Origin: Rudaea sp. 3F27F6
GTDB lineage: Bacteria > Pseudomonadota > Gammaproteobacteria > Xanthomonadales > Rhodanobacteraceae
Length of the DNA: 64,000 nt
Direction of reading: 5' to 3'
Assembly (NCBI RefSeq): GCF_005503555.1
Contig: NZ_SCNG01000002.1
Span: forward strand, 930,001 to 994,000
The notes under the pieces were generated by a model. It had not been told where the DNA came from. It did not search any database and was given only the letters and a program-made list of their open reading frames with translations. The stretch's first letter is position 1; each line of letters opens with the position of its first letter. The translations under genes were made by a program, and so were the position numbers. Positions 1 to 64,000 of the stretch are shown one piece after another.

Positions 1-1
1 G

Positions 2-139
2 CTCGGCTGCGTGATCCTGTTCTACAACCTGTCGCCGTTCGCGAAGACGTTCTTCCTTGGCTGGGCGGTGCTCGGCCTGATCATCTACGCGTTCTACGGC
101 TACAAGCGCAGCCAGCTCGCCGAAGGCAACGCGGGATAA
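2..139 (+). CDS. C-terminal fragment of an amino-acid permease (cut by window edge)
   Basis: The frame enters open from the left edge and ends at TAA after 45 codons. It shows one hydrophobic helix and a short basic tail, GYKRSQ. The next gene is a complete APC permease ending in the similar GYRKSK, so I infer a tandem paralogue. The helix and tail are seen directly; the family rests on that resemblance, and the substrate cannot be told. Confidence 0.6.
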   Translation, partial: LGCVILFYNLSPFAKTFFLGWAVLGLIIYAFYGYKRSQLAEGNAG

Positions 140-193
140 GGCACGCGGCGTTGAAATCGGAAGTTACGCATACAACTTGACATGACCTCATCA

Positions 194-229
194 CGAAGGC
201 CGACGCCCCGCGTCGGCCTTCGTTCTTTT
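194..229 (+). terminator. Intrinsic terminator between the tandem permeases
   Basis: A perfect 12-bp stem (CGAAGGCCGACG at 194-205, complement at 211-222) with a CCCCG loop is followed by TTCTTTT. It ends only 14 bases before the ATG of the next permease, so it could also act as an attenuator for that gene. A TTGACA at 177-182 has no matching -10 at normal spacing. Confidence 0.85.
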
Positions 230-243
230 CCGGAAGTACGCAA

Positions 244-1716
244 ATGCTCAAGCAGCTCCTCCGCACCAAGCACCCGCTCGCGGTCAACAACGAAGCCGGC
301 GAGATCGAACTGCGCCGCACGCTCGGCCCCTGGGGCCTGACCGCGATCGGCATCGGCGCAGTGATCGGCGGCGGTATCTTCGTCATCACCGGCCAGGCGG
401 CAGCGATGCACGCAGGTCCTGCGGTAATGCTTTCATTCGTGCTCGCGGCGATCTGCTGTACGTTTTGCGCGCTGTGCTATGCCGAATTTGCTGCGATGGT
501 CCCTGTGTCGGGTTCGGCTTATTCCTACACCTACGCCACCCTTGGCGAAGGCGCAGCTTGGTTTATCGGCTGGATGCTGATTTTGGAATATGGCGTGTCT
601 GCTTCGGCAGTTGCCACAAGCTGGACAGGCTATTTTGTCAGTTTGCTCGATCACGTCGGCATTCATTTGCCAGCTGCGCTAACCAGCGCACCTCTGGCAA
701 AAGTTGATGGGAAACTGCAACTCACTGGCTCAATTCTCAATCTACCGGCCGTCGGCATCGTCGCCGTACTAACCTCCATTTGCTATGTCGGCATTCGAGA
801 ATCGGCATCTGTGAATACGGTGATGGTGATACTCAAAATCTGCCTACTGCTGCTTGTGATTGGCTTCGGCTGGAGCTACGTCGATACGAGTTTGTGGCAC
901 CCATTCATTCCGCCAAGTCAGGGCGAACATGAATTCGGATGGGGCGGAATTCTGCGCGGCGCCTCAATGGTTTTCTTCGCTTATATCGGCTTCGAGGCCA
1001 CCAGCGTAGCTGCCCAGGAGTCGGTCAATCCCAAGCGAGACCTGCCAATCGGCATGATGGCTTCTCTGGCGATTTGTACGGTGCTTTATGTTGCGATGGC
1101 CGCGGTACTCACTGGTCTTATGCCGTATACCCAACTCGGCACGAACGAACCAGTTGTCACTGCCGTGTCAAGCCACCCACAGCTGGCGTGGCTGCGTTGG
1201 ATCGTAGAAATCGGCGCGCTGATCGGCCTGTCGAGCGTGATCCTTTGCATGTGTATCGGCCAGCCACGAATCTTCATGATCATGGCGAACGACGGTCTAC
1301 TGCCGCCGATCTTTTCGCGCATCCATCCGAAATATCGTACGCCGCACATAAACACCATCATCACCGGCGTCGGCATAGCTCTGCTAGCCGCGGTATTTCC
1401 GCTCGATGTTCTCGGCGACCTCACTTCGATCGGCACTCTTATCAGCTTTGCCGCAGTTTGCGCGGGTGTATGGATACTTCGGATTTACCATGCGGAGATC
1501 CCACGTCCTTTCCGCATCCCCTTCGCCCCTTTAATTTGCTTTCTCGGCATTGCAAGTTGCCTTCTGCTCTTGTGGACATTCGATGCCTACAACTGGATGC
1601 TGACCATATCTTGGACGGTCGCCGGATTTGCACTCTACTTCGCCTACGGCTATCGCAAGAGCAAGCTGCATCGCGAAACCGAGGCGACCACCGCCGCGAT
1701 CTCGACCCGAGCTTGA
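244..1716 (+). CDS. Amino-acid permease, APC superfamily
   Basis: A 490-residue inner-membrane transporter of the usual APC length with about 12 hydrophobic segments. The family signature is clear near the N terminus (GIGAVIGGGIFVITG, residues about 36-50), followed by the helix 6-8 region (FFAYIGFEATSVAAQES). It resembles the cationic/YfnA-type branch, expected to import amino acids by proton symport; the substrate is unknown. GGAAG lies 8 bases before the ATG. The ends are as GC-rich as the neighbours, but roughly 480-1650 uses clearly more A/T, including many TTT, TTG and ATT codons, which suggests recombination with a foreign or paralogous copy. A terminator sits just upstream. Confidence 0.9.
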   Translation: MLKQLLRTKHPLAVNNEAGEIELRRTLGPWGLTAIGIGAVIGGGIFVITGQAAAMHAGPAVMLSFVLAAICCTFCALCYAEFAAMVPVSGSAYSYTYATLGEGAAWFIGWMLILEYGVSASAVATSWTGYFVSLLDHVGIHLPAALTSAPLAKVDGKLQLTGSILNLPAVGIVAVLTSICYVGIRESASVNTVMVILKICLLLLVIGFGWSYVDTSLWHPFIPPSQGEHEFGWGGILRGASMVFFAYIGFEATSVAAQESVNPKRDLPIGMMASLAICTVLYVAMAAVLTGLMPYTQLGTNEPVVTAVSSHPQLAWLRWIVEIGALIGLSSVILCMCIGQPRIFMIMANDGLLPPIFSRIHPKYRTPHINTIITGVGIALLAAVFPLDVLGDLTSIGTLISFAAVCAGVWILRIYHAEIPRPFRIPFAPLICFLGIASCLLLLWTFDAYNWMLTISWTVAGFALYFAYGYRKSKLHRETEATTAAISTRA

Positions 1717-1723
1717 TCTCGAA

Positions 1724-2152
1724 ATGCGAATTGCGCGGCAATTGCAAAAACTACCGAAACATGTCTGGCTTCTGCTCGCCGTGTATTGCTGTGCAAGCCT
1801 GATCCATTTCGCGCACAACGCGGAATACATCGCGTTCTATCCGAACATGCCTTTGTGGATCACACGCGAGAACGTGTACTGGGTATGGCTGGCGATCACC
1901 GCGGTGGGTATTGCGGGAATGATCGCCTTGTCGCTGGGATGGCGCACCGGCGCCGCGCTGCTGTTCGTCGCCTACGGCGGCTTCGGATTGGATGGGCTCG
2001 GTCACTACGCGCTCGCGTTGTGCTCTCAGCATACCCTCGCGATGAACTTCACCATCTGGTTCGAAGTACTGGCCGGCTCCACGCTGGCCGTCTGCGCGGC
2101 GATCTATCTGCACAAGATCATCGCCGAACAACGCCGCTACCGGCGCGCCTGA
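1724..2152 (+). CDS. Small membrane protein, four predicted helices
   Basis: A 142-residue protein with four hydrophobic segments, at about residues 14-33, 48-68, 75-95 and 103-125, and a basic C terminus (EQRRYRRA). I chose the ATG at 1724 because the frame further upstream overlaps the permease and reads as Pro/Arg-rich shadow sequence. It begins 8 bases after the permease stop, so it is probably co-transcribed. I do not recognise the family. The pattern of aromatic residues near the first helix (HFAHNAEYIAFYPNMP) looks conserved rather than random, but I assign no function. Confidence 0.7.
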   Translation: MRIARQLQKLPKHVWLLLAVYCCASLIHFAHNAEYIAFYPNMPLWITRENVYWVWLAITAVGIAGMIALSLGWRTGAALLFVAYGGFGLDGLGHYALALCSQHTLAMNFTIWFEVLAGSTLAVCAAIYLHKIIAEQRRYRRA

Positions 2153-2183
2153 TCCGTTTCGGCCGCCTCGCCGCGCTTTCCGC

Positions 2184-3668
2184 TCAGCCGTCCAAGCTCC
2201 CCTGGCGCTCATCGAGCTGCGCCCGCTCGACCTGCGCATCGGGCAAGACCTTGCTTGTGCGGGCACCGAGTTCGCGCAGCTTCTCGACCTGACCGATCAA
2301 GTTGCCGCGTCCCGTTTCGAGTTTGCTCGAAGCACCGGCAAGCGCGTTTCGCGCAGCATCGAGCTTGGTCTTGGCGTCGTTGAGATCGTCGATAAAGCCG
2401 ACGAACTTGTCGTAGAGCTTGCCCGCACGATCCGCGATCTCGGCGACGTTGCGGTTGCGGTCGTCGTTGCGCCATAGGCTCGCGATCGTCTGCAGTGTGG
2501 CGAGCAAAGTCGAAGTGGTAACGATCACGACCTGTCGCTCAAGCGCAAACGCATGCAGCGCCTCGTCGCGGTGGACAGCTTCGATATACGCGGCTTCGAC
2601 CGGCACGAACATCAGCACGAATTCGAGCGAGTGGACGCCGGGCAAGTCGCTGTAGCGCTTCTCGGCGAGTTCCTTCACGTGACTGCGCAACGACGCGAGA
2701 TGCGCACTGAGCTGCGTGCCGCGCTCGGCATCGTCGATGGCGGTGCAATAGCGCTCATAGGCGGTCAGCGACACCTTCGCGTCGACAACGATATCGCGGC
2801 CTTCGGGCAGGCGCACGATCACGTCCGGGCGCGCGCGGCCACCACCTTCGTTGTGGAATGTCGTCTGCGTCTCGTACTGCCTGCCTTTCTGCAGACCGGA
2901 GGCTTCGAGCAGGCGTTCGAGCACGAGCTCGCCCCACGCACCCTGAGTCTTGCTCTCGCGCGTCAACGCGCGGGTCAGATTGCGCGCGTCTTCGTCGATG
3001 CGCTGGTTGAGATTCTTCAGTGTGTCGATCTCGGCCTTGAGCAGTTGGCGCTCGCGGCTCTCCTTGTCGTAGACCTCGCCGACCTGCTTCTTGAATCCGT
3101 CGAGCTGCTCGCGCAGCGGGCCGAGCAGGCCGCCGAGCTGAGTCTGATTCTGCTCGGTGAATTTCTTGCTCTTCTCTTCGAGCAGGTCACCAGCGAGCGC
3201 CTTGAACTGGTCGCTCAGATTCTCGCGCACGCGTTCGAGCAGGGCGATCTTTTCCGCGGCGGCCTGATGCTGCTCCTGCGCACGCGTGGCCGTTTCGGTG
3301 ATGCGCTGTTCGGCACGCTGCGTTGCTTCGCGCCATTTCGACGCCTCGGCGCGCGCGGCCGCAAGCTCGGCGTCGAGCTGGCCGAGACGCTCAAGCCGTC
3401 CGGCCAGATTCGCACGCTCGTCGCCGAGCGCAAAGACGCGTTCGCGCTGTTCTTCCAGTTCGCCGCTCAGCGCGGCGTGTTCCTGTTCGACGCGGTGCAG
3501 ATTATCGAGCGTCGCCTGCTTTTCGGCAGCGAGCTGGCTCAACTCTGCATCGCGGCTGGCGCGTCCGGCGGCGTGAGCGCGCGCACGCACGAGCAGCGCA
3601 GCGATCGGGGCGCCGACCACGGCTCCGATCAATGCGGCGAGTGCCCAAGCTAGATATTCGTTCGACAT
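2184..3668 (-). CDS. rmuC: RmuC-family DNA recombination protein
   Basis: A 494-residue protein with one N-terminal membrane helix (residues about 7-27), a long Ala/Glu/Arg-rich coiled coil (about 35-200) and the RmuC domain (about 230-430). The domain includes TQGAWGELVLERLLEASGL, RPDVIVRLPEGRDIVVDAKVS, and LEFVLMFVPVEAAY. RmuC proteins limit inversions between short repeats, and the core resembles a restriction-endonuclease fold (DVIV...VVDAK). Length and domain order are normal. It converges with the preceding membrane gene across a 31-base gap where I see no strong terminator. Confidence 0.95.
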   Translation of the reverse strand: MSNEYLAWALAALIGAVVGAPIAALLVRARAHAAGRASRDAELSQLAAEKQATLDNLHRVEQEHAALSGELEEQRERVFALGDERANLAGRLERLGQLDAELAAARAEASKWREATQRAEQRITETATRAQEQHQAAAEKIALLERVRENLSDQFKALAGDLLEEKSKKFTEQNQTQLGGLLGPLREQLDGFKKQVGEVYDKESRERQLLKAEIDTLKNLNQRIDEDARNLTRALTRESKTQGAWGELVLERLLEASGLQKGRQYETQTTFHNEGGGRARPDVIVRLPEGRDIVVDAKVSLTAYERYCTAIDDAERGTQLSAHLASLRSHVKELAEKRYSDLPGVHSLEFVLMFVPVEAAYIEAVHRDEALHAFALERQVVIVTTSTLLATLQTIASLWRNDDRNRNVAEIADRAGKLYDKFVGFIDDLNDAKTKLDAARNALAGASSKLETGRGNLIGQVEKLRELGARTSKVLPDAQVERAQLDERQGSLDG

Positions 3669-3744
3669 TGTTTGCGTACTTCACGACCAGGACGACCGCG
3701 CCATTGTGACAGCGCAAAGTCTCAGCCGCCGAGATCGCGACGTC

Positions 3745-4104
3745 TCAATGCACCGTGCCGCTGCCGCCCGTGCCGAAGTTCGGCGTGATCGCGGCCGGCG
3801 TCGCCGGCTCGGCCGCCACTTCGACCGGCTTGAACAGCAGCGACTGATGCAACCAGAGCGAGGTCAGATGCACGCGATGTTCATGCGGCAGAATGAAAGG
3901 CAGCCAGCCGAGCCCCGGATGACGCAGCATAAACAGCACGCCGTTCGGCAGCGGCGAGGTGTGCCAGGCCGGATTGACGATCGCCTCGGCCTTCTCGGGC
4001 GGCTGCGCCGACTGGGCCGGCTCCAGCGTCGCGCGTCGCGCGGCGGCGCGCACGATCAACTCATCGAGTTCGGCCGCCGAAAGTTGGGAAATGTCGATGC
4101 TCAT
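3745..4104 (-). CDS. Conserved-looking hypothetical protein
   Basis: A 119-residue soluble protein. The first 30 residues (MSIDISQLSAAELDELIVRA) form an amphipathic helix like the start of some H-NS-type proteins. The middle is rich in Pro, His and Trp (NGVLFMLRHPGLGWLPFILP), and the C terminus is Gly/Ser-rich and probably disordered. There is no DNA-binding C-terminal motif of H-NS, so I do not name it as such. It stands between rmuC and the divergent mtnB operon. That it is a real gene is likely from composition and start context; its function is unknown. Confidence 0.65.
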   Translation of the reverse strand: MSIDISQLSAAELDELIVRAAARRATLEPAQSAQPPEKAEAIVNPAWHTSPLPNGVLFMLRHPGLGWLPFILPHEHRVHLTSLWLHQSLLFKPVEVAAEPATPAAITPNFGTGGSGTVH

Positions 4105-4190
4105 GGTGCCTCACGTTTTTCTCGAATATCCAGCCGTTAGCGTAGCGCGTCGGCGCCGGGCTTGGACATGTGTTTGCCGCAGCCATCCGT

Positions 4191-4196
4191 TATAGT
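4191..4196 (+). promoter_or_regulatory. Probable -10 box of the mtnBDC operon
   Basis: TATAGT lies 43 bases before the mtnB start. No good -35 is seen at 16-18 bp spacing (TTGGAC at 4162 is too far). The leader would be about 35 bases, too short for a SAM riboswitch. Confidence 0.4.
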
Positions 4197-4238
4197 GCCT
4201 GCCCGCATAGACAGCACCACGCCTACGGAGTCTTCGTC

Positions 4239-4868
4239 TTGAGCTACACCCCGCAACTATTCGCCGAACGCGCCGAAGCGATCGCCGTGGCCGGGCGCAA
4301 ACTCGGTGCGCAGGGCCTCACCCCGGCGACGAGCAGCAATTTCTCCATGCGGCTCGACGACGCCCATCTCGCCATCACGATTTCGGGACGCGACAAGGGC
4401 GCTCTCACTGCGGACGACATCATGGTCGTCGACGCCGCGGGCAACGCCGTCGGCACGACCGCGCGTCCCTCGGCGGAAACCCTGCTGCACACGCAGATTT
4501 ATGCGCGCTACCCCGAGGCCAACGCGGTGCTGCATACGCATTCGCGCACGCAGACCGTGGCTTCGCGCCTGTATGCGGGCGAGGGCGTGATCCGTTTTTC
4601 CGGCTACGAGCTGCAGAAGGCAATCGCGGGCCATACGACTCACGAGTCGCATATCGATCTGCCGGTTTTTCCTAATACCCAGCACATGCCCGAGCTCGTG
4701 GAAAAAGTGGATACTTGGATTGACGCCGGCAAGCCGCTATATGGATATCTGATCGACGGGCACGGTATCTACACCTGGGGCCGCGACATGGCCGAGACCG
4801 AGCGGCACATCGAAGCATTCGAATTCCTGCTCAACTGCGAGCTGGATTTGAGGAGGTTGAGACAGTGA
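4239..4868 (+). CDS. mtnB: Methylthioribulose-1-phosphate dehydratase
   Basis: A 209-residue class II aldolase-fold enzyme that dehydrates 5-methylthioribulose 1-phosphate in the methionine salvage pathway. Seen: [12 protein letters not shown] near the N terminus, [12 protein letters not shown] with the paired metal-binding histidines, and [11 protein letters not shown] with the third metal His. I chose the TTG at 4239 because CGGAG lies 8 bases upstream and the product then has the normal MtnB length; an in-frame ATG at 4170 would add a 23-residue basic leader lying upstream of the -10 box. Its stop overlaps the GTG of mtnD (GTGA), so the three mtn genes are translationally coupled. Confidence 0.93.
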
Positions 4869-5425
4869 GCGAGCTGCGCATCTATTCCGACACCGACGGC
4901 CGTGCGCCGTTGAGCACACATACCCGGCACGACGACATCGCGCGCGAGCTCGGCAAGGTCGGCGTGCGCTTCGAGCAATGGGAAGCGGCAAAGCCCATCG
5001 CACCGGGCGCGAGCCAGGACGAAGTCATCGCCGCCTATCATGCGGATATCGATCGCCTGCAGCGCGAAGAGGGCTACCAGGCCGTCGACGTGATCAGCCT
5101 CAAGCCCGATCATCCCGACCGCGCGGCGCTGCGTGCGAAGTTCCTCAACGAGCACACCCATTCCGAGGACGAAGTGCGTTTCTTCGTCGCCGGCCGCGGC
5201 CAGTTCACCCTGCATATCGACGGCAAGGTCTACGAGGTGCTCTGCGTGCAGGGCGACCTGATCGGCGTGCCGGACGGCACGCGCCACTGGTTCGACATGA
5301 GCGAAACGCCCTACTTCGTCGCGATCCGCTTGTTCACCAACAAGGAAGGTTGGGTCGCCAACTTCACCGGCAGCGACATCGCCGAGAAATTCCCGCGTCT
5401 CGCCGCACAGTCGTTGGCCGCATGA
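4865..5425 (+). CDS. mtnD: Acireductone dioxygenase
   Basis: A 186-residue cupin enzyme that cleaves acireductone to 2-keto-4-methylthiobutyrate and formate (Fe form) in methionine salvage. The metal site is visible: [11 protein letters not shown] supplies two His and one Glu, and GTRHWFDM supplies the last His. GTG start overlapping the mtnB stop; its own stop overlaps the mtnC start (ATGA). Length and motifs are normal. Whether Fe or Ni is bound cannot be read from sequence. Confidence 0.95.
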
Positions 5426-6117
5426 ACGTGTCGAGCGGAATCCGCGCCATCGTCACCGACATCGAAGGCACCACAAGCTCGATCGACTTCGTCAAAGACG
5501 TGCTGTTTCCGTATGCACGCGAAAGGCTGCCGGCCTTCGTCGTCACCCACGCGGACAAGCCCGAAGTACAGCACTGGCTGCACGAAACCGCGCGCGAAGC
5601 GGGACTCGTCTCGGCGACCCAGCAGGAAATCATCGATCTGCTGATCCGCTGGATCGACGAGGACCGCAAGGCGACGCCGCTCAAGGCTCTGCAAGGCCTG
5701 ATCTGGGCGGACGGCTACGCGAGCGGCGAGTTCAAGGGCCACGTCTATCCCGAAGTCGCGGACAGCCTGCGCAAGTGGAGTCAGCAGGGAATCCGCCTCT
5801 ACGTCTATTCGTCGGGCTCGGTCGCCGCGCAGAAACTGCTCTATGGACATAGCGAGGCCGGCGATCTGACCCCGCTGTTCTCCGGCTACTTCGACACCGA
5901 AATCGGCGCCAAGCGCGAGGTCGATTCGTACCGGCGCATTGCCGAGGCGATTGAAACGCCGCCGGGACAGATTCTCTTCCTGTCCGACATCGCGGCGGAG
6001 CTCGATGCCGCAGCCGCGGCGGGCTTTCAGACCGTGCAGTTGCTGCGCCCGCCCGCGGTCGCCACCGAGAGTCGGCATAAACAGGTGCACGATTTCACCG
6101 AAATTTCAGTGAGTTGA
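5422..6117 (+). CDS. mtnC: Enolase-phosphatase E1
   Basis: A 231-residue HAD-superfamily enzyme that enolises and then dephosphorylates 2,3-diketo-5-methylthiopentyl-1-phosphate, giving the substrate of MtnD. The HAD motifs are present: VTDIEGTTSSIDFV (DxExT form typical of E1), YVYSSGSVAAQKLL, and LFLSDIAAELDAA. I chose the ATG overlapping the mtnD stop; the long upstream extension in the same frame is antisense-like Arg/Pro-rich sequence. It completes the mtnB-mtnD-mtnC operon. No mtnA or mtnK is nearby. Confidence 0.95.
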   Translation: MNVSSGIRAIVTDIEGTTSSIDFVKDVLFPYARERLPAFVVTHADKPEVQHWLHETAREAGLVSATQQEIIDLLIRWIDEDRKATPLKALQGLIWADGYASGEFKGHVYPEVADSLRKWSQQGIRLYVYSSGSVAAQKLLYGHSEAGDLTPLFSGYFDTEIGAKREVDSYRRIAEAIETPPGQILFLSDIAAELDAAAAAGFQTVQLLRPPAVATESRHKQVHDFTEISVS

Positions 6118-6226
6118 AATCGCTTTCTAAGGTCGATTCCTGATCAAAACCGCGCTTCCGTGCGATAGCCGCGTTAATTCTGCCGCTTAGGCAGATGAAG
6201 GAAAATTCATACGCTGCAGTGCAACG

Positions 6227-6232
6227 TATAAT
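6227..6232 (+). promoter_or_regulatory. Consensus -10 box upstream of the C13-type peptidase gene
   Basis: A perfect TATAAT in an A/T-rich stretch, 47 bases before the TTG start; the surrounding sequence is much richer in A/T than the genes. The -35 is weak (TTCATA at 6206, 15 bp spacer). A second TAAAAT lies at 6237. Confidence 0.55.
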
Positions 6233-6278
6233 TTGTTAAAATATCGCTATTGCACCTTTTCGATGCGTCAATCCGGCC

Positions 6279-7316
6279 TTGATCCGCACGACCGCCCGCG
6301 CTTTGTTCGTCTTCGCCCTCGCCTTCACGGTCGGCGCCAGCGCAGGTGTGGCGGCGCTGCGTGCGCACCAGACCGGTGCGCCGGGCACGGGGAAAATCTT
6401 GGCGGCCGATAGCGAGCCGACCGAAGAAAACGCCGATCAGCCGATCATCTGGCCGGCCAACGTCGGTTCGCCCGAGCAAGTGTTCTATGCGCAGCAACAG
6501 CGCATGCAGGACTCGATAGACAAGCTCGCGCCGCGCGCACCCGGTAAGACCAATCTCTATTTGATCTCCTTCGCCGGCGACGGCGAAGAAAATGTATTCC
6601 GCAACGAAGTCGACTACGTCGAGAAGCTCTTCTCCGAGCGTTTCGATGCCAAGGGCCGTATCTTGACCCTGGTCAACAACCCGTCGACCCTCGACCGCCG
6701 TCCGATCGCGAGCCTGTCCAACCTCGAAATCGCGATCGACGCGCTCGGCAAGAAACTCGATCCGAACGACGACGTGCTGATGCTCTTCATCACCACGCAC
6801 GGCTCGCGCGCGCACGAACTCTACGTCAGCCTCGATCCGCTGCCGCTCGACCAGATTGTGCCCGAGGATCTCGCCGATCTGTTTTCCGAATCGCCGATCA
6901 AGCACCGCGTTTTCGTCATCTCCGCCTGCTATTCCGGCGGCTTCATCGACGCGCTCAAGGACGACAACACCATGGTCGTCACCGCCGCGCGCGGCGACCG
7001 TGCTTCGTTCGGTTGCGGCACGACGTCGGAAATCACCGATTTCGGCCGCGCTTTCTTTGTCGACGCGCTCAACCGCACCGCCTCGTTCACCGACGCGTTC
7101 GCCGACGCGAAGAAGGAGATCGACGCCTGGGAAACGCGCGATCAACAGACGCACTCGCTGCCGCAGATCGCAACCACACCCGCGATCGAGGCCAAGCTGA
7201 AAAACTGGCGCGGCGGATTCAAGCCGGGGCCGGCGGTTCCGTTCCACCCACCGGCGCGCGAACACAGCGCCCCGTCCAAACCGCGCAGCGACAAACCCAG
7301 CGTCGAAGCGCGCTGA
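6279..7316 (+). CDS. Exported C13 (legumain-like) cysteine peptidase
   Basis: A 345-residue protein with a signal peptide (basic MIRTTAR, hydrophobic core to about residue 27). The central domain has the caspase/legumain dyad of peptidase family C13: His174 in ITTHGS after a beta strand (DDVLMLF), and Cys217 in VISACYSGG. The C-terminal 60 residues are Pro/Lys-rich and probably disordered. TTG is the only start that gives the signal peptide. It is expected to act in the periplasm or on the surface; the substrate is unknown. It converges with the M20 peptidase gene across a hairpin. Confidence 0.82.
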   Translation: MIRTTARALFVFALAFTVGASAGVAALRAHQTGAPGTGKILAADSEPTEENADQPIIWPANVGSPEQVFYAQQQRMQDSIDKLAPRAPGKTNLYLISFAGDGEENVFRNEVDYVEKLFSERFDAKGRILTLVNNPSTLDRRPIASLSNLEIAIDALGKKLDPNDDVLMLFITTHGSRAHELYVSLDPLPLDQIVPEDLADLFSESPIKHRVFVISACYSGGFIDALKDDNTMVVTAARGDRASFGCGTTSEITDFGRAFFVDALNRTASFTDAFADAKKEIDAWETRDQQTHSLPQIATTPAIEAKLKNWRGGFKPGPAVPFHPPAREHSAPSKPRSDKPSVEAR

Positions 7317-7324
7317 TCCCCCTC

Positions 7325-7357
7325 GCCGCCATTCCTTTTACAGAGGAATGACGGCGG
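7325..7357. terminator. Bidirectional hairpin between convergent peptidase genes
   Basis: An inverted repeat with arms GCCGCCATTCCT (7325-7336) and its complement (7344-7355) with one mismatch and a 7-base loop. It resembles the common CGTCATTCC extragenic repeats. It sits exactly between two convergent stops, so it probably terminates both; no long T run is present. Confidence 0.6.
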
Positions 7358-7367
7358 ACGTGCCGAC

Positions 7368-8792
7368 TTACTTGCCGCCGGTCAGCGTCTTCAGGTAGCG
7401 GTAGTAGAACTCCGCCGAATCGTCGAACGCCTTCACGCGCAGGCGCTCGTCGCGCCCGTGCGCGCGTACGTCGTCGCGATCGATCGCCGCGCCGTTGAAA
7501 CCGTAGGTCGGGATGCCGGCAGCCATCGTGTAGACGCTGTCGGAAGCACCGGTCGCCATATCGACGACGATCGGCACGCCGGGCCACATCTTGCCGGCGA
7601 CCGCGTTGAGCGCGTCGAACACGTCCTTGCGCGGCGGCGGCGGCGGCAATGCCTTGCGCTCGGAGCCAACGTCGAGGCGCTTGTCGGTGATCGTATCGAT
7701 GTAGCGCACCGTCACCTTCGGCGCAGCGAAGATCTTGATCAAATCCTGGCGCACTTCCTCGGGCGAATGGCCCGGCAGGATGCGGCAGTTGACGATCGCC
7801 GTCGCGCGCTGCGGCAATGCGTTGTTCGCATGGCCGCCGTCGAGGCGCGTCGCAACGCAGGTCGTGTGCAGCACCGAGTTGTAGCGCGCATCCGTACTGA
7901 GGCGCGCAATCGCATCGGCATCGGGCGGCGTGGCGAGCACGGCCTTGATGTCCTTCGCGCGCGCGCCGTCTTCGATTTTCTGCATATGCTCCAGCCATGC
8001 GCGCGTCACCGCGTTGAGCTCGAACGGAAATGAACTCTTGCCCAGACGCGCGAGCGCCTCCGACACCTCGTAGATCGGATTCGCCGGACGCGGCAGCGAC
8101 GAATGCCCGCCCGCATCGGTCGCTTCAAGCTCGTAGTCGGCGTAGAGCTTCTCGGTCGCATCGACGCTGAGCGCGACCGGCTTGCCCGCGTCGGCATCGA
8201 CGCCGCCCGAGTCCGGATTGAGCGCGAACTCCGCCTCGACCAGATCGCGATGGTTCTTCAGCAACCAGTCGACGCCGTTGTCGGTGCCGCCCTCTTCGTC
8301 CGCGGTCAGGGCGAGAATGATGTCGCGGTCGGGAACAAATCCTTCCCTCTTCAGTCGCAGCAGCGCAGCGGTCGCGACCGCGTCGGAGTTCTTCATGTCC
8401 TGCGTGCCGCGGCCGTAGAAATAGCCGTCTTTTTCGATGAAGGTGAACGGATCGACCGTCCAGTCCTCGCGCTTGGCCTCGACCACGTCGAGATGGCCGA
8501 TGATCAGTACCGGCTTGTGCTTGCCGCTGCCACGCAGCCGCGCGACGAGATTGCCGCGCTTCGGATTCGCCCCGACCAGCACCTGCGCATCTTTCGGCGC
8601 GAAACCCGCGTCGAGAAAGCGCTTCTGCATCGCCTTTGCCGCGTCGGTCGTGCTGCCGACCGAATCGGTCGTGTTGATCTCGATCAGTTGCTTGAAGATG
8701 TCGTGCGCCAACGTGTCGGTGGCGGCTGGAGCAGCATGGGAGGAGGCGCAGGTCGCTAGGGCGATCGCGGCGGCGAGCAGAGTTTTGCGCAT
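7368..8792 (-). CDS. Exported M20-family metallopeptidase
   Basis: A 474-residue zinc peptidase with a signal peptide (MRKTLLAAAIALATCASSHAA). Metal and catalytic motifs of M20 are in order: IIGHLDVVEA (first His and Asp), YGRGTQDMKN (bridging Asp), LTADEEGG (catalytic and metal Glu), and the late metal His in YGFNGAAIDRDDVRAHGRDE. The dimerisation domain lies in the middle (about residues 220-340). I chose the ATG at 8792 over an upstream one because it starts the signal peptide. It probably acts as a periplasmic dipeptidase or carboxypeptidase. The specificity is not readable. Confidence 0.9.
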   Translation of the reverse strand: MRKTLLAAAIALATCASSHAAPAATDTLAHDIFKQLIEINTTDSVGSTTDAAKAMQKRFLDAGFAPKDAQVLVGANPKRGNLVARLRGSGKHKPVLIIGHLDVVEAKREDWTVDPFTFIEKDGYFYGRGTQDMKNSDAVATAALLRLKREGFVPDRDIILALTADEEGGTDNGVDWLLKNHRDLVEAEFALNPDSGGVDADAGKPVALSVDATEKLYADYELEATDAGGHSSLPRPANPIYEVSEALARLGKSSFPFELNAVTRAWLEHMQKIEDGARAKDIKAVLATPPDADAIARLSTDARYNSVLHTTCVATRLDGGHANNALPQRATAIVNCRILPGHSPEEVRQDLIKIFAAPKVTVRYIDTITDKRLDVGSERKALPPPPPRKDVFDALNAVAGKMWPGVPIVVDMATGASDSVYTMAAGIPTYGFNGAAIDRDDVRAHGRDERLRVKAFDDSAEFYYRYLKTLTGGK

Positions 8793-8874
8793 GACGGGTT
8801 CCGGTGAAGACCAACCCCGATCATGCCACAACCCCGCACGGCGCGACCTTGTGTGCCATGCGCGAGACGTTCGC

Positions 8875-9486
8875 TCAGCGATGCCGCGTGCGCAATTCCG
8901 CGACGATGTCGGCGAAATCGATTCCGCGCGCGCGCAGCAGGACGAGCAGATGGAAGATCAGGTCGGCCGATTCGCTGCGCAGATCCGATTCGTCCTGGGC
9001 GACCGCGGCGAGCGCGGTCTCGACGCCTTCCTCGCCGACCTTCTGCGCAATGCGGCGCAGGCCGCCTTCAAATAACTTCGTCGTGTAGCTGCCTTGCGGA
9101 CGTTCGCGCTCGCGCGTGGCGACCAGCGCATCGAGCTCGGCGAGAAACGCGAGCGGCGGTTCCGAACCCTCGCCGAAGCAGCTCTGCGTGCCGTTGTGGC
9201 AGGTCGGCCCCTGCGGCTCGGCCTGAATCAGGATCGTGTCGTTGTCGCAGTCGGCGCACAGCGATTTGAGCAACAAGTGGTGGCCAGACATCTCGCCCTT
9301 GGTCCACAGACGCTGCTTGCTGCGGCTATAGAAGGTGACCTTGCCGCTTTGCCGGGTTTGCGCGAGCGCGTCGGCATTCATATAGCCGAGCATCAGCACG
9401 GCACCGCTGCGCCAGTGCTGAATGATCGCAGGCAGCAAGCCGTCACCCTTGCTCCAGTCGAGTTGCAATGATTCCGTATTCGTCAT
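8875..9486 (-). CDS. hisI: Bifunctional phosphoribosyl-AMP cyclohydrolase / phosphoribosyl-ATP pyrophosphatase
   Basis: A 203-residue HisIE fusion catalysing steps 2 and 3 of histidine synthesis. The N-terminal cyclohydrolase (to about residue 115) has the zinc/magnesium site CADCDNDTILIQAE and the later PTCHNG. The C-terminal MazG-like pyrophosphatase has KVGEEGVETALAA and a SADLIFHLLVLL helix. It is the last gene of the his operon, 66 bases after hisF. Length and both active sites are normal. Confidence 0.96.
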   Translation of the reverse strand: MTNTESLQLDWSKGDGLLPAIIQHWRSGAVLMLGYMNADALAQTRQSGKVTFYSRSKQRLWTKGEMSGHHLLLKSLCADCDNDTILIQAEPQGPTCHNGTQSCFGEGSEPPLAFLAELDALVATRERERPQGSYTTKLFEGGLRRIAQKVGEEGVETALAAVAQDESDLRSESADLIFHLLVLLRARGIDFADIVAELRTRHR

Positions 9487-9552
9487 AGTTGCCCTACCCG
9501 GACGCCGCTCCCATCGCTAGCAAGCAACGTTGATCCAAAATTCAATTCGCCT

Positions 9553-10323
9553 CTACGGCCGAATCGCAATCGCTTCGTCGGCCAAGTATTTCTTCAGTTG
9601 CGGTATCGCAATCGAGCCCGAATGGAACACGCTCGCGGCAAGCGCACCGTCGACATCGGCTTCGCGGAACACATCGCGAAAATGCTCGGGCGTACCGGCG
9701 CCGCCCGAGGCGATCAGCGGTACCTTGCAGATCGCACGCGCGGCGCGCAGCTGTTCGATGTCGTAGCCAGCGCGCACGCCGTCCGAGCCCATACAGTTGA
9801 GAACGATTTCGCCGGCGCCCCGTTCCTGGACTTCAGAAACCCAAGATAAAGCGCGGCGCGCAAGCGCGCGGGTCTTCGTCGGATCTCCGGTGTACTGGCG
9901 CACATGCCATTCGCCGTCATCGTCGCGCAGCGAATCGACGCCGACGACGACGCATTGCACACCGAAGGCATCGGCCAATTCATTGACCAGTTCAGGCCGT
10001 TCGAGTGCCGGCGAGTTGACCGAAACCTTGTCCGCACCTGCGTGCAGCACCGCGCGTGCGTCCTCGACGCTGCGGATGCCCCCGGCGACGCAAAACGGAA
10101 TGTCGATCACGCGCGCCACGCGCGCAACCCAGTCGCGATCGACCGAACGGCCCTGCGGACTTGCGGTGATGTCGTAAAACACGAGTTCGTCCGCGCCCTC
10201 GTCGCGGTAGCGGCCGGCAAGATCGACAATGTCGCCCATCTCCACATGGTCGCGGAAACGCACGCCCTTGACGACTTTGCCGTCCCTCACGTCGAGGCAC
10301 GGAATGATTCTGCGCGTCAGCAT
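9553..10323 (-). CDS. hisF: Imidazole glycerol phosphate synthase, cyclase subunit
   Basis: A 256-residue TIM barrel that joins the ammonia made by HisH to PRFAR, giving IGP and AICAR. The catalytic Asp11 is in [14 protein letters not shown], and the phosphate-binding repeats are [11 protein letters not shown] and [12 protein letters not shown] chose the ATG at 10323; the upstream in-frame extension only translates the repeat element between hisF and hisA. Catalytic Asp130 falls in [13 protein letters not shown]. Confidence 0.97.
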
Positions 10324-10344
10324 TGCAACAACCTTCGTTCGTTC

Positions 10345-10439
10345 GTCATTCCAGCGCAAGCTGAAATCCAGCTCTTTCTTGTATTGCTTTTGCAGCGATC
10401 GAAGAGAAAAGGCTGGATTCCAGCTTGCGCTGGAATGAC
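10345..10439. repeat. Inverted-repeat element in the hisA-hisF gap
   Basis: Two 28-bp arms (10345-10372 and 10412-10439) are complementary except for one base, with a 39-base loop. The arms start GTCATTCCAGCGCAAGCTG, typical of chromosomal REP-like repeats. It separates hisA from hisF in an otherwise tight operon and could form a very stable mRNA hairpin. Confidence 0.85.
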
Positions 10440-10459
10440 GGCAAGAGCGTAGCGGCGCA

Positions 10460-11185
10460 TCAACATACAAATGCCTCGGCCAGAGTCAATTTTCCTTCGA
10501 GCAGGCTGCGCCCGAGCACAACACCACCGAGGTTCAGCGCGCGCAACGCCTGCACGTCGGCGGCGCTGCGTACGCCGCCCGAGGCGATCACCGAAAGCTG
10601 CGGCGCGATCTTCGCCAGATGCGCGTAAAGATCGAGATTTGGCCCCGACAGCATGCCGTCGCGGCTGATGTCGGTACAGAGCAGATGACGTGCACCGGCG
10701 ACCGCATAACGCGGGGCCAGTTCGTCGAGCGTGGCTGCGGAATTCTCCGTCCAGCCCGCGCTCGACAGCGTCCAAACGCCGTCGACGAAACGCGTGTCGA
10801 GCGCGATGCAGAGTTTGTCTTCGCCGTGGCGCGCAATCCACTGCTCGACAAGGTCCGGCTCGCGCACCGCGACACTGCCGACGACGACGCGTGCGACGCC
10901 AACGTCGAACAGGCGCTGCACGTTGTCTTCGCTGCGCACGCCACCGCCGGCCTGCACGGCAAGCCGCTCGCTCGCCGCGATCTTTTCGATCACGCGCAGA
11001 TTCTCGAACGTGCCCGAACGCGCGCCGTCGAGATCGACCAGATGCAGCCATTCGGCGCCGGCATCGGCATAGTCGGCAGCGAGCGCCGCCGCATCGAACT
11101 CGTAGCGTGTTTCCTGCGCGTAGTCGCCCTGCTTCAGGCGTACGACGCGGCCGGAACGAAGATCGATGGCGGGGATGATTTTCAT
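10460..11185 (-). CDS. hisA: ProFAR isomerase
   Basis: A 241-residue TIM barrel performing the Amadori isomerisation of ProFAR to PRFAR. The catalytic Asp is in [19 protein letters not shown] and the second in [13 protein letters not shown]; phosphate loops are [10 protein letters not shown] and [11 protein letters not shown]. The ATG at 11185 is chosen because upstream codons lie in a repeat element. Repeat elements flank the gene on both sides, separating it from hisH and hisF. Confidence 0.97.
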
Positions 11186-11221
11186 ACGATTATCGTTTGT
11201 TCGAAAGAAAGAGCTTTTTTT

Positions 11222-11331
11222 GCCACGGATTACGCGGATAAACACGGATCAAGCAAAAAAATAACTAATAGAGAAAGAATTCCCATCGTATTAGTTGGCT
11301 TTGATCCGTGCTTATCCGTGTAATCCGTGGC
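11222..11331. repeat. Inverted-repeat element in the hisH-hisA gap
   Basis: Two 31-bp arms (11222-11252 and 11301-11331) match as reverse complements with two mismatches around a 48-base A/T-rich loop. The arms contain CCACGGATTACGCGGAT and CCGTGTAATCCGTGG, a repeat type seen in many bacterial chromosomes. It is unrelated in sequence to the element on the other side of hisA. Confidence 0.85.
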
Positions 11332-11343
11332 CAACGATCTTTA

Positions 11344-11937
11344 TCAGAGCGCTATGAAATTCTGCAGCAGCCTCGCCCCGACCGCAGCGGAGCGCTCGGG
11401 ATGGAACTGCGCGCCGTGGAAGTTGCGATGCTGAACCACGGCCGAGAATGCGCCACCGTAGTCGCAGCTTGCGAGCGTCCAGTCACCGACCGGAGCCGCA
11501 TAACTGTGGACGAAGTAAGCGAACGCACCCGCGTCGATGCCGTCCAACAGAGGATGCTGGCGCAGCGGATTCAACGCATTCCAACCCATATGCGGCACGC
11601 GCAAACCGTCGTCCTTCGCGAACAACCGGAGGCGCGCCGGAATCAGCCCCAGACACGGCGTATCGCTTTCCTCCGAATGCTCGAAGAGCAATTGCATACC
11701 GAGGCAGACGCCGAGCACAGGCTGCGTGAGACTGCACACGACATCGACCAGTCCGGTTTCGCGCAGCCGCGCCATACCGGGCGCCGCGGCACCGACGCCG
11801 GGCAGGATCACGTGCGACGCAGCGCGAATTTCCGCTGCGTCGCTCGACAGCGGCGCATCGACGCCGAGGCGTTCGAGCGCATAGCGCACCGAACCGATAT
11901 TGGTGCCGCCCGCATCGATGAGCACCACCTTCGGCAT
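11344..11937 (-). CDS. hisH: Imidazole glycerol phosphate synthase, glutaminase subunit
   Basis: A 197-residue class I glutamine amidotransferase that feeds ammonia to HisF. The triad is visible: Cys in GVCLGMQLLFEHSEE, and His and Glu in GAQFHPERS near the C terminus; the oxyanion strand is LPGVGAAAPGM. Its ATG overlaps the TAA of hisB by one base. Normal length. Confidence 0.97.
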   Translation of the reverse strand: MPKVVLIDAGGTNIGSVRYALERLGVDAPLSSDAAEIRAASHVILPGVGAAAPGMARLRETGLVDVVCSLTQPVLGVCLGMQLLFEHSEESDTPCLGLIPARLRLFAKDDGLRVPHMGWNALNPLRQHPLLDGIDAGAFAYFVHSYAAPVGDWTLASCDYGGAFSAVVQHRNFHGAQFHPERSAAVGARLLQNFIAL

Positions 11938-13058
11938 TACAAGGTCCCCTTCGTGCTCGGCAGCTCCGAGCCTTCGCGGCGCAGCGCGACGCGCAGCGCG
12001 CGTGCGACCGACTTGAAGCAGGCCTCGATCATGTGGTGCGCGTTCTCGCCGCGCACGGCCAGATGCAGATTGGCGCCGAGCGTGTCGCAGAGCGAGCGGA
12101 AGAAATGCGGCACGAGTTCGGTCGGAATGTCGCCGACGCGATCACGCGGGAACGCATTATTTGGAAGCGGGCCGTCGAAGACGAAGTAGGCGCGCCCCGA
12201 AAGATCGAGTGCCGCGCGCGCGATCGTCTCGTCCATTGGTAGAGTGATATCGACGGCCGCTTCGCCGCTCGCCGATTCCGCCGCGGCGCCGTAACGGCCT
12301 ATGCCACGCTTGTCGCCGAGCGCCTGGCGCAGCGCGGTGCCAAGGGCGAGCGCGCAGTCCTCGATCGTATGGTGTTCGTCGATATGCGTATCGCCATCGC
12401 AGTTCAAAGTCAGCGCGAAGCCGCCATGCTTGCCGATCTGTTCGAGCATATGGTCGAAGAAGCCGAGTCCTGTGCGGACTTTCGGTTCGGCTACCCGATC
12501 GAGATCGACCTGCACGGCAATCCGCGTTTCCTTCGTGTTGCGCTCGACCGATGCGCGCCGCGGCGCATCGCAGAGTTCGTGTGCAATCGCGTTCCAGTCC
12601 CATTCCTTCGTATCGAGACGGAAGCAGCGGATGCCGAGGTTGGCGGCAAACTGCGCATCCGTCTCACGGTCGCCGACCATCGCAGAAAACCCACGGCTCC
12701 AACCGTCGTCGGCCAGATAGTGACGCACCAGGCCGATGCCCGGTTTGCGCGTATCGCGGCCTTCGTGAGCGAAGCTAGGATCGATCAGCACCTCGCGGAA
12801 GCGAATCCCCTGCGACGCAAAGATACGCATCATCAACGCGTGCGGACCGTCGAACGTAGCCTGCGGGAAACTGTCGGTGCCGAGCCCGTCCTGGTTCGTG
12901 ATCATCACCAACTCGTAGCCGGCAGCGACGATGCGCGTCAGCGCCGGGATCACGTTGTCGACCAAAGCGAGCTTCTCGTACGCATCGATCTGGTAGTCGG
13001 CTGGCTCGACAATCAGGGTGCCGTCGCGGTCGACAAAGAGAATTTTTCGCTGGCTCAT
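11937..13058 (-). CDS. hisB: Bifunctional histidinol-phosphatase / imidazoleglycerol-phosphate dehydratase
   Basis: A 373-residue fusion. The N-terminal HAD phosphatase (residues 1-165) has [16 protein letters not shown] and VGDRETDAQ. The C-terminal dehydratase has [25 protein letters not shown] and [10 protein letters not shown] for its two-metal site. Odd point: the zinc loop that in E. coli reads CPHxxxxxCxCRKP here reads [14 protein letters not shown], so all four zinc ligands are replaced; this may be lineage-wide. It overlaps hisH and is followed upstream by a 139-base gap to hisC. Confidence 0.96.
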
Positions 13059-13080
13059 GCTGCTACCGACAGATAAATAC

Positions 13081-13101
13081 GTCGCGCGAGCAGCGCGCGA
13101 C
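13081..13101. repeat. Short perfect hairpin in the hisC-hisB gap
   Basis: Arms GTCGCGCG and CGCGCGAC with an AGCAG loop. It lies 23 bases before hisB in the 139-base hisC-hisB gap. That gap could encode a 46-residue basic peptide, but it has no start-site support and I did not call it. Confidence 0.5.
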
Positions 13102-13197
13102 TCCGATTATCTTTTTCGGGCCTCTGCATGGGAAACAAGCCTTCGAGCCGACTCGCTTTCACGCGACGCAACTCGGCAAAATCATTTGGCAAAAACA

Positions 13198-14283
13198 TCA
13201 CGCTGCCTCCTGCCGCAAACCCAAGGCTTCGAGCACGGCCGCGTTCTCCTGCGGCGTACCGACCGTGATGCGCAGACAACCGGCCAGCCCCGGATAGCGG
13301 CTGACGTCGCGCACGACGATGCCGAGCGCGATCAGCACCTTGTATACTTTTTCCGAATCGGCGAAGCGGACGCAGAGAAAATTCGCCGCAGAGAGATATA
13401 CCGCGAGCACTCCGGCCGCGGCCGGCAACGCAGCCGCGAGGCGGCCGCGTTCGTCCAGCAGGATCGCGACGCGTTCCGCGGCCTGCGCGACACCTCTCGC
13501 GGAAAGCGCCTGCAGCGCGGCGTCGATGCACAGCGCGGGCAGTGGATACGGTGCCTGAATGCGGCGCAGCAAGCCGACGATCTCATGGTGCGCGATCAGC
13601 GTGCCGACGCGCGCGCCGGCCAGCGCGTAGGCCTTCGACAAGGTGCGCAGCACGGCGATGTTGTCGTGCCGGGCCAGCAAGGTCGTCGCACTGGCCGCGC
13701 CCTGCGCGAATTCAAGATAAGCCTCGTCGACCACGACCAATGCGCGGTCGCGCAAGGCAACGGCGAGATCCTCGATGCGCGCGAGCGGCACGAGCGCGCC
13801 GGTCGGATTGTTCGGCGTGCAGACGAAGACGAGCTTGGTCGAGTCCGTCACCTTGGCCAGCACGGCCTCCGCATCGAGCCCGAAACCGGCTCCGAGCGGC
13901 GCTTCGACCACCGCCGCGCCCTGCGTACGCGCAGCGACGGCGTACATGCCGAAAGTCGGCGGCGAAACGACGATCGTATCGCGGCCTTCGCTGCAGAATG
14001 CGCGCACGAGCAGGTCGATCGCCTCGTCGCTGCCGCGGCCGAGCAGCAGTTGCTCGGGGACGGCACCGTAGAGTTCGGCGAGCCGCGCTCGCAGCGCCGC
14101 CGGCTGCGGATCGGGGTAACGATTCAGATTCGAGTCGACGCTGCCGGCCGGCGCCCACGGCGACTCGTTGGCGTTCAACATGATCTTCGCATTGCCCGCT
14201 TCCATGCGCGCCGAGGAATACGGCTGCATCGCGAGGATTTCGGGCCGCGCGCGTTCGAGCAGTTTCAATCTTGCCGCACTCAT
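13198..14283 (-). CDS. hisC: Histidinol-phosphate aminotransferase
   Basis: A 361-residue fold-type I PLP enzyme. The PLP lysine is in [15 protein letters not shown]; the PLP ring Asp/Tyr region is [11 protein letters not shown], and the N-terminal cofactor loop is [21 protein letters not shown] and NRYPDPQP match the substrate-binding N terminus. Start overlaps the hisD stop by four bases. Confidence 0.97.
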
Positions 14284-15635
14284 GGCTGCGATTCCAGTTC
14301 GGCTAGGCGCAGGGTGACGGCGCGCTCGTGCGCATCGAGGCGCTCGGCGCGCGCGAGCGTCGCCGCGGACGGCCCGATCGCGCGCAAGCCATCCGCGCTG
14401 AGTTCCTGCACGGTGATCTGCTTGACGAAGCTCGCGACCGAAACGCCGCTCCAGGCACGTGCATAGCCATAGGTCGGCAGAACGTGGTTGGTGCCGCTGC
14501 AGTAATCGCCGACTGCTTCGGGCGACCAGGCACCAAGGAATATCGATCCGGCGTTGACCACGCCGGGCAGCAGCGAGCGCGGTTCGCGCACATTGAGAAT
14601 CAGGTGCTCGGGCGCATAGTCGTTGCTGATCGCGAGCGCCTCAGCCAGCGAATCGACGAGGATCAGATGGCTCTTCGACAAGGCCTTGGAGGCTATTTCC
14701 ACGCGAGTCAGGCGCGCGAGCTGAGCTTGCAGCGCGTCGCGTGCCGCTTCGAGCAGACCGCGCTCGTTCGACAGCAGCAGCACCTGCGAGTCCGCGCCGT
14801 GCTCGGCCTGCGAGAGCAGGTCGGCGGCGACGAACTCGGGATTCGCCGCGGTGTCGGCGATCACCAGCACTTCGGACGGTCCGGCCGGCATGTCGATCGC
14901 CGGCCCGTCGGCCAGGGCCGACACCTGGCGCTTGGCCTCGGTGACGTAGGCGTTGCCGGGCCCGAACAGTTTGTCGCAGGCTGGAACCGATTCGGTGCCG
15001 AACGCCATCGCCGCGATCGCCTGCGCGCCGCCGAGCTTGTACACCCGGCGGATGCCGCACAGCGCGGCGACGTAGAGCACGGCCGCATCGGCGCGCCCGT
15101 CCTTGCCGGCCGGCGTGCACAGCGCGACCTGCGGATTCTGCGCGATCTGCGCAGGCACACCGAGCATCAGCGCGGTCGACGGCAGCGGCGCGCTGCCTGC
15201 GGGCACGTACAGGCCCACGCGCGCGATCGGCCGCGTCACTCTTTCGCAGACCACACCCGGCGCAGTTTCGACCGTCACCGTCTGCGGCGCAGCGGCGCGA
15301 TGAAAGGCTTCGATGCGCGACTTCGCCGCGAGCACCGCCTGCTTCAAGGCCGGATCGAGCGCGGCCTCCGCTTCGGCAAATTCGGCTTCGCTCACAGCGA
15401 AGGTCGTGAGTTCGCAACCATCGTAGCGCCGCGTCAGTGCGCGCAAGGTCGCGTCGCCGTCGGCGCGTACTTGATCGAGAATGCGTGCGACGTTCGCGCC
15501 GAGTTCGGCGCTGGATTCCTGCGCGGGACGGCGTAGTACGGCACGGCGCGCGTCGTCGGCCAGCGCGGCCCATTCGAGTATCGGCCGGGTTGCGGCGCGG
15601 TCGGTCGCGGCCGCGGTGGATGCGATAGCGCTCAT
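14280..15635 (-). CDS. hisD: Histidinol dehydrogenase
   Basis: A 451-residue zinc enzyme making histidine from histidinol in two NAD-dependent oxidations. Seen: the dinucleotide-like region [17 protein letters not shown], zinc/substrate residues in [14 protein letters not shown] and [12 protein letters not shown], and YAPEHLIL. The ATG at 15635 overlaps the hisG stop (ATGA) and gives the normal length; an upstream start would run into hisG. Confidence 0.97.
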
Positions 15636-16546
15636 GCGAGAATTTTCTCCACGGGCAGCACGAGCAATTGGCTGGCGCCGGCACGCTTCATGTCTTCGAG
15701 GTGGGTCCAGGTGATCGCACCGAAGCACACGGCCTGCAGGGCGACCTGGCCCGGGCTGCCTTCGATCGGCAGCAGGGTCGGCGTCTGCGCGTTAGGCAGA
15801 ATGCGCCGGATTGCCTCGATCGAAGAACGCGCGGCGTGCAGCATCACCAGCTTCGATTCGCGCACCTGGATCACGCCGTCGATCCGGCGCAGCAGCAGTT
15901 CGCGCAGTTCGCCGCGTTCGTCGAGCGGCGCTTCCTCGGGACCGGCGACCACCGCCTCGCTGTCGAGCAGGACAATGGCCTCCTTCAACTGATTCGCCGC
16001 GAGCGTCGCCCCGCTCGAAACCAGGTCGCAGATCAAATCGGCCGTGCCGAGGCGCGGCGCGATCTCGACCGAACCGGCGAGAAACACCACCTTGGCCTCG
16101 ACGCCATTGCGCGCCAGCCAATCGCCGGTCAGGGCCGGATACGAAGTGGCGATGCGCAGCCCCTGCAACTGCTGCGGATCGGTGTATTCCATTTCCTGAG
16201 GCACCGCGATCGACAGGCGGCAGCGGCTCGTGTTGAGCGCGCGCAGTTCGACCGCGGGGGTCGCCTCGCCGTTCGCGCGCGATGCGAGCGCCTGCTCGGC
16301 GAGCACGTTGCGACCGACGATACCGAGATCGCAGACGCCCTGCGCGATCAGCCCCGGGATGTCGTCATCGCGCACGAGCAAAAGATCGATCGGCATGCTC
16401 TCGCCGAAGCAGAACAACTTGTCCCTGCTCTGGCGGAACTTGAGGCCGCAGCGCGCGAGCAGATCTTGCGATACGTCGGCCATGCGTCCGGATTTCTGGA
16501 TCGCAATGCGCAGCCGATCGCGATTTTTCATCGTAGTCATCGTCAT
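15632..16546 (-). CDS. hisG: ATP phosphoribosyltransferase (long form)
   Basis: A 304-residue long-form HisG, so no HisZ partner is needed. It joins ATP and PRPP, the committed and histidine-inhibited step. N-terminal [15 protein letters not shown]-binding region near [18 protein letters not shown], and a C-terminal ACT-like regulatory domain (about residues 230-304). Several ATGs start the gene (MTMTTMKNR); the true one may be 16546, 16540 or 16531. It follows the TrpR-family gene by 52 bases. Confidence 0.96.
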
Positions 16547-16598
16547 TCACATTCTGTTCGCGAAAAAGATGGGCGAGCCTCCTGCCCGCCCGTCCCGA

Positions 16599-16958
16599 TC
16601 AAGCGGATTTCTTCGCAGTCGTCCCCGCGGGCCGGCCGCGCTTGCGCAGACTCGGCAGTGCATGGCGCTCGACGGCGGCACGATAGCCGCCGTTGCCCTG
16701 GGCGAGGAAGCGCGCGACGCGCCCGATGGTCGTCACGCTGACGCCGGTGCGCTCGTGGATCTCGCGATAGGCCATGCCTTCGAGCAGATACGGCACGACG
16801 CGCCAGCGGTCGATCAGCGCCTCGAGTTCGGCCGGCGTGCACAGATCGCGCAGGAACGAACGCATTTCGCCGAGGCCGCGCATCGCCAGCAACGCACGAC
16901 AAAGGTTGTCCTCGGCCGACTCACTCGTGGTTTCCGCATCGATCTGTTTGCGTTTCAT
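16599..16958 (-). CDS. TrpR/YerC-family repressor at the head of the his operon
   Basis: A 119-residue DNA-binding protein. The TrpR-type helix-turn-helix is clear: LCTPAELEALIDRWRVVPYL, then MAYREIHERTGVSVTTIGRVARFL. The C terminus is basic (RKRGRPAGTTAKK). TrpR-family proteins next to his genes have been called HisR in comparative-genomics work, and its position as first gene before hisG fits a histidine-responsive autorepressor. That role is inferred. A perfect dyad lies 34 bases upstream of its start. Confidence 0.88.
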   Translation of the reverse strand: MKRKQIDAETTSESAEDNLCRALLAMRGLGEMRSFLRDLCTPAELEALIDRWRVVPYLLEGMAYREIHERTGVSVTTIGRVARFLAQGNGGYRAAVERHALPSLRKRGRPAGTTAKKSA

Positions 16959-16992
16959 GCGCGCATGCTAGCAGAGAGGTGCACCGAGATCA

Positions 16993-17014
16993 ATGTAATA
17001 ATGCGCTATTACAT
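16993..17014. promoter_or_regulatory. Candidate operator for the TrpR-family repressor
   Basis: A perfect dyad, ATGTAATA-N6-TATTACAT, in A/T-rich DNA 34 bases before the repressor start and in front of the whole his operon. The arm length and central spacing suit a TrpR-type dimer. Binding is inferred from position and symmetry. Confidence 0.65.
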
Positions 17015-17114
17015 AAACCAATCTGGCAATATCGCATTCGAGGGTTTTGGCGGCCACCGCCCCGATGCCGCGCTCCTTCTCCGCGAGCCACAGCGCCGGC
17101 AGAAAATAGCGCAC

Positions 17115-17163
17115 TTGACAAGGAAAAAGAAGAATGTAATTAATTAGGAAAATTCTTAATTAC
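17115..17163 (+). promoter_or_regulatory. ArsR-gene promoter with overlapping dyad
   Basis: TTGACA at 17115-17120 is a consensus -35; TAATTA at 17137 gives a -10 with a 16-bp spacer. A perfect dyad, GTAATTAA (17136-17143) and TTAATTAC (17156-17163), covers the -10 and start region. It ends 9 bases before the arsR-type ATG, as expected for autorepression. Confidence 0.65.
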
Positions 17164-17172
17164 TTAATTCCG

Positions 17173-17481
17173 ATGGACAAGGTATTCGAAGCACTGGCCT
17201 CGACCGCGCGACGCAAGATCCTCGCCTACGTGAACCAGGGCGAGCTCAGCGCCGGCGAGATCGCCGAACGCTTCGACTTCAGCAAGCCGGCCCTGTCCGG
17301 CCACCTGCGCATCCTCGAAGAAGCCGGACTGATCTCGCGCGAGAAGCGCGGCCAGTACGTCTACTACCGGCTCGTTCCCGACCATCTCGCCAACACCTTG
17401 TATTCGTGGGTCGCCGAAGTCTGCCCGGTCGCGGGCCCGCTGAAGCGCGAAGCCAAGGCGCGCGCACGCAAGAAATCCTGA
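17173..17481 (+). CDS. ArsR-family winged-helix regulator
   Basis: A 102-residue regulator made up almost entirely of the ArsR winged helix: recognition region LSAGEIAERFDFSKPALSGHL, wing EKRGQYVYYRL. The metal-site motif ELCVCDL of arsenic/zinc sensors is absent, so it is closer to the SdpR/BigR-like non-metal type. Followed 19 bases later by the cupin/DUF2867 gene, which it probably controls together with itself through the upstream dyad. The ligand is unknown. Confidence 0.92.
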   Translation: MDKVFEALASTARRKILAYVNQGELSAGEIAERFDFSKPALSGHLRILEEAGLISREKRGQYVYYRLVPDHLANTLYSWVAEVCPVAGPLKREAKARARKKS

Positions 17482-17500
17482 AGCGAAGGAGAACCGTGTC

Positions 17501-18901
17501 ATGCCTGCCCTCGCCCAGTCCGTCGCCACCTTTCCGACCGCACGACTGCATCCGCGCTCCGGCGCGTTGCCGGTGGAAGTCTCGCTGATCGCCCAGCTCG
17601 GCCACGGCGCGGGAGACGCGCTGTTCGCCAGCGCCACGCGGCGTCAGCAGGCGCACGAGCATTTCGTCGACGAACTCGACGAACCGTCCGCGCGGCTCGG
17701 CGCGATGGATCTGGCCAAAGGCGACGCAAGCTCGCTCTATTCGTTCGCGGTCGGCCCCAAGGGCCATCCGTTCCACCGCCACGCGGGCCATCGCGTATTC
17801 ACCGCCGTCTCGGGCAGCGGCGGCGCACGCCTGCGTTTCTCCGGTGCGTCGCACGCCGAAATCGAGCGTGATCCGCAGAGTTTCGTGCGTTCGCTACGCC
17901 AGGTCGATATTCCGCCCGACAGCCTGTTCACCGTGCGCTTCGGCGGCGAGACCTGGCATCAATTCGGCCCGGTCGATACGGATTCGAAGCATCCCACCCT
18001 GTTCGCGCTGTCCTGCCACACCAACGAACTCGGCGGCGCCCTGACCGAACCGGTGCGCGAGCGCATTCTGGCCGGCGACGCGACGATTCCCGCGTTGACC
18101 GAGCTACTGCCGGAAAGAGCCGCGAAGCTGCTCGACGACGTCGATGCCCGGCCCGCGGGCATCGCGACGATCGCGCTGTCCTTCGACGCACCCGCCGGTT
18201 CGGCACTCGCGCGCTTCTGCAAACATGCACGCAGCAGCCTCGGGCGCATCCGCACTGCGGCGGGCGCTTTGCGCAAGTCGCCCGGCTTTCTTGCCGACAG
18301 CACGGTTGCGCGTCGTGTCGAGGAACTCGGCGCGCCGGCGGAGGACTCGCTCCTGTCGTCCGCCCTCGCCGGCCAGCACCATCATCAGGACACGTTCCGC
18401 CTCACGCTCGGCTGCGGCGAAATGCATGCAGGCTCGGCTTCCGCATGCCTCGCGCTGTTGCTCGATGGCTTCGTCGACAACCCACCGGCCGGCGTTTCGC
18501 GGCTGATGAAGCTGCGCAACTTTCTCGTCAAACCGCTCGGCCTGCGCACCTCACCGCTCGGCTGCCCGGTCTCGTCCCTGCTCGGCCGCGACGATGGCGA
18601 CACGTTCGCCGGGCGTTTTCCGGTGCTCGCGCAGTCGATCGACGCCGGCGATACGCGGGCGCAAGTTCTGCTCGGCGCGGACGACAAGCATCTGCGCTTC
18701 CGCTCCTGCGTCGGCGTACAAATGCTCGGCGACGGCCGCATCGTCTTCAGTCTCGGCACGCGCGTCGCATGCAAGAATCTGTTCGGGCGCTTCTACATGG
18801 CCGCGATCGACCGCACGCACCGCCGCTATATCGCTCCGGCCATGCTGCGCATGGCGGTAGACCACGCCATCCGAGCCTGCGCCAATGACCGACTCGCCTG
18901 A
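17501..18901 (+). CDS. Cupin-like plus DUF2867 fusion protein
   Basis: A 466-residue protein in two parts. The N-terminal half looks like a cupin: HRHAGHR at residues 92-98, a strand GGARLRF, and a later WHQFGP. The C-terminal part (about 325-460) matches DUF2867: RFPVLAQSIDAG, GADDKHLRFRSCV, SLGTRVACKNLFGRFYMAAI. DUF2867 proteins often follow ArsR genes, as here. No enzymatic activity is established for the family. The linker has a His-rich QHHHQD. The stop overlaps the next gene by 17 bases. Confidence 0.75.
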   Translation: MPALAQSVATFPTARLHPRSGALPVEVSLIAQLGHGAGDALFASATRRQQAHEHFVDELDEPSARLGAMDLAKGDASSLYSFAVGPKGHPFHRHAGHRVFTAVSGSGGARLRFSGASHAEIERDPQSFVRSLRQVDIPPDSLFTVRFGGETWHQFGPVDTDSKHPTLFALSCHTNELGGALTEPVRERILAGDATIPALTELLPERAAKLLDDVDARPAGIATIALSFDAPAGSALARFCKHARSSLGRIRTAAGALRKSPGFLADSTVARRVEELGAPAEDSLLSSALAGQHHHQDTFRLTLGCGEMHAGSASACLALLLDGFVDNPPAGVSRLMKLRNFLVKPLGLRTSPLGCPVSSLLGRDDGDTFAGRFPVLAQSIDAGDTRAQVLLGADDKHLRFRSCVGVQMLGDGRIVFSLGTRVACKNLFGRFYMAAIDRTHRRYIAPAMLRMAVDHAIRACANDRLA

Positions 18902-19307
18902 TCACTCCGCCTTCGAGCCCGCGCTCATCACGGCGGGCGAACACCTATCCGTGCTGGATCAGCTTCAGCGTCGCGAGCCGGTCTTTCATCACCCCGAATT
19001 CGGTACCACGCGTGCCGATTTCGAGGCGATGATGGACGATGCGTTCTGGGAGATCGGCGCTTCAGGCCGGCGCTATTCGCGCGGATACATCCTCGACGTG
19101 CTCGAGCAGCGCGGACTCGATCCGCCGCAGGATCATTGGGAGACGCGCGATTTCCACTGCGCCGAAATCGCCGCCGGCAATTTCCTCCTGACCTACACGC
19201 TGACGCATGCAGGCCGGGTCACGCGGCGCGCGTCGATCTGGCGCAGCGACGGCCGCGGCGGCTGGAAGATCGTCTTCCACCAGGGCACCGTCGTCGCCGA
19301 CGAATGA
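18885..19307 (+). CDS. DUF4440 / SnoaL-like protein
   Basis: A 140-residue NTF2-fold protein: an N-terminal helix pair (LDQLQRREPVFHHPEFG), then WEIGASGRRYSRGYIL, and a final strand WRSDGRGGWKIVFHQGT, the usual ending of DUF4440 proteins. It overlaps the end of the cupin/DUF2867 gene and is probably co-transcribed with the ArsR gene. Function unknown; such folds serve as small-molecule-binding or isomerase scaffolds. Confidence 0.8.
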   Translation: MTDSPDHSAFEPALITAGEHLSVLDQLQRREPVFHHPEFGTTRADFEAMMDDAFWEIGASGRRYSRGYILDVLEQRGLDPPQDHWETRDFHCAEIAAGNFLLTYTLTHAGRVTRRASIWRSDGRGGWKIVFHQGTVVADE

Positions 19308-19330
19308 AGTGAACGCGCAGGCGGCGCGCC

Positions 19331-20716
19331 TCAGCGCATCAGGCCGCCGGGCGGCATTCCGCCGCCGCCCATGCCGCGCATCGCCGCGCCCATCTGGCGC
19401 ATCAGGCCCTTCATGCCGCCCGAGCCCATCTTCGACATCATCTTTTCCATCTGCATGTACTGCTTGAGCAGACGGTTGACGTCGGCGGGCTGAGTGCCCG
19501 AACCCTTGGCAATGCGTGCGCGGCGCGAGCCGTTGAGCAGGTCGGGATGGCGGCGTTCCTTCTTCGTCATCGAATTGACGATGGCGATCATGCGATGGAT
19601 TTCTTTGTCGTTGACCTTCGACTTGACGCTGTCGGGCAGGTTGCCGACGCCGGGCAGCTTGTCCATCAACGAGGCGAGGCCGCCCATGGAAACCATCTGC
19701 TGCAACTGGTCGCGCATGTCGTTCATGTCGAAGCGCTTGCCCTTCATCACCTTTTCGGCGAGCTTCTGCGCTTTCTCCTTGTCGACGTTCTGCTCGACCT
19801 GCTCGACCAGCGAGAGCACGTCGCCCATACCGAGGATGCGCTGGGCGATGCGGTCCGGATAGAACGCATCGAGCCCGTCCGGCTTCTCGCTGACGCCGAT
19901 GAACTTGATCGGGCGGCCGGTGATGTAGCGCACCGACAGCGCCGCGCCGCCGCGCGCATCGCCGTCGGTCTTGGTCAGCACGACGCCGGTCAGCGGCAGC
20001 GCTTCAGCAAAGGCCTTCGCCGTGTTCGCCGCATCCTGGCCGGTCATCGCATCGACGACGAACAGGGTCTCGACCGGATTGAGCGCTGCATGCAGCGCCT
20101 TGATCTCGTTCATCATGTCCTGGTCGATCGCGAGGCGGCCCGCGGTATCGACCAGCAGCACGTCGGCGAAATTCTTCTTCGCCGCGTCGACCGCGCCCTT
20201 GGCGATCGCGACCGGGTCCTGATCGCCCGTGCTCGGATGGAACAGCACATCGACCTGCTCGGCCAGCGTGCGCAACTGCTCGATCGCCGCCGGACGGTAG
20301 ACGTCAGCGCTGACCACCATGACCTTCTTCTTTTTGCGCTCCTTGAGAAACTTGGCGAGCTTGGCCACTGTGGTCGTCTTGCCCGCGCCCTGCAGGCCGG
20401 CCATCAGCACGATCGCCGGCGGCGCCGCGGCAAGATTGAGGTCGGTATTGACCGTGCCCATCACCGCGGTCAGCTCGTCGCGCACGACCTTGACCAGGGT
20501 CTGGCCCGGGGTGAGGCTCTTCATCACGTCCTGGCCGACCGCACGCACCTGGATACGCTGGATCAGCGCCTGCACCACAGGCAGCGCCACGTCCGCTTCG
20601 AGCAGGGCGATGCGCACCTCGCGCAGGGCTTCGCGGATATTCGCCTCGGTCAGGCGCGCGCGGCCGCGCAGGCGCTCGATGGTGGAGGAAAGGCGTTGGC
20701 TTAAAGACTCGAACAT
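19331..20716 (-). CDS. ffh: Signal recognition particle GTPase Ffh
   Basis: A 461-residue protein with N, G and M domains. The G domain has GLQGAGKTTTVAKLA, the DTAGRL box, and TKTDGDARGG; the Met-rich M domain (from about residue 325) ends in a Gly/Met-rich tail. It binds 4.5S RNA and signal peptides and delivers ribosomes to FtsY. ATG at 20716 is the normal start. A perfect TATAAT on the minus strand lies about 30 bases upstream. Confidence 0.98.
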   Translation of the reverse strand: MFESLSQRLSSTIERLRGRARLTEANIREALREVRIALLEADVALPVVQALIQRIQVRAVGQDVMKSLTPGQTLVKVVRDELTAVMGTVNTDLNLAAAPPAIVLMAGLQGAGKTTTVAKLAKFLKERKKKKVMVVSADVYRPAAIEQLRTLAEQVDVLFHPSTGDQDPVAIAKGAVDAAKKNFADVLLVDTAGRLAIDQDMMNEIKALHAALNPVETLFVVDAMTGQDAANTAKAFAEALPLTGVVLTKTDGDARGGAALSVRYITGRPIKFIGVSEKPDGLDAFYPDRIAQRILGMGDVLSLVEQVEQNVDKEKAQKLAEKVMKGKRFDMNDMRDQLQQMVSMGGLASLMDKLPGVGNLPDSVKSKVNDKEIHRMIAIVNSMTKKERRHPDLLNGSRRARIAKGSGTQPADVNRLLKQYMQMEKMMSKMGSGGMKGLMRQMGAAMRGMGGGGMPPGGLMR

Positions 20717-20745
20717 GAGAAGAACCGCAGGAGAGCAAAGCGGCA

Positions 20746-20751
20746 ATTATA
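20746..20751 (-). promoter_or_regulatory. Consensus -10 box for ffh
   Basis: TATAAT on the minus strand, 29 bases before the ffh ATG. The -35 is weak. Confidence 0.5.
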
Positions 20752-20873
20752 CCGGCACAGCGGGGCCGGGAACGCCTCCGGCCGCCCCATCGCCGCCTTT
20801 CCGCCCCGATGCGGGCCGCTGAAGCGGCCGCGGCGGCTGGGAGTCCCGCGAACTAAACCGCTACACTTGCCGC

Positions 20874-21671
20874 ATGCCCGCCACCGTGCTCACCCTGGTC
20901 GCCACGACCCTGTATCTCTGCTCTGCAGCGATCCTCGCCCTGCCCCTGCTGCATCGGCAGGCGCAGCCGCGCGCGCTCGGCCTCGGTCTCGGTGCGCTCG
21001 CCGTGATCCTGCACTTCGCCGAGCTGTTCGGCGCCCATCGCGGCGGCGTGGATCTGCACTTCTTCGCCGCCCTGTCCCTAGTCGGTGCCTGTATCGCGGC
21101 GCTGTGCCTGCTCGTCAACCTGAACCGGCCGGTGGCGACGCTCGGCGTGATCGTGTTTCCGCTCGCCTCCCTGCTGCTCGGCGTCGATGTGTTCTTCGCG
21201 CCGTCGACCCAGCCGATCGCGCTGGAATGGCAGATCAAGCTGCACGCGATCTTCGCCCTGCTCGGCTACAGCGTGCTCAGCATCGCCGCCGTGCTCGCGA
21301 TCCTGCTCGCCCTGCAGGAACGCGCCCTGCATGCGCGCCGCTTCGACGGACTCGTGCGCACCTTGCCGCCGCTGACCCTGACCGAAGCACTGATGTTCCG
21401 CCTGATCGGCGCCGGCTTCGTCCTGCTGACACTGACCCTGATCACCGGCATCCTGTTCGTCACCAACCTGTTCGATCAGCACCTCGCGCACAAAACCATT
21501 CTGTCGATCGCCGCGTGGATCGTGTTCGGCGCGCTGTTGTTCGGCCGCTGGCGCTACGGCTGGCGCGGGCGCCGCGCGGTCAATCTGACTTTGTTCGGCA
21601 TGGCGCTGCTGCTGCTCGCGTTCTTCGGCAGCCGCTTCGTGCTCGAAGTGGTGCTGAAACGCGTGCCCTGA
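20874..21671 (+). CDS. CcsA/YpjD-like inner-membrane protein
   Basis: A 265-residue protein with eight hydrophobic helices, matching the cytochrome c assembly (CcsA/YpjD) family: the conserved block is WQIKLHAIFALLGYSVLSIA, followed by LLALQERALH and the late TGILFVTNLF. YpjD-like genes sit divergently beside ffh in many gammaproteobacteria, and that is the arrangement here. The homologous CcsA handles heme in cytochrome c maturation, but for YpjD-type proteins the role is not settled. Confidence 0.88.
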   Translation: MPATVLTLVATTLYLCSAAILALPLLHRQAQPRALGLGLGALAVILHFAELFGAHRGGVDLHFFAALSLVGACIAALCLLVNLNRPVATLGVIVFPLASLLLGVDVFFAPSTQPIALEWQIKLHAIFALLGYSVLSIAAVLAILLALQERALHARRFDGLVRTLPPLTLTEALMFRLIGAGFVLLTLTLITGILFVTNLFDQHLAHKTILSIAAWIVFGALLFGRWRYGWRGRRAVNLTLFGMALLLLAFFGSRFVLEVVLKRVP

Positions 21672-21681
21672 GGCTTTCGCC

Positions 21682-22047
21682 GTGGCCGCCCCCAAGCACA
21701 CGATCGCGATCAAGCGCGCCTACGCAGCGCCGAGCGAAGACGATGGCTGCCGCATACTCGTCGACCGGCTCTGGCCACGCGGGCTGAAAAAAGACGCCGC
21801 GCGACTCGATCTGTGGCTCAAGGACATTGCGCCGAGCCCCGAATTGCGCGTCTGGTTCGGCCACGAACCGGCGCGCTTCGCCGAGTTCATGCGCCGCTAC
21901 GTCGCCGAGCTGAAGACGAACCCGGATGCCGTCGCGCAAGCCGAGCGCCAAGTTGCGCAAGGCCCGGTCACCCTCGTCTACGCCGCGCACGACGAAACGC
22001 ACAATCACGCGATCGTGCTCAAGACCTTCCTCGAATCGCGCCGCTGA
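21682..22047 (+). CDS. DUF488 (YeaO-type) protein
   Basis: A 121-residue soluble protein. The family signature is strong: DGCRILVDRLWPRGLKKDAARLD, split here as DRLWPRGLKKD, then LWLKDIAPSPELRVWFGHEP and a C-terminal LVYAAHDETHNHAIVLK. Starts at GTG, 10 bases after the upstream gene, so co-transcription is likely. The biochemical role of the family is unknown. Confidence 0.9.
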   Translation: MAAPKHTIAIKRAYAAPSEDDGCRILVDRLWPRGLKKDAARLDLWLKDIAPSPELRVWFGHEPARFAEFMRRYVAELKTNPDAVAQAERQVAQGPVTLVYAAHDETHNHAIVLKTFLESRR

Positions 22048-22059
22048 GCCCAGTGGCGC

Positions 22060-23433
22060 TCAGTCCGCGGCTGCGTCGAGCGCTTCGGCGAGGCGCTCGA
22101 CGGCGACGATTTCCATCTCGCCGATCTTCAACTTTTTCGGCGCATTGGCCTTCGGCACGATCGCCTTGAGGAAACCGTGCGTCGCCGCTTCGCGCAGACG
22201 CTCCTCGCCGTTCGGCACGGGACGGATCTCGCCGGACAATCCGACTTCGCCGAACGCGACGAGCTTTTCCGGCAACGGCCGGTCGCGGAAGCTCGACAGC
22301 ACGGCCAGCAGCACGGGCAGATCGGCCGCGGTTTCCTGCACTCGGATGCCGCCGACCACGTTGACGAAGACGTCCTGATCGTAGACCGCGACGCCGCCGT
22401 GCCGGTGCAGCACCGCGAGCAGCATCGCCAGCCGGTTCTGTTCGAGGCCGAGCGCGACGCGGCGCGGATTACCGAGCGAGGACTGATCGACCAGCGCCTG
22501 CACCTCAACGAGCAGCGGCCGCGTGCCTTCGCGCGTGACCATGACCGCACTGCCCGGCGTCGGCGCGCTATGCGCGGACAGGAAAATCGCCGAGGGATTC
22601 GGCACTTCGCGCAGGCCCTTGTCGCCCATCGCGAACACGCCGAGTTCGTTGACCGCGCCGAAGCGGTTCTTGAACGCGCGCAGCACGCGGAAGCGCGAAC
22701 CGGATTCGCCTTCGAAGTAGAGCACCGCGTCGACCATGTGTTCGAGCACGCGCGGGCCGGCGATGCCGCCCTCCTTGGTGACATGGCCGACGAGGAAGAT
22801 GCTCGTGCCGGTCTCCTTCGCGTAGCGCACCAGCCGGGCGGCCGATTCGCGCACCTGGCTGACCGAGCCCGGCGCGGCGGTCAACGTCTCGGTCCAGATG
22901 GTCTGGATCGAGTCGATCACGAGCACGCGCGGCGCGTCTTTCTGCGCATTCTCGATGATGCGCTCGACGCAGGTTTCGGCAAGGCAGCGCAGCGGCTCCA
23001 GCGGCAGGCCGAGGCGCTGCGCACGCGCGGCGATCTGCGCGAGCGACTCTTCACCCGACACATAGAGCGCACGCAGCACGACACCGAGCGCGCCGAGCGC
23101 CTGCAACAGCAAGGTCGATTTGCCGATGCCAGGATCGCCGCCGACCAGCACCACCGAGCCTTCGACGAGGCCGCCGCCGAGCACGCGATCGAGCTCGCCG
23201 ATGCCGACGCGCACGCGCGTCTCGGCCTCGGCAGCGACTTCGGTCAGCGCGACGACCTTCGCTTCGGCCGCGCCCGCATAGCCGGTGCGGCGCACCGTCG
23301 CGCTTTTCGCCGCGGGCTCGAGCGCGAATTCACTGAGCGTGTTCCACGCCCCGCAGGACTCGCACTGCCCCTGCCATTTGCCGTATTCGGCACCGCACTG
23401 ATTGCAAACGTAAGCCGTCTTGTTCTTCGCCAT
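22060..23433 (-). CDS. radA: DNA repair protein RadA
   Basis: A 457-residue RecA-like helicase that promotes branch migration in recombination. N-terminal zinc finger with paired Cys (CNQCG and CESCG), Walker A GGDPGIGKST, the RadA-specific KNRFG motif, and a C-terminal Lon-protease-like domain (from about residue 280) that lacks a protease catalytic dyad, as is normal. Length normal. Confidence 0.97.
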   Translation of the reverse strand: MAKNKTAYVCNQCGAEYGKWQGQCESCGAWNTLSEFALEPAAKSATVRRTGYAGAAEAKVVALTEVAAEAETRVRVGIGELDRVLGGGLVEGSVVLVGGDPGIGKSTLLLQALGALGVVLRALYVSGEESLAQIAARAQRLGLPLEPLRCLAETCVERIIENAQKDAPRVLVIDSIQTIWTETLTAAPGSVSQVRESAARLVRYAKETGTSIFLVGHVTKEGGIAGPRVLEHMVDAVLYFEGESGSRFRVLRAFKNRFGAVNELGVFAMGDKGLREVPNPSAIFLSAHSAPTPGSAVMVTREGTRPLLVEVQALVDQSSLGNPRRVALGLEQNRLAMLLAVLHRHGGVAVYDQDVFVNVVGGIRVQETAADLPVLLAVLSSFRDRPLPEKLVAFGEVGLSGEIRPVPNGEERLREAATHGFLKAIVPKANAPKKLKIGEMEIVAVERLAEALDAAAD

Positions 23434-23541
23434 GCGCGCATTGTAGTTCGGCGCGTCTCATCTGACGCGATGGCCGCGCGGTGCGCACGACAATCGGACC
23501 TGTCGCACCTCTCCTTCCAAAACGTCGGTCCTGTACTTCGG

Positions 23542-26418
23542 TCAGAACAACATGACCAGGCGCGCGGGCAGTTCGACACCGACGCGCTGCTTCAGCGCCG
23601 TGCGCGCGGACTCGTCCATCGCCGCGGCTTCCGTCTCGCGCCCCGCTTCGCGCAGAATCTGCGCACGGATCACCGCGGCGAGCAGCAGTTTGGGGCTGTC
23701 GGCGGCAAAGCGCGTGAACAGATTCGTTTCCGCCGCATCGACCATGCCGAGCGCTTCGGCGCTGAAACCCTGCGCGGAAATCGCCAACGCCTCGGTCAAC
23801 TGGACCAGGCCGGCATCGCTGCGCCGGCCGAGACGCACGTAGATTTCGACCGCTTCGTGCGCGCTCGCGCGCGCGTCGGCATAGCGTTCGAGCGCATTCT
23901 GCACGCCGGCCAGATAGAGCAAGGTCGAGGCGAGCTTGAACGCCGGCTCCTGGTTTTCGCGTTCATAGGCGAGGATGCGCTTGAGCATATCGAACGCCTG
24001 CCCGGCCTTGCCGTTCCAGATCAGAGTCAGGGTGTAGCGGCGTTCGATGCCGCGCTGTTCCGACGTCGTCAGCCCCGATGCGCTGTGAGCGGTGCCGAGC
24101 GCGGTACGCATGATGGCCTCGGCCTCGCCGGCCTGCCCCGTCATCAGCATCGGCCCGATATGGAACGACTCGTTGAGCGCGTATTCGCCGGTGTCGGCGC
24201 CGAATGCACGCCGCGTGCGCGCAACGAGTTCGCCGAACGTCGCCGCCGCCTTCGCGTAGTCGCCCGCTTCGGCCTGAGCGTAGCCGAGCGTGCGCAGCGC
24301 GGCGACCGCGTAGTTGTTGTCGGGCCCGGCCAAGCGGTCGTACTCGGCGACGACTTTGCGCAGCACCGCCTCGCATTCCGCGGTGCGCCCGAGCCGCATC
24401 AGCACATAACCTTCGTTGCCGCGGATCTCGGCCGCATCGAGCGCGTGTTCGGGCGGCACCGCATCGAGCTGCGGTTCGAGCGAGGCGTACAACGCGGCCG
24501 CGTCGGCCGGCCGGTTCATCCGCGAATACAAACTCGCGAGCAGCGATTTCTGGTTCGCCAGTTCCCAACTCTGCGCGCCGTAGAGTTTCTCGATCTGCGG
24601 CAGCGCCGCCTGATATTGCTCGAGTGCGGCGGCGTCGCGATCGGTCTGCATGTAGACGAAGGCCAGATGCGCGTCGATCATCGCGAGTTCTTTTGCGCGC
24701 ACATCGGCATAGCCGCGCAGCACATCGCGCGCCTGTACTTGGCTTTTCTCCGCCGCAACGAAATCGCTTGCGTTCAATTGCGCATCGGCGAGGCCGGCGA
24801 GCGCATCGCCGGCGTCGAGGCTGTCGGCGCCGAATTCACGCGCGGCGAGTTCGTGCGCATCCTGCGCGAGCGCGACCGCCTTGCGCCCGTCGCCGAGCTG
24901 CATGCGGATGCTGCCGAGCGCGCCGAGCAGGGCGAGCTTGGTCTGCGGTTCGCCGTCGAGCGTCGCGCGCAAATTCTTCTCGCCGCGATCGAGCAGATCG
25001 CCAACGCTACGCTTCTCACCTTGCGCGCGAGCCGGATCGGCCTCTTGAAACAGGCCGATCAGAAACTGTTGGACCGCCTGTGCACGCGCGGCCTCGCGCA
25101 CCGCGACGCGCTCGGCGCGCAACACGCCGACCACGCCCGCGGCGACGCCGAGCGCAGCGAGCACACTTGCAGCGACGCCGATGCGATGCCGGCGCACGAA
25201 CTTGCGTGCGCGATACCAGGTGCTGTCCGCATGCGCGCGGATCGGCTGATGCTGCAGATAACGCCGCACGTCGTCGGCGAACGCCTGCACCGTCGCATAG
25301 CGCTCGGCCGGCGCCTTCTTCAGCGCGCACGTGGCGATCGTCTCGAGATCGCCGCGCAGGCTGCGTCGCAGTTGCTCGGGCGTCATGCCGCGCGCCTGCG
25401 CATGACGTTCGGTGTCCTCGCCCTTGTCCGCCGCGGCGGAAGAAAGGCGTCGCGGCTCATGCTCAGATAGCGTGCGCGCCCATAGCGCCGGCGCGGTATT
25501 GCAACCGCCGTGCGGGCGCCGGCCGCTGAGCAGAAGATAGAACACGACGCCGAGCGAATAGACGTCAGTCGCCACCGTCGCGGGCGCACCGGCGAACTGT
25601 TCGGGCGCCGCGTACTCGGGCGTGAACACGGCGCCACCGACGCGCGTCAGTTCGGCCGTATCGTCTTCGCCGCCGTCGTCTTCGATCAGTTTGGCGATGC
25701 CGAAATCGAGCAGCTTCGCCGCGCCGCTCGTGTCGACGAGGATGTTCGACGGTTTGAGATCGCGATGCACGATCAGATTCGCGTGCGCATACGCGACCGC
25801 TGCGCAAATCTGCAGGAACAAGTGCAGACGCGCCTCGACGCTCGCCTGCTGGCGATCGCACCAGTGATCGATGCGCTCGCCGTCGACATATTCGAGCACG
25901 AGGTAGCGCTGACCCTGCGCGCTCTCGCCGACGTCGAGCAGGCGCGCGATGTGCGCATGCTGCAGGCGCGCGAGTAGGCGCCCTTCGCGGGCGAAGCGCT
26001 GCTGCGCCTGACGGTCGCTTGCGCCGCCGCGCAGCAGTTTGATCGCCGCGCGCCCCGCATGCCGCCCGTCACAGCGCATGCCGAGCCAGACCTGGCCGCT
26101 GCCGCCGCTACCGAGCAGGTGATCGAGCCGCCAGGCACCGACGCGCTCGCCGGCAAGATCCTGCGGCGCCGGCGCCTCTTCGAGCGGCTGTGCGTCGCCG
26201 ATCGCGTCGGCTTCGAGAAAGTGCCGGCCTTCGGCGGCGCGGTCGGCAGCGATCAGTTCGAGCAGATGCGCATGCGCCGCGGCATCGCGCGCGACGAGAC
26301 GCGCGAGCAGTTGCGCCTGCCGCGCGCCGTCCGCATCGACCCATTCCTCGAAAACGCGCATGGCCTCGTGCCACGAATTCCGCGCATCGTCTTCATCGCC
26401 ACGCCTATCGTCGGCCAC
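23542..26418 (-). CDS. Membrane Ser/Thr protein kinase with TPR-like C-terminal region
   Basis: A 958-residue protein. A disordered N terminus leads to a Hanks-type kinase (about 95-375): Gly loop LGSGGSGQVW, Lys127 in AAIKLL, HRDLKPSN at 218-225, DFG at 238-240, and APEQF. One membrane helix follows at about 413-435, then some 500 residues of Ala-rich TPR-like repeats. All catalytic residues are intact. GTG start with GGGGA upstream. It lies about 100 bases downstream of an ECF sigma gene on the same strand; that pairing, known for ECF43-type sigma factors that are switched on by phosphorylation, suggests the sigma as substrate. This is inference. Confidence 0.92.
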   Translation of the reverse strand: MADDRRGDEDDARNSWHEAMRVFEEWVDADGARQAQLLARLVARDAAAHAHLLELIAADRAAEGRHFLEADAIGDAQPLEEAPAPQDLAGERVGAWRLDHLLGSGGSGQVWLGMRCDGRHAGRAAIKLLRGGASDRQAQQRFAREGRLLARLQHAHIARLLDVGESAQGQRYLVLEYVDGERIDHWCDRQQASVEARLHLFLQICAAVAYAHANLIVHRDLKPSNILVDTSGAAKLLDFGIAKLIEDDGGEDDTAELTRVGGAVFTPEYAAPEQFAGAPATVATDVYSLGVVFYLLLSGRRPHGGCNTAPALWARTLSEHEPRRLSSAAADKGEDTERHAQARGMTPEQLRRSLRGDLETIATCALKKAPAERYATVQAFADDVRRYLQHQPIRAHADSTWYRARKFVRRHRIGVAASVLAALGVAAGVVGVLRAERVAVREAARAQAVQQFLIGLFQEADPARAQGEKRSVGDLLDRGEKNLRATLDGEPQTKLALLGALGSIRMQLGDGRKAVALAQDAHELAAREFGADSLDAGDALAGLADAQLNASDFVAAEKSQVQARDVLRGYADVRAKELAMIDAHLAFVYMQTDRDAAALEQYQAALPQIEKLYGAQSWELANQKSLLASLYSRMNRPADAAALYASLEPQLDAVPPEHALDAAEIRGNEGYVLMRLGRTAECEAVLRKVVAEYDRLAGPDNNYAVAALRTLGYAQAEAGDYAKAAATFGELVARTRRAFGADTGEYALNESFHIGPMLMTGQAGEAEAIMRTALGTAHSASGLTTSEQRGIERRYTLTLIWNGKAGQAFDMLKRILAYERENQEPAFKLASTLLYLAGVQNALERYADARASAHEAVEIYVRLGRRSDAGLVQLTEALAISAQGFSAEALGMVDAAETNLFTRFAADSPKLLLAAVIRAQILREAGRETEAAAMDESARTALKQRVGVELPARLVMLF

Positions 26419-26518
26419 GTCGTTTCCCCGTCAAAACCGCTTGCGGACTTCAGACGCAAATTCACCGCCGCGCGTATCACGCGGCGCGCATGTCACCGTC
26501 GCCGTTCGCGCACTGCGC

Positions 26519-27064
26519 TCAGCACAATTGTCCGTAGAGGAACGCGCGCGCCTTGCGCCAGTCGCGCTTGACCGTCGGCACGGACACGTCGAGCACCGCG
26601 GCGATGTCCTCTTCGGTCAGCCCGGCGAAATAACGCATCTCGACGACGCGATAGGCGCGCAGGTCGAGGTTTTCGAGCGCGCTCAGCGCACGCTCGATGT
26701 CGGATACGGAATGTTCGGTGAAGATCGTCTCGGCGAGGCCGCCAGTCAGGGTCACGCTCCGCATGCCGCCGCCGCGCTTCTGCGCGCCGCGCTCGCGCAC
26801 GTAATCAACGATCACGCTGCGCATCACGCGCGAGGCATAGGCGAAGAATACGTGCCGGTTGGTGTCGGGCAGGAGGCGGTTGGCGGTCAGGCGCAGATAG
26901 GCGTCGTGCAGCAGGCTCGGCGCATCGAGGGTGAGCGTACCGGCGCGCGAAAGATGACTGCGCGCAAGCCGCATCAGCTCGGGATACAGCAGTCGATACA
27001 ACGGCTCGCGCGCGGCCTCGTCGCCCGCGCTGCTGCGCTGCAAAAGTTGAGTGACTTCGCTCAT
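26519..27064 (-). CDS. ECF-type sigma factor of the kinase-linked (ECF43-like) group
   Basis: A 181-residue sigma factor. Region 2 contains HVFFAYASRVMRSVIVDYVRE and region 4 contains LTEEDIAAVLDVSVPTVKRD. The acidic DAED patch usual in region 2 of ECF factors is replaced by DAPSLLHDAYLRL, a feature described for kinase-activated ECF43 members. No anti-sigma gene is next to it; the kinase gene follows directly. I chose the ATG at 27064 because upstream residues are basic shadow sequence. Confidence 0.9.
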   Translation of the reverse strand: MSEVTQLLQRSSAGDEAAREPLYRLLYPELMRLARSHLSRAGTLTLDAPSLLHDAYLRLTANRLLPDTNRHVFFAYASRVMRSVIVDYVRERGAQKRGGGMRSVTLTGGLAETIFTEHSVSDIERALSALENLDLRAYRVVEMRYFAGLTEEDIAAVLDVSVPTVKRDWRKARAFLYGQLC

Positions 27065-27240
27065 CGCCGATGCACGCCGATCCCCGTCTCCGGCGCGCAC
27101 CGCGCTGCGCCGGCGCCCCGCCTCGCGGCCGAAGCAGGCGCACCATCGCATATTTCAGCCGCCTGCTATACGGACCTGCGTCGCAGTTTTTTCGCCAAAC
27201 GGATCACACGAATCGGCCTGTGATCCGTCGCCCGCGCGAG

Positions 27241-29169
27241 CTAAGGCAGCTTGCATCCCGCAGGCACAGGACCGAGGCGCGTCAGGCGCATGGTGCCGAT
27301 TTCGCCCGCGTTCTCGCCCGCATCGAAGCGATAGCTCAGGGTCATCGTCGCGCAATCCTGGAACGCAATATCGGCCGTGCCGAGGTGGCGCTGGCTCGTA
27401 ACCGGTTTGGGATCGTCGAACAGGCCGTCGGTCGCCGTAAGGATCTCGACGTTGCTCACCGCGCTCGCGCCGGGCGCGAACTGGTTGGTCTGCAGCGTGA
27501 ACCAGCGTTGGCTCGCGGTGCCGCCGGTTTGCGCCCCGTTTTTTGTGTAGGTATACCAGGCCGCAAACAGCAGGTTTGTATCCGGATTGATGTCGAGGAC
27601 AATGCCTTGCCCGCTCGTCTCCGCGTCGTACCATGAACCGGATAGCAAGAAGTTCGTCGCGGCGGCGCCGTTGTCCCCTACGGGTGTGCAGCGGCTATTT
27701 CCACTGAGGCGAGTCAGCGGGATCGAGCCCATCGATTTCGGTATCGACGCATCAAAGTCGTATTTCAAAGTCGCGTGGCCACAATCCGACAGCGCAAGGA
27801 GCGCCGTGCCGACCTTGACCGGCGTTATGCGCGGCGGGGCAGCGAAATTGCCGCTCGTACCGGTATAGATATCGAGCTGCGCGTAAGGGAACAGGTTATC
27901 CACATTGCCTTGCAGGCTATACCAGTGCTGTGCCGGAGAAGGGTCGCCGTGATAGGTCGAAGGCGACCAGTCGCGCTCGAAGGTGAACCAGCCGCCGAAG
28001 AACAACCCTTGTCCGACTGCGTGCAGATCGGGAAAACTCTGAAACATGAAACCCTGCCCACTCGTCGTCGGGTTGTACCAAGTGCCGGTCAAGCCAAATT
28101 GGTTGAGATTGACCTTGGCGTCGAAACAATCGGCGTACCAGGGAGATTCACCGACCAAGTCATCCCATTCTTTCGATTCTTTCCGATTAAACAGATTCGG
28201 ACACAAAGCGTAGCCCCGACGGCCGTTGGTCCCCTGCGGTGCAGCAGGCAAATCACCGGACAACAGATTGAAACTCACATTAAATGTGGCGTACGGCCCG
28301 TAAATCGGGAAGGCCGGCAAGATGCCCGTCAATCGGTTGTGGGAGACGTCAATGTCGTACAGAAGCGCTTTCGCAGGAAGGGGCGGGATAGCGCCGCTCA
28401 ACTGGTTGTGGTCGAGGTCGGCACTATCCAGATTGCTCAGTTGACTCCAGTCCGGGATGGTACCGGTCAACTGATTGAAGCTTATGCGAAATTCCTGCAT
28501 CTTCGGCGTGCTGCCGAAGTCCGGGATGGTGCCGGTCAGCTGATTGCGGCAAGCATAGAAAAAAGTAAGTTTGCTCAGCCCTTCAAACCTCGGAATCTCG
28601 CCAGTCAGGTCATTGATACCGACGTAAAACCTCGTGAGCTTGGTCAATCCGGCCAACACCGGAATCGTTCCCGTGAAATGATTATTTTGCGCGGCAAAAT
28701 ACTCAAGATCCTGTAGCCCGGACAAATCTGGCAGCGTTCCGGTTAAGTGCCCCTGATATTCCGAATCGCGATCCCGCCCCGTACCGCAACTCGAGCGTGG
28801 TCCGTTGACATGGAACGACTGCAATTTAGTCAACGCCGCAATTGAAGGCAGCGTACCAACCAGATGGTTGCCTAGATCGCCGTCATCAAGACCGACTGCG
28901 ATCACATGCGTCTGCGCATCGTCGCACGTCACGCCATACCAACTGCATTCCGTGCCTACTGGCCCATTCCAACCCGTATTCTTCGTCCAACCAGCGCCAT
29001 TGGTCTGGTTGTAGAGATCAACCAGCACCGCGCGCTCGCTCGACGGAATCGCCGCGGCCGCTGGCAACCACACCAGCAATGCGAACAAAGCACACAGCAC
29101 GATCCCGAAACGACGCGACCAAGACTGCGCACGCAAAAGCGCGCGATGATTCGCCCCAAGCTTTTCCAC
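27241..29169 (-). CDS. Exported leucine-rich-repeat protein with plant-type repeats
   Basis: About 642 residues. After a signal peptide ending near AAAA there is an LRRNT-like cap (AGWTKNTGWNG, GVTCDD), then about eight 23-residue repeats of the plant receptor type, e.g. NNHFTGTIPVLAGLTKLT and FNQLTGTIPDWSQLSNL. Two C-terminal domains each begin with a GxWYxxxxSGQG motif (TGTWYNPTTSGQGFMF and SGSWYDAETSGQGIVL). The GTG at 29169 is preferred for its AAAGGGGA ribosome site; ATG at 29199 is the alternative. The repeat region is visibly richer in A/T than its neighbours. Probably surface or secreted; the ligand is unknown. Confidence 0.85.
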   Translation of the reverse strand: MEKLGANHRALLRAQSWSRRFGIVLCALFALLVWLPAAAAIPSSERAVLVDLYNQTNGAGWTKNTGWNGPVGTECSWYGVTCDDAQTHVIAVGLDDGDLGNHLVGTLPSIAALTKLQSFHVNGPRSSCGTGRDRDSEYQGHLTGTLPDLSGLQDLEYFAAQNNHFTGTIPVLAGLTKLTRFYVGINDLTGEIPRFEGLSKLTFFYACRNQLTGTIPDFGSTPKMQEFRISFNQLTGTIPDWSQLSNLDSADLDHNQLSGAIPPLPAKALLYDIDVSHNRLTGILPAFPIYGPYATFNVSFNLLSGDLPAAPQGTNGRRGYALCPNLFNRKESKEWDDLVGESPWYADCFDAKVNLNQFGLTGTWYNPTTSGQGFMFQSFPDLHAVGQGLFFGGWFTFERDWSPSTYHGDPSPAQHWYSLQGNVDNLFPYAQLDIYTGTSGNFAAPPRITPVKVGTALLALSDCGHATLKYDFDASIPKSMGSIPLTRLSGNSRCTPVGDNGAAATNFLLSGSWYDAETSGQGIVLDINPDTNLLFAAWYTYTKNGAQTGGTASQRWFTLQTNQFAPGASAVSNVEILTATDGLFDDPKPVTSQRHLGTADIAFQDCATMTLSYRFDAGENAGEIGTMRLTRLGPVPAGCKLP

Positions 29170-29281
29170 CCCGAATCCCCTTTCACTTTGGACATCCATG
29201 CGCCTACTCGGTCCTATTCCGTCCGCAGCGCAGCCACGAAGTGTAGCCAAGCAGTCCAGCAGCCACCAGTTGCCGCACGGC

Positions 29282-30364
29282 CTACGAATCGTCCTCGACG
29301 AATAGCACGCGCCGCGTCATCCCGCAGGTGAGGTCGTAGGAAATCGTGCCGGCGTGCGCGGCGATCGTTTCGATCGGCAACTCTTCGCCCCATAGCGTCA
29401 CGCGATCGCCGACTTGCGCGTCGGGCACGTTGCGCAGGTCGATCGTGATCAGATCCATCGACACGCGCCCGACGAGTGCGGCGCGCTTGCCGTTGACGAG
29501 CACGGGCGTGCCGGGTTTCGCGCTGCGCGGATAGCCGTCGCCATAGCCGATCGCGGCGACGCCGACCGGCATGTCTTCAGGGCACTCCCAGGTCGCCGCG
29601 TAGCCGATTCGCTCGCCTTTCGCGATATGCCTGACCGAGATCAGTCGCGTGGACAAGGTCATCACGGGCTCGAAGCCGAGGTCCGCGCCGGTTTTTCCAT
29701 CGACGACCGAGAGACCGTAGAGCAAGCCGCCGACGCGAACCCAATCGTTGCGCGCCGCAGGCCAGCCGAGCAGCCCGGCGGAATTGGCCAGCGCACGCGC
29801 GCCGTCGAGATGTGCCGTCGCTGCATCGAAGCGCGCGATCTGCTCGCGAGTCAGAGAATTGTCGAATTCGTCGGACGCGGCGAAATGCGTCATCAGCACA
29901 ATGTCGCGATCGACCCCGGGCAATGCGCGCAGACGCGCATGAATTTGCGCAATGCGCTCGGGGTCGAAGCCGAGCCGGTGCATGCCGGTGTCGATCTTGA
30001 GCCAGACGCGCAGCGGTTTCGTCTCGCCGTCCGCCGCGAGCCAGTCGAGTTGCGTGTCGTGATGGATTACCGCGTCGAGGCCAAGGCGGCGGAATTCGGC
30101 GAGGTCGCCGGGCTCGTCGGGTCCGGACAGCACGACGATGCGCTGGCCGTTGCCGGCCGAACGCAGGCGCAGTCCGTCGCCGAGCGAGGCGACGCCGAGC
30201 GCGTCGGCATCCGCACAGGCACGCGCGACACGTTCGAGGCCGTGCCCGTAGCCGTCGGCCTTGATCACCGCCATCACCTTGGCGCCGCCGGCGCGCTCGC
30301 GGATACGGGCAAGGTTGCGGCGCAGCGCGCCGAGGCGGATCGTGGCTAGTGTGGTGCGGCTCAT
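29282..30364 (-). CDS. alr: Alanine racemase
   Basis: A 360-residue fold-type III PLP enzyme making D-alanine for peptidoglycan. The PLP lysine is in MAVIKADGYGHG; the catalytic Tyr lies in GYAATWECP, and the C-terminal beta domain includes GRVSMDLITIDL. Length normal. In many gammaproteobacteria alr follows dnaB directly; here an 11-kb block separates the two. Confidence 0.97.
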   Translation of the reverse strand: MSRTTLATIRLGALRRNLARIRERAGGAKVMAVIKADGYGHGLERVARACADADALGVASLGDGLRLRSAGNGQRIVVLSGPDEPGDLAEFRRLGLDAVIHHDTQLDWLAADGETKPLRVWLKIDTGMHRLGFDPERIAQIHARLRALPGVDRDIVLMTHFAASDEFDNSLTREQIARFDAATAHLDGARALANSAGLLGWPAARNDWVRVGGLLYGLSVVDGKTGADLGFEPVMTLSTRLISVRHIAKGERIGYAATWECPEDMPVGVAAIGYGDGYPRSAKPGTPVLVNGKRAALVGRVSMDLITIDLRNVPDAQVGDRVTLWGEELPIETIAAHAGTISYDLTCGMTRRVLFVEDDS

Positions 30365-30675
30365 CAGTTAGGTATCGTGGTTTGTCGGGGCTTCGGCGCA
30401 ACGAAGCGACGTGCAGTATCGCAACAATTTGCTTTCTGGAATGAAGCGGATGGGCCTTCGACGAGATGTTCTATGGCATTTTCATAGCAAGCGCGGCGAA
30501 GCGGCGGAACCGAAGCCTCGCACGGACTTCGGTTCATCGGGACAGCGGGCGGACGTCTCTTTACTGCTACGCATACTCACATGCAGTTTGCGCGGCTCGG
30601 CAAATTCTGCGCTCGGCAAACCCAAGTCTCGGCCCGTCGGCTCGGTCGCGAATCACGCAACCGGGCCGTGATCGA
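30365..30675. other. Intergenic stretch between alr and the regulatory kinase gene
   Basis: About 310 bases with no convincing gene. It holds one perfect 9-bp inverted repeat, GAACCGAAG (30507-30515) and CTTCGGTTC (30527-30535), without a T run. An 86-codon plus-strand frame exists but lacks a ribosome site and any recognisable motif. Confidence 0.5.
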
Positions 30676-33405
30676 TCATGCCGGCTTTTCCGCGAATACG
30701 GCCAGCGACTGATTGGCCTTCGTATAAATCGTCTCGTCTGCAACCGAATTCTGTTTCATGCCGTCGATCGCGGATTTGAGCAAAGTCTGCGCAGCGGCGC
30801 GATTGCCGCGCTTCATCTCGATCAGCCCGCGCAGCGCTTCGATGCGGAATTTCCAGGCGTTGTCCGGCGAACCGGCCAGCTCCAGCGATTTCTGGTCGAG
30901 AGAGTCGACCAGACTCGCGGCCTCGTCCGCCTTGCCGAGATCGGCCAGCGCCGCGGCGAGCCAGAACCCGGCGTATTGGCTTTGCGGATTCTGCTTGGTC
31001 AGCTTCGCCGAGAGCTTCTCGTAAGCCGTGCGCAGACGCGCCGCGGCGTCGACGGAGTTGCCGTTCTCGTACAGCGCCTGGCCCAGATTGATCAGGGTCA
31101 CATTGGTGATGTTGTGATCTTCACCGAGCTTGGTGCGGAATCCCGTGTACACGAGTTGCGCATACTCCAGCGCCTTCGCGCGATTCTTGCGTCGCAGTTC
31201 GATCTCGTAGAGGTCGCTCATCAGGACGAGGTTGCGCGTGTGCTCTGGGCCGAGCAGTCTGACGATAGTCTGCTGCGCATCAAGCAACTGCGCTTCGGCT
31301 TGGCCGTCGTCGCCTTCGGCCGCGTAGGCCTTCGCCACGCTGGCCTTGGCGAAGGCGAGCACCAGTTCGTTGTCGCCGCCGCGCGCGACGATCTCGTCGA
31401 TCACGCCCTTGCCTTCCTGCAGCGCCTCTTTGGCATTGCCCGTCTGGATCAGCATGCTGATCAGATCCATGCGCATCGAATCGCGCACGGAAATGTTGCC
31501 GGGGTCGACTTCCCTGATCGCGGCGATGGCGACTTTGAATTCGGGCACGGCTTTCGCATAGTCGCCGCGGTTCGCGTAGTAAGTGCCTTTCGCCGATGAA
31601 GTCAGGTACTTCGTCCACGCGCCGGGCGAATCCTTGGTCAAACTGTCGAGGGTTTCGATTTCTTTGAGCGCCTCGTCGAACTTGGCGGTGCGCGTGAGGA
31701 TGCGCGCGAGCATCGAACGTGCCCTCAGCGCGTCGAGACTCGATGCGCCTTCTTCACGCTCGTACAACGCGAGCGCCTTGCGCGCTTCGGATTCGGCCTC
31801 GGCAAACAGTTCGAGCATGTTGAGCGGCGAGACCAGATTCGCGCGGATCGATGCCTCGGTCAGAGGCTGCGAGGCGAAACGCTTGGCGATGCGCTCGCGC
31901 GCGCCGAGCAAGGTGTCCTTGAGCGTCGCGCTCTGCCCTTTCGCCGCGACGAAAGGATTGGAGTTGCTGATCAATTCTTCGTTGAGGAAGCGGTTGATCG
32001 CATTCGCCCGATCGAGTTCGCGCTGCGCGGTGTTGCGCGCATTCGACGCGGTGCGGTACAGCCCGAGCGAGACCAGCACGCCGAGCACCAGGGCGCCGAC
32101 GAGTGCGATGAGGTACGGACGCTGCGCTCGACTGCGTGCGAGCGTTTCCTGAGCGAGGCGCGCCTGTGCCTGCACCTCGCGCAGACGCGCGGTCTGCTCG
32201 CGGCGCAGATCGAGATTGCGCAGACGGCCCGCGAGTTCGGCGGCGCCGGCCACGCGCTGAGCCGGGTTGCCGTGCGTCGCCGAGCGGATGTCATCACTGA
32301 GCAGGTCGTCGCCGATGTCGGCTTCCCAGCCCGAGGCCATCGGCTTGCTCAAATCACCAGCAAGCAATTGATAGAGCAGCACGCCGAGCGCATACACATC
32401 GCTCTGCACGGTCGGCGTATGTCCGGCGATCACTTCGGGCGCCAGATATAACGGTGTGCCGGTCGAGCTATCGGCCGACAGGCTTTGCGTCACCGTGAGG
32501 CCAAGGCCGGTGATGCCGAGTTCTTCGAGCCGGTCGGGGTCGAGCAGGCGGCCGCTGCCGAAGTCGGTCAGGCATACGCGCGGACCGGCTTCTTCCTCGG
32601 CGATCAGCACGTTGGCCGGTTTCAGATCCTTGTGCAGCACGCCGATGCCGTGGGCCGTGGCGACCGCGTCGGCGATCTGCAGGAACAGACCGAGCCGTTC
32701 CGTGCGTCCACGCGCAGCGAGCGAGGTCTTGGCCCATTCAAGCAGGTTGTCGCCGCCGTACTCGCATTCGAGGAAGAACGGCTGCGTCTCGAAGTTCCAG
32801 TCGATCAGTTCGACGAAGTGGCGATGGTCTTCGACGCCTTCCTGCAGCACGCGCGCCAGGGTCGCCTCGCGTTTCAGTGCGCGCAGGCGCTCGCCGTCGG
32901 TACAGAATTTGTACACGCGCAGCGCGCGCGTCTTCGCATGCTCGGCCAGCCAGACCTCGTTGCCGCGGCTGCTGCCGAGCAGGCGTTTGAGCTGGAAATT
33001 GGGCCGCCCCGGCACCGTCTGCCCCGGTGCGAGTTCGAGCTTGCTCGACAGGGTGCGGCCGACCGCGATGCGCTCGACCGTGCCGTCGAGCCGATAACCG
33101 ATGCGCGGCTGGGTCAGCAGCAGGTCCGCATTGGCCTCGCCGAGCGCGCGGCGCAGCTTGGCGATCGCGTTCGGCAATACCTTGTCGACGGTGATGCGCC
33201 CGGCCCAGACCTCGCGGAACAGTTCTTCCTTGGTCACCACCTCGCCGGCATGGCGCAGCAGGTAGGCCAGCACTTCGAGCGCGCGGCGCTCGACCTCGAC
33301 CGGCAGGCCGGCGACGCGCAGCTCGAACCGCGCCTCGTCGAATTCCGCCGTACCGAAACGATAACGGTACGAGGTTTGCGTACCGATTTGCTCGTCATTC
33401 TTCAT
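30676..33405 (-). CDS. Winged-helix / Ser-Thr kinase / TPR regulator
   Basis: A 909-residue protein with an unusual order of parts. Residues about 20-110 form an OmpR/CadC-type winged helix (RALEVLAYLLRHAGEVVTKE, LPNAIAKLRRALGE, PRIGYRL). A kinase follows (about 138-400) with Lys166 in RVYKF, HKDLKPAN at 258-265 and DFG at 281-283. Then come one membrane helix (near YLIALVGALVLGVLVSLGL) and a long TPR-like region. It could bind DNA while anchored, like CadC, and also phosphorylate proteins. ATG at 33405 has AAGGA 6 bases upstream. It faces away from a lipoprotein gene whose promoter carries a tandem repeat. Confidence 0.9.
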   Translation of the reverse strand: MKNDEQIGTQTSYRYRFGTAEFDEARFELRVAGLPVEVERRALEVLAYLLRHAGEVVTKEELFREVWAGRITVDKVLPNAIAKLRRALGEANADLLLTQPRIGYRLDGTVERIAVGRTLSSKLELAPGQTVPGRPNFQLKRLLGSSRGNEVWLAEHAKTRALRVYKFCTDGERLRALKREATLARVLQEGVEDHRHFVELIDWNFETQPFFLECEYGGDNLLEWAKTSLAARGRTERLGLFLQIADAVATAHGIGVLHKDLKPANVLIAEEEAGPRVCLTDFGSGRLLDPDRLEELGITGLGLTVTQSLSADSSTGTPLYLAPEVIAGHTPTVQSDVYALGVLLYQLLAGDLSKPMASGWEADIGDDLLSDDIRSATHGNPAQRVAGAAELAGRLRNLDLRREQTARLREVQAQARLAQETLARSRAQRPYLIALVGALVLGVLVSLGLYRTASNARNTAQRELDRANAINRFLNEELISNSNPFVAAKGQSATLKDTLLGARERIAKRFASQPLTEASIRANLVSPLNMLELFAEAESEARKALALYEREEGASSLDALRARSMLARILTRTAKFDEALKEIETLDSLTKDSPGAWTKYLTSSAKGTYYANRGDYAKAVPEFKVAIAAIREVDPGNISVRDSMRMDLISMLIQTGNAKEALQEGKGVIDEIVARGGDNELVLAFAKASVAKAYAAEGDDGQAEAQLLDAQQTIVRLLGPEHTRNLVLMSDLYEIELRRKNRAKALEYAQLVYTGFRTKLGEDHNITNVTLINLGQALYENGNSVDAAARLRTAYEKLSAKLTKQNPQSQYAGFWLAAALADLGKADEAASLVDSLDQKSLELAGSPDNAWKFRIEALRGLIEMKRGNRAAAQTLLKSAIDGMKQNSVADETIYTKANQSLAVFAEKPA

Positions 33406-33479
33406 CCGTCGTCCTTCCACTGCTCCATCGAATCCGCAGCAGCCGAAAACGACCGCCGCGGAGGACCTCCCCCCGTCCG

Positions 33480-33495
33480 CTCACCAATTCTCACC
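33480..33495 (+). promoter_or_regulatory. Weaker second copy of the tandem repeat motif
   Basis: CTCACCAATTCTCACC has two CTCACC halves 10 bp apart and resembles the stronger GTTACC tandem repeat 60 bases downstream. It lies between the kinase-regulator gene and the divergent lipoprotein gene. Confidence 0.4.
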
Positions 33496-33539
33496 GACTG
33501 CCGCCATCCCCGCCAGCCGCATCGCCCTTGCGCCGCGCG

Positions 33540-33606
33540 CCGTTACCAATTCGTTACCCAAGAATTGCCGCTGCGTGCCGACACGATCCGGGCGCCTGCC
33601 TAGCAT
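33540..33606 (+). promoter_or_regulatory. Promoter with tandem GTTACC repeat, upstream of the lipoprotein gene
   Basis: Two GTTACC half-sites 11 bp apart (33542 and 33553), then GTGCCGAC (33575-33582, holding a CCGACA -35) and TAGCAT (33601-33606) as -10 with a 17-bp spacer. The same elements with identical spacing occur at 35135-35201. Tandem sites one helical turn apart suit a winged-helix regulator such as the divergently encoded one. Confidence 0.7.
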
Positions 33607-33667
33607 CGCGCCGCTTGCGAGTCGCATGGCCCGCGGGCCAGCCCACATTACTCAGCGGAAAACCACG

Positions 33668-34693
33668 ATGCTTATTACAAAAACACCTCGCGTTTCTACG
33701 GCCCTCCTCGCCCTCGCCGCGGGCAGCACTCTGCTCCTCGCCGGCTGCGCCAGCCAGATGACGGTCGGCGGCGGCAGCAACCCGGTCTCGGGTTCCGCCG
33801 GCGGCGCCTCCAGCAAGAACGCGGCGCCCCAGCTCGAGCACTGCGCCAAGCCGCTCGGCACCCTCGCGGTCGAGGAAAATACCCAGGATCAGTGGTACAT
33901 CATCCTGACCACGCAGTATCACCTGCCGGCGACCACACCGCTGATCCGCCTGATGATCCAGCAGAGCAACTGCTTCGTCGTCGTCGATCGCGGCCGCGGC
34001 CTCAACCAGATGATGCAGGAGCGCGACCTGGCTGCGAGCGGCGAATTGCGTTCGCGCAGCAACCTCGGCAAGGGCCAGATCGTCGCCGCCGACTACGTGG
34101 TGACGCCGACGATCCAGTTTTCGCAGCAGACCGGCGAAGGCGGTGCCTCGCTCGGCGCCGCGATCGGCGGCCGCGCGGGCGGCCTGCTCGGCGCGCTGGC
34201 CGGCTCGATGAAAAGCAGCGAAGCCTCGACGACGCTGATGTTGACCGATACGCGCTCCGGCGTCCAGGTCGCCGCGTCCCAGGGCAGCGCCAAGAACACC
34301 GACTTCGGCTTCGGCGCACTCGGCATCGGCAGCACCGTGGCCGGCGGCGCCGGCGCATACAACAGCACGCCGCAGGGCAAGGTCATCGCCGCCGCGTTCC
34401 TCGATTCGTACAACCAGATGGTCAAGTCGGTGCGCGAATACGCGCCGCAGCGCGTCGAAGGCGGCCTCGGCACCGGCGGCCAGCTGGGCGTCGACGGCGC
34501 GACCAAGGCCGATCCGGGCATGTCGCTCGCCGACGCCCAGCGCAAGCTCGCCGCACTCGGCTTGTACACGAGCAAGGTCGATGGCCTGCCGGGACCGGGC
34601 ACCTCGGCCGCGATCAGCAAGTTCCAGAAGATCAAGGGCCTGCCGGTGACCGGCCAACTCGACACTCCCACCGCGGCCGCGCTGCAGAACTGA
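33668..34693 (+). CDS. CsgG-like outer-membrane lipoprotein with peptidoglycan-binding domain
   Basis: A 341-residue lipoprotein: signal peptide with lipobox LLLAGC, then a CsgG/HfaB-like body (IQQSNCFVVVDRGRGLNQMMQERDL, ADYVVTPTIQFSQQ, a Gly-rich loop, and TLMLTDTRSGVQVAASQGSA, given in part). The C-terminal 65 residues are a peptidoglycan-binding type 1 domain (AQRKLAALGLYTSKVDGLPG, AISKFQKIKGLPVTG). CsgG proteins form outer-membrane secretion pores, and a peptidoglycan anchor on one is unusual. A strong terminator follows. No curli genes are nearby. Confidence 0.82.
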   Translation: MLITKTPRVSTALLALAAGSTLLLAGCASQMTVGGGSNPVSGSAGGASSKNAAPQLEHCAKPLGTLAVEENTQDQWYIILTTQYHLPATTPLIRLMIQQSNCFVVVDRGRGLNQMMQERDLAASGELRSRSNLGKGQIVAADYVVTPTIQFSQQTGEGGASLGAAIGGRAGGLLGALAGSMKSSEASTTLMLTDTRSGVQVAASQGSAKNTDFGFGALGIGSTVAGGAGAYNSTPQGKVIAAAFLDSYNQMVKSVREYAPQRVEGGLGTGGQLGVDGATKADPGMSLADAQRKLAALGLYTSKVDGLPGPGTSAAISKFQKIKGLPVTGQLDTPTAAALQN

Positions 34694-34713
34694 GCGTTCC
34701 GCCGCGTTATGCC

Positions 34714-34746
34714 AAGACGACGGGGCAATCCCCGTCGTCTTTTTTT
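34714..34746 (+). terminator. Intrinsic terminator of the lipoprotein gene
   Basis: A perfect 12-bp stem, AAGACGACGGGG, with a CAAT loop and its complement, followed by a run of T. Confidence 0.92.
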
Positions 34747-34797
34747 CTGCCTGTGCTTTGCGATTTTGCTTGCACCGAGCGCCGGCGAAACCCGCAC

Positions 34798-35145
34798 TCA
34801 GCGCCGCCTGCCCGCTTTCTGCCCGCATGTCGCCGACAACACCTGCTGCACTTTGCAATGCAGCGGCTCCTCGGTTTGCGCGTTGCCTTCAAAGCCTTTC
34901 ACGGCTGCACGCAACACAGACTCGGCGGCGCTGTCGCCGCGCTTGCCCAACAGCAGTCCGCGCAGCGCATCGATATGCGTGCCCCAGAGCAGGTCGGCAT
35001 CGCCGACGTAAAGCGCCTCGACGTCGAGCGTCGCGAGCAGCTTGTGGGCTTCCGCCAACCTGCCAAGTTCGATCCTGACCGCAGCCGGTTGGAAGGCGGC
35101 GTACTGACTGGCGGCGAGCGCTGCAACAGGGCCGCCGTTACCGAT
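34798..35145 (-). pseudogene. Remnant of a second winged-helix/kinase/TPR gene
   Basis: An open frame of 115 codons with no start of its own, bounded upstream by an in-frame TGA that lies inside the promoter motif at 35135-35153. Its sequence follows the C-terminal tail of the intact regulator: SQYAAF against SQYAGF, and DALRGLLLGKRGDSAAE against EALRGLIEMKRGNRAAA, in the same order. So it is the TPR tail of a paralogue that lost its DNA-binding and kinase domains. Orientation and position relative to the next gene mirror the intact copy. Confidence 0.7.
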
Positions 35146-35201
35146 TCATTACCTGGGCATGGGGGTTCCGTGCCGACGCGGCGCGGCGCGCTCCCTAGCA
35201 T
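35135..35201 (+). promoter_or_regulatory. Second copy of the tandem-repeat promoter
   Basis: GTTACC (35137) and ATTACC (35148) lie 11 bp apart, followed by GTGCCGAC (35170-35177) and TAGCAT (35196-35201). All distances equal those of the promoter at 33540-33606. The downstream start is 60 bases from the -10, against 62 in the first copy. Confidence 0.7.
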
Positions 35202-35260
35202 CGGTGTGCCACACAAGGGTAGCGCCGCCGCTACGCGTCCACGCAACAAAGGTATCCATC

Positions 35261-37066
35261 ATGTTCTCCAGCAATCCCCCCGCCGCGCGTTTGCGCGGCC
35301 TCGCCGCCCGGATTTTCCTGCTCGCCTCGAGCCTGTTGCCCGTCGCCGCCCTGGCGGCCGCACCCGCAGTGACGAAAATCCAGGGCTCCCCGCTGACTGT
35401 TCACGTCGGCGCCGACAATTCGTTCCAGATCGTCAACAGCGCCATCCCGGGCGTCGGCCAGATCTACCCGACCGACGCGACCGGTACGGCGGACATGGGT
35501 TTCTTCGTACGCACGGCGGACCAGTTCTATTCTCCCGATTTCAGCAATCATCCCGCCGGCAGCGCGACCTCGTTCAGCGGCAACACGCCGTTCACCTCCA
35601 CCTCGCTCGGCGCGGTGACGGGCACCGGCACGGCGGCCGACCCGTTCACCGTCAGCGCGGCGTCGACGCTCGGCACGAGCGGCATCGCGGCGACGCTCAA
35701 AGTGCAGTACGTCAACGGCAACAACTACTTCACCAAGGCGCTGACGCTGACCAATTCGGCGGCGAGCCAGAACGTGAAGATCTTCCTTGGCGCCGACATC
35801 TTTCTCGCCGCGAGCGACCGCGGTCGTCCCTACATCGAGGCAGCCTCGACCAGTCCCGGCGGCCAGAGCGGCGACGGCTGCCCGAACACCGATTCGCAGA
35901 AGTACACGATCCTGCTGATCCCGCAGACGCCGCCCGACGCCTATGTCGCGCGCGGTTTCAGCGCGGTCTGGAGCGAAATCGGCCAGGGCCAACTGAGCAA
36001 CACGGTCAGCGCCACCGAATGCATCGACAACGGCGCGGCGCTGCAGTGGAACCGCGCTCTGCCGGCCGGCGCCTCGGTGACCGTGCAGACGGCGATCTCG
36101 TTCGGCGAAATTCCCGCGTTCGCGCAGTTCGATCTGCGCTCGATCACTCCGGCCAGCGGCACCGCGGGCAACAGCGTCAACGTTACGCTCGGCGGCCTCG
36201 GCTTCAAGACCGGCACGACCTTCGACTTGGGCGCCGGCGTTTCGGTGACGAATCTCGTCGTCGTCGATGACAAGACGGCGACCGCAACATTGGTGATCGC
36301 ACCGAGCGCCGCCGCGGGCGCGCGCGACGTCGGCGGCACGCAAAGCGCGGGCGGACTCAACGCGAGACTGCCGAACGGCTTCACCGTCAACGCGGCCCAG
36401 GGCACCACGTATACGGTCACGCCGAGCGCGGGTGCGAACGGAACGATCTCGCCGGCAACGGTGCAGACGGTCGCGGCGAACGCCACCGCGACGTTCACGG
36501 TCAGCGCGAACGCAGGCTACACCGCGTCGGTCGGCGGCACCTGCAACGGAACCCTGACCGGCAGCACCTATACGACCCAGCCGGTCACCGCCAACTGCAC
36601 GGTGGTGGCGAGCTTCACGCCGGTCATAGTGGTGACGCCGACCACGACCAAACTCGTTGCGACGCCAAATCCGCTGCAGTTTGGCAACAGCCTCGGCCTC
36701 ACCGCCACGGTAACGTCCGGCACGGCCACGCCGCGCGCGCAAGCGGCAGCGCTCGCTGCGGCGATAAGCGGCACGGTGACCTTCAGCGCCGATGGTGCCG
36801 TGATCGGCACGGCTCCGCTCGGCACAAACGGTGCTGCGAGTTTCACAGCCAACGGATTGAGCGTAGGCACGCACAGCCTGATCGCGACCTACTCGGGCGA
36901 CGCGACGAATGCGGCCAGCAGCAGCACGCCGGTCCTCGTGACCGTGACCGCTGCGCCGGCTGCGCAAGCCGTGCCCGCTCCGACCTTGTCGACCTGGGCC
37001 GTGCTCGCAATGATCGCCGCACTCACACTCGCACTCGCCGCGCACCTGCGCCGCCACGGCGCCTGA
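35261..37066 (+). CDS. Exported Ig-like repeat protein with IPTL-type C-terminal sorting tail
   Basis: A 601-residue exported protein. Signal peptide to about residue 32; an N-terminal beta domain (about 35-280) with a DSQKYTILLIPQ block; an IPT-like segment (SITPASGTAGNSVNVTLGGLGF); a Gly-rich GxxGTISPATVQTV repeat; and a bacterial Ig-like domain (about 470-570, GTVTFSADGAVIGTAPLG). It ends in PAPTLSTWAVLA, a hydrophobic helix and HLRRHG, a variant of the IPTL-CTERM signal. Promoter shared in design with the lipoprotein gene. It is probably exported and processed at the membrane; function unknown. Confidence 0.82.
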   Translation: MFSSNPPAARLRGLAARIFLLASSLLPVAALAAAPAVTKIQGSPLTVHVGADNSFQIVNSAIPGVGQIYPTDATGTADMGFFVRTADQFYSPDFSNHPAGSATSFSGNTPFTSTSLGAVTGTGTAADPFTVSAASTLGTSGIAATLKVQYVNGNNYFTKALTLTNSAASQNVKIFLGADIFLAASDRGRPYIEAASTSPGGQSGDGCPNTDSQKYTILLIPQTPPDAYVARGFSAVWSEIGQGQLSNTVSATECIDNGAALQWNRALPAGASVTVQTAISFGEIPAFAQFDLRSITPASGTAGNSVNVTLGGLGFKTGTTFDLGAGVSVTNLVVVDDKTATATLVIAPSAAAGARDVGGTQSAGGLNARLPNGFTVNAAQGTTYTVTPSAGANGTISPATVQTVAANATATFTVSANAGYTASVGGTCNGTLTGSTYTTQPVTANCTVVASFTPVIVVTPTTTKLVATPNPLQFGNSLGLTATVTSGTATPRAQAAALAAAISGTVTFSADGAVIGTAPLGTNGAASFTANGLSVGTHSLIATYSGDATNAASSSTPVLVTVTAAPAAQAVPAPTLSTWAVLAMIAALTLALAAHLRRHGA

Positions 37067-37095
37067 ACCACTCACAGATACCAAGAGGCACGCAC

Positions 37096-37127
37096 TTTAC
37101 CGGCAGCCAACCCGCGCTGCCGGTAAA
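37096..37127 (+). terminator. Perfect 12-bp hairpin after the IPTL protein gene
   Basis: TTTACCGGCAGC and its exact complement around an 8-base loop, 29 bases after the stop. It has no T run, but a second hairpin with one follows at 37155. Confidence 0.6.
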
Positions 37128-37154
37128 GCCTTATGGCCGATGGGCTGCGGCCGC

Positions 37155-37186
37155 AGCCCGGCGTGCAGATACGCCGGGCTTTTTTT
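37155..37186 (+). terminator. Intrinsic terminator
   Basis: A 10-bp stem, AGCCCGGCGT, with loop GCAGAT and its complement, followed by seven T. Confidence 0.9.
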
Positions 37187-37414
37187 GGGTCTAGTCAAAC
37201 GCAATCGATGCCTCGATTGCTCCATTCGACGATCGCCCGCACTGACGGTCCAATGGCACCCGCTGAGACGGATCAAATTCCGGCCGCTCAAAAAGTTTGA
37301 TCCGCTCGAAGCGCTTCGCCGCCTATTCGTTGCGTCGTATGGGCACAACCCAGTCCGCGGCGATTCGCGTGTTCAAAGGTTCAATTTTTCGGCCAGCCCT
37401 TATTGCGGGCATTC
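37187..37414. other. A/T-richer intergenic stretch with two hairpins
   Basis: No gene is evident. It holds perfect small dyads: GCAATCGA/TCGATTGC (37201-37220) and CGGATCAAA/TTTGATCCG (37269-37277 and 37296-37304). These lie at the left edge of the lanM locus and downstream of the minus-strand gene at 37415. Confidence 0.5.
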
Positions 37415-37924
37415 TCAAGTTTCGGGCGCGCTGCACAATGCCTTGCGATTCTCTGCGTCCAATGATTCAAATTTCGAGTTCTGTGCAAAGAATGGTCCGA
37501 GCCATTTGTCTTCGTGCGTAAAGGCCATGGTCCACGCCAGATTGGGAGGGAAAATGAGCCAATCCTGCCACGAACAGGCAGCAGGACGATTCCTCGTAAC
37601 GAAACCTTCTCGGCGATTGTTGGAAATGACGACGAATTCCGGTGCCACCTGTTGTGCGTACAAAGCGGCGGCATCGCCACGCGAAACGCTGGGGAAACGT
37701 TTGTAGCTGAAGACGTGCCAAATAAACTCGTTGAAGTGTATACCTTCGCGGTCTCTACCAAAGATCGCCATCCAACGATCGATATGCGCTTTGACTTCTG
37801 AAACCAGGAGAAGGCGTTCTATCGGCCCCGGAGTAACAGAGACCTTCGTCGATTTTTGTTTTATTTTCCCTTTAACGTCCATGGCACGCTCGGCTGCATC
37901 ACGCTTAATGCCTAGATCAGGCAT
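37415..37924 (-). CDS. DUF4275-like hypothetical protein beside lanM
   Basis: A 169-residue soluble protein. The second half, IWHVFSYKRFPSVSRGDAAA, then APEFVVISNNRREG and MAFTHEDKWLGPFFA, looks like the DUF4275 pattern (W..FSY, then THE..GP.F); I am moderately sure of the family. ATG at 37924 has AAGGG 7 bases upstream; ATG at 37942 is the alternative. GC is lower than in the backbone genes. It lies 69 bases downstream of lanM on the same strand, so it may be in the same transcript. An immunity role is only a possibility. Confidence 0.7.
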   Translation of the reverse strand: MPDLGIKRDAAERAMDVKGKIKQKSTKVSVTPGPIERLLLVSEVKAHIDRWMAIFGRDREGIHFNEFIWHVFSYKRFPSVSRGDAAALYAQQVAPEFVVISNNRREGFVTRNRPAACSWQDWLIFPPNLAWTMAFTHEDKWLGPFFAQNSKFESLDAENRKALCSAPET

Positions 37925-37993
37925 CACCTCGCCCTTCGGCATTGAAGTTTGTACGAAAACCGCAACCGTTGTCTTACGAGCTTCGCAACGAGC

Positions 37994-40864
37994 TCAAGAA
38001 AAATCGCCGAGCGTCAGCACCGACGGCAATGCACTCGCCGGATTCATCTTGAGCAACTGATAGACGATGCCGCCCGCGCCGGTCATCAATCCGGGCAGGA
38101 ACATATCGCGCGAGACGCCGCAGATCGCGCCGTGGTCTTCGAGGCTCGTGAGCAGGCTCGCCGTCATCTCTTCGTCCGTCACTCCGCGCGGTCCTTCGCC
38201 GGCCGCGGCGGCCTTGCTGAGCAGTTCCCACGCGCTGAAATCGCCGTGACAAAGGCAGTGATCGAGCCCTCGTCCGTGTAACCACGTCGCTGCGACCGCA
38301 CGCCGCACTTGTTGCCGTGCAAACGGATCGGTCAGGGCAGGATCCAAATCCAGATGCGCGAGCCCGATGCCGACGGAGCCGTTGCACCATGCCGCTGCTG
38401 TTTTCTCGTTCGCACCGTGACGCAGATCGCGCCAGTTTTCACGCTCGGGATCGAACAACGATTCCTCGAAAAGAAATGCGGCGCGAACCAAATCGCCATA
38501 GCGATCGTCCATCGACGCACGCATCAATTTCGTCAGCGACCAGGCGATGCCGGTCGCGCCATGAGAAAAGCCGCCGACGCCGTCGGGCCAGCGGCTGTCA
38601 CTCCAGTGGGCGCGGTCTTGATTGCGCTTCGCGCGCTCATCGAGCAGGCGTGCCAAATCTTTTGCGTTTTGCAGATAGCCCTCGTCGCCCGTCACACGAT
38701 GCAGCGCAAGCAACGGCGGAATGGCGCCAGCAATGCCGGACAAAATATCGTGAGTCGTATCGGCGATGGCGGCCTGTGGAATAAGCGCGGCCAGCGAGCG
38801 CGCGCGATCGAGATTCGCGTCCGGCTCGAATCCGTGATGCGCAAGAAACAAATGCGCCCAAATTTGTGAGCCGAGTCCGACGTATGCGCCGGGCAGGCGC
38901 GGCCGCGGTTTCACTTTCTCCGCGGCTTCGCTGCGGAATCTCGCCTCGGCGAGATTGAGCGTGCGCACGACCGAATCGAGATGGCGTTCGAGTCCGTCCA
39001 CCGGATCGGCCCGCTCGGCTTTCACTTCGCTCAGGTACGCCGCGATCGTCACCGCCACGCCGGCAAGACCGTTGTACAGATCCTGGCCGATCGGCTGGAT
39101 CGATCGGCTCGTCGGCGTCACGACCGGAGCGATCCAGGCAATACTGCCGTCTTCTGCGTGTATCGCCGCATCGAGTATCTGCCGCAGGATCGACGCGGCC
39201 TGGCGGCGACGCCTCGCATCGAGATCGTCCGCGCGCGGATGCGACGGAAGCAAGGAACGGTGAACAGGCAGCACGCCCTCGTTGACGTAGGCGCTGATAA
39301 GAGTCGCCTGGATCACGCGCCGATCGAGATCGAAATCCGCGCCGCGCCAGCCGTCGAGCGCCTGTTCGAGCAGGTTGCAGCGATCGAGCCAGCGCGTTCC
39401 GCGCGGCCCGTCGAGCCGGCCCGACGTGACCAGGGTCGAGTAATAAGGAATATCGCCTACGAGCAGATCCTGCACTTCCGCGTCGATCACCGTGCGGTCG
39501 TCCGGTGCGATCGTAAGATTCGCCGCCATCTTTTCGAGCAGCCCGGCAGCGCGGCCGCGAGCCGCCGCCTCGTCATGCAGCGAGGTGGGATGCCAAAGCA
39601 TGCGGCCCAGCTCGACATAGACGCTCGTGGCGCGCGGCACGACGCGCACGCGGCAGTCGGCGAAGGTTTGCAGCCGCGTGCGCAACGAGCCGGTCGCATC
39701 GAGTTTGCGCAGATGCCCGGTCATCTCGTCAAACGCGGACAGAACGAGCGGCCAGTAGCGTGCGAGTACCGGATCGACGCTCGGTTGATTCTGCGTCGAC
39801 GGCGCATCCACCTCGACCATGCCGATGCGCGCCTCGTCCGTGCCGGCGCCGACGATCTGCGGCTGTGGCATGCGCGGCTGCTGACCCCGCAGCAGGCCGA
39901 CGCCGGAATTGTCGACTCCCTGCCAGCCGACGGCGCCCCCACGGCTCGGCAACAGGCCGGTGGCGAGAACGGTGTCGGCAAGCACATGCGCGGCCCGATC
40001 GAACGCCTGCCCAAGGCCCGAATCGCGCGGCGGAATTTTCGGCGTGAACAGAGTTTCGCAATCGATCACCACGGGATTCGGCCCCACCGCAATCAGGTTC
40101 TCGGCATGCAGGTCGCTGCCGCCGAGCAGTCTCATCAAGGCCAGCCAGTGACCGATGCCGCGATAGAACTGCTGCAATTCGGCATCATCGCGCGCGTAGC
40201 GATGCGCGACGAATTCACACCAACCGTGCTCCATGCGCGCAACGACATCGGGCACGCGCATCGACGTCGAACAACCGTCGTTTCTGAGTTCGGCGATGAA
40301 TCCGTGCAGCGCCGCGTCGACCATCGTCGGCCGCGGCTTGTAGACCAGTTGGCCGGCGTCGGTGCGCAGGATCGCTACGGTCCTGCCGCCGCGGTGACTG
40401 TCGCCGGCCGAGAAATCGAGTTGAAGCAGCGCTGTCGGCACGCCACCGAATACGGATGCAAGCGCATTTTTGTCACTCGCCCAATCCCGCGCGAATTTAT
40501 GCGCCGCCGAGCAGATGTTTGCGACCACGCGCGATACGCGGCCGGCGAGAGCGGGATAGTGCGAGGACAAGCCTGCCCAGAACGTCGCTTCGGAGGAAAG
40601 CGCGCAGAAATGGTCCCAGCGCTGCGCGCTGCTTTCGCCGCAAAGGCGTCCGCTCACGCGCGCGGCGTTCAGTTCGACGATGAGCAGGCGGCAGAGTTTG
40701 CCGTGCAGTGTGGCAACGAGGTTGTCGCGCGTGGCGCCGACGATCAGATCGCATTCGTCGACGCCGAGGCCGCCGAGAGCGGCAAGCTGGGCTGCCAATC
40801 CGTCCAGATCGGCTTGGTAAAGGCAGCCCAGCGATGAGTTGAAATTGCGGGTGGTCGTAGTCAC
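37994..40864 (-). CDS. lanM: Class II lanthipeptide synthetase LanM
   Basis: A 956-residue bifunctional enzyme that phosphorylates and eliminates Ser/Thr and then adds Cys thiols, making lanthionine rings. The N-terminal dehydratase (DUF4135, about 150-560) has LVYKPRPTMVDAALHGF, GGSDLHAENLIAVGPNPVVI (catalytic-loop-like DLHAEN) and CETLF. The C-terminal LanC-like cyclase (about 610-956) has GFSHGATGIAWSL and the zinc ligands Cys827 (WCNGSVG), Cys872 and His873 (CHGD). All are intact and the length is normal. GTG start 15 bases after the precursor stop. No LanT transporter, peptidase or LanFEG immunity genes are in the window. Confidence 0.95.
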   Translation of the reverse strand: MTTTTRNFNSSLGCLYQADLDGLAAQLAALGGLGVDECDLIVGATRDNLVATLHGKLCRLLIVELNAARVSGRLCGESSAQRWDHFCALSSEATFWAGLSSHYPALAGRVSRVVANICSAAHKFARDWASDKNALASVFGGVPTALLQLDFSAGDSHRGGRTVAILRTDAGQLVYKPRPTMVDAALHGFIAELRNDGCSTSMRVPDVVARMEHGWCEFVAHRYARDDAELQQFYRGIGHWLALMRLLGGSDLHAENLIAVGPNPVVIDCETLFTPKIPPRDSGLGQAFDRAAHVLADTVLATGLLPSRGGAVGWQGVDNSGVGLLRGQQPRMPQPQIVGAGTDEARIGMVEVDAPSTQNQPSVDPVLARYWPLVLSAFDEMTGHLRKLDATGSLRTRLQTFADCRVRVVPRATSVYVELGRMLWHPTSLHDEAAARGRAAGLLEKMAANLTIAPDDRTVIDAEVQDLLVGDIPYYSTLVTSGRLDGPRGTRWLDRCNLLEQALDGWRGADFDLDRRVIQATLISAYVNEGVLPVHRSLLPSHPRADDLDARRRRQAASILRQILDAAIHAEDGSIAWIAPVVTPTSRSIQPIGQDLYNGLAGVAVTIAAYLSEVKAERADPVDGLERHLDSVVRTLNLAEARFRSEAAEKVKPRPRLPGAYVGLGSQIWAHLFLAHHGFEPDANLDRARSLAALIPQAAIADTTHDILSGIAGAIPPLLALHRVTGDEGYLQNAKDLARLLDERAKRNQDRAHWSDSRWPDGVGGFSHGATGIAWSLTKLMRASMDDRYGDLVRAAFLFEESLFDPERENWRDLRHGANEKTAAAWCNGSVGIGLAHLDLDPALTDPFARQQVRRAVAATWLHGRGLDHCLCHGDFSAWELLSKAAAAGEGPRGVTDEEMTASLLTSLEDHGAICGVSRDMFLPGLMTGAGGIVYQLLKMNPASALPSVLTLGDFS

Positions 40865-40879
40865 CCGATCAACGCATCG

Positions 40880-41071
40880 TCAATTGCAGCAGTTGTCGTG
40901 AACGCGCGTGCCCTGCGTGCAGGCAAACGTGGTCGTGCTCATTACCGTGGAACCTACGATATCCGATTCCACATAGTCGCCGCCGAGATAGAGAGGGCCG
41001 GCAGGGCTGTCCACCGACGAGTCCGTGCGCCACTGATCGATCAACATCGAGCTTTCCAGATCATTACTCAT
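40880..41071 (-). CDS. lanA: Class II lanthipeptide precursor
   Basis: A 63-residue peptide immediately before lanM. The acidic leader (MSNDLESSMLIDQWRTDSS) continues to GG at 30-31 and GS at 40-41; the C-terminal part, TVMSTTTFACTQGTRVHDNC plus CN, has Cys51, Cys61 and Cys62 and eight Ser/Thr from S41 to T55. Leader cleavage after GG31 or G40 would give a 32- or 23-residue core with up to three lanthionine rings. AGGAG lies 7 bases before the ATG. I do not recognise the core as a known lantibiotic. Pairing with LanM and composition make the call strong. Confidence 0.9.
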   Translation of the reverse strand: MSNDLESSMLIDQWRTDSSVDSPAGPLYLGGDYVESDIVGSTVMSTTTFACTQGTRVHDNCCN

Positions 41072-41097
41072 AACCTGTCTCCTATTGACGTGGATTT

Positions 41098-41123
41098 GAA
41101 TAGCACTCGAATGAGCGCTATTC
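41098..41123. promoter_or_regulatory. 26-bp dyad at the transcription start of the lanthipeptide operon
   Basis: On the minus strand it reads GAATAGC-G-CTC-ATTC-GAG-T-GCTATTC: ten paired bases per arm with one mismatch. It begins about 7 bases after the extended -10, so it is either an operator across +1 or a hairpin at the 5' end of the mRNA. Confidence 0.6.
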
Positions 41124-41130
41124 GCGATCG

Positions 41131-41139
41131 ACTATATCA
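41131..41139 (-). promoter_or_regulatory. Extended -10 promoter of the lanthipeptide operon
   Basis: Minus strand TGATATAGT fits the extended -10 pattern TGnTATAnT. No -35 is recognisable (ATCGAG at 17 bp), as allowed for extended -10 promoters. Confidence 0.55.
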
Positions 41140-41274
41140 CCGCGCGGAATGGGCTCGATATGCATTGCACCATATGCGAACTCGATGCGGTTATTTCAGA
41201 TTTTTTGAACGACAAGGCAATGAAAGTGGAAATACTTATTAACGATCGCCTTGCGCATCTCCGCAAATAAGCAC

Positions 41275-41295
41275 GCGCATCGAAGCGCGATGCGC
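41275..41295 (-). terminator. Hairpin downstream of dnaB
   Basis: Arms GCGCATCG and CGATGCGC around a 5-base loop, 20 bases after the dnaB stop on the minus strand. The following GTGCTTATTT is only weakly T-rich. Confidence 0.45.
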
Positions 41296-41314
41296 TGGTG
41301 CTATTCCGCGAAGA

Positions 41315-42700
41315 TCAATCGTAACTGCCGTAACTGTCGGCGGCGAAGTTCTCGAACTTCGTGTAGTGACCGAGGAAGGTCAGCTTGACCGAACCGGTCG
41401 GGCCGTTACGCTGTTTGCCGATGATCACTTCGGCCTGGCCTTTATCAGGCGAATCGGGGTTGTAGTACTCGTCGCGGTAGATGAACAGGATCACGTCGGC
41501 GTCCTGCTCGATGGCGCCCGATTCGCGCAAGTCGCTCATCATCGGACGTTTGTCGGTGCGCTGTTCGAGCGAGCGGTTGAGCTGTGACAGCGCGATCACC
41601 GGCACATTGAGTTCTTTCGCCAGCGCCTTCAGGCCGCGCGAGATTTCGGAAATCTCGGTCGCGCGGTTCTCCTTGTTGCCGGGCACCTGCATGAGCTGCA
41701 GGTAGTCGATCACGATAAGGCCGAGATCGTGCTCGCGCTTGAGACGACGCGCGCGCGCGCGCAATTCGCCGGGCGACAGCGCCGGCGTATCGTCGATAAA
41801 GATTTTCGCGTCGGACAGTAGCGTGATCGCGCTGGTCACGCGCGGCCACTCCTCTTCCTGGATGTCGCCGGTGCGCAAATGCTGCTGGTTGATGCGGCCG
41901 AGCGAGGAGATCAAACGGAACGCGAGCTGCGAGGCCGACATTTCCATCGAGAATATGGCGACCGCCTTCTTCGACTTGATCGCCGCGTGCTCGGCCATGT
42001 TCACCGCAAGCGCGGTCTTGCCCATCGACGGACGCGCGGCAAGGATGATCAGATCGGACGGCTGCAGACCGGCGAGCATATCGTCGAGATCGGCGAAGCC
42101 GGTCGGCAGACCGGTGACCGCACCCTTGTTCTCGAAACGGTGATGGAGGATCTGAAATGCTTCTTTCACCGCCGCGCGCATCGGCGTGAATCCCTTGCGC
42201 CCGCGCGCGCCGGCTTCGGCAATGCGGAACACTTCGAGTTCCGCGCCTTCGAGTATCTCCTGGGTCGAACGGCCTTCCGGCTGGAAACCGTCGCCGGCGA
42301 TCTTCGTGCCCGCTTCGATGAGCTGGCGCAGCACCGACTTCTCGCGCACGATGTCGGCGTAGGCGCCGATGTTCGCCGCGCTCGGCGTCGCGTTGGCGAG
42401 TTCGATCACGTAGCTCGAACCGCCGACGAGTTCGGACAGCTTGTTCGACTCGAACCAGTCGGCCAGCGTGACCGCGTCGCAGGGCATGTTCTTGTTCGAC
42501 AGCTCGCCGATCGCGCGGAAAATCAGACGATGGTCTTTGCGATAGAAATCGTCCTCGACGAGCTTGTCGGCAATGCGCTCCCAGGCGTTCGCATCGAGCA
42601 TGAGTCCGCCGAGCACGGCCTGTTCGGCGTCGATCGAATGCGGCGGCACACGCAGCGCATCGATGCGCCCGGCGGAAAAGCGGTCTGGGGAAACGGCCAT
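41315..42700 (-). CDS. dnaB: Replicative DNA helicase DnaB
   Basis: A 461-residue hexameric helicase. N-terminal primase-binding domain from PPHSIDAEQAVLGGLML; C-terminal RecA-like motor with LAARPSMGKTALAVN (Walker A), VIDYLQLM (Walker B) and SQLNRSLEQR. ATG at 42700 is the canonical start; the frame upstream is antisense to the LuxR gene's region and not coding. No intein. Belongs to the usual rpsF-rpsR-rplI-dnaB gene order, here interrupted by two plus-strand genes. Confidence 0.98.
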   Translation of the reverse strand: MAVSPDRFSAGRIDALRVPPHSIDAEQAVLGGLMLDANAWERIADKLVEDDFYRKDHRLIFRAIGELSNKNMPCDAVTLADWFESNKLSELVGGSSYVIELANATPSAANIGAYADIVREKSVLRQLIEAGTKIAGDGFQPEGRSTQEILEGAELEVFRIAEAGARGRKGFTPMRAAVKEAFQILHHRFENKGAVTGLPTGFADLDDMLAGLQPSDLIILAARPSMGKTALAVNMAEHAAIKSKKAVAIFSMEMSASQLAFRLISSLGRINQQHLRTGDIQEEEWPRVTSAITLLSDAKIFIDDTPALSPGELRARARRLKREHDLGLIVIDYLQLMQVPGNKENRATEISEISRGLKALAKELNVPVIALSQLNRSLEQRTDKRPMMSDLRESGAIEQDADVILFIYRDEYYNPDSPDKGQAEVIIGKQRNGPTGSVKLTFLGHYTKFENFAADSYGSYD

Positions 42701-42916
42701 GTCGTTTTTTTGTTTACTGTGCGGCGGGCGTCGTGGTATCGCGCGCATCGTGCTTCGCTGCCATCTCAGCAGCCGAGAATTGCGCGCGGCCTGGGCGAGC
42801 ATGCTTTCATACCCGTCTGTTGACTCGCCAGTGGATAACTTGTGGAAATCGTCCTGATGCCGGTACGCGCCGGCCGCGTTCCCTGCGCGGGCGACCGTGC
42901 GCAATAATGCGAAGCC

Positions 42917-43342
42917 ATGAAGGGGTTCCTCTGGAAACGGGCGGCCGGATACGGAGCGCTGCTGGCGGCAGGCACGCTCGTCCTCGCCCTGCTCGACTAC
43001 CAGCGCCTGATGCGCACGCATTTCGCCGACGCGGCCACGTTCCTGATCGGCGCGGGCTTCCTCACCCTGGGCATTTATATCGGCATGCGCGTGGTGAAGA
43101 CGCCGGCCGCACCGGCTTTCGACGGCAATCCGCAGGCGCAGGCCTCGCTCGGCATCAGCCCGCGCGAACTCGCTGTGCTCATGGAAATCGCCGCGGGCCG
43201 GTCGAACAAGGAGATCGCCAGACAACTCGACGTCTCGCCGAATACGGTCAAAACCCATGTCGCCCGATTGTTCGAGAAGCTCGGAGCGAAACGGCGCACC
43301 GACGCGATCGCCAAGGCCAGAGAACTCGGAATCGTGCGCTGA
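42917..43342 (+). CDS. Membrane-anchored LuxR-type regulator
   Basis: A 141-residue protein with two N-terminal membrane helices (about residues 9-26 and 40-60), and a LuxR/GerE helix-turn-helix at the C terminus: ISPRELAVLMEIAAGRSNKE, DVSPNTVKTHVARLFEKLGA. There is no receiver or ligand domain. It precedes a DUF4199 membrane-protein gene by 108 bases, and the pair suggests joint function. The signal is unknown. Confidence 0.9.
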   Translation: MKGFLWKRAAGYGALLAAGTLVLALLDYQRLMRTHFADAATFLIGAGFLTLGIYIGMRVVKTPAAPAFDGNPQAQASLGISPRELAVLMEIAAGRSNKEIARQLDVSPNTVKTHVARLFEKLGAKRRTDAIAKARELGIVR

Positions 43343-43450
43343 GGCCAGGTAATTTCGGGTCGAATCGCCGAAATCACCCGTTTGGATGATTGCCGCGGCG
43401 GCGGCGCGCGAGGGTTAATCGGCTTCCCCGTCCAATGGAGGCAAGCAAGT

Positions 43451-43987
43451 ATGTTCCGCATCATTCTGCGCTACGGTGTCCTCGCCGGCCTGATCGTCGG
43501 CGTTCCGATGCTCGTCCTGACCGTGACCCTGGACCACCATATGCCGGTCGCCTGGGGCATGGTCATCGGCTACACGACGATGCTGATCGCGTTCAGCCTG
43601 GTGTTCATCGCGATCAAGCGTCATCGCGACGGCGACCTCGGCGGCGTGATCCGTTTCTGGCCCGCGTTCGCCCTCGGCCTCGGCATCACCGTCGTCGCCA
43701 GCGTGTTCTACGTGTGCGCCTGGGAAGCGCTGCTCGCCACGACCCATATGGACTTCATCGGCGGCTATGCACAAACCTTGATCGAACAGAAGAAAGCCAG
43801 CGGCGTTTCAGGCGAAGCCCTGGCGAAATTCGTCGCCGAAATGGAGACCTTGAAAGCGCAGTACGCCAACCCGCTCTACCGCCTGCCGATGACGTTCACC
43901 GAAATCTTCCCGATCGGCGCGCTGGTTTCGTTGATCGCCGCGGCGCTATTGCGCAACCGCCGGTTCCTCGCGGTCCAGCGCACCTAG
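43451..43987 (+). CDS. DUF4199 membrane protein
   Basis: A 178-residue inner-membrane protein with four helices, matching the DUF4199 layout: GVLAGLIVGVPML, a second helix starting GYTTMLIAFSLVFIAIKR, GITVVASVFYVCAWE, a polar segment with the EQKKASGVSGEALAKF helix, then the last helix after FTEIFPIGALVSL. ATG at 43451. It probably works with the LuxR-type protein upstream. Function not established. Confidence 0.85.
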   Translation: MFRIILRYGVLAGLIVGVPMLVLTVTLDHHMPVAWGMVIGYTTMLIAFSLVFIAIKRHRDGDLGGVIRFWPAFALGLGITVVASVFYVCAWEALLATTHMDFIGGYAQTLIEQKKASGVSGEALAKFVAEMETLKAQYANPLYRLPMTFTEIFPIGALVSLIAAALLRNRRFLAVQRT

Positions 43988-44010
43988 TCGCGGGTTGCCG
44001 GTCGCGGACA

Positions 44011-44040
44011 AAAAAAGAGGCGCCCGCAGGCGCCTCTTTT
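44011..44040. terminator. Bidirectional terminator between the DUF4199 gene and rplI
   Basis: GAGGCGCC, loop CGCA, GGCGCCTC, flanked by an A run on the left and TTTT on the right, so it can stop both convergent transcripts. Confidence 0.92.
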
Positions 44041-44065
44041 CGACTCGGCAATGGCTGCCGACGAT

Positions 44066-44515
44066 TTACTCGTCGCCGGTGACCGTGACCTTGACCGTCG
44101 TGTGCACGTCGGCGTGCAGGTGGACATGGACTTCGAACTCGCCGGTGTGGCGGATCGAGCCTTCGCCCATGACGACTTCGCTCTTTTCCAGCGGATGGCC
44201 GGCGGCGCTGAACGCCTCGGCGATTTCGCGCGGACCGACCGAGCCGAACAGCTTGCCTTCGGGGCTCGCGTTCGCCTTGATCGTGATCGCGGCGCCTTCA
44301 AGCGCGGCCTTGCGCGTATCGGCAGCGGCGAGGATCGAGTTCGCCTTGGCCTCGTACTCCGAGCGGCGCTTCTCGAACTCGGCGACGTTCTTCTCGGTGG
44401 CCGGCACGGCCTTGCCCTGCGGCACGAGATAGTTGCGGCCGTAGCCCGGCTTGACCTTGACCTTGTCGCCAAGGCCGCCAAGGTTTTTCACTTTCTGCAA
44501 AAGGACCAATTCCAT
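44066..44515 (-). CDS. rplI: 50S ribosomal protein L9
   Basis: A 149-residue protein. N-terminal [19 protein letters not shown] and [16 protein letters not shown] are the L9 signature, followed by the long connecting helix and the C-terminal rRNA-binding domain. Normal length. It follows rpsR by about 100 bases on the same strand. Confidence 0.98.
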
Positions 44516-44615
44516 AATGTTCTCCGATTCGTTAGCGCCGGCACGGTGTCCGGCGCAGCAGGTGGTTGTTGTCCGAATTTGTCTCAAGCCCTCTCTACGC
44601 GAGAGGGCATGAGGA

Positions 44616-44840
44616 TCAATGCGCGTCGCTGTACGGCAGCAGGGCCAGATAGCGGGCGTGGTTGATCGCCGTGGTCAGCTGGCGCTGGTAGCGCGCCTTG
44701 GTGCCGGTGATGCGGCTCGGCACGATCTTGCCGGTTTCGGTGAGGTACTGACGCAAGGTGTTGAGATCCTTGTAGTCGATCAGCGTCACGCCTTCGGCGG
44801 TGAAACGGCAGTACTTCTTGCGACGGAAAAATTTCGACAT
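44616..44840 (-). CDS. rpsR: 30S ribosomal protein S18
   Basis: A 74-residue basic protein: [20 protein letters not shown], then [20 protein letters not shown] and the C-terminal [12 protein letters not shown]. It binds S6 on the 30S platform. Six bases after rpsF. Confidence 0.98.
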
Positions 44841-44846
44841 GGTGGC

Positions 44847-45311
44847 TTACTCCTGGGTCGGCTCGGCGGCGGGGGCGGCGGCAGCGGCGTTTTCACGCGG
44901 CGGACGCGGACGGCGCTGACGCGGCTCGTCGAAATCCTCACCGCCGAAACCGATGACTTCCTCGCCGTCGCGGCGGCGGCCACCCTTGTCGTCCTTGTTC
45001 TTGAGGATGAACGACTGCTCGGTGATCGCTTCGTCGCGGTGGATGATCAGATGACGCAGCACCGCGTCGTTGAAGCGGAAACCGGTCTGCAGTTCCTTGA
45101 TCACTTCCGGGCCGCACTCGATGTTGAACAGGACGTAGTGCGCCTTGGCCAGATTGTTGATCGGGTACGCGAGCTGACGGCGGCCCCAGTCTTCAAAGCG
45201 GTGGATCTTGCCCTGGCCGCCTTCGATCAGCGTCTTGTAGCGCTCGATCATCGCAGGCACCTGCTCGCTCTGGTCAGGGTGGACCAGAAACACAACTTCG
45301 TAATGACGCAT
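44847..45311 (-). CDS. rpsF: 30S ribosomal protein S6
   Basis: A 154-residue protein with the S6 fold ([40 protein letters not shown]). After about residue 105 it has a long charged tail ([19 protein letters not shown], then Pro/Ala-rich), longer than the E. coli tail. First gene of the rpsF-rpsR-rplI unit; GGAGAC upstream serves as the ribosome site. Its leader begins with a strong hairpin. Confidence 0.98.
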
Positions 45312-45396
45312 ATTGTCTCCTTGTGGGTATCGCGCGAAGGGATTTCCGCTGCGACAGCCTCCCGACGATTTCGCTTGGAATCACGGTGAGGCAAGG

Positions 45397-45423
45397 CTCC
45401 GCCGGCGCAAGGGCCGTGCGGAG
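45397..45423 (-). ncRNA. 5'-leader hairpin of the rpsF operon, candidate autoregulatory site
   Basis: On the minus strand a 10-bp stem (CTCCGC-A-CGGC with complement, one bulged A) and a 6-base loop start within a few bases of the predicted +1. S6:S18 leaders regulate this operon in many bacteria. I cannot confirm the S6:S18 consensus by eye. Confidence 0.45.
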
Positions 45424-45431
45424 AACCGCGA

Positions 45432-45460
45432 ATTGTAGGGGAATCAGGGTTTTGGCGCAA
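45432..45460 (-). promoter_or_regulatory. Promoter of the rpsF-rpsR-rplI operon
   Basis: Minus strand TTGCGC (45455-45460), 17-bp spacer, TACAAT (45432-45437). It lies at the end of the upstream membrane-protein gene. Confidence 0.55.
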
Positions 45461-46244
45461 CTTCGCCGGCGGAATCGGCTTTTGCCGGCTCCGCTTTGGC
45501 CGCGTCCGTCTTGGCTGCCGGCCGCACCGGCTGGATGCGCATGATGTTGTTGGTCGGCAGGATCAGCGACTGTTTCGCTGCCGCATCGTAGACGAAGACG
45601 TAGTTCGACACCGCGCCGAGGTAAGTCCAGGTCGGCGATTTCGACGCCGCGAGATCGGCCTCGCTGCCGTTCAGCCGGATTCTCACCTGCTCCGCCTCGC
45701 CGTTGCGGACCCGCTCGGCCTGATAGCCCGCGTAGATCGCAACGAAATTCCAGCCGTAGACCACGATAACGAAGAAGTAGGCGGCCTGGTGAATCCACAA
45801 CCGATCGCCGAATTCGGCGTTCCACTTGAACCAACGCCGACGCCAGCGCTGTTGCCAGCCGGATCCACCGCCCTCATGCGCGCGCTCAAGGGCAAGCCGA
45901 TACCGGCGCCGCGAACGGACATTTATCCAATCGAACAGCCAGATCAGCGGGAACGTCGTCAGCACGAGCACCAGGGCGATCGGATGCTGAATCCCGGCAG
46001 TCAGAAAATCGCTGATCTGCGACAGGCTCAACACCGGGATCTGGAACTTCCCGTAGAAGCGGTAGTTGTAGAAGATGCCCGCCATCGCGACGAGCAAATA
46101 GGCCACCGTGATGCCGAACGCCGGCTCGCGCTTGATTACTTTGAGCAGATGCGGAAGCAGACTGTGCAGCGCCGAGTCGGATGCCGGGTTGTCCACGCGC
46201 TGCGCTGCCGGCGCGACCGCCGTGCTCGTATCCGATTCCGTCAC
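45444..46244 (-). CDS. Hypothetical membrane protein
   Basis: A 266-residue protein with three likely membrane helices (about residues 43-62, 82-105 and 152-175), a basic tryptophan-rich cytoplasmic loop (GWQQRWRRRWFKWN) between the second and third, and a periplasmic beta-like region after the third (TWTYLGAVSNYVFVYDAAA). The last 30 residues are Ala/Lys/Pro repeats. It overlaps the rpsF promoter. Family not recognised. Being between rpsF and the Fe-S carrier gives no clear functional hint. Confidence 0.75.
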   Translation of the reverse strand: MTESDTSTAVAPAAQRVDNPASDSALHSLLPHLLKVIKREPAFGITVAYLLVAMAGIFYNYRFYGKFQIPVLSLSQISDFLTAGIQHPIALVLVLTTFPLIWLFDWINVRSRRRYRLALERAHEGGGSGWQQRWRRRWFKWNAEFGDRLWIHQAAYFFVIVVYGWNFVAIYAGYQAERVRNGEAEQVRIRLNGSEADLAASKSPTWTYLGAVSNYVFVYDAAAKQSLILPTNNIMRIQPVRPAAKTDAAKAEPAKADSAGEVAPKP

Positions 46245-46332
46245 GATGCCCTACCCCGTTGCCCTAGCGCCGCAGTATCCGCGGCGACGCCCGTTTCGTC
46301 CAGATTGCCGCGCCGCGGCCGGGTAAACTGCC

Positions 46333-46659
46333 TCAGCTGACGGTGAAACTCTCACCGCAGCCGCACTCACCGGTCGAATTCGGGTTGCGGAAGACGAAGG
46401 CGGAATTCAGGCCCTGGCGGGCGAAATCGATCTCGGTGCCGTCGACGAGCGCGGCGCTCTTGTCATCGATGACGAGCTTGACCCCGTCCCGTTCGATCAC
46501 CTGGTCGTTGGCCGCGACGCGATCGGCGATATCGACCACGTAGGCATAACCCGAACATCCGGTCTTGCGCACACCGAAACGCACCCCTGCCGCCTGTGGA
46601 TTGGCGCTGAGGAACTGCTGCATGCGCGTGCGCGCGGCGCTGGTGAGTTGGATGTTCAT
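46333..46659 (-). CDS. A-type iron-sulfur carrier (ErpA/IscA/SufA family)
   Basis: A 108-residue protein carrying the three Fe-S ligands of the family: Cys in RKTGCSGYAYVV and the pair in GECGCGESF near the C terminus. It delivers clusters to target proteins. No isc or suf genes are adjacent, so a stand-alone ErpA- or IscA-like role is likely, but the subtype cannot be fixed by eye. Divergent from asnS. Confidence 0.93.
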   Translation of the reverse strand: MNIQLTSAARTRMQQFLSANPQAAGVRFGVRKTGCSGYAYVVDIADRVAANDQVIERDGVKLVIDDKSAALVDGTEIDFARQGLNSAFVFRNPNSTGECGCGESFTVS

Positions 46660-46759
46660 GGGCCTTTGATTCTATCATGCGCGCCTTGCTCTTCCACCGA
46701 GCAAAAAACAACTGCGCCCACGCCTCAAGATGTGGGCAAAACCTAGGGAGTTTCAAGGC

Positions 46760-48160
<1,401 letters not shown>

Positions 48161-48200
48161 GGTTGCGCACGCAACGCGTGCGAAAACTGGTGCAGATCAA

Positions 48201-48225
48201 ACCCCCGGCATGTCCGGGGGTTTTT
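48201..48225 (+). terminator. Intrinsic terminator of asnS
   Basis: ACCCCCGG, loop CATGT, CCGGGGGT and a T run, 40 bases after the asnS stop. Confidence 0.92.
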
Positions 48226-48616
48226 GTATGCGCTCGTCGCGCAGACATGCCGCCGTCGTGATCGCGTCGTCGCGCATTCCCTCGACCAACGCGCAGCACG
48301 TCGATGCCGGCATCGAGCGCACCGGCGAATTCGTCGAGATGAAAATCCGAACGTCGTTCCGATCATGAAGGACCGGCTTCGCAGATAAGCCCACATTCGC
48401 CGACATGCACACGCGCAAGCCGCCGCATGTCCGGAACCGTCACCGCAGCACGTACTTAGCTTCCACGCCGGAACGCATCGGTCGCGCGATCGCTTCGCGA
48501 TGCCGCTTCAACGACGCATCGATTCCGGCGCGACGGCGCAGCGACTTCGATCCGAATCGAAACTCCGATCGGGTCGGCGCCGAAAGGACTAACCATCAGT
48601 GTCTCCAGAGGATCTT
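48226..48616. other. Intergenic stretch before the ASH-repeat protein gene
   Basis: About 390 bases with no gene I can support. It has a small TTCGAT/ATCGAA hairpin at 48546-48561 and an AGAGGA ribosome site at its end. No promoter like the GTTACC tandem type is present. Confidence 0.45.
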
Positions 48617-50347
48617 ATGTCAGCGAAGTCGTTCTTCCACGTGCCGATGCGATCGCCGAAATGGCTGCTCGGCTTTATCGCCCTCGGCCTTCTTTTGTCG
48701 ACCTTCTGCATGGCGACGACGGCGCGAGCCGCTCCCGGAGACTTCGCCGTGTCGTCTACCACGCTCGATTTCGGCAATGTGGGGGTCGGTACGAGCGCCA
48801 AGCTCGCCGTGACCATCACCAACGTGTCGCAGGTTGCGCAGATACCGGCCCTGGCCGGCGGCGGCCTCTCTGACAAGACGTATTTCGACGCGAACCAGAC
48901 CTGCGGGGGACGCACGCTCCAGCCCGGTGAAAGTTGCATACTCAACTACATCTTTCATCCCGGCACGCTCGGTGCGCGCTCAAACGGCACATCGTTCAAT
49001 ATCGGCAGCACCAGCTACACGGTCAGTCTGTCGGGCATCGGCATTCTACCGTTGACCGTATCGCCGACGGCGCTCGATTTCGGCAATGTCATGGTCGGTA
49101 CGAGCACAAGCCTCAATGTGATCATCAAGAATGTGTCGAATGCCGTGCAGACTCCGACCTATGGCGGCGGCGGCGTCTTCGATACGGCTAATTTCGGCGG
49201 AGTACAAAATTGTGTGGGCAAAGCACTGCAGCCCGGCGACAGTTGCGTCTTCACCTATACCTTCCATCCCGCTGCGGTCGGGGCCAAATCGGACCACACT
49301 GCGATCAGCATCGACGGCACCACCTATCCGAACAGCACCAGCTACTCGATCACCTTATTCGGCACCGGCATCGGCACGGCGAAATACAGCGTCGGCGGTA
49401 CGCTCAACGGACTGGTCGGCAGCGGCCTCGTGCTGAACCTGAACTCCGGCGTGCAGACCTTGCCGATTGTGGCCAACGGCAAATTCGCTTTCCCGACCGC
49501 GCTCGCCGACGGCTCCGCCTACGCGGTCAGTGTCAACACACAGCCGTCCGCCCCGGCGCAAGTCTGCTCGGTGACCAACGGCGCCGGCAATCTGAATGGC
49601 GCCGACGTTACCGGCATCGTGGTCGAATGCGCGCCGCCGACCGTCAACGGCGTCTGCGGCAGCGACAACGGCAGCACGCTCTCGGTCACGCCGACTCATC
49701 TGTGCAGCGCGGGCACGCCGAGCGCGGTGAGCGGCTCGGGCCCGTGGAACTGGAGCTGCGCGGGCGACCACGGCGGCAGCACGGCGACGTGCTCGGCCAA
49801 TGCGAGCGCCGGCAAGCTGCAACTGTCCGGCAACGGCAATGCGATCGGCAACGGCGCCGCCACACCGAACGTGAGCAACGGCACCGACTTCGGCCATATC
49901 CAAGCCGGCGCGCAGGCGGCGCATAGCTTCTCGATCGGCAACATCGCGAGCGTCAGCCCGGCCGCGACCGGCAAGCCGCAAGCGTCGACGGATAATCTCG
50001 CTCCTCAGGCCGCGGGCGATCTCGTCGTTTCGAGTATCAGCAGCGACAATGCGGCCTTTGTCATCGGCAGTGTACCGGGCACGATCGCGCGCGGTGCCAA
50101 CGCGGCGTTCACGCTGAGCTATCAGCCAGCCGCGATCGGCGCGCACAACGCAACGATCACGATCCGCAGCAACGATCCTTCGGCGCCGAGCTTCACCTTC
50201 GCGGTGACGGGCCAGTCAATCGCGGCGCCACCGGTCACACCTGCCGCACCGGCGCCAGCACTCTCCCTCTGGGCGCTTTTCTTGCTCGCGGGCATGCTCG
50301 GTTTCGCGGCTTGGTTGGGACTGCGGAAAATCGGCACGGCACCGTAA
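48617..50347 (+). CDS. Exported ASH-repeat protein with IPTL-like sorting tail
   Basis: A 576-residue exported protein. Signal peptide to about residue 38. Two N-terminal ASPM-SPD-2-Hydin-like repeats carry the mark TTLDFGNVGVGTSAKL and TALDFGNVMVGTSTSL, each followed by a Cys pair (QTCGGRTLQPGESC, QNCVGKALQPGDSC) that may form a disulfide. A third, divergent repeat (TDFGHIQAGAQAAHSF) precedes the tail. The C terminus has PALSLWALFLLAGML and LGLRK, an IPTL-CTERM variant. Clear AGAGGA site 4 bases before the ATG. Confidence 0.82.
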   Translation: MSAKSFFHVPMRSPKWLLGFIALGLLLSTFCMATTARAAPGDFAVSSTTLDFGNVGVGTSAKLAVTITNVSQVAQIPALAGGGLSDKTYFDANQTCGGRTLQPGESCILNYIFHPGTLGARSNGTSFNIGSTSYTVSLSGIGILPLTVSPTALDFGNVMVGTSTSLNVIIKNVSNAVQTPTYGGGGVFDTANFGGVQNCVGKALQPGDSCVFTYTFHPAAVGAKSDHTAISIDGTTYPNSTSYSITLFGTGIGTAKYSVGGTLNGLVGSGLVLNLNSGVQTLPIVANGKFAFPTALADGSAYAVSVNTQPSAPAQVCSVTNGAGNLNGADVTGIVVECAPPTVNGVCGSDNGSTLSVTPTHLCSAGTPSAVSGSGPWNWSCAGDHGGSTATCSANASAGKLQLSGNGNAIGNGAATPNVSNGTDFGHIQAGAQAAHSFSIGNIASVSPAATGKPQASTDNLAPQAAGDLVVSSISSDNAAFVIGSVPGTIARGANAAFTLSYQPAAIGAHNATITIRSNDPSAPSFTFAVTGQSIAAPPVTPAAPAPALSLWALFLLAGMLGFAAWLGLRKIGTAP

Positions 50348-50485
50348 ACGATCTTCTCGATGCCGCAGCGACGGAACTTTCGCCGCTGCGGCATCGCTTC
50401 GTGCAACGCCGATTTCCCCACGCACTCTGCATTCTTCGATTGCGACAGTTCCGCGAAAGCGGAAATGCCGAATAGAATGCGGCAC

Positions 50486-51409
50486 ATGACAACAAACATC
50501 GTTTCGATCAAAGGCGTCAGCAAAACCTACAAGGGCGGACTGCAGGCGCTCAAGTCGGTCGATCTCGACATCCGCCGCGGCGAGATCTTCGCCCTGCTCG
50601 GGCCGAACGGCGCCGGCAAGACCACCCTGATCAGTATCGTCTGCGGCATCGTCAACCCGACCACGGGCACGATCACCGCTGACGGCCACGACATCGCGCG
50701 CGAGTATCGCGCGGCGCGCAAGAAAATCGGGCTCGTGCCGCAGGAGCTGCACACCGATGCCTTCGAGAGCGTGATCGCCACCGTGAGCTTCAGCCGCGGC
50801 CTGTTCGGCCATGCGCCGAATTCTGCGCACATCGAAAAAGTGCTGCGCGACCTGTCGCTCTGGGAAAAGCGCGACGCCAAGGTGATGACCTTGTCGGGCG
50901 GCATGAAGCGCCGCGTGCTGATCGCCAAGGCGCTCGCGCACGAACCGAACATCCTATTTCTCGACGAGCCGACCGCGGGCGTCGACGTCGAGCTGCGCCA
51001 CGACATGTGGCAGATGGTGCGGCGCCTGCGCGAGAACGGCACGACGATCATCCTGACCACGCACTATATCGAAGAAGCCGAGGACATGGCCGATCGCATC
51101 GGCGTGATCCGCAAGGGCGAGCTGATCCTCGTCGAAGACAAGGCCGTGCTTATGCGCAAGCTCGGCAAGAAGCAGCTAACGCTACAACTGCAGACGCCGC
51201 TGCGGCAGATTCCCGCAGAGCTGGCCGCACTGCCGCTCGAGCTGTCGGCCGACGGCAGCGCACTGACCTACACCTTCGACACGCAGCGCGACGAGACCGG
51301 CATCGCCGAACTGCTGCGCTGCCTTGCCGCGCACGGCATCGATTTCAAAGACCTGCATTCGAGCCAGTCTTCGCTCGAAGACATTTTCGTCAGTCTGCTG
51401 CGGAGCTGA
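50486..51409 (+). CDS. ABC exporter ATP-binding protein (ABC-2 type)
   Basis: A 307-residue ATPase: Walker [11 protein letters not shown], signature LSGGMKRR, Walker [14 protein letters not shown]-loop LTTHY. The C-terminal extension after residue 225 is typical of DrrA/NatA-type exporters. It precedes its permease by 3 bases. Start at MTTNIV (50486); further upstream the frame is not coding-like. The substrate is unknown; drugs or lipids/polysaccharides are typical. Confidence 0.95.
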
Positions 51410-51412
51410 ACC

Positions 51413-52174
51413 ATGAATTTCTATGCAATCCGCGCGATCTACAAATTCGAGATGGCGCGCACTTTCCGCACGCTGATGGAATCGCTGCTCTCGCCGGTGC
51501 TGTCGACCTCGCTCTACTTCATCGTGTTCGGCGCGGCGATCGGCGCACGCGTCGGCAACGTCGACGGCGTCGACTACGCCGCCTTCATCATTCCCGGCCT
51601 GCTCATGCTGCCGCTGCTCAACGAAAGCATCTCGAATGCCGCGTTCGGCATCTATATGCCGAAGTGGGCCGGTACGATCTTCGAGCTGCTCTCGGCGCCG
51701 GTCTCGGCGTTCGAGGCGGTGATCGGCTACGTCGGCGCCGCGGCGACCAAGTCGCTGATGCTCGGCGTGTTGATCCTGGTCACCGCACGCTTCTTCGTGC
51801 CGTACCACATCGAGCATCCGTTCTGGATGGTCGCGTTCCTCAGCCTCACCGCAATCAGCTTCAGCCTGTTCGGTTTCATCATCGGCCTCTGGGCCGACAG
51901 CTTCCAGCGTCTGCAAATCGTGCCGATGTTGATCATGACGCCGCTCACCTTCCTCGGCGGCGCGTTCTACTCGATCACGATGCTGCCGCCGCTGTGGCAG
52001 AAGATCAGCCTGTTCAACCCGATCGTCTATCTGATTTCGGGCATGCGCTGGAGTTTCTACGGCAAGGCCGACGTCGACGTCGCGGTCAGCGTCGCCGCGA
52101 TCCTCGGCTTTCTCGCACTCTGCCTCGCCATCATCGGCTGGATCTTCAAGACCGGGTACAAACTACGCAACTGA
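51413..52174 (+). CDS. ABC-2 type permease
   Basis: A 253-residue membrane protein with six helices, the ABC-2 membrane fold: an N-terminal amphipathic helix ([20 protein letters not shown]), [15 protein letters not shown], and the late [17 protein letters not shown] signature. It is the partner of the ATPase just upstream. Confidence 0.95.
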
Positions 52175-52436
52175 GCGGGATTTTCTTTTCGACGGTCGCC
52201 GAAAAATTCCGCTCGTACGGGCATCGCCCGGGCGTGCCTGTCGTGCGATTCCACAGCAGGGTTGCCGGCCAATGCGAAATACGTCACTGCCCGGCCAATC
52301 ATTTAAGAAGGACCTAATTCGCCCTTTCTATACTGCCGGCGGTTTGCGCGCGTGATTCGGAAAACGCGAACCGAGCAGTGTTTCGACAGTACCACCGTAG
52401 TCCAGACGTATGCCATTCAACTTTATGGAGATGAAG
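52175..52436. other. Gap before the Cys-rich peptide gene
   Basis: About 260 bases without a convincing gene. It is moderately A/T-rich in the second half (TATACT at 52329 could be a -10) and ends in GGAG, the ribosome site of the next gene. Confidence 0.4.
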
Positions 52437-52634
52437 ATGAGCATGAGACTGAAGGTGTTGTGCGCTCTATTTTTCGGAATCGGATTCGGCGTTTCGGCAA
52501 GCGCAATCCAGAAGCCGCCGCCGGATCCCTGCGTGCAGGCCTGCCTGCATACATATTGCGAACAGACCCATCAAAGCGGACAGTGCGTGTATCCGGCACA
52601 GGTGCTGCTGGCTTGCCAGGTTCAGTGCAACTGA
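52437..52634 (+). CDS. Small exported six-cysteine peptide
   Basis: A 65-residue protein. The N-terminal signal peptide (MSMRLKVLCALFFGIGFG, ending near ASA) leaves a mature peptide of about 42 residues, IQKPPPDPC onward, with six Cys: DPC, QAC, TYC, GQC, LAC, VQC. The even number suggests three disulfides. GGAG lies 6 bases before the ATG at 52437; earlier in-frame ATGs lack a site. It stands alone between the ABC exporter and a MarR gene. No family recognised. Confidence 0.7.
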   Translation: MSMRLKVLCALFFGIGFGVSASAIQKPPPDPCVQACLHTYCEQTHQSGQCVYPAQVLLACQVQCN

Positions 52635-52757
52635 CGACGGCATCTCTGCGCTTCGCCATCGCGGCGAAGCGCAGGAATCATCTTGCTTCACAGGTATCTT
52701 TTGTGCGCCCTGCAACGGCCAAAAGACCGGCGCCCATTAGCGGCACCGCGCAATCCC

Positions 52758-53240
52758 TCAAGACTTGCCCGAACCCGCCGCAGCCGCGCTGATCGTCGCT
52801 TGAATCTCGTTTAGTTTCTTCAGCGTCTCGTCGCCGAGCGCGTCGCGCAGTTCGTCCTGCACGCGCTCCCAGTGCGGCAGCGCGCGCGCGACCGCGGCCG
52901 TGCCCGCGCGCGTGAGCCGTGTCAGGCTCGTGCGTCGGTCCGGCCCCGGCGCCTGTTCGATGAAACCCTCGCGTTCGAGCAAGGCCAAGTTGCGCGTCAG
53001 CGTCGTGCGGTCGAGTTCCTGGTCTTCGGCGAGCGCGCCGACGCCGGTCGGCCCGATGCGCTCGATCGCGCGCAGCAGACAGAACTGAGTGATCTTGATA
53101 TCCGCCGGCGCGAGCGCGTCGTCATAGATCTGGCTGACCGTGCGCGACATGCGCCGCAGATTGATGCAGACGCATTCGGTGCGCCGCTTCGCTGCCGCGA
53201 AGGACGCCTTGGAGGATTTTTCTTTCATCGATCTTGCCAT
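52758..53240 (-). CDS. MarR-family regulator
   Basis: A 160-residue winged-helix regulator: IKITQFCLLRAIERIGPTGV, then DRTTLTRNLALLEREGFIEQ and the wing GPDRRTSLTRLT. Before the DNA-binding domain it has a Cys pair, ECVCINLRR, and another Cys at ITQFC, so a thiol-based sensor is possible. Divergent from an MFS gene across an A/T-rich region with a direct repeat, the usual layout for autoregulation and control of an efflux gene. Confidence 0.9.
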   Translation of the reverse strand: MARSMKEKSSKASFAAAKRRTECVCINLRRMSRTVSQIYDDALAPADIKITQFCLLRAIERIGPTGVGALAEDQELDRTTLTRNLALLEREGFIEQAPGPDRRTSLTRLTRAGTAAVARALPHWERVQDELRDALGDETLKKLNEIQATISAAAAGSGKS

Positions 53241-53255
53241 CGGAAAATTAGGTGC

Positions 53256-53275
53256 ATATACTCATATTATATACT
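53256..53275. promoter_or_regulatory. A/T-rich direct repeat between marR and the MFS gene
   Basis: ATATACT occurs at 53256-53262 and 53269-53275, 13 bp apart, in the most A/T-rich stretch of the neighbourhood. Likely promoter or operator for one or both divergent genes. Confidence 0.45.
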
Positions 53276-53315
53276 TTTCATCATGCGGCGGCACCGATCC
53301 GCCAACGGAACCTGC

Positions 53316-54599
53316 ATGCTTCGCCGCTATCTTGCCGCCCGTCTCAACGGCCGACTGCATTATGCCTATGTCGTCGCCGCGCTGACCTTCGTCACCCTGC
53401 TCGTCGTCGCCGGCATCCGCGCAACGCCGGCCGTGCTGATCGTACCGCTGGAAAAGAACTTCGGCTGGAGCCGCGACCAGATCACCCTCGCCGTATCGAT
53501 CGGGCTCGCCCTGTTCGGCCTCATGGGCCCGTTCGCCGCCGCGGCGATGCAGCGCTTCGGTATCCGCGGCACCATGGTCGCCGCGCTCCTCCTGCTTGCA
53601 TCCGCGATGGGCGGCAGTGCCTTCGTCACCTCGCCGCTCGGCCTGATCCTGACCTGGGGCGTGCTCGCCGGTATCGGCACCGGCACGATGGCAATGGTGC
53701 TCGGCGTGACCGTCGTCAACCGCTGGTTCGAGCACAATCGCGGCAGCGTGCTCGGCCTGCTCACAGCGAGCACCGCGACCGGATCGCTGATTTTCCTGCC
53801 TTTGCTTACCTGGTTTATCGATCACGGCTACGACTGGCGCGTCGTCGTCTATATCGTCGCCGGCGCGGCCGTCGTGCTGATCGCGCTCGTGCTGCTGCTG
53901 ATGCCGGAGCGCCCGGCCGAAGTCGGCCTGCATCGCTACGGCGCAACGGGCGCCGACGCCAACGACGCGTCGCGCGCCAACCCGCTCACCGCCGCATTCG
54001 GTGCGCTCGCGACAGCCTCGCGCAGCGGCACGTTCTGGCTGCTGTTCGCCACGTTTTTCGTCTGCGGGCTGTCGACGAACGGTTTGATCGGCACGCATAT
54101 GATCGCCTTCTGCGCAGACAACGGCATCCCCGAGACGCGCGCTGCGGGCCTGCTGATGGTCATGGGCATCTTCGACATCATCGGCACGACCGCGTCGGGC
54201 TGGCTCTCCGACCGCTACGACAGCCGCCTGCTGCTCTGCGCTTATTACGGACTGCGCGGACTGTCCCTGCTCTATCTGCCCTATTCCGATTTCAGCATCG
54301 GCAGCCTCGGCCTGTTCACCGTGTTCTACGGCCTCGACTGGATCGCCACCGTGCCGCCGACCGTGCGCCTGACCACCGATCGTTTCGGCCCGCAATTGTC
54401 GCCGCTCGTCTACGGCTGGATCGGCGCCGGCCACCAGCTCGGCGCGGCGACGGCGGCCTACGGCGCCGGCGTGATCCGCGTGCAGACCAACCAGTACGTC
54501 GGCGCCTTCTTTGTCGCCGGTGCGGCCTGCATCGTCGCCGCGATCCTGGTCATGCTGATCCGCCGCCGCGCAGCGCAACTGCAGCCGCTGCCGGCCTGA
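53316..54599 (+). CDS. MFS transporter
   Basis: A 427-residue permease with 12 helices. It resembles the OFA/monocarboxylate-type MFS group: RATPAVLIVPLEKNFGWSRD at the first periplasmic loop and GWLSDRYDSRLLLCAYYGLR between helices 8 and 9. I preferred the ATG at 53316 with GGAA upstream over ATG 53283, which has no ribosome site. Its divergence from the MarR gene suggests inducible transport; the substrate is unknown. Confidence 0.92.
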   Translation: MLRRYLAARLNGRLHYAYVVAALTFVTLLVVAGIRATPAVLIVPLEKNFGWSRDQITLAVSIGLALFGLMGPFAAAAMQRFGIRGTMVAALLLLASAMGGSAFVTSPLGLILTWGVLAGIGTGTMAMVLGVTVVNRWFEHNRGSVLGLLTASTATGSLIFLPLLTWFIDHGYDWRVVVYIVAGAAVVLIALVLLLMPERPAEVGLHRYGATGADANDASRANPLTAAFGALATASRSGTFWLLFATFFVCGLSTNGLIGTHMIAFCADNGIPETRAAGLLMVMGIFDIIGTTASGWLSDRYDSRLLLCAYYGLRGLSLLYLPYSDFSIGSLGLFTVFYGLDWIATVPPTVRLTTDRFGPQLSPLVYGWIGAGHQLGAATAAYGAGVIRVQTNQYVGAFFVAGAACIVAAILVMLIRRRAAQLQPLPA

Positions 54600-54617
54600 C
54601 GGTCGTAGAATCGGCGC

Positions 54618-55025
54618 ATGGATGCGCTGGTCAATATCGATGTCGACGATCTCGACCGTGCGGTCGAGTTCTATTGCACTGCTCTTGAACTGCGCGTCAG
54701 CCGCCATCTTGGCGGCGGCGTGGTCGAACTCCTCGGCGGCAATGCGCCGATCTATCTGCTCGACAAACGCGCCGGCAGCCTCGCCGCGGCGGGGCAACCG
54801 CGCGACTACGCGCGCCACTGGACGCCGGTGCATCTCGACTTCGTCGTGACCGATATCGACGCCGCGGTCGCGCGCGCGATCGCCGCCGGCGCCGTGCTCG
54901 AACAACCGGTGCAGACGGATGTATGGGGCAAGCTCGCCGTCATGGCCGATCCGTTCGGCCACGGCTTCTGTTTCGTGCAGTTCCTCGACCGCGGCTACGA
55001 CGAGATCGCAACCGCGCCGGCCTGA
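54618..55025 (+). CDS. VOC-family (glyoxalase-like) protein
   Basis: A 135-residue protein with two beta-alpha-beta-beta-beta halves: ALVNIDVDDLDRAVEFYCTA and WTPVHLDFVVTDIDAAVARA, ending with the usual ADPFGHGFCFVQF. Metal-site residues (His in VHLDF, late Glu or His) are only partly obvious, so enzyme versus binding protein cannot be decided. It follows the MFS gene by 18 bases. Confidence 0.9.
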   Translation: MDALVNIDVDDLDRAVEFYCTALELRVSRHLGGGVVELLGGNAPIYLLDKRAGSLAAAGQPRDYARHWTPVHLDFVVTDIDAAVARAIAAGAVLEQPVQTDVWGKLAVMADPFGHGFCFVQFLDRGYDEIATAPA

Positions 55026-55037
55026 TCGAATTGCACG

Positions 55038-55424
55038 CTAAACGTGCAGGAAGCGGCCGCCGCCGAACGACCAGTTCTCCCAGCGCGTTTCCTTGAACGC
55101 GATCATAACGTTCTCGGCGTTCAAGCTCAGTGGCGCGGTGGTCAGTGCGGCGAGTGTGTCGGCGACGATCTTCTTCTTCACCTTCACGTTGCGCCCTTCG
55201 GAAAACAGCACTTCGATCAGAACGAAATTTTCGTCGCGTGCCGAGGTGAGATCGGGATAGCTCGCGTCGTAGCGGAAATTCTCCGGCTCCAGCTCGAATA
55301 CACGCTGAAACCGATCCGTCTGCGGCACGCCCGAGGCGACGAGCGCCTGGTGCACGGCGGCGAGCACGCCAGACTTGAACTCGGCGGACTTGGGTTTGGC
55401 GACGGTCAGGGTGACGAGAGGCAT
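55038..55424 (-). CDS. Tautomerase-superfamily protein
   Basis: A 128-residue protein starting MPLVTLTV, so Pro is exposed as the catalytic N terminus after Met removal. Internal repeat-like strand NFVLIEVLFSEGRNVKVKKK and a final NWSFGGGRFLHV fit the longer tautomerase (MIF-like) class. Converges with the VOC gene; a small TGCACG/CGTGCA hairpin overlaps its stop region. The substrate is unknown. Confidence 0.82.
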   Translation of the reverse strand: MPLVTLTVAKPKSAEFKSGVLAAVHQALVASGVPQTDRFQRVFELEPENFRYDASYPDLTSARDENFVLIEVLFSEGRNVKVKKKIVADTLAALTTAPLSLNAENVMIAFKETRWENWSFGGGRFLHV

Positions 55425-55480
55425 GGTGGATTCCTTCGATTTCGTTGTTGAAGATGTTCGTTGCCGAAAAAAAACGAATC

Positions 55481-56716
55481 TCAAACGCGCGGATCGCGCA
55501 AGGTCGACCACGAGATCGCCAGCGCGGCGCACGCGAACAGGCCGGCGAGGAAGCAGACCGCGTTCCAGCCGCCCCACTTCCAGGCAAATCCGGTCAGCGC
55601 CGAACCGGCCGCGCCGCCAAGAAAGAAGATGCCGGTGAACAGACCGTTGAGCCGGCCGCGCACTTCGGGGCGCAGCAGATTGACCGCGCGCCTACCGAGC
55701 GCCTGGTCGCCGACCACGCCGGCATCGAGCAGCACGGCACTGACCACGAGCAGGCCGAGCGACAAAGTCGGCAGAGTCGACGCGAGCGAATAGGCGAACG
55801 CGGCCAGAATCATCGCCTGAATCGCGAGCGCATGCAGGCCGATGAAGGCCGGCTTGGCCCAGCCGCGATCGCCCCAGCGCCCGGCCAGCGGCGCGACGAC
55901 GGCGCCGCTGACGCCGGCCAGCGCGAACAACGCGATCCCGCGCGGACCGAGTTCGAACGGCGGCTCGGCGAGCAGCAACGCAATCGTGGTCCAGAACAGA
56001 TTGAACGCGGCGAACATCATCGCCGTTTCCAGCGCGCGCACACGCAGCACACGCTCGGAGCGCAAGAGCTGCCACAGCGAAGCAATCAGCGCACCGTAGC
56101 CGATACCGCCCTGCGGGCGGTGGCGCGGCAAGGTCCAGGCGAGCAGAGCGATCAGCGCGCAGACCACCGCGGCCGAGGCGAAGTACATGCCGCGCCAGCC
56201 GAGCGCATCGGCGGCAAGACTCGCGAGCGGACGCGAGAACAGCACGCCGACCATCATCCCGCTCATCACGTCGCCGACCACGCGGCCGCGCTGCGCCTCG
56301 GGCGCGAGCGTCGCCGCGAGCGGCATCAGCACCTGGATGCAGCTGATCGCCGCGCCGAGCGCGAACGCCGCGATCAAGAACCACAGCGCCGACGGCGCCA
56401 GCGCGGCAGCACAGAGCGCGAGCGCATCGGCGCCGAGCATCGCCAGCGCCAGGCGCCGGTTCTCGACCAGATCGGACAGCGGCACGAGCAGCATCAAGCC
56501 CGCGGCATAGCCGAGCAGGACGGATAGAGTGACGAAGCCGGACAAGCGCGCGTCGAGGCCGAGCGAAGGCCCGATCACATCGACCAGCGGCTGCGAGGAA
56601 AACAGGTTGAGGATGATCACGCCGACCGCGAACGCGAACAGCCGCGTCGGCACCGGGCGCATCAGGGCCGCGGCATCGGCGGAACGCACGGGCACTTCAA
56701 TCTCGGTCGTGGACAT
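55481..56716 (-). CDS. MFS transporter
   Basis: A 411-residue 12-helix permease. MFS motifs: VPLSDLVENRRLALAMLGAD after helix 2 and GRWGDRGWAKPAF after helix 8. The type resembles the YgaY/YbcL-like drug or sugar efflux group (FSSQPLVDVIGPSLGLD at the start). Divergent from a LysR gene with a short regulatory region, and 56 bases upstream of the tautomerase gene on the same strand. Confidence 0.92.
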   Translation of the reverse strand: MSTTEIEVPVRSADAAALMRPVPTRLFAFAVGVIILNLFSSQPLVDVIGPSLGLDARLSGFVTLSVLLGYAAGLMLLVPLSDLVENRRLALAMLGADALALCAAALAPSALWFLIAAFALGAAISCIQVLMPLAATLAPEAQRGRVVGDVMSGMMVGVLFSRPLASLAADALGWRGMYFASAAVVCALIALLAWTLPRHRPQGGIGYGALIASLWQLLRSERVLRVRALETAMMFAAFNLFWTTIALLLAEPPFELGPRGIALFALAGVSGAVVAPLAGRWGDRGWAKPAFIGLHALAIQAMILAAFAYSLASTLPTLSLGLLVVSAVLLDAGVVGDQALGRRAVNLLRPEVRGRLNGLFTGIFFLGGAAGSALTGFAWKWGGWNAVCFLAGLFACAALAISWSTLRDPRV

Positions 56717-56774
56717 GATGTGCAAACCATACTTGACATGATGTCGCGACACTCTATGCTTGTCATGAATATTC

Positions 56775-56784
56775 TTCAATTGAA
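56775..56784. promoter_or_regulatory. Palindrome in the MFS/LysR divergent region
   Basis: TTCAATTGAA is a perfect 10-bp palindrome in an A/T-rich stretch between the two starts. A repeated GACATGATGT lies closer to the MFS gene. Both are candidates for LysR binding. Confidence 0.4.
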
Positions 56785-56857
56785 TTATTTTTAGAATTAT
56801 TATGTCACTATTGAATACGGATGGGTGCTCGTACGTTTCGTTTCGACGGAGGCAAGC

Positions 56858-57787
56858 ATGAACACTCGCGACATCGAAGCCTTTCTCGCCGTGGTCGACG
56901 CCGGCTCGATCATGGGCGCGGCGGCGACCCTGCACCTGACCCAGCCCGCGGTCACGCGGCGCGTGCAGGGGCTCGAAGAAGCGCTCGGCGCGCAGTTGCT
57001 CGACCGCATCTCCAAGCCGCTCAAGCCGACGTCCGCGGGCCGCGATGCCTACGAACTCGGCCGGCGCGTACTCGGCGCGGTGCAGGATCTGCGCGACGGC
57101 TTCGCCGAGAACGGCGAAATCAGCGGCGAGCTGCGCCTCGGCGTCACCCCGTCGCAGTCGGACGACACCCTGGCCGAGCCGCTCGACCGCCTGCGCAAGG
57201 CTTACCCGAAGCTCACGCTGCGCATCACGACGGCCTGGTCCCCGGCCCTGCTCGAACAGATTCCGAGCAACCGCATCGACGCGGCCCTGGTGCACCTGCC
57301 CGAGCACGCGCCCGCGTCGCCGCTGCTCGGCATCGACCCGGTGTCGACGCAACGCATGATCGTGACCGCGGCGAAATCGCTCGGCCTGCGCGGCCGGCGC
57401 TCGCTCGCCGACCTCGCCGAGCGGCCGTGGATCCTGAGCCAGGACGGCTGCGGCTATCGCGAAGTGCTGCGCCAAGCGCTCGCGCGTGCGAATGCGCCGT
57501 TCGTCGCCGCAGTCGAAACCTACAATTCGGAATTGCGCATGTCGCTGGTCGCGCGCGGCCTCGGTCTCGGCGTCTCCACCGAAACCGCGTTGGACCGCAG
57601 CAAATATCGCAACCAGCTGGACGTGCTCGATCTGCGCGATTTCAAGCCGCAGATCCATATCGGCCTCGCCCACCGCGCTGCCTGCGGGCGCTTGGCCGGC
57701 CCGCTCGGCCTGCTTGCCGGCGCGCTCAAATCGGCGCAGAAACCGGCGTCCGTCGTGCGCTTGCGGACCGGCGCGCGCGCGGGCTAG
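56858..57787 (+). CDS. LysR-family regulator
   Basis: A 309-residue regulator. N-terminal HTH: DIEAFLAVVDAGSIMGAAAT, LTQPAVTRRVQGLEEALGAQ. The rest is a periplasmic-binding-protein-like effector domain (GELRLGVTPSQSDDTLAEPL onward). ATG at 56858 has GGAGG 7 bases upstream. Divergent from the MFS gene, which it probably controls. Confidence 0.94.
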   Translation: MNTRDIEAFLAVVDAGSIMGAAATLHLTQPAVTRRVQGLEEALGAQLLDRISKPLKPTSAGRDAYELGRRVLGAVQDLRDGFAENGEISGELRLGVTPSQSDDTLAEPLDRLRKAYPKLTLRITTAWSPALLEQIPSNRIDAALVHLPEHAPASPLLGIDPVSTQRMIVTAAKSLGLRGRRSLADLAERPWILSQDGCGYREVLRQALARANAPFVAAVETYNSELRMSLVARGLGLGVSTETALDRSKYRNQLDVLDLRDFKPQIHIGLAHRAACGRLAGPLGLLAGALKSAQKPASVVRLRTGARAG

Positions 57788-57821
57788 TCTGCGCGCGATC
57801 CGGCCACGCCCCGCGCCCGCC

Positions 57822-58652
57822 ATGTCCGACGTCGCTCAGAGTTTCGCCCTGCAGTCCGAGCTTCGGCAGATCGCCAATCTCGTGCTGCTGTTCGGCTTCG
57901 TCCTCACCCTTGCCGGGGAATGGCTGCTGCCGCCGCCGGGCACGCGCTGGGACCGCGCGCGCTTCGTGCACGGCGCGCACAATCTCGCCCTCTGGCTGAT
58001 CGGCGTCGTCTTCGTTTCAATTGTATTCGGCAGCACAGTCTGGGCCTTGCTGCAGTGGCTGCAGATGCGCGGCGTCGGCGTGCTGTATTTCGCGCCGCTG
58101 CCGGGCTGGCTGCACGCGGTCCTCGCGTTCGCCCTGCTCGACGCGGCCGACTACGTCTTCCATCGCCTGAGCCACAACCTGCGCTGGCTCTGGCTCATGC
58201 ACGCCGTGCACCATTCGGACCCACGCGTCGACGCGACCACGAACCTGCGCCAGCATCCGCTGCACCTCGTGCTGACCCAATCATGGAAGATCGCCGCCTG
58301 CGCAGCGATCGGCGTGCCGGCATGGGTGTACCTCGTGCACGAGATTCTCAACCTCGCCTTCGCCTACTGGCATCACGCGGCGATCCGCTGGCCGCGCGTG
58401 CTCGACCGCGCCTTGTCCTGGCTCGTGGTCACGCCGCGTCTGCACTGGAATCATCATTCGCCGGTGCAGGAGCGCACCAACTCGAACTATGGCGTGATCT
58501 TGTCTTGCTGGGACCGTGCGTTCGCGACGCTCACGCCCCCTGCCGAGGAACCCGCGCAGTTCGGCCTCGCCGCACTCGCCGCGCCGCGCTGGCACAGCGC
58601 ATTCGGCATGCTCGCAACGCCGTGGCGCGCACGCTCGCTGCCCCGGCTTTGA
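57822..58652 (+). CDS. Fatty-acid hydroxylase / sterol-desaturase superfamily membrane protein
   Basis: A 276-residue protein with three or four helices and the superfamily's His clusters for a di-iron site: HRLSH, HAVHHSD, HEIL followed by HHAAI, and HWNHHSP. The expected activity is O2-dependent hydroxylation or desaturation of a lipid. It starts 34 bases after the LysR gene, so the two may be co-transcribed. The substrate is unknown. Confidence 0.9.
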   Translation: MSDVAQSFALQSELRQIANLVLLFGFVLTLAGEWLLPPPGTRWDRARFVHGAHNLALWLIGVVFVSIVFGSTVWALLQWLQMRGVGVLYFAPLPGWLHAVLAFALLDAADYVFHRLSHNLRWLWLMHAVHHSDPRVDATTNLRQHPLHLVLTQSWKIAACAAIGVPAWVYLVHEILNLAFAYWHHAAIRWPRVLDRALSWLVVTPRLHWNHHSPVQERTNSNYGVILSCWDRAFATLTPPAEEPAQFGLAALAAPRWHSAFGMLATPWRARSLPRL

Positions 58653-58679
58653 GTCGGGTGCGCATCGCGAAGAATCCGT

Positions 58680-59261
58680 TCAGCCGTTGCGCCGCGCAGC
58701 GAAGTACGTACCGGCGCCGACCAGGATCGTCGCGAGCAGGGTGAGCACGCCGGGACTCAAGGCCGGCGCGCCCTGCACGATCGCGGCAACCGAGCCAAGC
58801 AGCGACATCGTGCCGCTCGAACCGCCCGTCGCCGGGCTGCAGTTCAAAGTGAAGCCGCCAATGATGCCGACCGTGCGGCAGTTGACCGCGAGCTGGGCGT
58901 TCTCGGCCGCGCTCGAAGACGGCGAGTACTGCACGAGCACCGTGCACGACGGCGTGCTCGTACTGAGCGTCGACCCGGCCGTACAGGTGCCGCCCGGGAC
59001 GATGGTGAAATCGGCGGCGTTGACGCCTTGCACGGCGAGCGAATTGAGCAGAGCGGCGAAGCCGGGACCGGAGCCGTTCGCGTCGAACGTCAGCGTGATC
59101 GTTTTCGTGACCGGCATGCCGAGCCCCGCAGAAGCGAACGCGTAGGCGTCGTCGACCGAACGGATATTGACCGTAGTGACGATCGCTCCGGCGTAGAGCG
59201 GCGCGGAACAGAACAAGGCGAAAAGAGCGAACAGCGAGCGGAGGCGAGCCTGATGCAGCAT
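58680..59261 (-). CDS. Small exported protein with IPTL-like tail
   Basis: A 193-residue exported protein: signal peptide MLHQARLRSLFALFALFCSA, a beta-rich body with four Cys (GGTCTAG, PSCTVLV, VNCRTV, LNCSPA), then PALSPGVLTLLATILVG and ARRNG as a membrane tail, the third protein in this window with such an ending. Ribosome site GGGGAG before the ATG. Family not recognised. Confidence 0.72.
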   Translation of the reverse strand: MLHQARLRSLFALFALFCSAPLYAGAIVTTVNIRSVDDAYAFASAGLGMPVTKTITLTFDANGSGPGFAALLNSLAVQGVNAADFTIVPGGTCTAGSTLSTSTPSCTVLVQYSPSSSAAENAQLAVNCRTVGIIGGFTLNCSPATGGSSGTMSLLGSVAAIVQGAPALSPGVLTLLATILVGAGTYFAARRNG

Positions 59262-59422
59262 GACGATCTCCCCGAAATGCGTGCGGACTGTGGTGGGCGG
59301 CGCACGGCGGCAACGGGCCGTGCGACGGGCGTCACGATACTCGCATCGGATCGGCCAAACCATGCAGGGCGCACGCACAAACCGCGATTTGAATCACGGT
59401 TTCCGTGCCGTCGCAAGCGCTC

Positions 59423-60826
59423 TCAGGCTGCCACGGCCAGCCGCTCGACCGTTTCGCGATAGCGCGCAGCGATCCGCGCCTCGTCGCGGTGGCGGAAATC
59501 GCGCACGGTCCAGGCGCCGTTGACCATGACGTGGCGCACCAGATTCGCATTGCCGGCGAACAGGAAGGTGTCGATCAGGTTCGCCGCATCGCGTCCCGCG
59601 AGCAGCGCGGCGTCTTCGTCGAGGACGACGAGGTCGGCACGCGCGCCTGCGTCGATCGCACCGATCGCCGTGCCCGCGGCACGCGTACCGCCGCGCAGGG
59701 CGGCCGAGAACAAGGTCTCGCCGACGCTGTGGTTCGCCGCAGAGACGGCGATATTGCGATGCCGCGTCGCCAGACGCTGGCCGTATTCGAGCCAGCGCAA
59801 TTCCTCGACCGGCGATACCGAGATATGGCTGTCGGAACCGACGCCGAGCACGCCGTCGTGATCGAGATAAGCCTTGAGCGGAAACAGGCCGTCGCCGAGG
59901 TTCGCCTCGGTGGTCGGACATACGCCCGCGACTGCGCCCGACTGGGCGAGCCGCTGTGTTTCCTGCGCGGTCATATGCGTGGCGTGGACCAGACACCAGC
60001 GCGCGTCGACCGGCATATTGTCGAGCAGCCATTCAACCGGGCGCGCGTTGCGCAGGGCGAGACAGTCCTGCACTTCGCCGATCTGTTCGGCGATGTGGAT
60101 GTGCACCGGCATCGCACGCGTAACGTCGGCGCCGAGCACTTCGCGCATCGCGCGCTCGGGTACGGCGCGCAGCGAATGCAGGGCGACGCCGACGCGCAAT
60201 GCGGCATTTTCCATTTTTACCAATTGCTGCAAAAGCGCCAGATAGCCGTCGACTTCGAGGTCGAAGCGGCGCTGGCGCTCGGACAGCGCGCGGCCGTCGA
60301 AGCCGCCGGTCATGTACAAGGTTGGCAACAGGGTCAGGCCGATACCGGCTTCCTGCGCCGCTTCGATCAGGGCAAGCGACATCGCCGTGGGATCGGCATA
60401 GGGCTTGCCGTCGGGCCGGTGATGCAAATAGTGGAATTCACAGACGTGGGTGTAGCCGGCCTTGAGCATCTCGACATAGAGCTGCGCCGCAATCGCGCGC
60501 AGGTCGTCCGGGCCGATGCGGCTGGCGAAGGCGTACATGATCTCGCGCCAAGTCCAGAAGCTGTCCGATGCGTTGGTCTGCTTCTCCGCCAGGCCCGCCA
60601 TCGCACGCTGGAACGCATGCGAATGCAGGTTCGGCATACCGGGCAGCACGTAGCGGCCGAGCGCCTGCGTGTCCTGTCGCGCGTCCTGTGCCGTCACGTC
60701 GATCAAAACCCCGCGATTCTGCGGCGCGGAGCCGACGCTCACGCTGCCCTGTTTCTGCCAGCCGCCGGGGCGCCAGAGATTCTCTGCCGAGTACCGCACT
60801 GCTGGTTCCGCCGTCGCCTGATTCAT
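59423..60826 (-). CDS. hutF: Formimidoylglutamate deiminase
   Basis: A 467-residue amidohydrolase. It releases ammonia from N-formimidoyl-L-glutamate in the five-step histidine degradation route. Metal ligands: HxH in PNLHSHAFQRA, VHIHIAEQIGEV, and GSDSHISVSP for the Asp. AAGGAAG precedes the ATG at 60826. Divergent from the ClC gene; hutI lies just beyond it. Confidence 0.95.
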   Translation of the reverse strand: MNQATAEPAVRYSAENLWRPGGWQKQGSVSVGSAPQNRGVLIDVTAQDARQDTQALGRYVLPGMPNLHSHAFQRAMAGLAEKQTNASDSFWTWREIMYAFASRIGPDDLRAIAAQLYVEMLKAGYTHVCEFHYLHHRPDGKPYADPTAMSLALIEAAQEAGIGLTLLPTLYMTGGFDGRALSERQRRFDLEVDGYLALLQQLVKMENAALRVGVALHSLRAVPERAMREVLGADVTRAMPVHIHIAEQIGEVQDCLALRNARPVEWLLDNMPVDARWCLVHATHMTAQETQRLAQSGAVAGVCPTTEANLGDGLFPLKAYLDHDGVLGVGSDSHISVSPVEELRWLEYGQRLATRHRNIAVSAANHSVGETLFSAALRGGTRAAGTAIGAIDAGARADLVVLDEDAALLAGRDAANLIDTFLFAGNANLVRHVMVNGAWTVRDFRHRDEARIAARYRETVERLAVAA

Positions 60827-60978
60827 GCTCTTCCTTATCGCCATGCAAGGCATGCGTGCGGCCTGCGATCCGGCCCGAGCGCGCATGCACACTCTGCGGC
60901 AAGCCTAAGGGTTGCATGCTGAACATACCAGCACGTCGGCACGCAGCCGCACGCGGCGCGGTCTGCGATAATCCGCGC

Positions 60979-62379
60979 ATGGCGTTCTCTTTCATCGACT
61001 CCGTGCGCACGGCGCTGCACAACCTGTTCCGCCAGGATGTGTTCGAGCCGACGCAATGGAAGCGCCGGCTGACCCTGTGGAGCGGCGGCATCCTCGTCGG
61101 CTTTGCCGCGGTCGCGTTCGCACAGGCCAGCGATCTCGCCTTTGCCGGCTTCCGCAAATTGCTTGGAATTTCGATCTGGCTGCCGTTGGCCCTGCTGCCG
61201 GCGGTGTTCGCCGCGCTCGCGTGGCTGACCGCGGGCCCGCTGCGCGCGACGCGTGGCAGCGGCATCCCGCAGGTCATCGCCGCGCTGGAAGTGCCCGATG
61301 CCGACTTTCGCCGCCGCCTGCTCGCGCTGCCGGTTGTGCTGTGCAAGATGCTGCTGACCCTGATCGGCCTCGCCGCCGGCGCGTCGATCGGGCGCGAAGG
61401 CCCGACCGTGCATGTCGGCGCCGGCATCATGCACGCGCTCGGCCGCCGCCTCGGCTACACCGACCCGGCCGCACTCTCGCGCTTTATCCTCGCCGGCGGC
61501 GGCGCCGGCATCGCCGCGGCATTCAACACGCCGCTGGCCGGCGTGGTCTTCGCGATCGAGGAACTCGCCGGCACCTTCGAGCACCGCTTCAGCGGCATCG
61601 TGCTGACCGCGGTGATCTTCGCCGGCGTCGTTTCGCTCGGCGTGCTCGGCAACTACGCCTACTTCGGCCGCGTCGCCGCCGAACTGCCGCTCGGTCAGAG
61701 CTGGCTCGCGGTGTTGTCGTGCGGCCTCTGCGGCGGCATCGGCGGCGGCCTGTTCGTGCGCACGATCCTGCTGCGCGATCCCGATCCCGCCAGCCGCCAT
61801 CCGTTTGCGCGCATCGCCGCGCTGCGCGCACACCGGCCGGTCGTGTTCGCCGCGGCCTGCGGCATCGCCCTGGCCACGCTCGGCATCGTCAGCGGTGGCT
61901 TCGGCATCGGCGTGTACGGCACCGGCTATGCCGAAGCGCGCGCCCTGGTCCAGTCCGAACACGGTGCCGCCGCAGCGTTCGGACTGCTCAAGCTCGGAGC
62001 GAACATCGTTTCGTACTGGGCCGGCATACCGGGCGGCATCTTCTCGCCCGCGCTTGCGGTCGGTGCAGGCATGGGCAATACACTGGCCGCCCTGCTTCCG
62101 TCCGCGGACAACACCGCGGTCGTGCTGCTCGGCATGGGCGCGTTCTTGGCCGGTGTCACCCAGGCGCCGCTGACCTCGGCGGTGATCTCGCTCGAACTGA
62201 CCGCCAATCAGAGCATGGCGATTCCGATCATGGCGGTGTGCTTGCTTGCGCGCGCGATCTCCTCACTCGTCGCGCCCGTGCCGGTCTATCGCGCATTTGC
62301 ACAGCGCCTGATCGGCGAATACGAATTGCAGCGCACGGCCGCGAGCGGCGCAGCGCCACCACCGGAGAAACCAGCGTGA
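60979..62379 (+). CDS. ClC-family chloride channel or transporter
   Basis: A 466-residue protein with the ClC signatures GSGIPQV, GREGPTV (GREGP) and GIFSPAL (GIFSP region), about 18 hydrophobic segments. There are no CBS domains. The gating-glutamate of the GREGP motif is present, which is compatible with Cl-/H+ exchange. It overlaps hutI (GTGA), an uncommon gene neighbour. Confidence 0.95.
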   Translation: MAFSFIDSVRTALHNLFRQDVFEPTQWKRRLTLWSGGILVGFAAVAFAQASDLAFAGFRKLLGISIWLPLALLPAVFAALAWLTAGPLRATRGSGIPQVIAALEVPDADFRRRLLALPVVLCKMLLTLIGLAAGASIGREGPTVHVGAGIMHALGRRLGYTDPAALSRFILAGGGAGIAAAFNTPLAGVVFAIEELAGTFEHRFSGIVLTAVIFAGVVSLGVLGNYAYFGRVAAELPLGQSWLAVLSCGLCGGIGGGLFVRTILLRDPDPASRHPFARIAALRAHRPVVFAAACGIALATLGIVSGGFGIGVYGTGYAEARALVQSEHGAAAAFGLLKLGANIVSYWAGIPGGIFSPALAVGAGMGNTLAALLPSADNTAVVLLGMGAFLAGVTQAPLTSAVISLELTANQSMAIPIMAVCLLARAISSLVAPVPVYRAFAQRLIGEYELQRTAASGAAPPPEKPA

Positions 62380-63605
62380 ACAAAAAATGGGACGGACTCC
62401 TGCTCAACTGCCGCCTGGCGACGATGGCCGCCGACGGCAGCGCTTTCGGCCTCGTCGACGACGGCGCGCTGGCCTGGAAGGACGGCGCCATCGCCTTTGT
62501 CGGCGCGCGTTCGCAACTGCCCGGCGCGGCCGACGCACTCGCCGAGCGCGTCGAATCCGCGGATGGAGCCCTGGTCACCCCGGGGCTGATCGACTGCCAC
62601 ACCCACCTCGTCTTCGCCGGCGATCGCGCTGCGGAGTTCGATTTGCGCCTCAACGGCGCAAGCTACGCCGAGATCGCCAAGGCAGGCGGTGGCATCGTCT
62701 CGACCGTGAGCAAGACCCGCGCGGCGACGGAAGACGAATTGCTCGCGCAATCGCTGCCGCGCGCCCGCGCCCTGCTTGCCGACGGCGCAACCACGCTCGA
62801 AATCAAGTCGGGCTACGGCCTCGATGTCGACAACGAGGCGAAGATGCTGCTCGTCGCGCGGCGCATCGGCGACGAGCTTGGCATCGGCGTGCGCACGACG
62901 TTTCTCGGCGCGCATGCGCTGCCGCCCGAGTTCGCCGGACGCCAGTCCGACTACGTCGACGAAGTCTGTATCCACATGCTGCCGAAGATCGCGCATGCCG
63001 GGCTCGCCGACGCGGTCGATGCGTTCTGCGAGAACATCGCCTTCACGCCGTCGGAAACGCGGCGCGTGTTCGAGACCGCGCGCGCGTACGGGCTGCCGGT
63101 GAAGCTGCATGCGGACCAATTGTCCGACTCGGGCGGCGCGGCGCTCGCCGCGGAGTTCGGCGCGCTCTCCGCCGACCACCTCGAATACACGAGCGAAGCC
63201 GGCATCGCGGCGATGGCCGCGGCCGGCAGCGTCGCCGTGATGCTGCCGGGCGCTTTCTATACTTTGCGCGAAAATACACTGCCGCCGATCGAGACGTTCC
63301 GCCGCCATCGCGTACCGCTCGCGGTGGCGAGCGACCTCAATCCCGGCACCTCGCCCCTGCTCTCCGTGCGCCACGCCATGAACATGGCCTGCACCCTGTT
63401 CCGCATGACGCCCGAGGAAGCGTTGCGCGGCGCGACCGCGAATGCGGCGCGCGCGCTCGGCCTCGCCGACCGCGGCACCTTGGTGCCGGGACAGCGTGCC
63501 GATTTCGTCGTCTGGGATGCGGCGCATCCGGCCGAGCTGTGCTACTGGATCGGCGGCGCGCTGGCGCGGAAAGTCTACGTCGCGGGCAAAAAAAACCCCG
63601 CTTGA
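62376..63605 (+). CDS. hutI: Imidazolonepropionase
   Basis: A 409-residue amidohydrolase that opens 4-imidazolone-5-propionate in histidine degradation. Motifs: IDCHTHLVFAGDRAAEF (metal His pair), KLHADQLSDSGG, and ASDLNPGTSP. GTG start at 62376 overlapping the ClC stop, with GGAG upstream. The last codons lie in the left arm of a terminator hairpin and the TGA is in its loop. hutF lies just upstream, divergent; hutH and hutU are not in the window. Confidence 0.95.
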   Translation: MNKKWDGLLLNCRLATMAADGSAFGLVDDGALAWKDGAIAFVGARSQLPGAADALAERVESADGALVTPGLIDCHTHLVFAGDRAAEFDLRLNGASYAEIAKAGGGIVSTVSKTRAATEDELLAQSLPRARALLADGATTLEIKSGYGLDVDNEAKMLLVARRIGDELGIGVRTTFLGAHALPPEFAGRQSDYVDEVCIHMLPKIAHAGLADAVDAFCENIAFTPSETRRVFETARAYGLPVKLHADQLSDSGGAALAAEFGALSADHLEYTSEAGIAAMAAAGSVAVMLPGAFYTLRENTLPPIETFRRHRVPLAVASDLNPGTSPLLSVRHAMNMACTLFRMTPEEALRGATANAARALGLADRGTLVPGQRADFVVWDAAHPAELCYWIGGALARKVYVAGKKNPA

Positions 63606-63618
63606 TGCGGGGCTTTTT
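63596..63618 (+). terminator. Terminator overlapping the end of hutI
   Basis: CCCCGC, loop TTGAT, GCGGGG followed by CTTTTT; the hutI stop codon lies in the loop. An A run on the left makes it usable for the convergent THX gene as well. Confidence 0.8.
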
Positions 63619-63636
63619 ACGATCGGCTCAAGGCGC

Positions 63637-63813
63637 TCAGGCCGCCGGCTTCTTCGCCGGGGCGGCTTTCTTGGCCGGGGCGGCTTTCTTCGCCGCAGGC
63701 TTGGCCGCGGCCGACTTCGCGCCGGTCGCCTGCTTCGGCTCGTGCGGGCGCGCATTGCCGTAGCTGCGAATCGCGATCTTGCCTTTCTTGGTCTTGCGGT
63801 CGCCTCTGCCCAT
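63637..63813 (-). CDS. 30S ribosomal protein THX-like with Ala/Lys tail
   Basis: A 58-residue basic protein found by reading the minus strand in the frame with ATG at 63813. The first 25 residues, MGRGDRKTKKGKI and RSYGNARPHEPK, match the Thx family (MGKGDKKTRRGKI..SYGKSRP). The rest is an Ala/Lys repeat (AAKKAAPAKKAAPAKK) like a histone H1 tail. Its start is preceded by GGAGACAACC. Confidence 0.8.
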   Translation of the reverse strand: MGRGDRKTKKGKIAIRSYGNARPHEPKQATGAKSAAAKPAAKKAAPAKKAAPAKKPAA

Positions 63814-63914
63814 GGTTGTCTCCTGTCATCAGATTGAAAAAGGTGGCGTAGCTTAGCAGCGCGCGCGCCACTTGAGAAATCGGCGCGGCCCTGTCCCGAT
63901 GCGGATAACTGCCT

Positions 63915-64000
63915 CTAGTCCGCCGCTGCGGCGCGCACGCGCCGGCGCGACAGGGCGAGCTGGGCGAGCACGAACGAGATCGCGGCGCAGGTGGCGATGG
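63915..64000 (-). CDS. C-terminal end of a membrane protein (cut by window edge)
   Basis: The minus-strand frame is open from the right edge to TAG at 63915-63917. The visible 27 residues are a hydrophobic helix (TCAAISFVLAQLALS) and a basic tail (RRRVRAAAAD), like the end of a transporter. No more can be said. Confidence 0.5.
   Translation of the reverse strand, partial: IATCAAISFVLAQLALSRRRVRAAAAD

What the first reader, a model, noticed from the sequence alone, without database searches (positions are those of the whole stretch)
37994..41139. Minimal class II lanthipeptide locus with an unrecognised core peptide
A 63-residue Cys/Ser/Thr-tailed precursor is encoded 15 bases before an intact LanM, with its own extended -10 promoter. 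LanM has the zinc ligands Cys827, Cys872 and His873 and the DUF4135 dehydratase motifs. The core (S41-N63) ends in a vicinal Cys pair and has a TTT cluster, giving up to three rings. No LanT, LanP or immunity genes are in the window, so export and maturation would depend on genes elsewhere. Lanthipeptides from the Xanthomonadales are little described.
Basis: partly seen in the sequence, partly recalled or inferred. Interest (0 to 1): 0.85.

Follow-up and report, generated by a model that had tools for sequence, protein, structure and literature searches.

The report
DUF6229 lanthipeptide precursor beside LanM
This is a two-gene recipe for a ring-containing peptide, of a family already recognised and partly characterised in related soil bacteria, here with a tail sequence that has one ring-forming cysteine fewer than its nearest relatives.

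Summary
A 63-residue precursor (41071-40880, minus strand) ends 15 bases before a complete class II lanthipeptide synthetase, LanM (40864-37994), with the reported zinc ligands and dehydratase motifs. But the precursor is not unrecognised. It matches Pfam DUF6229 (52.8 bits, cut-off 25), a family that Ayikpoe et al. 2022 (PMC9576775) identified as lanthipeptide precursors, naming the Rhodanobacteraceae type 'rhodanocins'. A 2024 preprint puts 21 of 27 unique Lysobacter class II precursors in it. The pairing is conserved: 61 of 61 above-cut-off DUF6229 hits in 233 genomes of the window's family lie just upstream of a LanM gene, as do 17 of 17 in a second family.

The core ...STTTFACTQGTRVHDNCCN belongs to a small subgroup with Dyella choica and D. 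silvatica (...TTNFLCTCGTxIHDNCCN); the LanM tree agrees. The window has Gln where these have a fourth Cys, so at most three rings can form, and its Cys spacing rules out rhodanocin's published pattern. A missing C39 transporter beside the genes is usual for this family. A well-supported member of a known kind; modification, structure, maturation and activity are untested.

The parts
40880..41071 (-). DUF6229 lanthipeptide precursor, 63 aa (leader with SPAGPLY; Cys-containing core ...STTTFACTQGTRVHDNCCN)
   Evidence: ORF; PF19740 3.8e-14, 52.8 bits; close relatives in Dyella choica/silvatica
37994..40864 (-). LanM, class II lanthipeptide synthetase, 956 aa
   Evidence: PF13575 and PF05147, TIGR03897 585.8 bits, LicM2 6st5 6.5e-66, active-site motifs
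41131..41139 (-). possible extended -10 element TGATATAGT (weak)
   Evidence: single match in the window, 0.45 expected by chance; no paired -35
41275..41295 (-). terminator-like hairpin between dnaB and the precursor, 8-bp stem; would separate the transcription units
   Evidence: consensus scan only (7 such sites found in 37300-41500, mean 4.2 in shuffles)

Best explanation
The locus makes a class II lanthipeptide of the DUF6229 family. LanM binds the N-terminal leader (conserved ...QWR...SPAGPLY...), dehydrates Ser/Thr in the C-terminal core and adds Cys51, Cys61 and Cys62 to the dehydro residues, giving up to three (methyl)lanthionine rings. Most likely these are one small ring from Thr46 or Thr47 to Cys51 and two overlapping rings from Thr52 and Thr55 to Cys62 and Cys61. 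Leader removal and export are done by proteins encoded elsewhere. Shown: the gene pair, the family memberships, the conservation of the pairing, the LanM active-site residues. Inferred: modification, leader role, ring pattern, export route, antibacterial role.
For: Precursor = DUF6229; LanM over the subfamily cut-off. Paper: the DUF6229 precursor of Dyella sp. 333MFSha, made from a refactored cluster, shows 4 dehydrations and 3 rings. 61 of 61 above-cut-off DUF6229 hits in 233 family genomes sit within 3 kb upstream of LanM on the same strand; 17 of 17 in a second family; 79 of 80 named LanM relatives have one upstream. The LanM tree puts the window with the two Dyella LanMs whose precursors share HDNCCN (SH-aLRT 99, quick method), so enzyme and core have stayed together. 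Second pair in the same genome.
Against: No product or modification was measured. The core differs from the characterised rhodanocin. 15 of 15 other genomes of the genus show neither gene, so the locus is sporadic; seven of those are under 90% complete. 6 of 60 LanM hits in the family have no DUF6229 gene. The LanM relatives came from an alignment of DUF6229-linked LanMs, so 79 of 80 is not an unbiased rate for LanM in general.
Confidence: 0.93

Rival explanations
1. The peptide is a rhodanocin in the strict sense, with the published rings Thr6-Cys11, Cys8-Ser14 and Thr12-Cys23.
For: Same Pfam family and same bacterial family as the characterised peptide; in one alignment Cys51-Thr52 line up with the Cys-Thr of the CTGS box of related precursors.
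Against: The published Cys positions 8, 11 and 23 are spaced 3 and 12 apart; those of the window, 51, 61 and 62, are spaced 10 and 1 apart. No register fits. The paper itself says DUF6229 holds at least two ring patterns. I did not see the published precursor's full sequence.
Confidence: 0.03
2. The pair is decaying: loss of the fourth Cys marks a precursor no longer under selection, and the LanM is on its way out.
For: Cys53 of the Dyella relatives is Gln here, codon CAG against TGC; the locus is absent from 15 of 15 congeners examined.
Against: LanM is intact, 956 aa with the motifs; the precursor is 56% identical to its relatives, with leader and HDNCCN tail kept; three-Cys cores occur elsewhere in the family, for example the CAMCTGS...C type. 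Selection on lanM was not measured.
Confidence: 0.04
3. A variant of the main reading: the single C39 ABC transporter of the genome (contig C16) removes the leader at a Gly-Gly or Gly-Ser site and exports the peptide, so the pathway is an ordinary LanT route encoded in trans.
For: One C39 match in the genome, a full C39-ABC protein beside HlyD-like and AcrB-like genes; LGG and VGS motifs in the leader (sequence).
Against: No C39 domain was found beside any of the 149 DUF6229-bearing loci scanned, while two LanM loci without DUF6229 have one (one query protein, tblastn). LahT150 did not cleave the Dyella precursor despite a possible double-Gly motif. Many relatives have an ABC transporter without a recognised C39 domain instead.
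Confidence: 0.2

Closest known systems
LanII / rhodanocin of 'Dyella' sp. 333MFSha (Ayikpoe et al. 2022, PMC9576775)
   Same: DUF6229 precursor modified by a class II synthetase; same bacterial family; three rings published, three Cys here
   Different: Published rings use Cys8, Cys11 and Cys23; the window Cys are spaced differently and end in Cys-Cys-Asn. The strain is listed among Luteibacter mycovicinus strains (PMC11165876, passages)
DUF6229 precursors of Dyella choica (L082/L158) and Dyella silvatica (L088/L157)
   Same: Same subgroup: TTxFxCTxGTxxHDNCCN; nearest LanM in the tree
   Different: They have a fourth Cys where the window has Gln53; LanM 58% identical
Lysobacter DUF6229 lanthipeptides (preprint PMC11451712, passages seen)
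   Same: Class II clusters with DUF6229 precursors in the same order
   Different: Core sequences are in figures and supplements that I could not see, so whether this subgroup is among them is unknown
LicM2 (PDB 6st5) and CylM (5dzt)
   Same: Homologous LanM enzymes by sequence; LicM2 over nearly the full length
   Different: Firmicute enzymes of two-component lantibiotic/cytolysin systems with LanT and LanP (recalled)

Membership tests
Class II lanthipeptide synthetase (LanM) | N-terminal dehydratase domain and C-terminal LanC-like cyclase in one chain | tested here: met
   PF13575 residues 103-477 and PF05147 591-949; TIGR03897
Class II lanthipeptide synthetase (LanM) | Cyclase zinc ligands Cys, Cys, His | tested here: met
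   Cys827, Cys872, His873; these columns are invariant in 11 aligned sequences, the window and 10 relatives
DUF6229 lanthipeptide precursor | Match to PF19740 over its curated cut-off | tested here: met
   52.8 bits against 25
DUF6229 lanthipeptide precursor | Gene directly upstream of lanM, conserved in relatives | tested here: met
   15-base gap; 61 of 61 above the cut-off (61 of all 62) and 17 of 17 relatives
DUF6229 lanthipeptide precursor | Dehydration and thioether rings in the core | not testable with these tools
   Needs co-expression and mass spectrometry
Rhodanocin in the strict sense | Cys/Ser/Thr positions allowing Thr6-Cys11, Cys8-Ser14, Thr12-Cys23 | tested here: not met
   Pattern; window Cys at 51, 61, 62 fit it in no register
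Lanthipeptide cluster with C39 LanT | C39-peptidase ABC transporter in the cluster | tested here: not met
   The genome's only C39 match is on another contig

The most novel reading that the evidence does not exclude
The window and two Dyella species carry a separate DUF6229 subgroup (HDNCCN tail) whose product has a ring topology not described before, with two rings closing on a vicinal Cys pair, and the window member has shed one ring. The pathway works without a dedicated C39 transporter, using a housekeeping or trans-acting protease and exporter.
Probability: 0.45. Interest if true: 0.4.

Novelty: new member of a known kind. Interest (0 to 1): 0.3.

Why it matters
It ties a concrete precursor-LanM pair to a family that the Pfam copy used here still calls unknown, and shows that the pairing reaches well beyond the Rhodanobacteraceae and Lysobacter named in the passages I read. 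The three related precursors differ at one Cys, so they are a ready-made set for asking how LanM re-routes rings when a Cys is absent. That no C39 transporter was found beside any DUF6229 locus scanned makes leader removal the open question.

Tried and rejected
Naming relatives with the window LanM alone failed (35 pattern stretches, no relative); an alignment of 11 LanMs worked. The DUF4275-like ORF downstream of lanM (37415-37942) was considered as a pathway gene and left out for lack of support: no homologue in the loci then held (the named genomes came later and were not searched for it). The ABC hit about 9.5 kb from the window LanM is the ORF 50360-51409 (+), an ATP-binding subunit alone (349 aa, ABC_tran), and is not counted as part of the locus. 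A search of the own genome with a relative's ABC transporter gave 51 matches, the best-scoring 33% identical over 454 residues, so no orthologue can be named. The genome has 10 peptidase S8 matches, none in the window; none can be tied to this pathway. Sampling the phylum with the Pfam model found DUF6229 in 3 of 398 genomes, the window's own included, all of this order, yet the named scan found it in other groups too, so the sample understates its spread. One search aligned a meaningless 3-base stretch by mistake and was not used. No structure was predicted: LanM has solved homologues and the precursor is too short to gain from it.

Full report
What is there. On the minus strand a 63-codon ORF (41071-40880) with a good ribosome site (AGGAG) ends 15 bases before the GTG start of a 956-codon ORF (40864-37994). 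The long ORF is LanM: DUF4135 plus LANC_like domains, type 2 lanthipeptide synthetase by NCBIfam at 585.8 bits against a cut-off of 304, and homologous by sequence to LicM2 and CylM. The zinc ligands Cys827, Cys872 and His873 and the dehydratase motifs are present.

The precursor. It matches Pfam DUF6229 (PF19740) at 52.8 bits, cut-off 25. A full-text search for DUF6229 returned two papers. I read passages of both and one whole section (activity and structure) of the first. Ayikpoe et al. 2022 (PMC9576775) produced a DUF6229 precursor of Dyella sp. 333MFSha from a refactored cluster: 4 dehydrations, 3 rings, an NMR connectivity Thr6-Cys11, Cys8-Ser14, Thr12-Cys23, and an MIC of 126 uM against K. 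pneumoniae for an AspN-cut product. They proposed the name rhodanocins and concluded that DUF6229 are lanthipeptide precursors of at least two ring patterns. A 2024 Lysobacter preprint (PMC11451712) reports 72 class II clusters with 27 unique precursors, 21 of them annotated DUF6229. Searches for 'rhodanocin' (1 paper, the same one), lanthipeptide + Xanthomonad + LanM (2), lanthipeptide with Rhodanobacter/Dyella/Luteibacter (231 papers, 15 listed), lanthipeptide + Lysobacter + precursor peptide (7) and PF19740 (0) showed no further paper on this family in the listings. Passages of two listed papers report uncharacterised lanthipeptide clusters in Luteibacter mycovicinus, whose strain table includes 333MFSha (PMC11165876), and raised expression of lanM-type genes in Lysobacter capsici (PMC10380237); neither has the string DUF.

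Conservation of the pair. In 233 genomes of the window's family, 42 have DUF6229 and 47 have DUF4135. Of 62 DUF6229 hits, all 61 above the cut-off lie on the same strand within 3 kb upstream of a LanM hit; the one that does not is below the cut-off. Of 60 LanM hits, 54 have a DUF6229 gene and 6 do not. In a 398-genome sample of the order (43 genomes with a hit), 17 further hits in a second family are all followed by a LanM-like ORF. A scan of named genomes with an alignment of 11 LanMs gave 107 relatives, the best 80 kept. With a profile built from my 78 precursors, 79 of 80 had a DUF6229-like ORF upstream. The miss, L180, is the same contig (751,675 bases) as L153, where the gene was found in a long open frame; my 400-residue limit probably dropped it. 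These loci span Pseudomonadota, Myxococcota, Acidobacteriota, Verrucomicrobiota and Actinomycetota. The query was made only from DUF6229-linked LanMs and some named loci are the same genomes as the unnamed ones, so these are not independent counts.

The core. The nearest precursors are those of Dyella choica and D. silvatica (named; precursors; 56% identity). They share the tail TTxFxCTxGTxxHDNCCN. Where they have a fourth Cys (TGC), the window has Gln53 (CAG), a difference at all three codon positions, so a single sequencing error does not explain it. In the LanM tree, a quick one, the window groups with these two (99) and then with a sister-family LanM (99), so enzyme lineage and core type agree. 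With Cys51, Cys61 and Cys62 there can be at most three rings. The published rhodanocin Cys at 8, 11 and 23 fit the window's spacing in no register, so that pattern cannot form. By an alignment with other DUF6229 precursors Cys51-Thr52 sit at the Cys-Thr of the CTGS box. My ring proposal (Thr46/47-Cys51; Thr52 and Thr55 with Cys62 and Cys61) is inference.

Export and maturation. The window has no C39 transporter and no peptidase S8; other protease types were not searched. 15 flanking ORFs besides the pair were scanned with Pfam: only one has a transporter match, an ABC ATP-binding subunit at 50360-51409. Lack of a C39 gene is usual: of 155 LanM loci scanned by tblastn with one C39 sequence (flanks from under 5 to 10 kb; one short locus left out), two have a C39 domain nearby, and both are LanMs without DUF6229 (L122, L123). 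60, the window among them, have an ABC-transporter hit without C39 somewhere in the flank, and 93 have none. In 35 of the 79 named loci in that scan the ABC hit lies 3-4.5 kb past the start of the LanM match; strand was not checked. Four examined carry ABC_tran and no recognised C39. The two Dyella loci of the window's subgroup have none. The window's genome has one C39 ABC transporter, on another contig, a candidate but unproven.

Promoter. TGATATAGT at 41139-41131 is the only TGNTATANT in the window, but 34 of 100 shuffles also have at least one, and no -35/-10 pair was found. It is possible, not established.

Verdict. A genuine, intact locus for a lanthipeptide of a known kind. New here are the sequence, the three-Cys variant of a small subgroup, and the wider reach of the pairing.

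Noticed in passing
37415-37942 (-): A 175-aa ORF 51 bases after lanM on the same strand matches DUF4275 (35 bits, cut-off 27). Its third-position GC (0.56) is well below lanM's (0.75) and the loci held have no homologue, so it may be a later arrival.
   Followed up: partly
L092 (G000:C10:92120-112119); precursor at G000:C10:102024-102206: Second DUF6229-LanM pair in the same genome, with a different core (...SGATTCSFSGRLCATICPCC) close to one of Dyella nitratireducens (G078) and a LanM on a distant branch of the tree, near Streptomycetaceae.
   Followed up: partly
L186 upstream of lanM: Rhizohabitans arisaemae carries at least five DUF6229-like precursors before one LanM, each with a slightly different core.
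   Followed up: no
G209-G223: None of the 15 other genomes of the window's genus that were searched has DUF6229 or LanM, although the window genome has two pairs; its 5.7 Mb genome is also larger than all of theirs (2.4-5.1 Mb).
   Followed up: no
35159-37066 (+): 635-aa protein with a bacterial Ig-like domain and a C-terminal PTLSTWAVL...RRHGA segment that looks like an IPTL-CTERM sorting tail (recalled, not tested).
   Followed up: no
48599-50347 (+): 582-aa protein whose best Pfam matches are ASH/HYDIN-type Ig-like domains best known from cilia and centrosome proteins (67.8 bits; the cilia link is recalled).
   Followed up: no
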